From assembly GCF_947258525.1 (NCBI RefSeq), contig NZ_CAMYIP010000152.1:1-36124 (forward strand): a stretch of 36,124 bases of DNA, given 5' to 3'. This DNA is from an uncultured Eudoraea sp. Lineage in GTDB: Bacteria > Bacteroidota > Bacteroidia > Flavobacteriales > Flavobacteriaceae. Shown in pieces: positions 1 to 36,124 of the stretch (position 1 is its first letter; each line of letters opens with the position of its first letter). Made by a program: the position numbers and the translations under genes. Under the pieces are notes generated by a model, which was not told the origin of the DNA, ran no database searches, and saw only the letters and a program-made list of their open reading frames with translations.

Positions 1-297
1 CGCTTCCGCATGATTAAAAGCATAGGTGAGTTTTAAGCCCTGATTAAAAAATGTCTGGGCCATTTCTTTGGATGTAGAAATAGGGAAAGTAAGATTTCCG
101 AGGTTTTCAAATAATGGTGAAATCTGTTGGGTGGTATCCACATCTTCCAATAAATATTTTGCTACGGTACATTTGATTGAATAAAAGGACGCTTTTTGGG
201 AATGGTCCAAGTTTTTTTCACCTTGTTCAAGTGGTAAAAAATAGACAATTGCCATTAGCCCAATTCCCAGAATTAGAAATATTGATTTTGTTTTCAT
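1..297 (-). CDS. TPR-type secreted protein, N-terminal part only
   Basis: This is the N-terminal 99 residues of a minus-strand gene that runs off the left edge of the window. It starts at ATG 297-295 with a hydrophobic leader (MKTKSIFLILGIGLMAIVYF), so it is probably exported or membrane-anchored. The end of the visible part reads FFNQGLKLTYAFNHAEA. I associate this signature with large Bacteroidota tetratricopeptide-repeat proteins of unknown function, in which FNH-AEA begins the first repeat. The gene starts 11 bases after the stop of the DUF3500 gene, with an AAGAA ribosome-binding-like stretch between, so it is the third gene of the minus-strand set that begins at 2792. The family assignment is from memory of the motif; the repeats themselves lie outside the window. 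Confidence 0.6.
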   Translation of the reverse strand, partial: MKTKSIFLILGIGLMAIVYFLPLEQGEKNLDHSQKASFYSIKCTVAKYLLEDVDTTQQISPLFENLGNLTFPISTSKEMAQTFFNQGLKLTYAFNHAEA

Positions 298-308
298 GAT
301 TGTTCTTA

Positions 309-1334
309 TTAGTGTTTATGGCTTTCCTTATAATGTTCTTTCAGAAGGTCGCGCCCAAAATCATTTGTAAGATCCCTTACAGCGGTATGAACGTGATTGG
401 CATTATTCTGAGTATTGTCATATTCTATTAAAATTACGGGGTTTTGTAATCTGTAGTAATGGCCTTTTCCCGGTACTAAACTTCCTGCCCATGCAAATGA
501 AAGCTGATTCATTCCCGCAGTATTTATTTTATCTAAAAGAGATTGGGAAAATTCTGATTCATAGTTGTCCAAATAGACCATAAGTAACTTTTCTAAAGCT
601 TTTTTTTGATTTTTATTTAAATCTGCATAGGAAATACCAGGCGGATCAAGATTCGTTACAACTTGTTTATTAGTAGTGAAAATTTCTCTCGGAGCTTTTT
701 CAGAAAAAAGAGCTTTGTCTAGCTGTTCTTTTGAAAGGGAGTTTACCATGGCAAACCCTAATTGTGTTTCTAACTTTAAGACCTCTTTGCCTTTTTGCGC
801 TCCTTCCCGGACTATAGCCGGATTGGAACCCAGGAAAGAAGGTGTAGAGGCAACAATCTTGCCACTTGAAGCAACAAAATTAAAGGAAATATGATGTCCT
901 TCAAACCGCCACCCCCAAAACTGCTGGGTTGCCGGATCATTAAAAACACAAAAATGATAATTAAGTGCATCACGACCCGGTGAACCATCCGGCATTTTAA
1001 ATTTGCCGCCTTCAATCTCCAGCAAAACATCTTCCAGTGCCATGATTTCTTTTGTTTTTCGAAACCCTTCGTTGCTCAATGACGCTCTGAGCAGGGCCAT
1101 TGCAGCATTTTTTTGCTTTTCATTAAAGTCATGAAAAGTGGGTCCTTTCCTTTTTATCGGTACGAAATGAAAATTAAGGCGTTCCTCGCTATCCATTGCA
1201 AAAATTGTCCTTGACTTTAATTCCGGATCCAGAGTGTTTAAAAATTCTGTCGTCAAAGTATTAAGTTCCTGCGAGGATGCAATAGCCATAAAGAGACTGC
1301 ACCCAAACAGTAAAAAAAATGATTTCAATTTCAT
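309..1334 (-). CDS. DUF3500 family secreted protein
   Basis: This 341-residue protein has a signal peptide (about residues 1-21, ending near IASSQ). It matches my memory of the DUF3500 family, whose members are about 300-400 residues long. Recognisable stretches are the FWGWRFEGHHISFNF segment in the middle and the C-terminal HVHTAVRDLTNDFGRDLL segment. The biochemical role of the family is unknown. The start is firm because its ATG (1334-1332) overlaps the TAA of the upstream serine hydrolase by one base (TAATG), an arrangement typical of translational coupling. Because that upstream gene is frameshifted, coupled translation of this gene may be reduced. It sits between the hydrolase and a TPR protein, both exported, so an extracytoplasmic role is likely. 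Confidence 0.8.
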   Translation of the reverse strand: MKLKSFFLLFGCSLFMAIASSQELNTLTTEFLNTLDPELKSRTIFAMDSEERLNFHFVPIKRKGPTFHDFNEKQKNAAMALLRASLSNEGFRKTKEIMALEDVLLEIEGGKFKMPDGSPGRDALNYHFCVFNDPATQQFWGWRFEGHHISFNFVASSGKIVASTPSFLGSNPAIVREGAQKGKEVLKLETQLGFAMVNSLSKEQLDKALFSEKAPREIFTTNKQVVTNLDPPGISYADLNKNQKKALEKLLMVYLDNYESEFSQSLLDKINTAGMNQLSFAWAGSLVPGKGHYYRLQNPVILIEYDNTQNNANHVHTAVRDLTNDFGRDLLKEHYKESHKH

Positions 1335-2792
1335 TAATCCCTTATTTTAGTAGAGTAGTTTCCATGTTGACTGTATCTGGTAACTTTCCCTGTTTCATCT
1401 CTTTCAAATACTATCATCTCACCCGGTTCTTCATCCTTTCTTATTTTTTGAAAATTGTCTCCGTCTACATGCTTCAGGAATGTCATGGATTTGGCAGGAG
1501 ATTGGGAGGGAAGACGCAGCATAACCAGTTTTCCTTCCCAGCTTGAAATATAACTTTCACTACCCCATGGTTGGTTGCTGTAATAACCGGTATAATCCGT
1601 CATATCTTTTTTAGTAGATTCAACTGTTTTACCATTTTTAGTTTCATCTTTTACCTTATTGAGAATGGCATGCATTTCTTTGGCATATTTTGGCATATTT
1701 ATGTGGATTTGTGCCGTTGGCATTAATCATTACAGTATAAGCCATTTTAGATTTTGGATTTAACTGAATTCCGGATCTATAACCCGGACAACTCCCGCCA
1801 TGCGAAACCCATTTTGTTCCATCACTACCTTTAGATACTGCAAAACCTAAACCCCAGGTAGTTTTCCAATCAGGGTCGGTCCAGTGCACCTGTTGCATAT
1901 ATTTTAGAGTGGAGGGTTTTATTATTTCAGTAATGGTTGAATCCATTAACCGAAATTGCCAGGAAGCAAATTTTCCCAGATCCAGTACATTAGATGAGAA
2001 TCCTGCTGCAGCCATAATACCATTTGCCTGGAATAGCTTTACTTTTTTGCGTTGCCCTGTCCTGTCTAAAGAAGAATATCCTATGGCTAATTGACTGCCA
2101 TATAAAGATTCAGGGAGTTTTGTCCTCGTTTCGTTGAGCTGCAGTGGTTTTAGAATATTCTCTTCAACATAGGTGTTAAATGATATTCCGGAAACCTGTT
2201 CTACTATTTCACCCAAAAGCGTAAGACCAAGATTGCTATATTGAAAATAGGTTGATGCAGGATAGAGCGTCTCCTGGTTGCCTAATTCATTTTTGATTTC
2301 CTCCTGGCTGGGAAATGGAAAATCCGGACCTGTCCAATAAGGAAAATTGGCCTCTCTTGGCAGACCAGAGGAATGTGTTAATAAGCTACGTACCGTAATG
2401 GGGCCGCTTTCTGCATATTTCTGATCCAGATTATACCAGGGTAATAGATCACTCACTTTGTCATCCAGTCGCAATTTGCCTTCATCATATAGCTTCATAA
2501 TAGCCGTTGCCGTAAATAATTTAGAAATAGAGCAGATACTGCAAATTGTATTAACTTCTGTATCTACATCTGCTTCCACATTTGCCTTACCATAAGCGCC
2601 AGACCAAATTATTTCCTGATCCTTGATTATAGCGGCAGAAATACCAGGGAGTTTTTCATAATCTTTTTGGGCATCTAACCAGACTTCGATTATTTTAAAT
2701 GCTTCGGAAAAGTCCTTTTTTTGCTCTTGTGCATTGATCTGAAGGCAAATGGTAGCTATTAAGAGAAAAAGTTTAAATTTCATATTATTCAT
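1334..2792 (-). pseudogene. Serine hydrolase of the class C beta-lactamase fold, broken by a frameshift
   Basis: The gene is split in two reading frames. The first part (2792 to 1656, 378 codons) has a signal peptide ending near INAQ. It keeps all the catalytic motifs of the beta-lactamase/penicillin-binding family: SISK at residues 88-91, YSN at 185-187 and HGG at 331-333. It diverges after about residue 368 and stops at 1656. The rest (DYTGYYSNQPWG..., the usual C-terminal domain) continues in another frame to the stop at 1334-1336. A perfect 10-bp tandem duplication at 1679-1700 causes the shift; removing one copy gives the continuous reading NPHKYAKEMHAILNKV. An ATG at 1675-1673 in the second frame lies about 15 bases before the premature stop, so a separate C-terminal fragment could be made by reinitiation. 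The start may also be the ATG at 2783 (MKFKLFLL). A sequencing or assembly error is not excluded. Confidence 0.82.
1679..1700. repeat. 10-bp perfect tandem duplication causing a frameshift
   Basis: The 10-mer TGGCATATTT occurs twice back to back at 1681-1690 and 1691-1700, and period-10 identity extends to 1679. On the coding (minus) strand this is ATATGCCAAA repeated. Deleting one copy restores a single reading frame through the serine hydrolase gene. This is the signature of replication slippage or a recent duplication. Confidence 0.9.
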
Positions 2793-2970
2793 TAGTGTTT
2801 AGTTGGTCTATAGGTAGTTTGATCATTTAAATTAAGTTGTCAAAATGAAATTCAGATACAATTAAATTTTATTTAAAGCATCCGCTAATATCATTCTACT
2901 CTTTCTATGCTGCAGCATTATGGTTAATGAAGCCTATTAAGGTAATGATTATATTAGGAAATTCCCCTGA

Positions 2971-5900
2971 TTATTTTCCTTTTAAATTGGATAAGAACTC
3001 CACTAAATCCCTTAATTCCCTTTTCGACAATACCGTTCCCATGGCAGGCATAGCCGAAGGCATATTTTCTCTTTTCTTTATTCTCGATACTGCTATTTCC
3101 ATAGGTTCTGCATCTGAAGTACGAAGTATTATTTCCTCCTTGTTTTCTGCTGCAAGGACCCCTGCTACTACCTGTCCATCCTTAAGGGTCAATACCACAG
3201 AACCATAACCAGGGGCCAATCTCGCGCCGGGCTCTATAAGGGATTCCAGTATTTCCTCTCTGCTTAGTACATTCGCGATATTATCCATAGGAGGACCTAC
3301 TTTCCCGCCTGCACCTGCCAGAGCATGGCATCTTACGCACTGTGCCGCTGAATTATTCCTGAAGACATTCGCCCCGGCTCGCCTGCTACCTCCATAAAGA
3401 GCTTCTTGGTAGGAATCAACAGAATACCCACTGCTTTTAAGTTTACTTAAACCGGCAATAAGGTCTTCCGATTCAGTTGATTCCACAGCCTCAATCAGAT
3501 CCAGAATCACTCCCGGATTTAATTGATTGTTCCCTGCTTTTTTAACCAGATTCATCAATGCATCGCGACTTTGATCCAGGGGCATCTCTGTTAATGCATC
3601 TATCATGCGCTGCTGCTCCCTTAGAGATCCATTTTTAAAAATTGGACCTATTATCGCAGGCAATTCATTTTTAGGGATATTTAATTCGGGTATTAGCCCT
3701 ACAGCGGCTGCTCGGACATTCTCATCCATATCCTGCATCCCAGTTTTGACGACCAATGTAATATCATCATCACCCAATTCTCCTAAAGCGTCTATCATGG
3801 CAACTCTTACCTCCGGACTCCGGTCCTTGTTTAGAATAGATTTTAGTTGAGCATTGTATGTCGATATTCCAAGGGTTCCCAGGATTTTTGAAGTGCCGAT
3901 AAGAATATTGGGATCCTTGTCCTCTAAGAATATTGGAATATCTCCCTGTATTTTTTCTTTTACAAAATTTGAATCCCTAATTATTTCCCCTCTGTAACGC
4001 CCGTCTACCCTGTCTAATACAGAAGGTGACGCCCAGGTACCTATGGCTGCCAGGGCTTCTCCGCGAAGATCACCAGAGATATCTAATCTTTTTGCAAATG
4101 AAATTAGCATGTCTAATTCATCCTCACCGCCAACTCTTAAAGCTGCATTGATGCTTCTTCGCAACAATGGTTCCGATGTAAATCTTTCTTCTGTCAGAAG
4201 ATTTGCCAGTGCAGGCATGGCTTCCGGAATTGACCAGTCGTCATTGATGGCACGTGCTGCTTCAGTAACTATATACTCGTCATTGTCCTTTAAAAACAAT
4301 GCTACTTCTTCATTTTGTAACCTTCTTAAAACCAGAACCGAGGCTATTCGTAAGCTTCTTTCCGGGCTCTCAGATAAAGCAACTATGGGCTCAATTTCAC
4401 CTATACGGCTTAGTGCCAGAACCCCGGCATGACGTAAATAGACATCTTCATCATTATTAGCGGCCAGGAAATTAATTAAAGGCTGAACAGCATCTTTATA
4501 TTCTATTCTTCCCAAAGCTTGTGCAGCAAAGAAACGCACTCGTTCGTTTTCGTATTCCAACAAAGGAATAAGTTTTTCTCCGGCCTGCTTATATTTTACA
4601 TCTCCAAGAATCTTTGCTGCCTGAGCTATAATTTCCGGATCCTTGTCATCCAATAAATCCAATAAAGGTTCTGCCTTCCTAATATTATCCGAAGCAATCT
4701 GGCCTATTCCCCAGATTGCATGTATTCTTGCGAATTGGTCTTTATCTTCCAGAATTACTTTTTTTAAGGCTTTATATCCCCAAAAAGTTCGTTCTGCAAG
4801 TTCAAATTGAGCTTTTTGCCTTATGCGCATATCCGGATAGGCCAATAGCGCCGTAAGTTCATCAGCCGACAGATCTTCATAGACTTCAGTCATCAGCCTT
4901 TGTGTCTCTTGTCTTTGTGCCTCCAGGTCATTTTTTGAATCCGCTACATCCAACTTCCATACCCTTCCATAATTTTTAGTTCCCCAGCCATTTATCCAGT
5001 CAGCAAGATATAGTGCACCATCCGGACCAAATTGTAAACCCGTAGGTAAGACTCCACTTAAAACATCTAATTCTTTGTCCAGCTCAAAAGAGGCCCCTTT
5101 TGGTTTTAAGTTGAAGGACCAAATATGCGAGCGCCCCGGATCTCCAACAAATTCAACCAAAAAGAATTTATTCAACCAGTCCTTGCCCAGTGCTGTGCCA
5201 GGGTTAAAAACCATCCCTGTAGGGCCATTATGGTAATTGGCAATTGGAGGAATTATATAGGCCGCTTGTCCTTCCCAGCGGGGGAGGTATAGTTTTTCAT
5301 CCATCCACACTTTATAGCTATTGTTCTTGGGATCTGTATATTTTCCATATTGCCAATTAGCCCTCCATCCGGCATCAGAACCTTCAACAATATGAACAAG
5401 GCGTTCACTTTCTCCTCTATGATCCCCATCATTATCTGAAGAAATTAAATTGCCATAGGCATCAAAAACAAATTCATGTGTATTTCGAAGTCCCCTTGCA
5501 AATACCTCAAAATCAGTACCGTCAGGATTGCATCTAACGATCATACCCTGATTGGGCAAGTGGTGTGTTTCTCCTTCTACCGTGGTTATACTAGCTCCAA
5601 TATCACCAATTCCCCAATAAATTTTACCATCGGGCCCTTCTATTGCGCCTGACATGCCGTGGGCTCCGAACCCAATATGAACAGCGAAACCATGTGCAAT
5701 GGAAGTTTTTGTATCCATAACACCATCACCATTGGAATCCTCAACACGCCACATATCAGGACCAATACCAACAAAAATATCATTGTCGCGTACTAATAAA
5801 GCACCTGCGACATCTGTAATTTCTTCATTAAAATCTTCCAAAATACGTGTAGAAACATCTGCAACACCATCCTTATCCGTGTCTTCCAGTTTCCATATTT

Positions 5901-6381
5901 CATCTTTTTCAACCGTTAGATCCTTCCAATCGTGAATACTATCATTATTCAGATCCGGAAACCATTCATTCTCTTCACTGCGTTCCGGGGCAAATGTTTT
6001 TCGTAAAAACGCACGCCGGTCTTCTACGGTTTGCAAACTAATTGAAGCTGTCATCCAATCCTGATGTCCCCTAATATCAAATTCAGAGTTTTTTTGCCGG
6101 TTCGTTCTGGTTAGATATACATTGCCTTCATCATCAATGTCAATGGCAATTGGATCTGGTGCCAATGAATCTGATGCCCATAAGTCCAGGGTTAAACCAT
6201 CCGCTAATTTTGGTGATATATACTCCTGACTTGCATCGGCTATCATTGTTGCCGATAAAGAATCGAGTGAATAAGTCAAGGGGGTTTCCTTTGGTATTTT
6301 TGACTTTTGACTGCAGGAGTGTATCAAAAAACCTACTACAATTAATGCGATTAAATAAGATATGTGCTTTTTTGAAATCAT
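2971..6381 (-). CDS. Large lipoprotein: dehydrogenase-like beta-propeller, HEAT repeats and C-terminal cytochrome c
   Basis: This 1136-residue protein resembles the membrane-bound dehydrogenase / PVC-type heme-binding families (TIGR02604 and TIGR02603-like). The N-terminus has a lipobox ending at Cys23 (LIHSC). Residues about 45-480 look like a glucose/sorbosone-dehydrogenase type propeller. They include three calcium-loop-like motifs (DLNNDSIHD, DTDKDGVAD, DSNGDGVMD) and the GLRNTHEFVFDAYGN segment. Residues about 500-960 are helical HEAT-like repeats (for example IRQKAQFELAE, VRVAMIDALGELGDD). A single heme site CVRCH is at 1015-1019, with methionines at 1107-1114 (NMPSAMPAMG) as candidate axial ligands. 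It would act outside the inner membrane in electron transfer from an unknown substrate, perhaps a sugar. It is 34 bases downstream of the M28 peptidase gene and probably cotranscribed with it. Confidence 0.85.
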   Translation of the reverse strand: MISKKHISYLIALIVVGFLIHSCSQKSKIPKETPLTYSLDSLSATMIADASQEYISPKLADGLTLDLWASDSLAPDPIAIDIDDEGNVYLTRTNRQKNSEFDIRGHQDWMTASISLQTVEDRRAFLRKTFAPERSEENEWFPDLNNDSIHDWKDLTVEKDEIWKLEDTDKDGVADVSTRILEDFNEEITDVAGALLVRDNDIFVGIGPDMWRVEDSNGDGVMDTKTSIAHGFAVHIGFGAHGMSGAIEGPDGKIYWGIGDIGASITTVEGETHHLPNQGMIVRCNPDGTDFEVFARGLRNTHEFVFDAYGNLISSDNDGDHRGESERLVHIVEGSDAGWRANWQYGKYTDPKNNSYKVWMDEKLYLPRWEGQAAYIIPPIANYHNGPTGMVFNPGTALGKDWLNKFFLVEFVGDPGRSHIWSFNLKPKGASFELDKELDVLSGVLPTGLQFGPDGALYLADWINGWGTKNYGRVWKLDVADSKNDLEAQRQETQRLMTEVYEDLSADELTALLAYPDMRIRQKAQFELAERTFWGYKALKKVILEDKDQFARIHAIWGIGQIASDNIRKAEPLLDLLDDKDPEIIAQAAKILGDVKYKQAGEKLIPLLEYENERVRFFAAQALGRIEYKDAVQPLINFLAANNDEDVYLRHAGVLALSRIGEIEPIVALSESPERSLRIASVLVLRRLQNEEVALFLKDNDEYIVTEAARAINDDWSIPEAMPALANLLTEERFTSEPLLRRSINAALRVGGEDELDMLISFAKRLDISGDLRGEALAAIGTWASPSVLDRVDGRYRGEIIRDSNFVKEKIQGDIPIFLEDKDPNILIGTSKILGTLGISTYNAQLKSILNKDRSPEVRVAMIDALGELGDDDITLVVKTGMQDMDENVRAAAVGLIPELNIPKNELPAIIGPIFKNGSLREQQRMIDALTEMPLDQSRDALMNLVKKAGNNQLNPGVILDLIEAVESTESEDLIAGLSKLKSSGYSVDSYQEALYGGSRRAGANVFRNNSAAQCVRCHALAGAGGKVGPPMDNIANVLSREEILESLIEPGARLAPGYGSVVLTLKDGQVVAGVLAAENKEEIILRTSDAEPMEIAVSRIKKRENMPSAMPAMGTVLSKRELRDLVEFLSNLKGK

Positions 6382-6415
6382 TGTTAATAAAGTAACTGAT
6401 TATAGTTAAAGAGGT

Positions 6416-8629
6416 TTATTTTTTAGTGGGTATGGAACAAAGAGAATTAATATGATTGTCTAAGTTATTTAGTGTTTGTGCAAGTATTTTAATTTGCTCC
6501 TGGGCTTCCTGCCATTCTTTTTGCTCGATGGCTTCTCTAACCCCGGGTAATGTTTTAACCCCATAACCTGTGTAGAAGCCGGGCGCATAAATCTGATGTT
6601 TATACCACGGTCTCCTCGGTAATCCGGAGTCAGTGGTTAATGCTAGTTCCGAATGCATAAGTAGCTTATTCAATTTTTCTAGTTCACTATCGGAGAGTGA
6701 ATTAAAATTAATAGAATTGAACCTGACAATCGAGGCTTGGAGTCTGATCATACTATTTTGTATTGGCGTAAAATCCAGATAAGGGATAGCTTCTTTTTTC
6801 TTAGGTTCAACAAAGGGTTTAGTAGGGTCCGCAGCCAGATAAAATGCATTTTCTTCCTTCAATTTGTTGTGCTTTTCTACTTCTTTTCGCATACTTTCAC
6901 ATGACTTCATTACTTCTTTAAGGTAGGTTGCGATGGTCTCCTGTAAGGGATCAAAATTGAAGGGTAAAATATCGGCATTGGCCAGACGCAATACGATCCT
7001 GCCGGCTGTATTTGCCAAAGTAGCTCCATAGGCAAAGTCAGGATCCTTAAATCGTTTGTAATGAGGATAAGTATCGTAGATCGTATGATATTCTCCACCG
7101 GCATTTTCACCACCAAATCCTAGATTCAGCGAAGCAATTCCCGCATGTTGAATAAATGGGGTGTAATCAGATCCTGATCCCAGGGCATAAAGCTCAAATT
7201 TATCCTCCCCGCCATTAATCATATCCCTTGCAATTTTTCTTTCCTTAATAGAAACTCCTTTCTGAGGATCTGTAACCACTTCTGCTACTTCACTTACCAT
7301 AGTCTGTAATGTATGGGAGCCACCTGCGTTGAAGAAACCCCTGCCATTACCATCAGTATTAATGTATGCTATAGCTTTTTTCTGAAGTTCTTCTTTATGA
7401 TGTTCCACCCACTCTGTTGAACCAATCAGTCCCGGTTCCTCGGCATCCCAGGCACAGTAGACTAAGGTTCTTCTGGGGCGCTGCCCCTTTTTAGCCAGTT
7501 CACCGACTGCTCTGGCTTCCTCCATTAGAGCTACCATACCACTCACAGGATCAGCAGCACCATGAACCCATGCATCATGATGGTTGCCGCGCAAAACCCA
7601 TTCATCAGGAAATTCGGACCCTTTAAGAGTAGCTATAACATTGTAGGCAGGTTTTAGTTGCCAGTCAAATTCCAGTTTTAAATGCACTTTTGCCGGCCCC
7701 GGTCCAATATGATAGGTAATTGGTAATCCTCCCCGCCATTTGTCAGGTGCCACTGGTCCTTCAAGGGCTTTTAGTAATGGTTCCGCATCTTCATAGGAAA
7801 TAGGTAATACAGGTATTTTTGTTATTGTAGGCGCATCTTTTCGGTTTAATCTCTCGGCCTCCGGGGTTGCTCCATAACCCGGTGTAAGAACATCTCCCGG
7901 ATAAAGTGGCATATCCATTACTGATCCTCGTTGCACACCGGTTTTATTTTTAAATGCCCCTTTTGGATAAACATCACCGGGAACATACCCATCATCCTTA
8001 GGATCTGAATAAATAATACAACCAATAGCACCCTTTTCGGCGGCTAGTTTAGGTTTTATTCCACGCCAGGATCCGTAATATTTGGCAATTACTATCTTAC
8101 CTTTTACATCTATTCCCAATTTGTCCAATGCTTCATAGTCTGCAGGTATCCCGTAGTTAACGAATACCAGTTCAGACTCAACCTCGCCATCTGTAGAAAA
8201 TGCATTATAACTGGGCAATAACTCATCTCCCTGAGCTGTATATGCATCGCCCTCAACTGGCACCGCTTTTAATTTAGCTTTGTAGGTTGTGGGTTCTGTC
8301 AATTCCAGAACCCTGACTTTTGGGTAGGGGAAGAGGACCTGGTAGGTTTCTATTTTGGCATCATACCCCCAGGATTTGAATTGCTTTAACATCCATTCTG
8401 CCAGTTCTTTTCCATATTCGGTACCTACATAATGTGGCCTGGCTGCCATTTTCTTCATCCATGAATCTAAATTCGCGGTAGATATTTTTGATTCAAAAGC
8501 CGTTTCCAGATCGAGTTGTTTTTGTACATTTTCAGGTTTAAACCCTTTAATGTTCTGTGCATTCAGGGATACAAAAAGAAGGATCAAAAGAAATGAGAGG
8601 TATTTTTTATGCATATTGGTTTTTGTCAT
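6416..8629 (-). CDS. M28 family metallopeptidase, glutamate carboxypeptidase II-like
   Basis: This 737-residue exported di-zinc exopeptidase is built like human GCPII: signal peptide (ending near SLNAQ), a protease-associated (PA) domain inserted at about 140-290, the catalytic domain, and a C-terminal transferrin-receptor-like dimerisation domain. By comparison with GCPII the metal ligands and catalytic residues are visible: His350 in GNHHDAW, Asp360 in GAADPVSG, Glu397-Glu398 in DAEEPGLIGSTEW, Asp426 in YINTDGN, and the His of YHTIYDTYP. It probably removes C-terminal residues from peptides in the periplasm or outside the cell. Translation may begin at ATG 8629 or at the ATG at 8614 (MHKKYL), which gives a more typical signal peptide. 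It lies between the CIA30 gene (21-base gap) and the cytochrome lipoprotein gene. Confidence 0.92.
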   Translation of the reverse strand: MTKTNMHKKYLSFLLILLFVSLNAQNIKGFKPENVQKQLDLETAFESKISTANLDSWMKKMAARPHYVGTEYGKELAEWMLKQFKSWGYDAKIETYQVLFPYPKVRVLELTEPTTYKAKLKAVPVEGDAYTAQGDELLPSYNAFSTDGEVESELVFVNYGIPADYEALDKLGIDVKGKIVIAKYYGSWRGIKPKLAAEKGAIGCIIYSDPKDDGYVPGDVYPKGAFKNKTGVQRGSVMDMPLYPGDVLTPGYGATPEAERLNRKDAPTITKIPVLPISYEDAEPLLKALEGPVAPDKWRGGLPITYHIGPGPAKVHLKLEFDWQLKPAYNVIATLKGSEFPDEWVLRGNHHDAWVHGAADPVSGMVALMEEARAVGELAKKGQRPRRTLVYCAWDAEEPGLIGSTEWVEHHKEELQKKAIAYINTDGNGRGFFNAGGSHTLQTMVSEVAEVVTDPQKGVSIKERKIARDMINGGEDKFELYALGSGSDYTPFIQHAGIASLNLGFGGENAGGEYHTIYDTYPHYKRFKDPDFAYGATLANTAGRIVLRLANADILPFNFDPLQETIATYLKEVMKSCESMRKEVEKHNKLKEENAFYLAADPTKPFVEPKKKEAIPYLDFTPIQNSMIRLQASIVRFNSINFNSLSDSELEKLNKLLMHSELALTTDSGLPRRPWYKHQIYAPGFYTGYGVKTLPGVREAIEQKEWQEAQEQIKILAQTLNNLDNHINSLCSIPTKK

Positions 8630-8650
8630 AATATAATGCGTTTGGACCGG

Positions 8651-9181
8651 CTATTCTAATTCTATCTTATCAAGATATAATTCAAAATCTTCCTTTTTTT
8701 TATTTCCAATTAAAATTGCAAACTGCTCCAAATATTCCCCGGGATAATTAGGAAGATCTAATTTATATCCCCGAAATGACGGGGTCATTTCTGAGAAAAG
8801 AATTTCCAGAGTCTGCCATTCTCCATTAGTCTTAACATAAGCGATATATGAATAATAATCTGAAATACCGGTTTTAACCCTTATCTGATATTGCTTACCA
8901 TCACCCTTAAGGCGCAGTTTGATTTTCTTGTAATTCTTTACTGATTTAGATTCCAGATTGTAACGAACAGAAGAGAAACCACCATTATTTTCCAGAGATA
9001 CGTACCCCTTAAAAAGAGCATGACCGTCATCGCTTAAAGAGAAGCTACCTTTTGAAAGCCCTCCCATTACACCATCATTCACCACTATCCAGTTTTGAAT
9101 ATTGCTATTTTCAGAGAAATCAAAAAGGACAAATGGTTTAGACATCGTGAATATGAAAATTAATAATATTAAGTATCTCAT
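8651..9181 (-). CDS. CIA30 family protein (NDUFAF1-like domain)
   Basis: This 176-residue protein carries the hallmark of the CIA30 family near its start, VVNDGVMGGLSKGSF (about residues 33-47), followed by a galactose-binding-like beta-sandwich with GGFSSVRYN. In mitochondria the family helps assemble respiratory complex I. In bacteria its role is not established, and proteins of this size are common in Bacteroidota and Cyanobacteria. A short hydrophobic N-terminus (YLILLIFIFTM) could be an export signal, but it is short and no clear cleavage site is visible. It is the first gene of the minus-strand set CIA30, M28 peptidase, cytochrome lipoprotein. The upstream 237 bases hold its promoter region and a perfect inverted repeat at 9272-9293. 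Confidence 0.85.
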   Translation of the reverse strand: MRYLILLIFIFTMSKPFVLFDFSENSNIQNWIVVNDGVMGGLSKGSFSLSDDGHALFKGYVSLENNGGFSSVRYNLESKSVKNYKKIKLRLKGDGKQYQIRVKTGISDYYSYIAYVKTNGEWQTLEILFSEMTPSFRGYKLDLPNYPGEYLEQFAILIGNKKKEDFELYLDKIELE

Positions 9182-9271
9182 AAATACCGGATTTGGGTTT
9201 TCGTCCTATTGGTTTAAATAAGAAGAATTTATTTTAATTGTAGCTCCTTATATTCTTAATTGTATTTTTTG

Positions 9272-9293
9272 TCTGAAACAATTTCGTTTCAGA
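9272..9293. repeat. Perfect 8-bp inverted repeat upstream of the CIA30 gene
   Basis: TCTGAAAC at 9272-9279 is complemented exactly by GTTTCAGA at 9286-9293, with a 6-base loop. Neither strand has a T-tract after the stem, so it does not look like an intrinsic terminator. It lies about 90 bases upstream of the CIA30 start, where it could be an operator. The regulator is unknown. The rest of the 237-base gap (9182-9418) is AT-rich with no other clear signal. Confidence 0.45.
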
Positions 9294-9400
9294 TAGCAAG
9301 AGATCATTTTCTAAAAGTAATGATAAAAATAAATTCAATTATTCTAAATTATAACTGTATTTTATCAATTTTTACTTCTATATAAACAGAATGGGAGCCC

Positions 9401-9418
9401 TGTTAGTACTTGTTAGTA
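9401..9418. repeat. Short direct repeat, period 10, just past the DUF2306 stop
   Basis: The 8-mer TGTTAGTA occurs at 9401-9408 and 9411-9418, separated by two bases. It ends directly against the DUF2306 stop codon (9421-9419, minus strand), so it lies outside the coding sequence. It resembles the short tandem duplications seen elsewhere in the window. Confidence 0.6.
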
Positions 9419-10042
9419 TCAGCTTAGCTTTCTAACGATAAAAATCTCTGCAACAATAATATTAGGCACCCAACATAACCAGGCAATAATCTTATAAGCC
9501 GGAATAAATTCAATGCTCAGAAGCCCAGTAAATAATGGCAGATAAAGACGAAGTGTAACAGCAGCAAAACACAGCGCATAACTTCTTATCATCCAGCGCT
9601 GGTGTGCATCAATATCTATTTTTTTTATGCTCGTGTAGGCATTTGATGTAGTATAAAGCCATAATAGGGCTAATCCCGCAAAGCCAAGCGAGGGGATAAT
9701 TCCACCAGTGGCAAAAAAAGCAATCCCCAATCCGGCTAAACCACTTAGTAAGACTGCTATAACATAAATTTTCCCCAATGCCCTGTGCAGCGCCAGTCTT
9801 TTTCTTCTTAAGGTTTTGTAAAACTGCGAAAACCCTGTTAGCAAGGCAAGTCCGCCTAAGAAAATATGAGTATAAAAAGCGGTTAAATAAAGTGAACTTC
9901 TCAGAAGTGTATCCGATTTGGATCCCAGAAGACTTTCTTCATAGGGTAGACCAAGAAAGCGCAATGGATACAAGCCTATGAAAACCGCAAACAATCCAAG
10001 AAAGAAATAGCCTGTTTTGAGGCGTGCTTTTGCTAAATCCAT
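9419..10042 (-). CDS. DUF2306 family membrane protein
   Basis: This 207-residue integral membrane protein has about six hydrophobic segments, at roughly 10-30, 52-72, 90-112, 114-134, 147-170 and 180-203. Two conserved stretches support the DUF2306 call: THIFLGGLALLTGF followed by HRALGKIYV in the first half, and HQRWMIRSYALCFAAVTLRL in the second. Histidines placed near membrane faces suggest metal or heme contact, but no function has been established that I know of. It is transcribed alone, divergently from the TRIC-like channel gene across a 174-base gap. No terminator is visible downstream except possibly the distant hairpin at 9272-9293. Confidence 0.82.
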   Translation of the reverse strand: MDLAKARLKTGYFFLGLFAVFIGLYPLRFLGLPYEESLLGSKSDTLLRSSLYLTAFYTHIFLGGLALLTGFSQFYKTLRRKRLALHRALGKIYVIAVLLSGLAGLGIAFFATGGIIPSLGFAGLALLWLYTTSNAYTSIKKIDIDAHQRWMIRSYALCFAAVTLRLYLPLFTGLLSIEFIPAYKIIAWLCWVPNIIVAEIFIVRKLS

Positions 10043-10205
10043 ATTTTAAAATTGTTTATGTTTTACGGTCAAAGCCTTATGAATTAAATAGTGCCAAGCT
10101 TACGATATTATTGTCAAATTTGCAAAACAATTCATTGGTACCTAATGCATTAACCGGGATTATTTTTATAGTTTTAGCCATGACAATTTATAGTTTTTAC
10201 TAAAA

Positions 10206-10212
10206 AAGGAGG
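10206..10212 (+). promoter_or_regulatory. Unusually strong Shine-Dalgarno site
   Basis: AAGGAGG lies four bases before the ATG at 10217. Most genes here lack a clear Shine-Dalgarno sequence, as is usual in Bacteroidota, so this perfect site with a short spacer stands out. It supports the chosen start of the channel gene. Confidence 0.7.
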
Positions 10213-10216
10213 AATT

Positions 10217-10825
10217 ATGTTTTATTTTCTAATGGATCTATTGGGTACAGTAGCCTTTGCTATATCCGGAGTCCTTGTGGCCATGGAAAAGCGCCTGGAT
10301 CTATTTGGAGTGTTTATTATTGCATTTGTCACAGCCGTGGGAGGAGGAACACTTAGAGATTTGCTTATAGGCAATACTCCGGTAGCCTGGATGCTTGAAT
10401 CTACATATATAGTAACCATTGTGGGTACAGTTATTCTGGCTATTATATTCAGGGAAAAACTCAAATATTTAAGAAGATCATTATTCTTGTTCGATACTCT
10501 GGGGATTGGATTATACACTATGGTTGGCATAGAAAAAGGCTTAAATGCAAATCTTCTTCCTGTGATGTGCATCATACTTGGTACCATAACAGCCAGTTTT
10601 GGAGGTGTAATCAGAGATATCTTATGTAATGAAATACCGGTTATTTTTCGAAAAGAAATTTATGCCACAGCCTGTGTAATAGGTGGATTGAGCTATTTTC
10701 TCTTACGCAAATTACCATTAGATGATGAATACGTTTATCTAGCAGCTATCCTTATTGTTATAGGCATTCGCCTAATGGCAGTTAGGTTCAAAATTGTACT
10801 TCCCAGTATCTATAAAAAAACATAA
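10217..10825 (+). CDS. Trimeric intracellular cation channel (TRIC/UPF0126) family protein
   Basis: This 202-residue membrane protein shows the internal duplication of the UPF0126 (YadS/YicG) family. Each half has a three-helix unit with a glycine-rich break and a conserved Arg-Asp: GGGTLRD at about residues 46-52 and GGVIRD at about 130-135. A seventh hydrophobic segment lies at the C-terminus. Prokaryotic TRIC homologues form trimeric cation channels in the inner membrane; the physiological role in bacteria is unclear. The start is supported by the adjacent AAGGAGG. The stop TAA (10823-10825) abuts the stop of the convergent cyclophilin gene with no gap, leaving no room for a separate terminator. 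Confidence 0.9.
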   Translation: MFYFLMDLLGTVAFAISGVLVAMEKRLDLFGVFIIAFVTAVGGGTLRDLLIGNTPVAWMLESTYIVTIVGTVILAIIFREKLKYLRRSLFLFDTLGIGLYTMVGIEKGLNANLLPVMCIILGTITASFGGVIRDILCNEIPVIFRKEIYATACVIGGLSYFLLRKLPLDDEYVYLAAILIVIGIRLMAVRFKIVLPSIYKKT

Positions 10826-11545
10826 TTATTCAACAATTTCTGCTTTGAGAATATAGATATTTTTCATGGGCCAGTCTCCGCTATCAACCGGCATCTGATT
10901 AATTTTATCAACCACATCCATACCACTAATAACTTTACCAAAAGGGGTGAAGTCGCCATCTAAATGGTAGGAACCGGGTTTTGTCACAACAATAAAAAAC
11001 TCATAGGGAGAGGCTAACATATGGGGATTATCTATTTCACTACTGGGCATCGAAATTGTTCCTCTGTGGTGTTTATAACCTTTTCTGGTATCAGGTGGTA
11101 AAAGATATCGGCCAATTTCTCTTCTTTTCCTCGAAGTTTCAACGTTGTCTGCATTACCTCCCTGAATAATAAAATCTTTTACAACCCTATGAAACATGGT
11201 GTTATCAAAATATCCCTTTTTGGTCAGGTAAATAAAGTTGGCCTTGTGATAAGGTACATTGTCATATAATTGTACCGTAAAATTACCCATACTGGTAGTT
11301 AGCTTTACTCTGGTGGTTTTAAGATTTTTTTGGTACTCAAAAAAGAAGTCTATAGCATTATCTTCGGTGAGCACAAATGTCTCTTCTTCTTCTTCTTTAG
11401 CTTCAGTTATTGTATCAGTTCGTACTGAATCTTTTTTAACTGCTATTGATTTTTCTACCTTGGTATTTGAAGAAGGAGTTTGCTTGCATGCACCAAAAAA
11501 AAATAGTGGTAATATTGCAAGGCAGGTAAATTTTAAATGCGACAT
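10826..11545 (-). CDS. Cyclophilin-type peptidylprolyl isomerase lipoprotein
   Basis: This 239-residue protein has a lipoprotein signal (FFFGAC, lipidated Cys20) followed by an acidic linker rich in glutamate (about residues 49-55). The cyclophilin domain begins near residue 78 and contains FHRVVKDFIIQGG, whose arginine is the catalytic residue of the family, and HMLASPYEFFIV later. It would catalyse proline cis-trans isomerisation in periplasmic or surface proteins. Its ATG (11545-11543) shares bases with the ATG of the divergent Nudix gene in the palindrome CATG, so its promoter must lie inside the Nudix coding region. It converges with the channel gene, stop against stop. Confidence 0.9.
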   Translation of the reverse strand: MSHLKFTCLAILPLFFFGACKQTPSSNTKVEKSIAVKKDSVRTDTITEAKEEEEETFVLTEDNAIDFFFEYQKNLKTTRVKLTTSMGNFTVQLYDNVPYHKANFIYLTKKGYFDNTMFHRVVKDFIIQGGNADNVETSRKRREIGRYLLPPDTRKGYKHHRGTISMPSSEIDNPHMLASPYEFFIVVTKPGSYHLDGDFTPFGKVISGMDVVDKINQMPVDSGDWPMKNIYILKAEIVE

Positions 11546-12185
11546 GAATTATTCTGATTTTGCATTACAGGTATCAAAAATAAAAAAACTACCTCTTCCG
11601 GGAACATCTTCTCATTATAAAATGGCGCCTCAAATTCGTATTCAGGAATTAGAAGCTATGAAAGAGAGGATCGCAAACCCGAAAAAGGCGGGTGTTGTTG
11701 CTTTGTTTTATCCTGATGAAGGCCAGTTAACGAATCTATTACTTATCCTCCGAAATACGTATCCCGGGATACATTCCAATCAAATTGGATTTCCCGGAGG
11801 TAAGGCCGAAAAAAAGGATAAAAATTTGATGGAAACAGCTTTGCGGGAAACCCATGAAGAAGTTGGGGTAAGGCCAGAAGATATTAAAATAATCAGGTCT
11901 TTAAGTGAAATTTATATACCGCCAAGTAATTTTGAGGTACGACCTTATCTGGGTTTATATGATAAAAGATACCCTTTTGTAAAAGATGAAAATGAAGTAG
12001 AGGAATTGGTTGAGGTACCCCTTCTTGATTTTATGGATGATTCTAAAATGACGACCCAGATTCTTACTACCTCTTATGCAGATAATATTGAGGTACCAGC
12101 CTTTAAACTAATGGGTTATACAGTTTGGGGGGCTACGGCTATGATGCTTAGCGAAATCAAAGAACTTTTCAAACAAGTGTTGTAA
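11544..12185 (+). CDS. Nudix hydrolase, CoA pyrophosphatase type
   Basis: This 213-residue protein hydrolyses a pyrophosphate bond, probably of coenzyme A derivatives. The UPF0035-type signature precedes the Nudix box: RNTYPGIHSNQIGFPGGK, then ETALRETHEEVGV with the metal-binding glutamates. I chose ATG 11544 (MNYSDFALQVSKIKKLPLPG), because the reading frame upstream is antisense to the cyclophilin gene and Flavobacterial homologues, as I remember them, begin the same way. The frame is open back to 11259, but that part has no family resemblance. Its ATG overlaps the ATG of the divergent cyclophilin gene (CATG 11543-11546). The acyltransferase gene follows after 25 bases and is probably cotranscribed. 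Confidence 0.9.
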   Translation: MNYSDFALQVSKIKKLPLPGTSSHYKMAPQIRIQELEAMKERIANPKKAGVVALFYPDEGQLTNLLLILRNTYPGIHSNQIGFPGGKAEKKDKNLMETALRETHEEVGVRPEDIKIIRSLSEIYIPPSNFEVRPYLGLYDKRYPFVKDENEVEELVEVPLLDFMDDSKMTTQILTTSYADNIEVPAFKLMGYTVWGATAMMLSEIKELFKQVL

Positions 12186-12210
12186 AGCATATTTTGTAGT
12201 TTTGTAGACT

Positions 12211-13014
12211 ATGGGGTTATTTAAGGAAAATCCATTTGGACATATTTTATTTCTGAAGAAGTGGTTAATTCGGACTTTGGGTCTTATTACCCATCAGCGC
12301 TATAAAGGATTTAATACGCTTGAAATAGAAGGTTCTGAAATAATACGTGAACTTCCTGATAAAAACGTATTATTTGTAAGTAATCATCAGACCTATTTTG
12401 CAGATGTGGTTGCCATGTTTCATGTATTTAATGCCAGTTTACACGGTCGTGATGATTCTATAAAAAACATTGGTTATTTATGGAATCCCAAATTGAATAT
12501 TTATTATGTTGCGGCGGCTGAGACCATGAGAAAGAGTCTTTTGACTAAAGTTTTGGCTTATGTAGGTTCTGTGAGCATAGAACGGACATGGCGGGCGGAA
12601 GGCAAGGATGTGAACCGCCAGGTTAAAATGAGTGATATTACAAATATTGGAACGGCCTTAAATGATGGCTGGGTAATCACTTTTCCACAGGGAACAACCA
12701 CTCCATGGAAACCATTGCGAAAGGGAACAGCGCATATTATTAAAAGGTACAAACCAGTAGTAGTGCCTGTAGTAATAGATGGTTTCAGAAGGTCATTTGA
12801 CAAAAAAGGACTAATGATTAAGAAAAAAGGGATTCTTCAGTCGTTGGTAATTAAAGAACCACTGGAGATAGATTATGATAATGAATCTATTGAATCTATA
12901 ATAGAAAAACTTGAATATGCTATTGAACAACATCCTTCGTTCCTGAAAGTAATTCCCGAGGCTGAATTGATGGCTTATGAAGAAAAAAACAAACAGCGCA
13001 AATGGAGAAGTTAA
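12211..13014 (+). CDS. 1-acyl-glycerol-3-phosphate acyltransferase family protein (PlsC-like)
   Basis: This 267-residue protein belongs to the lysophospholipid acyltransferase fold. Motif I is NHQTYFAD at residues 58-65, where the catalytic His59 and Asp65 are separated by five residues rather than the usual four. Motif III is FPQGTT at 158-163, with glutamine where most family members have glutamate (FPEGT). From memory, Flavobacterial relatives share both changes, so they may define a subfamily rather than damage. It would transfer acyl chains to a glycerophospholipid or similar acceptor at the inner membrane. Its TAA (13012-13014) overlaps the stop of the convergent membrane protein gene by four bases. 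It follows the Nudix gene closely. Confidence 0.82.
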   Translation: MGLFKENPFGHILFLKKWLIRTLGLITHQRYKGFNTLEIEGSEIIRELPDKNVLFVSNHQTYFADVVAMFHVFNASLHGRDDSIKNIGYLWNPKLNIYYVAAAETMRKSLLTKVLAYVGSVSIERTWRAEGKDVNRQVKMSDITNIGTALNDGWVITFPQGTTTPWKPLRKGTAHIIKRYKPVVVPVVIDGFRRSFDKKGLMIKKKGILQSLVIKEPLEIDYDNESIESIIEKLEYAIEQHPSFLKVIPEAELMAYEEKNKQRKWRS

Positions 13015-13655
13015 ACCTCCAGCTTTTTCAATTCAGAGAAATTTTTTCGAAGCCTGTTTAAAAGTATTCCGTAAAGCAGTTTATAGAAAAGCCAGATCAA
13101 GACCAATACAATACTTATTGATACCAGGACCATACCAATTAACATTAGCCAAAAAAATGTTTCATTTCCTGCCTGTGAAGCTGCCTCTCTGATTTTTTCA
13201 CTACTAGCACCATAGGTCAGATTGCCATAGAGACTTACTAGCAAGTATGCCACAAATATACCTATGTTAAACCATACATATTGGGAGACCGTTCTTTTAA
13301 CATCCAGGATGGTTTTCATTAATTTTTTTGAAGATTCTGTTAGCGATATCCGTTTGTAATTAGAATAAAACTTATAAATAAAATATATTAATACGATATA
13401 ATTGATGATCGTGAGGGTTGTTGTAATTTCATAGACATGCCAGGTCTTTTCGAGCTCCAATGATTCCTTGCTGTATGAGACTAAATTGAGCACTGCCCAA
13501 AAGACAAATTCAATAATACTTATGTAAAAGATCCATTTTACCGTAGAAGATGATTTCTTTTTAATCATCTTGTAGATTTCGTCAAATGACAACTTAGGGT
13601 GGTGTTCCTCCTTCTTTTGCCAATCCTTCTTTAGTAATTCTAATTCATCCATCAT
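13011..13655 (-). CDS. Four-helix membrane protein paired with an ECF sigma factor
   Basis: This 214-residue protein has a soluble N-terminus of about 38 residues followed by four predicted membrane helices, at roughly 40-62, 73-95, 120-140 and 165-195. It starts four bases after the stop of the ECF sigma gene, so the two are translated from one message. That position is where anti-sigma factors normally lie, and a short cytoplasmic N-terminus (DWQKKEEHHPKLSFDEIYKM) could bind the sigma factor. I see no zinc-binding HxxxCxxC motif. I do not recognise a named family, and the anti-sigma role is inference from context. The gene converges on and overlaps the acyltransferase gene by four bases. 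Confidence 0.7.
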   Translation of the reverse strand: MMDELELLKKDWQKKEEHHPKLSFDEIYKMIKKKSSSTVKWIFYISIIEFVFWAVLNLVSYSKESLELEKTWHVYEITTTLTIINYIVLIYFIYKFYSNYKRISLTESSKKLMKTILDVKRTVSQYVWFNIGIFVAYLLVSLYGNLTYGASSEKIREAASQAGNETFFWLMLIGMVLVSISIVLVLIWLFYKLLYGILLNRLRKNFSELKKLEV

Positions 13656-13659
13656 AACC

Positions 13660-14154
13660 TTAAGGATTAAGTATGGTTCTAAGTTTATTTTTAACCCGGT
13701 TCATTTTCACCCTGGCATTGACCTCGCTAATTCCCAAAGTCTCCGAAATTTCGCTGTAATCTTTGTCTTCCAGGTAAAGAAAAACCAATGCTTTGTCTAT
13801 ATCTCCCAACTGCCGTACCGCTTTATACATCAACTGCAGTTGCTTTTCCTCAGTAGCATCATATTCGTCTGTTTTAATTCTATAAATAACGGAATCAAAA
13901 TCCTGTGTTTTTATGCTTTTTTTCGATTTCCGATACAATGTTATCGCCGTATTTAAAGCTACTCTGTACATCCATGTACTGAATTTAGAATCTCCCCTGA
14001 ATTTTGGGTATGCTTTCCATAGCTGAATCGTTATTTCCTGAAAAAGGTCATTGTGAGCCTCCCTGTTTGTTGTGTATAAACTACACACCTTGTGAACAAT
14101 ATTCTGATTGTTCTCAAGTTCCGCAACAAATTTGTGCTCAAGTTCCTTGTTCAC
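13660..14154 (-). CDS. ECF-type RNA polymerase sigma-70 factor
   Basis: This 164-residue sigma factor has region 2 at about residues 15-80 (LFQEITIQLWKAYPKF and FSTWMYRVALNTAITLYRK). Region 4 lies at about 110-162, with the helix-turn-helix DYSEISETLGISEVNARVKM. The length and two-region layout are those of extracytoplasmic-function sigma factors, which direct RNA polymerase to a small stress or envelope regulon. It is followed after four bases by a membrane protein gene that is probably its regulator. A TGTAACA sequence 49 bases upstream of the start may be the -35 element of an autoregulated promoter. Confidence 0.93.
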   Translation of the reverse strand: MNKELEHKFVAELENNQNIVHKVCSLYTTNREAHNDLFQEITIQLWKAYPKFRGDSKFSTWMYRVALNTAITLYRKSKKSIKTQDFDSVIYRIKTDEYDATEEKQLQLMYKAVRQLGDIDKALVFLYLEDKDYSEISETLGISEVNARVKMNRVKNKLRTILNP

Positions 14155-14202
14155 GCTTCGGGTTGGTAGTAAATTATCTATTAGTAGTATTTATTCCTGG
14201 AT

Positions 14203-14209
14203 TGTTACA
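14203..14209 (-). promoter_or_regulatory. Possible -35 element (TGTAACA) of the ECF operon
   Basis: On the minus strand TGTAACA lies 49 bases upstream of the sigma factor start. The same heptamer lies 42 bases upstream of the other ECF sigma gene in this window (34864-34870). GTAAC-type -35 sequences are plausible for ECF promoters, but a heptamer occurs a few times by chance in 36 kb, so this is weak. A small dyad (TTGCTT/AAGCAA, 14213-14229) lies directly upstream of it. Confidence 0.3.
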
Positions 14210-14285
14210 TCCTTGCTTAATAAAAGCAAACTTGTTTTTGCAGGTCCTTTTAAATCTATATTTTCTGATATCTAATTTAAGGTCG

Positions 14286-15719
14286 TTATTTTCTGTAATC
14301 CAGAGCGGGTGGCCGATCTCCCAGTAATGGAATATAAACAAATTCGGAACCCCTGCGTTCCAGAAATTCAACTTTGGACTTTGCAACCAGATCCTGGCTT
14401 GTGAAAAGATCAATTGCGGTTAAAGTCAGGGTTTTTGCAGCGACCATCATTCCTTTTTTACCTATTGAAGTCCCACCAGCAGCAACGGCCTGCCAGCTAT
14501 GTGCTGGAGTTCCCGGAACCCAGGTTGCTGCACCCATACCGGCAGTAGGTACTGCAAAACTTACATCACCTACATCTGTAGAACCTGAAGTCTCACCAAC
14601 GGTATTATAAGGTTGAATATTTTCAGCGATTTCTAAAGCAGCTTTTTCTGAGCCCATAGTTTTTGCAATCTTATCTGCAAATACCATTTCCTCTTGCGTA
14701 TAGTTAACGCCGCCTACCTTTAAAAGATTATCGTACATTAATTTTTGTAAGGTCAGGTTCGGTAATAATTCATGAGTGCCACCAATTAGTTCATAATCCA
14801 TTGTTGTACCGGTACCCAATGCAGCCCCTTCAGCTGCTTTAGCAATCCTATCAAATATCTCTAACACAACATTTCTTTGGTCATGGCGGGCATAGTAGTA
14901 GACTTCGGCAAAATCAGGAACTACATTTGGTGCTTTTCCACCCTGTGTAATGACATAGTGAATCCTTGCTTCTTCCGGAATGTGTTCCCTCATCATATTT
15001 ACCATCATATTCATAGCTTCAACACCATCAAGGGCAGAACGCCCTTTCTCTGGTGCTCCTGCAGCATGAGCAGAAATTCCGTAAAATCTAAACTTAGCCG
15101 ATTTGTTTGCAAGGGCCGCGCCCGCGTTCGCCTCATTTTCGGCACCGGGATGCCAGTGTAAAGCTATGTCCACATCATTAAATAATCCATCCCGTACCAT
15201 ATACACTTTTCCTGAGCCCCCTTCTTCTGCCGGACACCCATAAAATCTTATAGTTCCTTTAGTATTACCCGCTGTCATCCAGTTTTTTACTGCTATAGCA
15301 GCTGCTGCGGAGGCCGTGCCAAAAAGATGATGACCACATCCATGGCCAGCTTCCTGGCCTGCAGATGATTTCTCAGGTACTGCCTTTTGAGATAATCCCG
15401 GAAGTGCGTCGTACTCACCCAGAATCGCAATTATTGGTGCACCACTTCCGTATTCAGCGACAAATGCTGTAGGAATGCCGGCCACACCTTTTTTTATTGT
15501 GAAACCCTCATCGCTCAATGTTTTTTGTAATAGAGAGGAACTCATTTCTTCCAGGTATCCTATTTCAGCAAATTCCCAGATATTTTGTGCTATGGCCCCA
15601 TAGGCTTCAGATTTCTTATCCATTTCAAGGAGGACTTCATCTTTTGTAAGTTGCGCATTTAGTGTATGCCCACAGTACAGTATTAAAGCGCTCAGAAATA
15701 CTAATTTTCGCATGTTCAT
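14286..15719 (-). CDS. M20 family amidohydrolase, AbgB-like, exported
   Basis: This 477-residue metal-dependent amidohydrolase resembles the p-aminobenzoyl-glutamate hydrolase subunit B / M20D family. A signal peptide ends near HTLNAQ (residues 17-22). Metal-site motifs are GEYDALPG (101-108), GHGCGHHLFGTAS (about 125-137) and PAEEGGSGKVYM (163-174). The insertion or dimerisation domain starts near 200 (GISAHAAGAPEKGRSA). The fold would hydrolyse an N-acyl or peptide amide bond in the periplasm; the substrate cannot be read from sequence. The alternative start at the second ATG (MRKLVF) would shorten the protein by two residues. It is flanked by intergenic gaps of 131 and 173 bases and appears to be a single-gene unit. 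Confidence 0.88.
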   Translation of the reverse strand: MNMRKLVFLSALILYCGHTLNAQLTKDEVLLEMDKKSEAYGAIAQNIWEFAEIGYLEEMSSSLLQKTLSDEGFTIKKGVAGIPTAFVAEYGSGAPIIAILGEYDALPGLSQKAVPEKSSAGQEAGHGCGHHLFGTASAAAAIAVKNWMTAGNTKGTIRFYGCPAEEGGSGKVYMVRDGLFNDVDIALHWHPGAENEANAGAALANKSAKFRFYGISAHAAGAPEKGRSALDGVEAMNMMVNMMREHIPEEARIHYVITQGGKAPNVVPDFAEVYYYARHDQRNVVLEIFDRIAKAAEGAALGTGTTMDYELIGGTHELLPNLTLQKLMYDNLLKVGGVNYTQEEMVFADKIAKTMGSEKAALEIAENIQPYNTVGETSGSTDVGDVSFAVPTAGMGAATWVPGTPAHSWQAVAAGGTSIGKKGMMVAAKTLTLTAIDLFTSQDLVAKSKVEFLERRGSEFVYIPLLGDRPPALDYRK

Positions 15720-15892
15720 TATTTTTAATTTTGGAGATAAATATAATCAAACGCATAACTTCTGAGGTAATCGTGATAAAAAATCGTCAGATATGGCAAT
15801 TCTCAAGTCCAATTCCGGATAATAAGATTTTGAGCCTTGAACATTTTTTAAGATTTAAACTCAAGATATTTAATAAAGGAGGATGGGCATAC

Positions 15893-16792
15893 TTAGTTTT
15901 GCCTTGGATGATATTTGTTTACCACTTCAGCCAAATGCGTACGATCTAGATGCATGTAAACTTCTGTGGTTGTAATACTCTCGTGCCCTAACATTTGCTG
16001 TATAGCGCGCAAGTCGGCACCATTTTCCAATAAATGCGTTGCGAATGAATGTCTGAAAGTATGTGGACTTATATTTTTGGATAGATCAATTTTCACTGCA
16101 AGCTGTTTAATTATTGCAAAGATCATAGCCCGGGTAAGCTGTCTTCCTCTTCGGTTGAGAAATAAGATGTCTTCAAATCCCTTTTGAATTTTTTGATGAC
16201 TGCGTACTTCGGTGAGGTAAATAGTAATATATTTTTTATTTACATTACCTATGGGAACAAAGCGCTGTTTATCGCCCTTTCCGGTAACTTTAATAAAATC
16301 TTCCTCGAAGAATAGATCCGAAATCCTGAGACCGGTTAATTCCGAGACCCTTAATCCACATCCGTAGAGTGTTTCCAGCATAGCTCTATTGCGTTCACCT
16401 TCGGGTTTTGATAAATCAATGGCTTTAATAAGACTGTTTATTTCCTGGGTGGAAAGAGTGTCCGGAAGTTTTCGGCCAATTTTTGGGGATTCTATTAGAT
16501 CTAAGGGAGTATCTTTTCGGTAATCCTCGAAAACTAAGTAATTAAAAAAACTTTTAAGCCCTGATATTATCCGAGCCTGAGACCTTGGCCCTACTTCCTT
16601 GGCAACTTCATATATAAAAAGTTGCAACGTTTCACGATCCAGGGATACAGGAGTTTCTTTTATTCCCTTTTTGGTAAGAAACAGTCTTAGTTTTTCTACA
16701 TCTCTTAAATAATTGGAGATGGAATTGGCTGCCAAACCACGTTCTATCTTCAAATAATATTCATAATCTGTTTGAGCCTGCTTCCAGTTCAT
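15893..16792 (-). CDS. xerD: Site-specific tyrosine recombinase XerD
   Basis: This 299-residue recombinase resolves chromosome dimers at dif together with XerC, under FtsK control. The catalytic residues sit at exactly the positions known in Escherichia coli XerD: Arg148 (CGLRVSEL), Lys172 (TGKGDKQR), His244 and Arg247 (HTFRHSF), His270 (MLGHES) and Tyr279 (VYMHLD). The N-terminal core-binding SAM-like domain spans about residues 1-85. Many Bacteroidota encode single XerA- or XerD-like housekeeping recombinases, so the exact orthology to XerD rather than XerC is less certain than the family. It is divergent from a small outer-membrane-type gene, with a 130-base gap. There are no mobile-element features around it, which supports a housekeeping role. 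Confidence 0.9.
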   Translation of the reverse strand: MNWKQAQTDYEYYLKIERGLAANSISNYLRDVEKLRLFLTKKGIKETPVSLDRETLQLFIYEVAKEVGPRSQARIISGLKSFFNYLVFEDYRKDTPLDLIESPKIGRKLPDTLSTQEINSLIKAIDLSKPEGERNRAMLETLYGCGLRVSELTGLRISDLFFEEDFIKVTGKGDKQRFVPIGNVNKKYITIYLTEVRSHQKIQKGFEDILFLNRRGRQLTRAMIFAIIKQLAVKIDLSKNISPHTFRHSFATHLLENGADLRAIQQMLGHESITTTEVYMHLDRTHLAEVVNKYHPRQN

Positions 16793-16887
16793 GTTATAAA
16801 GATATTGCTTGTTTATTGTATTTTAAAGTTCAGGGCTTTTATTAAGCGAAAATGTGTTAAATCACTGTTCATGTAGTTATAGATTTT

Positions 16888-16895
16888 TATCTTTG
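16888..16895 (+). promoter_or_regulatory. Bacteroidota -7 promoter element
   Basis: TATCTTTG fits the Bacteroidota -7 consensus TAnnTTTG exactly and ends 27 bases before the ATG at 16923. The -33 TTTG element is not clear. It would drive the small outer-membrane-type gene. Confidence 0.5.
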
Positions 16896-16922
16896 AACTC
16901 TTAATAAACCTAAATTTTTAAT

Positions 16923-17378
16923 ATGAAAAAAATCAATGTTTTTATTTTGTTTCTAATGACATTTTATGCCGTAAATACCACTGCACAGGACTACCTGGCT
17001 GCAGTTGGTGTTGGTCTTGATTTTGGCAATGGATCAACACTTGTTGGCCCTTCGGGGAAATATTTCTTTGGTGAAAATCATGCCGGAATGGCTGAAGTAC
17101 TTTTTGGAGACCGTATAACTGCAATTAATCTCTTGTATCAATATCACGGACAATTTTCTGGAGCCGATGGCCTTCAATGGTTTGCAGGCGGTGGACCGGC
17201 ATTTTTATTAGGCAGTGGAAATTCTGATGTTGGAATAAAACCTATGGTAGGTCTGGATTATAAATTAAATAACGTGCCCTTAAGCTTTTCTCTTGATTGG
17301 AGACCGTATATAAGTTTTGATTCAGGAGGCAGCGAAGCGGCAAGGTTTGGACTTGGTTTCAGATATGTTATAGAATAG
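16923..17378 (+). CDS. Small secreted beta-barrel-like protein, unknown function
   Basis: This 151-residue protein has a signal peptide (about 1-21, ending near NTTAQ). The rest is rich in glycine, aromatic residues and alternating hydrophobic positions, and it ends in an aromatic strand (GLGFRYVIE). This pattern fits a small eight-strand-type outer membrane barrel. I do not recognise a named family. It has its own -7 element upstream and a strong terminator downstream (17408-17435), so it is a single-gene unit between xerD and aroQ. Confidence 0.7.
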   Translation: MKKINVFILFLMTFYAVNTTAQDYLAAVGVGLDFGNGSTLVGPSGKYFFGENHAGMAEVLFGDRITAINLLYQYHGQFSGADGLQWFAGGGPAFLLGSGNSDVGIKPMVGLDYKLNNVPLSFSLDWRPYISFDSGGSEAARFGLGFRYVIE

Positions 17379-17407
17379 AATTAATTTTTGACCAAACTTC
17401 TTTGAAT

Positions 17408-17435
17408 AAGCGGAGGAATATCTTCCGCTTTTTTT
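17408..17435 (+). terminator. Intrinsic terminator after the small barrel-like gene
   Basis: AAGCGGAGGA (17408-17417) pairs with TCTTCCGCTT (17421-17430) across a 3-base loop, with one G-U pair. A run of Ts through 17435 follows. It lies 30 bases after the stop at 17378 and only 30 bases before the aroQ start, so aroQ must use a promoter in or just after it, or readthrough. Confidence 0.85.
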
Positions 17436-17464
17436 GCACTCCACATTTTATTACTTTTAACCCT

Positions 17465-17878
17465 ATGAAAATTATAATTATTAACGGGCCAAACCTTAAC
17501 CTTCTGGGGAAAAGAGAACCTGAAATTTATGGCGGTAAAACTTTTGAATCATACTTCATTGATTTACAATCCAAATTCAAGGATTTAGAATTGGATTACT
17601 ACCAGTCAAATATTGAGGGAGAATTAATAGATAAAATCCAGGAGGTGGGCTTTTCATATGATGGGATAATCTTAAACGCCGCGGCTTACACCCATACCTC
17701 TGTAGGTTTGGGGGATACTGTTAAGGCTATAAACACACCGGTTGTTGAGGTGCATATTTCCAATACACATCAACGCGAGGATTTCAGGCATGTATCCTAT
17801 ATCTCACCCGGGGCTAAAGGTGTTATATTGGGATTTGGTTTACAAAGCTATGAGTTGGCAATCCGGAGTTTTTTATGA
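17465..17878 (+). CDS. aroQ: Type II 3-dehydroquinate dehydratase
   Basis: This 137-residue enzyme converts 3-dehydroquinate to 3-dehydroshikimate in the shikimate pathway in the cytosol. Family motifs are complete: NGPNLNLLGKREPEIYG at residues 7-23 (catalytic Arg and Tyr), GIILNAAAYTHTSV at about 75-88, VEVHISNTHQREDFRHVS at about 97-114 with the catalytic His, and GVILGFGLQSYELA near the end. I chose ATG 17465 because the frame upstream back to 17402 runs through the terminator hairpin and the protein from 17465 has the standard length. Its last six bases overlap the end of the convergent DUF3817 gene. The neighbouring xerD is a common partner in this phylum. Confidence 0.95.
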   Translation: MKIIIINGPNLNLLGKREPEIYGGKTFESYFIDLQSKFKDLELDYYQSNIEGELIDKIQEVGFSYDGIILNAAAYTHTSVGLGDTVKAINTPVVEVHISNTHQREDFRHVSYISPGAKGVILGFGLQSYELAIRSFL

Positions 17879-18160
17879 AGCTGAAAGCGGTTTCAGGTAA
17901 TGCCGATCCATATAGAACGTGCCAAAAGGCAATAGCGAAGCCAATACCAGCATAATTCCTTTTTTAGGAGCTATTTTTCTTTCCACTGCAAAAAATACGG
18001 CCAAAATTAAATAGGCTATAAAGAGGAATCCATGTACATAACCAATATAAATATTGGGTTCAGCGATGTTTGCCCAATACTTTAAAGGCATACTTAAACT
18101 AAATAAAAGTAAATAGGAAATACCTTCCAGTATAGCACTCAAGCGAAATATTTTAAGCAT
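17873..18160 (-). CDS. DUF3817 family membrane protein
   Basis: This 95-residue protein has three hydrophobic helices and the DUF3817 signature GYVHGFLFIAYL (about residues 39-50). The start MLKIFRLSAILEGISYLLLF also fits the family. Its function is unknown; members are small inner membrane proteins. It starts 24 bases after the stop of lpdA and is probably cotranscribed with it. It ends overlapping aroQ by six bases. Confidence 0.85.
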   Translation of the reverse strand: MLKIFRLSAILEGISYLLLFSLSMPLKYWANIAEPNIYIGYVHGFLFIAYLILAVFFAVERKIAPKKGIMLVLASLLPFGTFYMDRHYLKPLSAS

Positions 18161-18184
18161 TTTTTCTTTTTTTGATTCACGGGA

Positions 18185-19576
18185 TTAGAGGTGAATAACT
18201 TCATCATAGGCCTCTGCCACTGCTTCCATTACCGCCTCACTCATTGTAGGATGCGGGTGAACCGCCTTTAGGATTTCATGTCCTGTTGTCTCTAATTTAC
18301 GCGCTACCACGGCCTCTGCAATCATATCTGTTACACCGGCACCAATCATATGACAACCTAACCATTCGCCATACTTTGCGTCAAAAATCACTTTAACAAA
18401 ACCATCGGCATTTCCCGAAGCTTTTGCTTTGCCACTTGCAGAGAAAGGGAATTTTCCAACTTTTAGATCATATCCCTTTTCTTTGGCTTGTTTTTCTGTA
18501 AGGCCAACGGAAGCAACTTCGGGCATGCAATAGGTGCAACCTGGAATATTCCCATAGTCTAAAGCTTCTACATGCATCCCGGCTATCTTTTCCACACAAA
18601 GTATACCCTCGGCAGAAGCAACATGTGCCAGAGCCTGACCGGGAGTAACATCGCCAATGGCATAATAACCCGGAATGTTGGTCAGGTAGAAATCATTCAC
18701 AAGAATTTTATCCCTGTCCGTAGCAATACCTACTTCTTCCAGACCTATATTTTCAATATTTGATTTAATGCCTACAGCGGAAAGAACGATATCAGCCTCC
18801 AGAATTTCTTCTCCTTTGGCGGTTTTTACGGTAGCTTTAACCCCATCTCCTGAGGTATCCACATGGGTGACTTCGGATGATGTTTTAATTTTAACACCTG
18901 CTTTCTTAAAGCTGCGTTCTAACTGTTTAGAAACTTCTTCATCTTCTACAGGGACAATATTTGGCAAAAATTCGACAACTGTCACTTCAGTTCCCATGGC
19001 ATTATAGAAGTAAGCAAATTCAATTCCGATAGCTCCACTTCCCACAACTATCATTTTCTTGGGTTGCTTCTCCAAAGTCATTGCTTTGCGGTAACCAATA
19101 ATTTTCTTCCCGTCCTGAGGTAAAGCGGGCAGCTCCCTGCTTCTTGCGCCAGTGGCGATTATTATATGGTCCGCACTATGCTCCGTATCCTTGCCTTCCT
19201 CGTCTGTTACAACTACTTTCTTTCCCGGGGCCAACTTTCCAAAACCATTGATGACTTCAATTTTATTCTTCTTCATAAGGAATTGAACTCCCTTGCTCAT
19301 TCCATCTGCCACATTCCTGCTTCGTTTTACAACAGCATCAAAATCTTTATCAACACCATCTGCTTTAAGCCCATAGTCGGATGCATGTTGCAAATATTCA
19401 AATACCTGGGCCGATTTTAATAAAGCTTTAGTTGGGATACATCCCCAATTTAAACATACACCGCCAAGATTCTCTTTCTCAACAATAGCCGTTTTAAATC
19501 CAAGTTGTGATGCCCTGATTGCAGTTACATAACCTCCGGGTCCACTTCCTAAAACAATAATATCGAATTTGCCCAT
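18185..19576 (-). CDS. lpdA: Dihydrolipoyl dehydrogenase
   Basis: This 463-residue flavoprotein is the E3 component of the 2-oxo acid dehydrogenase complexes and of glycine cleavage. It reoxidises dihydrolipoamide with NAD. Visible features are the N-terminal FAD-binding GSGPGGYVTA at 11-20, the redox disulfide Cys41/Cys46 in GGVCLNWGCIPTK, the NAD-binding GSGAIGIEFAYFY near residue 180, the second FAD motif YAIGDVTPG near 313, and the catalytic His442-Glu447 pair in HPHPTMSE. Length is standard. A TAACTTTG -7-like element lies 36 bases upstream of the start. The DUF3817 gene follows closely. Confidence 0.96.
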   Translation of the reverse strand: MGKFDIIVLGSGPGGYVTAIRASQLGFKTAIVEKENLGGVCLNWGCIPTKALLKSAQVFEYLQHASDYGLKADGVDKDFDAVVKRSRNVADGMSKGVQFLMKKNKIEVINGFGKLAPGKKVVVTDEEGKDTEHSADHIIIATGARSRELPALPQDGKKIIGYRKAMTLEKQPKKMIVVGSGAIGIEFAYFYNAMGTEVTVVEFLPNIVPVEDEEVSKQLERSFKKAGVKIKTSSEVTHVDTSGDGVKATVKTAKGEEILEADIVLSAVGIKSNIENIGLEEVGIATDRDKILVNDFYLTNIPGYYAIGDVTPGQALAHVASAEGILCVEKIAGMHVEALDYGNIPGCTYCMPEVASVGLTEKQAKEKGYDLKVGKFPFSASGKAKASGNADGFVKVIFDAKYGEWLGCHMIGAGVTDMIAEAVVARKLETTGHEILKAVHPHPTMSEAVMEAVAEAYDEVIHL

Positions 19577-19611
19577 TCCAGTATTTTTTGTGATTCAGAT
19601 TTATGAGGTCG

Positions 19612-19619
19612 CAAAGTTA
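19612..19619 (-). promoter_or_regulatory. Bacteroidota -7 promoter element for lpdA
   Basis: On the minus strand TAACTTTG followed by C matches the TAnnTTTG consensus and ends 36 bases before the lpdA ATG at 19576. No convincing -33 TTTG is seen at the expected spacing. Confidence 0.5.
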
Positions 19620-19663
19620 CAAAACCAAATTGAAAGCTTTTGAACTTCCTTAAGATTCTTAAA

Positions 19664-20191
19664 TTAATCTTTAAACTTTTCCTGGTTAAAAGCCTTTGAT
19701 TGGCCTTTTGGAATAGAGAGAGATACCCAATTTTCCCCCTTTATAGTCTTGCCGAGCAGTACTATTTGACCAATATGATAGGAATAATGAGCCAATTGCC
19801 GGTTTAATGCCTGCGGTATTGAGTGCGGTTCATTTCTAATTTTGATCGTATTATTAAAATTCTCTTCGTTTATTTCCTGAATGGCGTCAAAAAAGCAATT
19901 CCAACCTTTTTCCCATGCAACAAGCATTGCCTCTTTTGTTTTATAGGTATCCTCAAATTCTGAGTCCCTGTTTCTCCAGGTTTTTTCGCCATCCTCAGAA
20001 AAGAAGTTAGTCCATCTGCTCAACATATTACCCGATAAATGTTTTACGATTACCGCAATACTATTACCTGTGCTTTCATATTTCCAATGTAAGTCTGCAT
20101 TATTGAGTTGAACAAATGTTTTGTCGCCAAGGGATTTATATCGCCGGCATTCAAATAATATACTTTTTAAGTACTCTGCCTGTAAATTCAT
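19664..20191 (-). CDS. DUF1572 / DinB-like protein
   Basis: This 175-residue protein resembles the DUF1572 branch of the DinB/YfiT-like four-helix metal-binding superfamily. The N-terminus LKSILFECRRYKSLGDKTFVQL and the segment SIAVIVKHLSGNMLSRWTNF with a candidate metal His fit the family. Second and third candidate histidines lie in RQLAHYSYHIGQIVLLGK (about 133-150). Members are thiol-transferase-like or of unknown function; none can be assigned here. It lies between lpdA and msrB on the same strand with 87- and 56-base gaps. A small dyad (TTCAAT/ATTGAA, 20196-20213) is in the upstream gap. Confidence 0.8.
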   Translation of the reverse strand: MNLQAEYLKSILFECRRYKSLGDKTFVQLNNADLHWKYESTGNSIAVIVKHLSGNMLSRWTNFFSEDGEKTWRNRDSEFEDTYKTKEAMLVAWEKGWNCFFDAIQEINEENFNNTIKIRNEPHSIPQALNRQLAHYSYHIGQIVLLGKTIKGENWVSLSIPKGQSKAFNQEKFKD

Positions 20192-20247
20192 TTATTTCAA
20201 TTCCAATATTGAATTCTGATAGTTTCCATAACCAAACAAGTAGAGAT

Positions 20248-20748
20248 CTATTTTTCCTCGGGCACGAAACGCAATGCGGCTCCGTTGATGCAATGTCTCA
20301 GACCGGTAGTTTCCCGCGGGCCATCTTCAAATACATGACCAAGGTGGCCGCCGCAAACAGCACAATGCTCTTCTGTTCTTTTGTATCCAATTTTGTAATC
20401 CACATCATAGGCCACATTTCCCTCAATTTCCTTGTCGAAACTTGGCCAGCCGGATCCGGAATCAAATTTGTTTTCACTTTTAAACAAAGCCGTTCCACAG
20501 CCGGCGCAGACGTATGTACCTGCTTTTTTGTTATTTAAAAGCTCACTGGAACCCGCATTTTCAGTTCCGGCCTTTCTGAGAACATAGAATTGCATGTCTG
20601 TAAGTTCTTCACGCCATTCCTGTTCAGATTTAACTATTTTAAATGTCTCTGTTTTTTCTTCTGCATCTGCAGTGCTTACTTCTTTGTCCTGTGAAACCCC
20701 TTTACATCCCGCAGCAATCAACAGGATAATACATACATACTTTTTCAT
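20248..20748 (-). CDS. msrB: Peptide-methionine (R)-S-oxide reductase, lipoprotein form
   Basis: This 166-residue enzyme reduces the R epimer of methionine sulfoxide in proteins. A lipobox ends at Cys15 (LIAAGC), so it is anchored in the envelope and repairs oxidised periplasmic or surface proteins. The zinc-binding pairs are Cys81/Cys84 (CAGCG) and Cys129/Cys132 (CAVCG). The catalytic Cys153 is in RHCINGAALRF, where most family members have NS in place of NG. The substrate-binding FDSGSGWPSF (95-104) is intact. The acidic stretch after the lipobox (about 20-34) is a linker. Confidence 0.94.
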   Translation of the reverse strand: MKKYVCIILLIAAGCKGVSQDKEVSTADAEEKTETFKIVKSEQEWREELTDMQFYVLRKAGTENAGSSELLNNKKAGTYVCAGCGTALFKSENKFDSGSGWPSFDKEIEGNVAYDVDYKIGYKRTEEHCAVCGGHLGHVFEDGPRETTGLRHCINGAALRFVPEEK

Positions 20749-20830
20749 GGTTTAATATTTTTCTTTTTCTAATTTTTTTGACGGTCTTGAATTCAAAACC
20801 TTTCAAAGTTAAGCATTACTACATAAAAAA

Positions 20831-20855
20831 ATCCCTGCATGATTAGTGCAGGGAT
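20831..20855 (-). terminator. Intrinsic terminator after the collagen-like gene
   Basis: ATCCCTGCA (20831-20839) and TGCAGGGAT (20847-20855) form a perfect 9-bp stem with a 7-base loop. On the minus strand it is followed by seven Ts, which terminates the collagen-like gene ending at 20880. The plus-strand side has a shorter T-run as well, so it may work in both directions. Confidence 0.88.
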
Positions 20856-20879
20856 CGTTTTTATTTATTTTTACTGCTA

Positions 20880-21434
20880 CTACAATTTTATTCTGGTAAT
20901 ATCAATTTCCCTAACATTCAAGCTACTCATAACTTCCTCAATATTCGAAGTATCCATTTTTGAGGATTGAGCAAATTCTGCAGGAACAATTGCTATTCTG
21001 AATACCTGGTTATCCGTATCTCCCGGAGAAAGGGTTCCAAGGTCGAAATCAGATTCTAAAAAGAGAAGTACATCCAGAAACGTAAAGTCATAATTGTATT
21101 GAAGTAATCCTTGATTTAAAATTCGGGTTTGTGGCAAAAGCCTCCAGATATCCAAAGGTTCACCATTGCCATCTACATCTACGTCCCAAAGTAGGTAAAC
21201 AAGGACCACATCCGACTCAAAGACCTCAACGGTCGTCGGAAATTCATAGAATATGGAATAATCATTTCCGGCATCAAAAGTACCTTCAATCTCAAGGACC
21301 TGTCCTAAAATATTAACCCCGTCCACGCCGTCTACTCCATCGAAACCCGGAGGCCCCGGAGGTCCTACAGGCCCTTCACAAGACAAAATAATTAAGCTTA
21401 ATAATGCGCTAAATACTAATGTAATATTTTTCAT
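20880..21434 (-). CDS. Collagen-like lipoprotein
   Basis: This 184-residue protein starts with a lipoprotein signal (SLIILSC, lipidated Cys19). Seven perfect Gly-X-Y collagen triplets follow at once, residues 21-41 (beginning GPVGPPGPPG). The remainder, about 140 residues, looks like a beta-rich globular domain. It contains acidic repeats (WDVDVDGNGEPLD) that might bind calcium. Short collagen-like stretches next to a lipid anchor are seen in several Flavobacterial lipoproteins. They may form a trimeric stalk that holds the C-terminal domain away from the membrane. The function is unknown. It has its own terminator and is divergent from the glgE operon. Confidence 0.78.
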   Translation of the reverse strand: MKNITLVFSALLSLIILSCEGPVGPPGPPGFDGVDGVDGVNILGQVLEIEGTFDAGNDYSIFYEFPTTVEVFESDVVLVYLLWDVDVDGNGEPLDIWRLLPQTRILNQGLLQYNYDFTFLDVLLFLESDFDLGTLSPGDTDNQVFRIAIVPAEFAQSSKMDTSNIEEVMSSLNVREIDITRIKL

Positions 21435-21524
21435 AATGTTAATTTTTTAATGATTAATATTTTAAGTCTGTCTTTATTTTTTTTTTGAATTTTACACACT
21501 GTCATAACCAAGGAAACAAAAAGC

Positions 21525-21540
21525 GTTCCAAAAATGGAAC
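21525..21540. repeat. Inverted repeat between the collagen-like gene and glgE
   Basis: GTTCCA (21525-21530) is complemented by TGGAAC (21535-21540) with an AAAA loop, about 100 bases upstream of glgE. It has no T-tail, so an operator is more likely than a terminator. No regulator is known. The rest of the 204-base gap is AT-rich. Confidence 0.35.
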
Positions 21541-21609
21541 AAGGGGTTATATTGTGTCTTAATTCGTTAAAAATTGGGGCTTGGAGGGGTTGTATTTCAG
21601 ATTATTTCC

Positions 21610-21617
21610 TATTTTTA
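21610..21617 (+). promoter_or_regulatory. Possible -7 element of the glgE operon
   Basis: TATTTTTA resembles TAnnTTTG with one mismatch. A GTTG sequence lies about 17 bases upstream as a possible -33 element, and the glgE ATG is 21 bases downstream. This is the best candidate promoter in the gap. Confidence 0.35.
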
Positions 21618-21638
21618 GCAAAACCCAACTAACTAATT

Positions 21639-23579
21639 ATGATGTTAAGACAACAACGTGTTGTAATTGAAAATATTACTCCTCAGCTTCACTGCGGAGC
21701 TTTTTTTATTAAACGGGTCGTTGGAGAATCTGTTATAGTATATGCCGACGTTATCGGTGATGGACATGATATAATTCAGGCAGAACTTCAATACAAACAT
21801 TCAGGCGAGAAATCTTTTAAAACGGCACGAATGGAACATCTGGGAGATGATGTTCACAGGGTTTCTTTTAAGGTACTTAAGCAGGGCTTTTATACTTACA
21901 GAGTTTCAGCCTGGGTAGATCATGCTCAAAACTGGCAGCACGGTATTGAGGCCAAGTTAAAAGATGATCAGCATGTAAACAGTGAACTTTTGGACGGGGT
22001 GCAATATTTGAAGACCTTGCTGAAAAAAATAGGTGCTGCCGATAAGAAGTATATAAATGATTTAATTAAATCTTTTCAAAGCGAAGAATTATATGATACT
22101 GCGGTTAAAGAAGCGGTTTCAGATAAACTACATAAATTATTTGTTGCATATCCAAATCGTTTTTTGGCCAATACAAGTGAAGATCTTAAGGTTTATGTAG
22201 ACAGGCTCAAGGCAAATTTTAGTACCTGGTACGAATTTTTTCCAAGGTCGTCTTCTCCTGTGGAAGGTAAACATGGTACGTTTAAGGATTGTGAACGCTT
22301 GCTGCCCAAAATAGCAGGGATGGGTTTTGATGTCCTTTATTTCCCTCCAATACACCCTATTGGTGAAGTTAACAGAAAAGGTAAAAACAATACTACAAAT
22401 GCCCAGAAGGGAGATTCCGGAGTTCCATGGGCAATAGGTTCAAAGCTCGGAGGACATAAGGAGATACATCCGGAACTAGGAACGGAGGAAGACCTTAAAA
22501 GTCTTATAGAAAAGGCTAAAGAATTGGATTTGGAGATTGCATTGGATCTGGCGTTTCAGGCAGCTCCGGATCACCCTTATATATCAAGTAACCCAGAATG
22601 GTTTAGAAAAAGACCGGACGGCACAATGCAGTATGCTGAGAATCCGCCAAAGAAGTATCAGGATATTGTAAACTTCTACTTTGAATCCCCTGCATTTAAG
22701 GAGCTCTGGGAAGAACTTTTGTCGGTTACACTAAAATGGGTTGAACTCGGTATACAAATATTCAGAGTAGACAATCCTCATACAAAGCCTTATTATTTCT
22801 GGAATTGGTTAATAGCCGAAGTTAAAAAGAAACATCCCGATGTTCTTTTTTTAGCAGAAGCCTTTTCCAGACCTAAGGTAATGCAGCAACTGGCCAAGCA
22901 GGGATTTTCGCAGTCATATACCTATTTTACGTGGCGGGTACACAAGCAAGAAATTATTGAATATATGCTGGAGCTCACCCAATCAGAAATGAAAGAGTAT
23001 TACCGTCCAAATTTTTGGCCCAATACACCGGATATTAATCCATACCATCTGCAAGGGTCAAATGAAGCTATGCATATTGCGCGTTATGCTCTGGCGGCAA
23101 CGCTATCTGGTAATATTGGTATATACGGACCTGTTTTTGAGTATATGATTTCTGAAGCCTTACCGGGCAAAGAAGAATATTTGAATTCAGAAAAATATGA
23201 AGTGAAATTTTGGGATTGGTCTATTGAAAATAAATTAACCCTTATAATTACTCGTTTAAACCAGGCAAGGAAAAACCATGAAGCATTGCAGCAAACCAAC
23301 AATATTAGGTTTTGCCATATAGAGAATCACCAGCTTATTGCATTCTATAAATGGAACGAAGATAAATCGGATGAAGTTTTAGTAGTTATTAACCTGGACT
23401 CTCACTATTCGCAGCGAGGAATGCTTCAGCTTCCTTTAGGCGATTTATCCGTCGATATTAGCCAGGGGATAACCATGCATGACCTTGTCACAGACAATAG
23501 TTATCTTTGGTATGATGAGTGGAATTTTGTAGAATTGCATCCTGCGTTGCCATTTCATATGTTTCATATTAAAAAATAA
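21639..23579 (+). CDS. glgE: Alpha-1,4-glucan:maltose-1-phosphate maltosyltransferase
   Basis: This 646-residue GH13_3 enzyme extends alpha-1,4-glucan with maltose units from maltose 1-phosphate. The N-terminal half (to about 180) is the beta-sandwich and helical domain; the TIM barrel follows. Catalytic residues by comparison with the family are Asp378 (FRVDNP), the nucleophile; Glu407 (FLAEAF), the acid/base; and Asp465 (NTPDINP). Substrate-loop motifs such as VLYFPPIHPIGEVNRKGKNN (232-251) are intact, and the C-terminal beta domain is present. Length is close to the usual 650-700. Two ATGs stand in tandem at the start; either could be used. The maltokinase gene follows after two bases, and a broken glgB after that. 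The gene itself shows no sign of damage. Confidence 0.94.
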   Translation: MMLRQQRVVIENITPQLHCGAFFIKRVVGESVIVYADVIGDGHDIIQAELQYKHSGEKSFKTARMEHLGDDVHRVSFKVLKQGFYTYRVSAWVDHAQNWQHGIEAKLKDDQHVNSELLDGVQYLKTLLKKIGAADKKYINDLIKSFQSEELYDTAVKEAVSDKLHKLFVAYPNRFLANTSEDLKVYVDRLKANFSTWYEFFPRSSSPVEGKHGTFKDCERLLPKIAGMGFDVLYFPPIHPIGEVNRKGKNNTTNAQKGDSGVPWAIGSKLGGHKEIHPELGTEEDLKSLIEKAKELDLEIALDLAFQAAPDHPYISSNPEWFRKRPDGTMQYAENPPKKYQDIVNFYFESPAFKELWEELLSVTLKWVELGIQIFRVDNPHTKPYYFWNWLIAEVKKKHPDVLFLAEAFSRPKVMQQLAKQGFSQSYTYFTWRVHKQEIIEYMLELTQSEMKEYYRPNFWPNTPDINPYHLQGSNEAMHIARYALAATLSGNIGIYGPVFEYMISEALPGKEEYLNSEKYEVKFWDWSIENKLTLIITRLNQARKNHEALQQTNNIRFCHIENHQLIAFYKWNEDKSDEVLVVINLDSHYSQRGMLQLPLGDLSVDISQGITMHDLVTDNSYLWYDEWNFVELHPALPFHMFHIKK

Positions 23580-23581
23580 AA

Positions 23582-25216
23582 ATGTCCAAGAAAAAACAGG
23601 ACTCAATTCTTCAACCTCCCTACTCATTTAATGTGGCCTGGGAAAATTTATTGGACGACAAGAATTTTATAAAAGTTTTTCTTTCAGATGTCCTTGAGGC
23701 CTATGTGGTTAAACAACGCTGGTATGGAGGTAAAGCAAGTAAACTTAAATATATAGAGCTCCGCGAATATTTCAGGATTCAGCAGAAAGGTGAAGTATAT
23801 TATGGTTTATTACTGGAAGTTAATTTTGAAGAGGCGTTTTACCAGCACTATTTTTTACCTATTGCTTTTGTTACCGATGAGAATTTTGCTGAAAAAGAAA
23901 GGATTCTGCCGCTGAGTATTAACGGGCAGGCTGGTTTTATAATAGATGCTATAAACCTGGAGGCTTTTCGAAAGTTAGTATTTGAGCGTATCCTGAACGC
24001 AGAACCAAATGACACTACCAGGGTAAGGTATCATAAAAGTGTTGATTTTCAGGATAAAGTTTACGAATCCTCCCGTTTTATGGGGCTTGAACAGAGCAAT
24101 ACTTCCGTAATAATAAACGATAAATCCGTTATAAAATTTTTTAGAAGGATTTACGCCGATAAAAATCCCGATCTTGAAATGAGTCAGTTCCTTTCAGAGC
24201 GAAAGGGGTACAAAAATACACCGGCCTATCAGGGAAGCATTAGTATTATGGATGCAGAGAATGTTAATGTTACCATAGCATTAATGCAGGAATTGGTACC
24301 TAATCAGGGCGATGCCTGGGATTTTATGTTAATTGAATTACATAAAATCTTTAGTAATCTTGAATATAAAGGAATAAATGTTCATCAGTTACCTCAGACT
24401 GTATTGTTTGAGCGGTTGAACATCAGGAATGTTCCACCTGAAATTATTGATTGGGCGGGTTTGAACATTTTCCTGAAACTTCAGAAATTGGCACAGAGAA
24501 CGGCTGAAATGCATATTGCTTTGGGTTCAGAGTTTGAAGACACTGCATTCACTCCAACTCATTTTAATGGAGATTACGAGGTATGGCTTAAAAATAGATT
24601 GTTATACCAATTTCAAAATAGATTAAATACCGTTGAAAATAACCTCCATCGTTTGGAAGGTTTATCGCTAGAACTGGCTAAGGAGTTTTTGGAGCGGAAA
24701 AATGAGATTAGAAAACGCTTTGTAAATTTTGACTGGACCAAACTAAAAGGAGAAAGGATTCGCGTTCATGGAGATTATCATCTGGGCCAGGTATTGGTAA
24801 AAGACGATGATTTTTATTTACTGGATTTTGAAGGAGAACCCGAAAGTACAATCAGGGACAGGAAGGTTAAGCAGCCCCCTTTAAAAGATATAGCAGGTCT
24901 TTTCCGGTCATTTCATTATGCCGTTTATGCAACAATTTTCAACCACATGGAAGACTATGCATATTCACAAGAAGATCTTTTTCTGGCTGGGGAAATACTT
25001 TATCGATACTTTATTGGAGTCTTTCTGGAAACCTATGCCAGTCTTATTCAGGAGCACAATATAAATATTGGTTATAGGCAGGAAAGAGTATTCCTTTTGG
25101 AATATTGCATGCTTGAAAAAGCAGTTTACGAACTGGGATATGAAATGAATTCAAGACCCAGATGGGCGGTGATACCTTTGCAGGGTATTATTAGTATTAT
25201 TAACGAACCTAACTAA
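23582..25216 (+). CDS. mak: Maltokinase (Pep2/Mak type)
   Basis: This 544-residue kinase phosphorylates maltose to maltose 1-phosphate, the donor for GlgE. The N-terminal cap (about 1-130, with KQRWYGGKASK at 44-54) is typical of maltokinases. The phosphotransferase-like C-terminal lobe has the catalytic HGDYHLGQVL motif (396-405) and the metal-binding DFEGEP (415-420). In many bacteria this domain is fused to trehalose synthase; here it stands alone. It starts two bases after the glgE stop, so the two are tightly coupled. The glgB remnant begins ten bases after its stop. Confidence 0.9.
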   Translation: MSKKKQDSILQPPYSFNVAWENLLDDKNFIKVFLSDVLEAYVVKQRWYGGKASKLKYIELREYFRIQQKGEVYYGLLLEVNFEEAFYQHYFLPIAFVTDENFAEKERILPLSINGQAGFIIDAINLEAFRKLVFERILNAEPNDTTRVRYHKSVDFQDKVYESSRFMGLEQSNTSVIINDKSVIKFFRRIYADKNPDLEMSQFLSERKGYKNTPAYQGSISIMDAENVNVTIALMQELVPNQGDAWDFMLIELHKIFSNLEYKGINVHQLPQTVLFERLNIRNVPPEIIDWAGLNIFLKLQKLAQRTAEMHIALGSEFEDTAFTPTHFNGDYEVWLKNRLLYQFQNRLNTVENNLHRLEGLSLELAKEFLERKNEIRKRFVNFDWTKLKGERIRVHGDYHLGQVLVKDDDFYLLDFEGEPESTIRDRKVKQPPLKDIAGLFRSFHYAVYATIFNHMEDYAYSQEDLFLAGEILYRYFIGVFLETYASLIQEHNINIGYRQERVFLLEYCMLEKAVYELGYEMNSRPRWAVIPLQGIISIINEPN

Positions 25217-25510
25217 CAATAGAAATATGGGCAATGTAATTCCCTATAGCTTATTAACGGATTTTGACATCAATCTTTTTAAAGCGGGTAAGCACTACCG
25301 GCTTTACAATCATTTAGGTTCGCACCCTGTGAAATATAAGGGCAAGAAGGGTACCTATTTTGCTGTTTGGGCACCTACAGCTAAATCGGTTTCTGTCATA
25401 GGTGATTTTAATTACTGGGTAGAAGGAGAACATCAGCTGAATGTAAGATGGGATGAAAGTGGTATTTGGGAAGGTTTTATTCCAGGAGTAGAGCAAGGCG
25501 CTTTGTATAA

Positions 25511-25538
25511 GTATAAAATACATTGTATAAGATTCATT
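25511..25538. repeat. 14-bp imperfect tandem duplication causing a frameshift in glgB
   Basis: GTATAAAATACATT (25511-25524) is followed directly by GTATAAGATTCATT (25525-25538); they differ at two positions. Removing either copy restores the reading LYKYKIHSHNND. Both differences fall at third codon positions that leave the amino acids Lys and Ile unchanged. Confidence 0.85.
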
Positions 25539-25920
25539 CTCATAACAATGATATTAAAACGGAAAAAGCAGACCCTTTTGCCAGATATTGTCAGCATCCG
25601 CCTAATACGGCTTCAGTAGTATGGAATGATGCATATAAATGGAAGGATAAGAATTGGATGGATACGCGTGAGGCCAAAAATAGTTTAGACAAACCGTATT
25701 CTGTTTATGAAATCCATCTTGGATCATGGAAACGCGCCAATGAGGATAAATTTATGTCTTATATAGATCTGGCAGAAGATCTGGTTAAATACTTAAAGGA
25801 AATGAATTTTACGCATGTAGAATTCATGCCCATTATGGAATATCCTTATGATCCTTCATGGGGCTATCAGCTTACGGGCTATTTTGCCCCTACATCCAGA
25901 TTTGGTAAACCGGAAGATTT

Positions 25921-26056
25921 TAAACTTTTCCAATCGGGATGATATCCTTTTCTTCTGTCGGGATTCTCATATAGGTTGGAGCCATCAAAAAAACCTAAGC
26001 CATGGGCATCTTCAGGAAAATGGGAAGGTACCCAATCCAGGATAACCCCAATATCA
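25921..26056 (-). other. Inverted internal segment of glgB
   Basis: Read on the minus strand from 26055 to 25921, this stretch encodes 45 residues with no stop: [20 protein letters not shown], then [12 protein letters not shown], then [13 protein letters not shown]. This is the conserved centre of GlgB (GH13 region I and the following loop), which belongs on the plus strand between PEDFK (ending 25924) and ISNANFW (from 26057). At the left junction the palindrome TTTAAA gives a few bases of microhomology. No inverted repeats suited to site-specific inversion flank the block. Compared with the family consensus as I remember it, about 9 residues before DIG and about 13 after KSL are absent, so inversion came with flanking deletions whose sum keeps the frame. 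Confidence 0.92.
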
Positions 26057-27075
26057 ATAAGTAATGCTAATTTTTGGTTAGATCAGTATCATGCAGATGG
26101 TCTCCGTGTTGATGCGGTTGCTTCAATGTTGTATTTGGATTATTCTCGTGAAGAAGGGGAGTGGGAACCAAATATTTATGGCAATAACGAGAATCTTGAA
26201 GCAATTTCTTTTATACGAGAACTCAATCAGGAAGTATACAGCAGTTTTAAGGGAATTCAAACAATTGCCGAGGAATCAACTTCATTTTCAATGGTCTCTA
26301 AACCTGTTAGTATAGGCGGACTTGGATTTGGCATGAAGTGGATGATGGGCTGGATGCATGACACCCTGGAATACTTTAAGAAAGAACCTGTTTACAGAAG
26401 GCACCATCAGAATGACCTTACGTTTAGTATGACCTATGCTTTTACCGAGAACTTCATGTTGCCTTTTTCCCACGACGAGGTAGTTTATGGAAAGCAGTCT
26501 TTGTTATATAAAATGCCGGGCGATGAATGGCAAAGATTTGCAAACTTAAGATTGCTCTACGGATATATGTTTACGCATCCGGGTACTAACCTCCTATTTA
26601 TGGGTGCGGAATTTGGACAGTCTTCTGAATGGAATTATCAGCATAGTCTTGATTGGCATTTGTTGCAATATGATTTTCACGCTGGGATTCAGGAGCTGGT
26701 AAAAGACTTAAACAAGTTTTATCGTTCATCACCGGCCCTTTATGAAAAGCAGTTCAGCCCTGAAGGATTTCAGTGGATAGATTATGGAGATTATGAGAAT
26801 TCTGTACTTACATATATTCGCCGCGGACATGAACCTAAAAACGACCTGATTATAGCCTGTAACTTTACGCCGGTTCCTAGAGAAGGATACAGGGTAGGAA
26901 TCCCCAAAAAGGGACCTTTGAAGGAGGTTTTTAATAGTGATGCGAAAAAATATGGTGGAAGCGGAAGTAAAAATACCGGAATAAAAGTTTCCAAAACGCC
27001 ATGGCATGGTCATAAAACTTCTATTGAGATTACAATTCCACCACTTGGGATGGTAATTTTCAAATAAATATAGTC

Positions 27076-27093
27076 AACTATAACGTTGTAGTT
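27076..27093. promoter_or_regulatory. Near-palindrome with central AACGTT upstream of the GH31 gene
   Basis: AACTATAACGTTGTAGTT is an 18-bp near-perfect palindrome (one pair mismatched), 75 bases before the alpha-glucosidase start. LacI-family operators often have such a central CG-containing palindrome (PurR-like AACGTT), and these regulators commonly control glucan genes. This is inference; no regulator gene is in the window. Confidence 0.3.
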
Positions 27094-27167
27094 CATAAAT
27101 GGTAGTAATATCGTTTTTCTTTTAAAAGTTAAAGTCTTTTTTTTGTGGGTCTTTTAAATCACCCTTT

Positions 27168-29567
27168 ATGATTACCAATACAGAATTAGAATACAAAGGC
27201 AATTTATATCCCAATCATATAATTAAGTTCAAGCGTGACACCGATAAATTTTATTTTACTTCGGAGAATGGGGTAATTCTTGAAATAACGGTGCTGCGAA
27301 ACAGCGCTATTCGATTCAGATATGCCACGGAAGAAGTTTTTCAACCAGATTTTTCATATGCAATAAGTCCGGATGCCAGCAGGGGTTATAATAAGCTTGA
27401 GTCTACAGAAACAAAAACGGAATATCTAATTACCACTTCGAAGATTACGGTTCTGGTAGATAAAAAAACCATGCGAACACAAATTTCAGACTTAGAGGGG
27501 AATATCATAAATGAGGATGAACTCGGTTTTCACTGGGAGGAGAATTACGAATATGGCGGTAATTCTGTGAAGATGAGTAAGATTACCCAGACTGCTGAAA
27601 GTTTTTATGGTATGGGTGATAAGGCTACCCACTCAAACTTAAAAGGTAAAAGGGTAAGCAATTGGGTAACAGATTCTTATGCCTATAGCAAGGATCAGGA
27701 TCCTTTATATAAGGCAATTCCCTTTTATGTTGGCCTTCACAACGATATTGCTTATGGAATTTTCTTCGACAATACATTTAGAACCCATTTTGATTTTGCT
27801 CACGAAAGAAGGAATATAACCAGCTTTTGGGCAGATGGGGGAGAAATGAATTATTACTTCTTTTATGGCCCTGCCATGTCTAAAGTAGTCAGAGCTTATA
27901 CAGATCTAACTGGCACACCCGAAATCCCACCACTTTGGGCATTGGGCTTTCATCAATCTAAATGGAGTTACTTCCCTGAGAGCAATGTTAAAAAAATTGC
28001 TGCAAAATTCAGAGCTCTTAAAATACCTTGTGATGCCATCTATCTGGATATAGACTATATGGATGGATTTCGTTGTTTCACATGGGATAAGAAAAAATTT
28101 CCTGACCCTAAGGCCATGATACAGGATTTAGAGGAAGACGGCTTTAAAACTGTGGTCATGATAGATCCGGGCATTAAAGTAGATAAGGATTATTGGGTAT
28201 ACCAGGAAGCCTTAAAAAATGATTATTTCTGTAAAAGGGGAGATGGACCCTTGATGCGAGGTAAAGTCTGGCCCGGAGAATGTAGTTTTCCCGATTTTAC
28301 AAATCCGGAAGTCAGGAAATGGTGGGCAGGCCTCTATAAAGAGCTCATGTCAGAAACAGGAGCCCATGCAGTATGGAATGATATGAATGAACCTGCAATA
28401 ATGGAAGTTCCTTCTAAAACGGCACCATTAGATACCAGACATGATTTTGATGGCCATCCATGTAGTCATAGAAAGGCTCACAATATTTATGGTACTCAAA
28501 TGGTAAGGGCAACTTTTGAAGGTGTCAAAAAATACGTTTACCCTAAACGGCCTTTTGTAATAACAAGGGCGGCATATGCCGGAGCGCAGCGTTTCTGCTC
28601 TACCTGGACCGGAGACAATGTTGCTACATGGGAACACCTTTGGATTGCGAATGTACAGGTTCAAAGAATGTGTATGAGTGGTATGTCCTTTGTTGGTTCT
28701 GACATAGGAGGATTTGCAGAGCAACCAAATGGAGAACTTTTTGCCAGATGGATTCAATTAGGAGTCTTTCATCCATTTTTTAGGGTGCACTCCAGTGGAG
28801 ACCACGGAGATCAGGAGCCCTGGTCATTTGATAAGGAAGTAACCGGTATAGTAAGGAAGTTTATTGAATTAAGATACCAGCTTCTTCCGTATCTCTATAC
28901 CATGTTCTGGAAATATTCAAATGAGAACATACCTATGCTTAAACCTTTGGTATATTTTGATCAGGAAGACCATCAAACACATTTTAGAACAGATGAGTTT
29001 ATATTCGGAGAACAAATATTGGTCTGTCCAATTCAGGAACCAAACGCAATGGGAAGAAGAATGTATATTCCCAGGGGAAAATGGCATAATTTTTGGACTG
29101 GTGAGGTTGTGGAAGGAGGAATGGAAAAATGGGTTCCGGCAGATATTGATAAAATTCCAATTTTTGTTAAAGAAGGAGCAATAATTCCCACATATCCTGT
29201 CCAGCAGTATGTTGGTGAAAAAGTTATCGAAGAATTAATCCTTGATGTTTACTTTAAGTTGGGTATTGAAAATTCCTCAGTTTATGAAGATGGACATGAC
29301 GGTTATGATTATACAAAAGGGAATTATAGCCTCAGGAATTTTAAATTGAATGGTAAGAAAAATGAATTGATTATTCAGCAGTTTAAAAATGGAGCATTCG
29401 TTACTTCTTATAGTTCATTTAAGATTAATTTAATTGATTTGCCATTTACTATAAAAGAAATAGAAGTAGACAATGAAATTGTACCACTTAAAGATCTCAT
29501 AAAGAATGGAAATAATGCAATACAAGTCACTAAGGAATTTACTGTATTGCACATAGTAGGTAAATAA
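27168..29567 (+). CDS. GH31 alpha-glucosidase
   Basis: This 799-residue glycoside hydrolase of family 31 removes alpha-linked glucose from the non-reducing ends of maltodextrin-type glucans, or a related alpha-glucosidic substrate. The nucleophile is Asp405 in WNDMNEPA and the acid/base is Asp483 in TWTGDNVATWEHL, both family hallmarks. The N-terminal beta-sandwich covers about 1-240, the barrel about 250-590, and beta domains the C-terminus. No signal peptide is visible, so it is cytoplasmic. It is the last gene of the glucan cluster, 100 bases after the glgB remnant, and probably recycles the glucan made by GlgE. Codon use and length are normal, with no damage. Confidence 0.93.
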   Translation: MITNTELEYKGNLYPNHIIKFKRDTDKFYFTSENGVILEITVLRNSAIRFRYATEEVFQPDFSYAISPDASRGYNKLESTETKTEYLITTSKITVLVDKKTMRTQISDLEGNIINEDELGFHWEENYEYGGNSVKMSKITQTAESFYGMGDKATHSNLKGKRVSNWVTDSYAYSKDQDPLYKAIPFYVGLHNDIAYGIFFDNTFRTHFDFAHERRNITSFWADGGEMNYYFFYGPAMSKVVRAYTDLTGTPEIPPLWALGFHQSKWSYFPESNVKKIAAKFRALKIPCDAIYLDIDYMDGFRCFTWDKKKFPDPKAMIQDLEEDGFKTVVMIDPGIKVDKDYWVYQEALKNDYFCKRGDGPLMRGKVWPGECSFPDFTNPEVRKWWAGLYKELMSETGAHAVWNDMNEPAIMEVPSKTAPLDTRHDFDGHPCSHRKAHNIYGTQMVRATFEGVKKYVYPKRPFVITRAAYAGAQRFCSTWTGDNVATWEHLWIANVQVQRMCMSGMSFVGSDIGGFAEQPNGELFARWIQLGVFHPFFRVHSSGDHGDQEPWSFDKEVTGIVRKFIELRYQLLPYLYTMFWKYSNENIPMLKPLVYFDQEDHQTHFRTDEFIFGEQILVCPIQEPNAMGRRMYIPRGKWHNFWTGEVVEGGMEKWVPADIDKIPIFVKEGAIIPTYPVQQYVGEKVIEELILDVYFKLGIENSSVYEDGHDGYDYTKGNYSLRNFKLNGKKNELIIQQFKNGAFVTSYSSFKINLIDLPFTIKEIEVDNEIVPLKDLIKNGNNAIQVTKEFTVLHIVGK

Positions 29568-29603
29568 ATATTTTGTATTTTAAGTCTTAATTAATCATCA
29601 AAA

Positions 29604-30419
29604 ATGAGCACGAAAAAGTTTGTACTGGTATTCGTATTATTCTTGGGAATTGCCTCCTGTAAAGTGAATCCATTTACGGGACAAAAAGTATTGAACTTCT
29701 ACCCAAACAGTCAGATTTTTCCAATGGCCTTCGCACAATACGATGAATTCATTGGACAAAATGATGTTCTTGAGAAAACTACCGAAGCCAAGATGATTAC
29801 AAGGGTTGGGCAGCGAATTTCTTCTGCGGCTGAAAGATGGTTGTCGGCTAATGGATACCCCGGATATCTTAAGGATTACCGATGGGAGTATAATTTGGTA
29901 AAAGACACGCTAATTAATGCCTGGTGCATGCCTGGTGGCAAGATTGTTTTTTATACCGGTATTCTTCCTATTTGTGCGGGAGAGACAGGAGTGGCGGTAG
30001 TAATGGGTCATGAAGTGGCTCATGCCTTAGCAGATCATGGTGCACAGCGAATGAGTGCCGGAACCCTGCAGCAACTGGGAGCGGTTGCCGGAAATATTGC
30101 GATCCAGGATGATAAATCAAGAAATATGTTTAACCAGGCATACGGTATTGGCTCTACGGTCGGACTCATGCTGCCTTTCAGCCGCAGTCATGAAACTGAA
30201 GCAGATAGAATAGGACTTCAAATAATGGCCATAGCAGGCTATAACCCCGATGAGGCCTCGCGTTTATGGCAACGTATGAAAGCAAATGCCGGAGGCAATG
30301 CCCCACCTGAGTTTTTAAGTACACACCCATCTAATGATACCAGGATAGCCAATTTAACCCAATGGGCGCCATTGGCGAGGCAGGAAGCTCAGAAGTTCGG
30401 TGTTACTTCTTTTCAATAG
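29604..30419 (+). CDS. M48 family metallopeptidase, lipoprotein
   Basis: This 271-residue zinc protease resembles the LoiP/YcaL/BepA-type periplasmic M48 peptidases. The signal ends in a lipobox at Cys19 (LGIASC). The zinc-binding motif HEVAH is at 136-140, and the third ligand lies in SRSHETEADRIGL, near residue 197. It would degrade misfolded envelope proteins. The family's C-terminal extension is absent, as in LoiP-like members. It starts 36 bases after the GH31 stop, and a hairpin terminator follows at 30461-30486. Confidence 0.92.
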   Translation: MSTKKFVLVFVLFLGIASCKVNPFTGQKVLNFYPNSQIFPMAFAQYDEFIGQNDVLEKTTEAKMITRVGQRISSAAERWLSANGYPGYLKDYRWEYNLVKDTLINAWCMPGGKIVFYTGILPICAGETGVAVVMGHEVAHALADHGAQRMSAGTLQQLGAVAGNIAIQDDKSRNMFNQAYGIGSTVGLMLPFSRSHETEADRIGLQIMAIAGYNPDEASRLWQRMKANAGGNAPPEFLSTHPSNDTRIANLTQWAPLARQEAQKFGVTSFQ

Positions 30420-30460
30420 CCGAATCTCAAATAGTGATTTCCCTAATAGTTGTATATTCG

Positions 30461-30486
30461 AAGCTGCTCATATAGAGTAGCTTTTT
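30461..30486 (+). terminator. Intrinsic terminator after the M48 gene, abutting the MFS start
   Basis: AAGCTGCTC (30461-30469) pairs with GAGTAGCTT (30475-30483), with one G-U pair and a 5-base loop. Ts run to 30486. The MFS gene starts only five bases later, so the hairpin may also hide that gene's initiation region. Confidence 0.75.
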
Positions 30487-30491
30487 AATAA

Positions 30492-31814
30492 ATGGCCAGA
30501 ACTTTTGCAATAAAGGGAAGTAAGAGATTATTAAATGCCTGGGCATTTTATGATTGGGCGAATTCTGTATATAGCCTTGTTATTGCATCTGCCATTTTTC
30601 CAATTTTTTATGGAGCTTTGTTTAGAGCTGCAGATATTGAGAAAGTATCTGTTTTTGGTGGTGATATTGAAAGAGCACCATTAATAAGTTATCTCACATC
30701 AGCCGCATTTTTGTTCATCGGCGTAATTACCCCTCTAATTTCCGGGATTGCAGATTATCTTGGTAATAAGAAGATCTTTATGAAATTTTTTTGTTACCTG
30801 GGAGGAGTTTCCTGCATTGGGCTTTACTGGTTTTCATTGGAAAATATTTATTTGGGCCTGGTATGTTACTTTTTTGGTCTTGTGGGATTCTGGGTGAGTT
30901 TTGCAATCAATAATTCCTACCTTCCTGATATCGCTTACCCTGAGCAACAGGACGGTATTAGTGCCAAAGGATTTTCCATGGGCTATATAGGTAGTGTTCT
31001 TTTACTGCTTTTAAACCTTGCCATGGTAATGAAACCCGATATTTTTGGGATAGAGACAGATGCCACTGAAGTAGCTGAAATAAAAGCTATGAAATATTCA
31101 TTCGTAACAGTAGGTATATGGTGGATTCTGTTTAGTCAATATACTTTTTATTATCTGCCTAAAGGGATAAAAAGGCCGGGAGTACGGCAAAATATTATTT
31201 TCAATGGATTCAAAGAGCTAAAAGGGGTCTGGCACCAATTAGGAAATGAGGTAAAACTTAAAAGATATCTATTAGCCTTTTTTGTTTATAGTATGGCGGT
31301 GCAGACTGTTATGTTGATTGCTACTTATTTTGGAGAGCAGGAGATAGACTGGGGTTCAGATAATGAGCGTACTACAGGGTTAATTGTAAGTATTCTGGTT
31401 ATTCAATTGGTGGCCATTTTCGGGGCAACCATGACTGCCAGAGCATCAAAAAGATTTGGCAATATAAAAACGCTGATGGTGATAAATATTTTATGGCTAA
31501 TAATCTGTATTTATGCCTATTTCTTAGTTACTCCTCTCGATTTCTATATAGCAGCCGGTTTTGTTGGAATTGTAATGGGCGGAATACAGGCCTTATCGAG
31601 ATCTACGTATTCCAAATTTATCCCTGAAACAACAGATACGGCTTCCTTTTTTAGTTTTTATGATGTTGCGGAAAAAATGGGAATCGTTATAGGCACTTTT
31701 TTGTATGGTTTTATTGCCCAGTTTACAGGTAGCATGAGAAACGCAACCATATTTCTGGGACTATTTTTCCTTTGTGGTTTGTTTTTGTTGACCAGGGTAG
31801 ATAAAAAACCCTGA
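30492..31814 (+). CDS. MFS transporter, UMF1/Atg22-like
   Basis: This 440-residue transporter has about twelve membrane helices. Its N-terminus (KRLLNAWAFYDWANSVYSLV) carries the NAWAFYDWANS-type signature of the UMF1 (Atg22-like) major facilitator family, found in many bacteria with unassigned substrates. A loop between helices 6 and 7 is present near residue 240. The gene begins right after the M48 terminator hairpin, so expression probably needs its own promoter. Its stop codon (31812-31814) lies inside the terminator hairpin of the convergent DUF2807 operon, so the last codons (KKP, stop) are also structural RNA for the opposite strand. Confidence 0.9.
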   Translation: MARTFAIKGSKRLLNAWAFYDWANSVYSLVIASAIFPIFYGALFRAADIEKVSVFGGDIERAPLISYLTSAAFLFIGVITPLISGIADYLGNKKIFMKFFCYLGGVSCIGLYWFSLENIYLGLVCYFFGLVGFWVSFAINNSYLPDIAYPEQQDGISAKGFSMGYIGSVLLLLLNLAMVMKPDIFGIETDATEVAEIKAMKYSFVTVGIWWILFSQYTFYYLPKGIKRPGVRQNIIFNGFKELKGVWHQLGNEVKLKRYLLAFFVYSMAVQTVMLIATYFGEQEIDWGSDNERTTGLIVSILVIQLVAIFGATMTARASKRFGNIKTLMVINILWLIICIYAYFLVTPLDFYIAAGFVGIVMGGIQALSRSTYSKFIPETTDTASFFSFYDVAEKMGIVIGTFLYGFIAQFTGSMRNATIFLGLFFLCGLFLLTRVDKKP

Positions 31815-31829
31815 CGTTTCCGCCAGGGT
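31803..31829 (-). terminator. Intrinsic terminator of the ECF/DUF2807 operon
   Basis: On the minus strand ACCCTGGCG, a GAAA tetraloop and CGTCAGGGT (31829-31808) form a 9-bp stem with one G-U pair. Five more Ts (to 31803) follow. It lies 30 bases after the DUF2807 stop and overlaps the end of the MFS coding sequence. Confidence 0.9.
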
Positions 31830-31858
31830 ACTATTGCCGTTCGTTTTTTGATGTAATA

Positions 31859-32590
31859 CTAACCTTTGGTAATATCTCCGGAACCAGAGGTTTTGCTATC
31901 TATCTTTTTCGGATCCCCTCTATAATGTATATCTCCTGAACCGGAAACCCTGGCAATTAATTCTTCATTGACAGTAACCTTGATATCAGCAGAACCAGAA
32001 ACACTTGCATCAACTTTATCGGCTATTAGTTCAAAAGCCTTTATGTCACCGGAGCCCGAAATTTGAACCTCAAATACTTCAGTGGAGCCACTTAACTTTA
32101 TGTCTCCGGAACCGGACATTGATGCAGTAACGGTTTTAGATTCCAAATCGAGTGTGATATCTCCGGAGCCCGACATACTTGTATTGAATTCTGAAGCGGA
32201 AATTGTTTTTTCACCAACTATATCTCCCGATCCTGACAGTGAAACTGCGTTAATACTCTCTACCGGTACAGTTACAAAGATTCCCCCATCTTCTTTCCAT
32301 GAAGAAGGTTGGAGGTTATAACCTTTTTTTACTTTAATGACCAATTTGCCATCCTTTACCTCGGTTTTTATATACTCAAGCAAATTTTCATCGCCCTCAA
32401 TACTAAGTTTTCCCTCTTTTCCGTCAACCAGGATAACATCAAACCATCCTGAAACTGAAATGGCATCATAATCTTCTGTAGATCTTTCAATGGTAACTAC
32501 ATTTCCATTTCCTTTTATTTTCTTTCCCCATTGTGCATTTGCGGATGCAACCATGCATAGTGCTATTCCAAGTGTTAGTATTTTATTCAT
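31859..32590 (-). CDS. DUF2807 (head-GIN domain) repeat protein, secreted
   Basis: This 243-residue protein has a signal peptide (1-20, ending SANAQ) and a DUF2807-type beta-solenoid. SGSGDI, or once SGSADI, recurs seven times at roughly 15-25 residue intervals from about residue 115 to the end, one repeat per coil. Such parallel beta-helix domains occur in envelope-stress proteins and putative adhesins; the exact role is unknown. It is the last gene of the sigma, anti-sigma-like, DUF4097-like, DUF2807 operon and is followed by its terminator. The high repeat identity at DNA level makes it prone to slippage or recombination. Confidence 0.88.
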   Translation of the reverse strand: MNKILTLGIALCMVASANAQWGKKIKGNGNVVTIERSTEDYDAISVSGWFDVILVDGKEGKLSIEGDENLLEYIKTEVKDGKLVIKVKKGYNLQPSSWKEDGGIFVTVPVESINAVSLSGSGDIVGEKTISASEFNTSMSGSGDITLDLESKTVTASMSGSGDIKLSGSTEVFEVQISGSGDIKAFELIADKVDASVSGSADIKVTVNEELIARVSGSGDIHYRGDPKKIDSKTSGSGDITKG

Positions 32591-32635
32591 GATTATGTGT
32601 TTTAGATATTAGTATTTGTTGTTTAAAGGTTCTGT

Positions 32636-33727
32636 TCAATTTTTAGTAAAACTGACACTGCCATAATCACTTGTTATGGAGATCATGTTTTCACTACTTT
32701 CACTTCCATAAAAACCTTTGTAATATCGCTCATTGGATTTTTCTTTACTTATATTAATTTCAAAATCATCTTTCCCGCTAACACCGGCATATTCAGTTGT
32801 AATTTCAAAATTGAAGTTATACATAGGATCATATCCTATTTTAATACCTGTATAGTCTGAACGGATAGAAACATTTCCTCCATCTTCAGCCATGTTTTTA
32901 ATGCTTACAGAGCCATAATCTGCATTAATATCCACATTACCATGAATAGTACCCAGCTTTACATTTATATAATCTCCATTGCCTTGAACGCTGTAGGCTT
33001 TTTCTACGTCTAATTTACCATAATCACTGGTATACTCCAGATTTTGCATCTCTCCGATGGCGGAATTCGTATAATCGGCGCTTATATATAAATCCCCGGC
33101 TTTTTGAATGGTAAATCCTGAGTAATCGGCAGAAATTTTAGCACTTCTCACATATTCTATAGTTGATTTCGAAGTATAATCAAATTTTAGTTCATTATTC
33201 CTACCATGCAATTCTCCAATTTCCAATCTTCCATAATCACAACTAATTTTGGCATGGCCATCAATCCTGTCCAGCATAATATTCCCATAGTCATTATTAA
33301 GGTGTACGCTATTTTTTACCGGTAGTTTAATAATGTAATTGATTTGCATATTCACATTGTTATTATTTCCCCAGTTCCAGCCCCAACCTTTATCCTTGTT
33401 GAAGATTGTTTTTGCTGAAACCATATCGCTGCTGGCATCAAAATCCACAGTAATTTTATCGAGCTTCTCCTGTACTTTAGACTCGTTATTTCCACTTGTT
33501 TTAATATGTACTTCTATTACTACTCTGTTTTCGCTCCAGGAGCTTAAACTTAGATTTCCGTAGCTATTCGAAACCTTGAGAAGGGCGTCTGTATTGACAT
33601 CAAATTCCTTCTTGATGGTTTTCTCTTTGGTATACTTGCCTTTCAGCTTTCCATTGGATGCCTGACCTGCTGCAGGAACTATAAGAAGTGCAATTAATAA
33701 ATATTTAAATAGTAATGTTTTCATCAT
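32636..33727 (-). CDS. DUF4097-like beta-solenoid protein, secreted
   Basis: This 363-residue protein has a signal peptide (ending near AAGQAS). Its mature part is a ladder of about eleven short coils marked by DYG, DYT, DYS or similar (for example NDYGNI, CDYGRL, ADYSGF, SDYGKL, ADYGSV, SDYGSV) about every 20 residues. This resembles the DUF4097 adhesin-like beta-helix, and I am less sure of the family name than of the fold. Its start overlaps the end of the anti-sigma-like gene by 23 bases (20 if the second ATG is used), so translation is coupled. It precedes the DUF2807 gene by 45 bases. A role in sensing or resisting envelope stress is inferred from operon context. Confidence 0.75.
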   Translation of the reverse strand: MMKTLLFKYLLIALLIVPAAGQASNGKLKGKYTKEKTIKKEFDVNTDALLKVSNSYGNLSLSSWSENRVVIEVHIKTSGNNESKVQEKLDKITVDFDASSDMVSAKTIFNKDKGWGWNWGNNNNVNMQINYIIKLPVKNSVHLNNDYGNIMLDRIDGHAKISCDYGRLEIGELHGRNNELKFDYTSKSTIEYVRSAKISADYSGFTIQKAGDLYISADYTNSAIGEMQNLEYTSDYGKLDVEKAYSVQGNGDYINVKLGTIHGNVDINADYGSVSIKNMAEDGGNVSIRSDYTGIKIGYDPMYNFNFEITTEYAGVSGKDDFEINISKEKSNERYYKGFYGSESSENMISITSDYGSVSFTKN

Positions 33728-34268
33728 CGTAATTTTTAAAAGTTTTAATATTTTCTATCTTGTCCATAACCTCCTGCAACAAATCAATGCGCGTTTGGAA
33801 ATTGGTTATCATCGCACTAAGTATCAGTTTGCTATTTCCTCCATTAATTAGATCTTGTTCAAGTTTTTTGTAATTTATTTCCAGTTTGTTTAATTGTAAT
33901 AAAGTGTCATCTACTAATTTTTTGGTTTCAGGTGTGCTTTCATTTACCAGATCGTTAATTTGCCCCTCAATAAGGTTGGCAAAGTAAAACTGAGTCTGAG
34001 AAACCTCCGGGGATATTTTAGCAACCTGCTCTTCAATTGAAGGCCTGCTGGTATAGAGCGATGCACCTACTGCGAAAAGCAACATTATGGAAGCAGCAAT
34101 CGATAAAGGCCGCCACCAATTGTTCTTTTTTGGCGCTAATCTTACTACCCCTTTAGAATTGCTTAACTTCTGCAGGAACCTTTCCTCATGACCTTCTCCT
34201 GGTTCTTCTGTATCAAAAGAGCCTTGAAGTGTCTTGAACAATTCCTCTATTTTTCGATCTTCATTCAT
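33705..34268 (-). CDS. Single-pass membrane protein, probable anti-sigma factor
   Basis: This 187-residue protein has a cytoplasmic N-terminus of about 52 residues, one membrane helix at 53-73 (LSIAASIMLLFAVGASLY), and a periplasmic region rich in predicted helix and coiled coil (about 95-180). This layout and its position two bases after an ECF sigma gene fit an anti-sigma factor. The usual zinc-binding HxxxCxxC motif is absent and I know no named family for it. The periplasmic coiled coil could be the stress sensor. Its end overlaps the DUF4097-like gene. Confidence 0.7.
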   Translation of the reverse strand: MNEDRKIEELFKTLQGSFDTEEPGEGHEERFLQKLSNSKGVVRLAPKKNNWWRPLSIAASIMLLFAVGASLYTSRPSIEEQVAKISPEVSQTQFYFANLIEGQINDLVNESTPETKKLVDDTLLQLNKLEINYKKLEQDLINGGNSKLILSAMITNFQTRIDLLQEVMDKIENIKTFKNYDDENITI

Positions 34269-34270
34269 AA

Positions 34271-34822
34271 TTAAGCGTTTATCATTTTTTTTCTCAAACT
34301 ATCCTTTGCCCTTGATATAGTAGTCCTGCAATTCGCATAACTTATACCCATTATTGAACTAATCTCTTCGTAATCATAGCCTTCAATTAGATGTAAGGTC
34401 AAAGAAATTCTGTAATTGTCTTTCAATTGTTTCATGGTTTCCAGTACTTTTTGAGCCATTCGTTCTGTATTCCCATGATCCTCGGCAATTCCGTCATTAT
34501 CTTCGACCTTGTACAATATTTCATCTAATCCAACCTCATTCTTTTTCTTCTGCTTTCTGTAATGGTAGATGCTTTTGTTAATAACTATACGCTTTAACCA
34601 CGCTCCGAAAGTAACATCTCCTTTAAACGTATGCAGTTTCGTAAAAGCATTTAAAAACGATTCCTGCATAACATCTTCAGCTTCTGCACTGTCTTTTACA
34701 ATCCTAAAGGCCGTATTAAACATGGCTTTGTAATAGCGATTGTAAATTTCCATTTGTGCACTTTGCTTACCCTCCAGACACAATTGTAACAAGGACTCAG
34801 TATGTACTTTATTTTGGCTCAA
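34271..34822 (-). CDS. ECF-type RNA polymerase sigma-70 factor
   Basis: This 183-residue sigma factor has region 2 (AEDVMQESFLNAFTKLHTF, then FGAWLKRIVINKSIYHYRK, about 45-95). Region 4 has the helix-turn-helix DYEEISSIMGISYANCRTTI (about 150-170). It heads a four-gene operon with an anti-sigma-like protein and two secreted beta-solenoid proteins. A TGTAACA sequence 42 bases upstream (34864-34870) may be its own promoter's -35 element. The gene is divergent from lon across 217 bases. Confidence 0.93.
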   Translation of the reverse strand: MSQNKVHTESLLQLCLEGKQSAQMEIYNRYYKAMFNTAFRIVKDSAEAEDVMQESFLNAFTKLHTFKGDVTFGAWLKRIVINKSIYHYRKQKKKNEVGLDEILYKVEDNDGIAEDHGNTERMAQKVLETMKQLKDNYRISLTLHLIEGYDYEEISSIMGISYANCRTTISRAKDSLRKKMINA

Positions 34823-34863
34823 AAAGTAAATGCTTTGTATAAAAGATTTATTAATTTATGAAA

Positions 34864-34870
34864 TGTTACA
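34864..34870 (-). promoter_or_regulatory. Possible -35 element (TGTAACA) of the second ECF operon
   Basis: On the minus strand TGTAACA lies 42 bases before the sigma ATG at 34822, like the copy before the first ECF operon (14203-14209). If both are real, they suggest autoregulated ECF promoters with related recognition. Chance matches of a heptamer are expected in a window of this size. Confidence 0.3.
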
Positions 34871-34941
34871 CTTTTTTTAGAAAAATATTTCTTTGTTGGC
34901 ACAAGAATTGTCTTAATTAAGCTGAAAGGCCCTTATTTATG

Positions 34942-34961
34942 CCTATTAATACCTTAATAGG
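34942..34961. promoter_or_regulatory. Perfect 8-bp dyad between the ECF operon and lon
   Basis: CCTATTAA (34942-34949) and TTAATAGG (34954-34961) form a perfect stem with a 4-base loop. GGCC (34928-34931) and GGCC (34962-34965) can add an outer stem with a bulge. It lies about 80 bases upstream of lon and has no T-tail. It could be an operator or a structured leader; the factor is unknown. Confidence 0.4.
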
Positions 34962-35002
34962 GGCCGACTAGAAAGGTATCGATAGAATTAACTAATAGAT
35001 AA

Positions 35003-35021
35003 TCTGTCCTAAAATGACAGA
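35003..35021. promoter_or_regulatory. TCTGTC/GACAGA dyad just upstream of lon
   Basis: TCTGTC (35003-35008) is complemented by GACAGA (35016-35021) across 7 bases, 18 to 36 bases before the lon ATG. Lon genes are heat-inducible in many bacteria and this position suits an operator, but I cannot name a matching regulator. Confidence 0.3.
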
Positions 35022-35039
35022 ATGACCGAATAAAATGAT

Positions 35040-36124
35040 ATGGGATATTCTAAGTATTCAAATTTTGACAATATGACGTTACAAGGAATTGATGAAGATT
35101 CTGAATTAATACCGTTATTAACTCCTGAAGACGAAGAGGAGATGAATAACGAAAGCTTGCCTGAAGTATTACCAATTTTACCTCTTCGAAATACCGTATT
35201 GTTTCCGGGTGTAGTAATACCCATTACTGCGGGAAGGGATACTTCAATAAATTTAATAAAAGATGCCAATAAAGGATCTAAGGTAATAGGAGTTGTTTCT
35301 CAGAAAGACGAGGAGACTGAAAACCCCGGGATTAAGGATATAAATATTTTAGGGACCGTTGCCAGAATTTTAAGGGTTTTGAAAATGCCTGATGGTAATA
35401 CTACCGTTATAATACAGGGTAAAAAACGATTCGAAATAGCTGAGGTTCTCACCGAGAATCCATATATGACTGCTACGATTCGAGAAGCGGATGAGGTTAG
35501 ACCCTTGCCCGGCGATCAGGAATTTCTGGCGATCATAGATTCGATAAAAGAATTGGCGTTAAAAATCATCAAAAATAATCCTAACATTCCAAGTGAAGCT
35601 TCCTTTGCAATAAAGAATATAGAAAGCAATTCTTTCCTGATAAACTTCGTTTCTTCAAACCTTAATCTGGATGTAAAAGACAAGCAGGACTTACTGGAGA
35701 TCCCAAATCTGCAAGAAAGAGCCCTCGCTACTTTAAAATACATGAATGTGGAGCTTCAGAAATTGAAACTTCAGAAAGATATCCAGTCTAAAGTGCGCAG
35801 TGACCTGGATCAGCAGCAGCGTGAGTATTTTTTACATCAGCAGATGAAAACAATTCAGGAAGAATTGGGCGGGGCTTCTTATGATGAGGAGTTTCTTGAA
35901 ATGCAAGCCAAATCCAAGAATAAGAAATGGGATGCAAAGGTAGCAGAACATTTTGATAAGGAATTGGCTAAAATCCAGCGGATGAATCCACAGGTAGCGG
36001 AATATTCCATACAAAGGAATTATCTCGATTTGTTTCTCGATTTGCCTTGGAATGAGTATTCCAAAGATAAATTTGACCTTAAAAGGGCTCAAAGAATTTT
36101 AGACAGGGATCATTATGGACTTGA
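35040..36124 (+). CDS. lon: ATP-dependent Lon protease, N-terminal part
   Basis: The first 361 residues of Lon, running off the right edge. I chose ATG 35040 (MGYSKYSNFDNM), because the homologous N-terminus LIPLLTPEDEEEMNNE continues directly into the LON substrate-binding domain (LPILPLRNTVLFPGVVIPI, from about residue 43). The linker helix has the family motif QREYFLHQQMKTIQEELGG, which precedes the ATPase domain (not in the window). Lon degrades damaged and regulatory proteins in the cytosol. In Bacteroidota the full protein is about 815 residues. Two dyads and a pair of tiny reading frames lie in the 217-base upstream gap. Confidence 0.95.
   Translation, partial: MGYSKYSNFDNMTLQGIDEDSELIPLLTPEDEEEMNNESLPEVLPILPLRNTVLFPGVVIPITAGRDTSINLIKDANKGSKVIGVVSQKDEETENPGIKDINILGTVARILRVLKMPDGNTTVIIQGKKRFEIAEVLTENPYMTATIREADEVRPLPGDQEFLAIIDSIKELALKIIKNNPNIPSEASFAIKNIESNSFLINFVSSNLNLDVKDKQDLLEIPNLQERALATLKYMNVELQKLKLQKDIQSKVRSDLDQQQREYFLHQQMKTIQEELGGASYDEEFLEMQAKSKNKKWDAKVAEHFDKELAKIQRMNPQVAEYSIQRNYLDLFLDLPWNEYSKDKFDLKRAQRILDRDHYGL

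Follow-up and report, generated by a model that had tools for sequence, protein, structure and literature searches.

A reversed 135-bp block inside glgB of an uncultured Eudoraea draft genome is probably an assembly artefact

The glgB gene in the draft genome of an uncultured Eudoraea sp. contains a short block that runs in the wrong direction, which raises the question of whether a small inversion has destroyed a metabolic gene in this organism or whether the fault lies in the assembly. The stretch of DNA analysed, referred to here as the window, comprises positions 1–36124 (36,124 nucleotides) of contig C152 of the source draft (G000). This draft totals 3.82 Mb in 249 contigs and is estimated to be 100% complete with 2.2% contamination. 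The closest named match to the window is Eudoraea adriatica DSM 19308; the E. adriatica genome used for comparison is denoted G003.

The glgB gene, encoding a 1,4-alpha-glucan branching enzyme, occupies positions 25227–27067 on the plus strand and is broken in this assembly. It was recognized from relatives and from its Pfam domains, a CBM_48 at its beginning and an Alpha-amylase_C at its end. The search for glgB orientation covered 31 genomes, including the source draft; 16 gave no match, and in all 14 other genomes with a match the 135 bp at 25922–26056 are antiparallel to glgB. The orientation is likewise opposite in the six same-genus regions compared (6/6). The minus strand of 25921–26055 translates into 45 residues without a stop, in agreement with an initial annotation that had recognized a reversed stretch of GlgB here. 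Indeed, 44 of these residues align to the GlgB of E. adriatica with a single difference, and at the DNA level 17 of 132 bases in the block are not those of G003, with third codon positions making up 14 of these 17. The alignment of GlgB from relatives, which had been suggested as a means of fixing the breakpoints, returned a block at 25922–26056 that is similar to GlgB and reversed. Reading straight through the flipped block meets one in-frame TGA, which had not been described before. Outside the block, the six same-genus regions match the window in one direction, the exceptions being insertions, losses and a single hairpin of 40 bp in G003; in this comparison G001 was without most of window positions 410–10061, and G007 was compared from 21909 onwards.

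Both junctions of the block have lost sequence. Compared with the same-genus relatives, approximately 23 bases are absent on the left and approximately 40 on the right, figures that alignment edges shift by 2–3 bases. The total loss, counting a 6-base overlap, is 69 bases. G003 and G006 are about 55 bp longer at this locus, and the difference comes to the same 69 once a nearby 14-bp duplication is allowed for. As a consequence of this 69-base loss the outer glgB frame is kept. The initial annotation had put the losses at about 9 and 13 consensus residues with the same frame on either side; the frame stands, and the losses in bases are those given here. At the left junction the six bases AAACTT (25922–25927, plus strand), also an addition to the earlier description, are common to both sides. 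A random inverted join in the same stretch reaches six shared bases with a probability of 0.0017 (200,000 draws). At the right junction (26056/26057, plus strand) shared bases were looked for and none were seen.

The block had been described as free of flanking inverted repeats, and this was borne out: of the three inverted-repeat pairs in window positions 25860–26120, none lies at both block ends. An invertible DNA switch operated by site-specific inversion was rejected, since suitable repeats do not flank the block on both sides. The two flanks that are absent from the source draft contain, in G003, a perfect inverted repeat of 8 bp (AACTTCAT/ATGAAGTT); as judged by eye, this repeat is imperfect in G006 and G001. 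A foreign origin of the block was also considered, given that it matches G006, G001 and G007 at 92.5–93.2% and G003 at 88.7%. This was dropped because 1.6–4.2% of window segments, and the start of glgB likewise, differ as much as the block does.

The block is not the only lesion in glgB. An imperfect 14-bp tandem duplication (25511–25538, plus strand; 12/14 positions equal between the copies) sits approximately 400 bp upstream and shifts the frame already at that point. The earlier statement that the flanks of the block are correct in the forward frame holds for the outer frame across the block, and it missed the upstream frameshift. The first copy of the duplication resembles five relatives and the second resembles G003, so that two alleles stand side by side, as if overlapping contig ends of different variants had been set next to each other. 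Judged from their sequence, the pieces of glgB show no decay. Third codon positions account for 14 of 17 differences to G003 in the block, 26 of 31 in the upstream piece and 95 of 117 in the downstream piece, which suggests that glgB, if dead, died very recently. A second copy of glgB was sought in the source draft, and only the pieces in the window and one weak match elsewhere (E 5e-4) were found.

The gene is part of a stretch (window positions 21639–29567) that encodes a GlgE-like maltosyltransferase, a maltokinase-like protein, GlgB and a GH31 glucosidase, in an order that is the same in G003 and G006. The maltokinase-cap match beside glgB is marginal (22.2 bits against a cut-off of 22).

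Whether genes are broken elsewhere in the draft was addressed with a sample of 36 complete or partial G000 contigs (816 kb; four were masked), comprising the window, C1–C20 and 15 others chosen by search, by size or arbitrarily. The G003 sample amounted to 992 kb, to which 13 of these 36 contigs had long matches, with 543,858 bases aligned. Split genes were counted in both directions between G000 and G003 among ORFs of at least 80 aa with a counterpart. Of the G003 ORFs, 13/479 were split in G000, whereas only 1/496 G000 ORFs was split in G003; an earlier, smaller sample had given 5/211 and 0/221, respectively. Inspection of 11 of the 13 split ORFs (the two left out are 84 and 87 aa long) revealed seven clean losses without N, two N runs and two tandem duplications. 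Both ORFs with tandem duplications lie in the window, glgB additionally carrying the flip. One of the two ORFs left out is at the site of the single reciprocal split (C216) and probably represents ordinary divergence.

The seven clean losses measure about 23, 43, 55, 80, 118, 148 and 152 bp. Six of the seven junctions share 0–2 bases, and the seventh (C98) is ambiguous. The N runs are shorter than the corresponding distance in G003 in all three measurable cases, with 9, 20 and 39 N standing for approximately 53, 50 and 150 bases; two further N runs are without a counterpart in the G003 sequence sampled, and G003 has two N runs of its own in its sampled part. When the proteins of broken genes were scanned against NCBIfam, 3 of 10 had no family. 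The broken genes above the NCBIfam cut-off include those for IMP dehydrogenase (guaB; G003 interval L158:12697-14169, broken on C18), monomeric isocitrate dehydrogenase (L177:3181-5460, C164) and PEP synthase (L160:17118-19520, C98). A purF-like gene (L147:17015-18913, C11), with a purF match below the cut-off, is also broken. The breaks in these four genes are sharp losses or an N run. Both guaB and purF serve purine synthesis.

Taken together, these data confirm the observation of a flipped block, and the block is most likely not biology. The preferred reading, to which a probability of about 0.86 is assigned, is an assembly artefact in which a short contig was misoriented between two abutted scaffold gaps. 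A contig of approximately 135 bases would have been placed the wrong way round between two larger contigs, and the unread gaps of approximately 23 and 40 bases at its sides would have been closed to nothing because their size had been estimated at zero or less. Underestimated gaps would elsewhere produce undersized N runs or sharp losses, and contig overlaps left unmerged would produce short tandem duplications. Undersized N runs, small sharp losses and short duplications do occur elsewhere in this draft, in genes whose sequence is otherwise well conserved. The joining of contigs with poor gap estimates would be the simplest account of all the lesions; a scaffolder or gap closer may have made these joins, with the glgB join sharing that cause. 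In the organism, glgB is probably forward and whole. A paper on scaffolding describes how the order and orientation of contigs become ambiguous through spurious links (PMC4262078), and the lesions of this draft resemble short-read scaffolding errors of wrong contig orientation and wrong gap size, in that joins inside genes are sharp, N runs are short, and one short piece is reversed with no decay on either side. The initial annotation had named a template switch, an amplification chimera and an assembly fault as causes; of these, the last is favoured by the one-sided split count, the undersized N runs and the sharp joins, which include core genes. Its description of the locus, if real, as a clear case of a small inversion killing a metabolic gene is not supported.

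Some observations weigh against an artefact. A second inverted piece was sought in the 543,858 aligned bases of G000 and G003 and not found, the other four reverse matches (30–44 bp) being hairpins that match themselves reversed; another misoriented piece is expected by the scaffolding-error reading, although not required by it. The six bases common to both sides of the left junction exceed what plain abutment would usually give; a polymerase that switched template, either in the cell or during amplification, explains them better. The 8-bp inverted repeat of G003 lies in the flanks missing from the draft, and many real, recent gene breaks would yield the same one-sided split count. Even so, all readings other than an assembly artefact together retain only a small share of the probability.

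That two template switches produced a real mutation is unlikely. In such a model the nascent end AAACTT would have re-annealed to AAGTTT on the opposite parental strand, approximately 150 bases downstream, 135 bases would have been copied backwards, and synthesis would have resumed on the original template at a later point, with the loss of the approximately 23 and 40 bases. This would account for the left-junction microhomology, the inverted repeat that G003 carries in the segments lost from the draft and the preserved outer frame, and a local reversed copy with lost flanks is indeed what template-switch mutations and microinversions look like. However, the right junction shares no bases, the 8-bp repeat is imperfect in two relatives, glgB is otherwise without decay, a separate duplication lies in the same gene and the draft contains other sharp gene breaks. 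The human–chimpanzee microinversions described in PMC8755829 are 17–33 nt long and have flanking inverted repeats, whereas the glgB block is longer, at 135 bp, and keeps no such repeat at its ends. It is slightly less likely still that a real, very recent template-switch inversion of 135 bp, together with the nearby 14-bp duplication, inactivated the sole branching enzyme found, in a glgE-type cluster. Least likely is a chimera from whole-genome amplification or library preparation that was carried into the contig. Such an event would explain the six shared bases, and the MDA chimeras described in PMC1855051 resemble the glgB block in their inverted sequence, intervening deletion and short complementarity. 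Unlike them, the glgB block needs two chimeric joins, and the other breaks inspected in the draft look different and are not inverted. Moreover, the estimated completeness of this draft is 100%, which would be uncommon for an amplified single cell. In a limited search around Eudoraea, no literature on this glgB locus was found.

Should the inversion prove real, a bacterium would have provided a neat natural case of local strand switching. The draft is a warning for surveys of gene loss and microinversions, as approximately 1 in 40 genes appears split in the part compared, and its breaks, those in guaB and the purF-like gene included, should not be taken as biology without reads. As a control for the window region, ORFs of G003 or G006 were compared with six relatives, and 8 of 10 comparisons gave no split gene; the remaining two concern the same one gene, which is split in another draft, G002. 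At approximately position 3391 of the joined and reversed G002 pieces (L114 and L115) this gene, which is large (1135 aa in G003), is interrupted and approximately 21 residues are absent; G002 may here contain an error of the same type.

Two other features of the window concern the minus strand. A 10-bp tandem duplication at approximately 1690–1709 splits a serine hydrolase gene at 1337–2792 into ORFs 1656–2792 and 1334–1723, and this break is probably another bad join; the protein is of the AmpH/class C kind, and its matches fall below all NCBIfam cut-offs. At 9391–9779, approximately 390 bases that make up more than half of ORF 9419–10042 are absent in G003 and present in G006.
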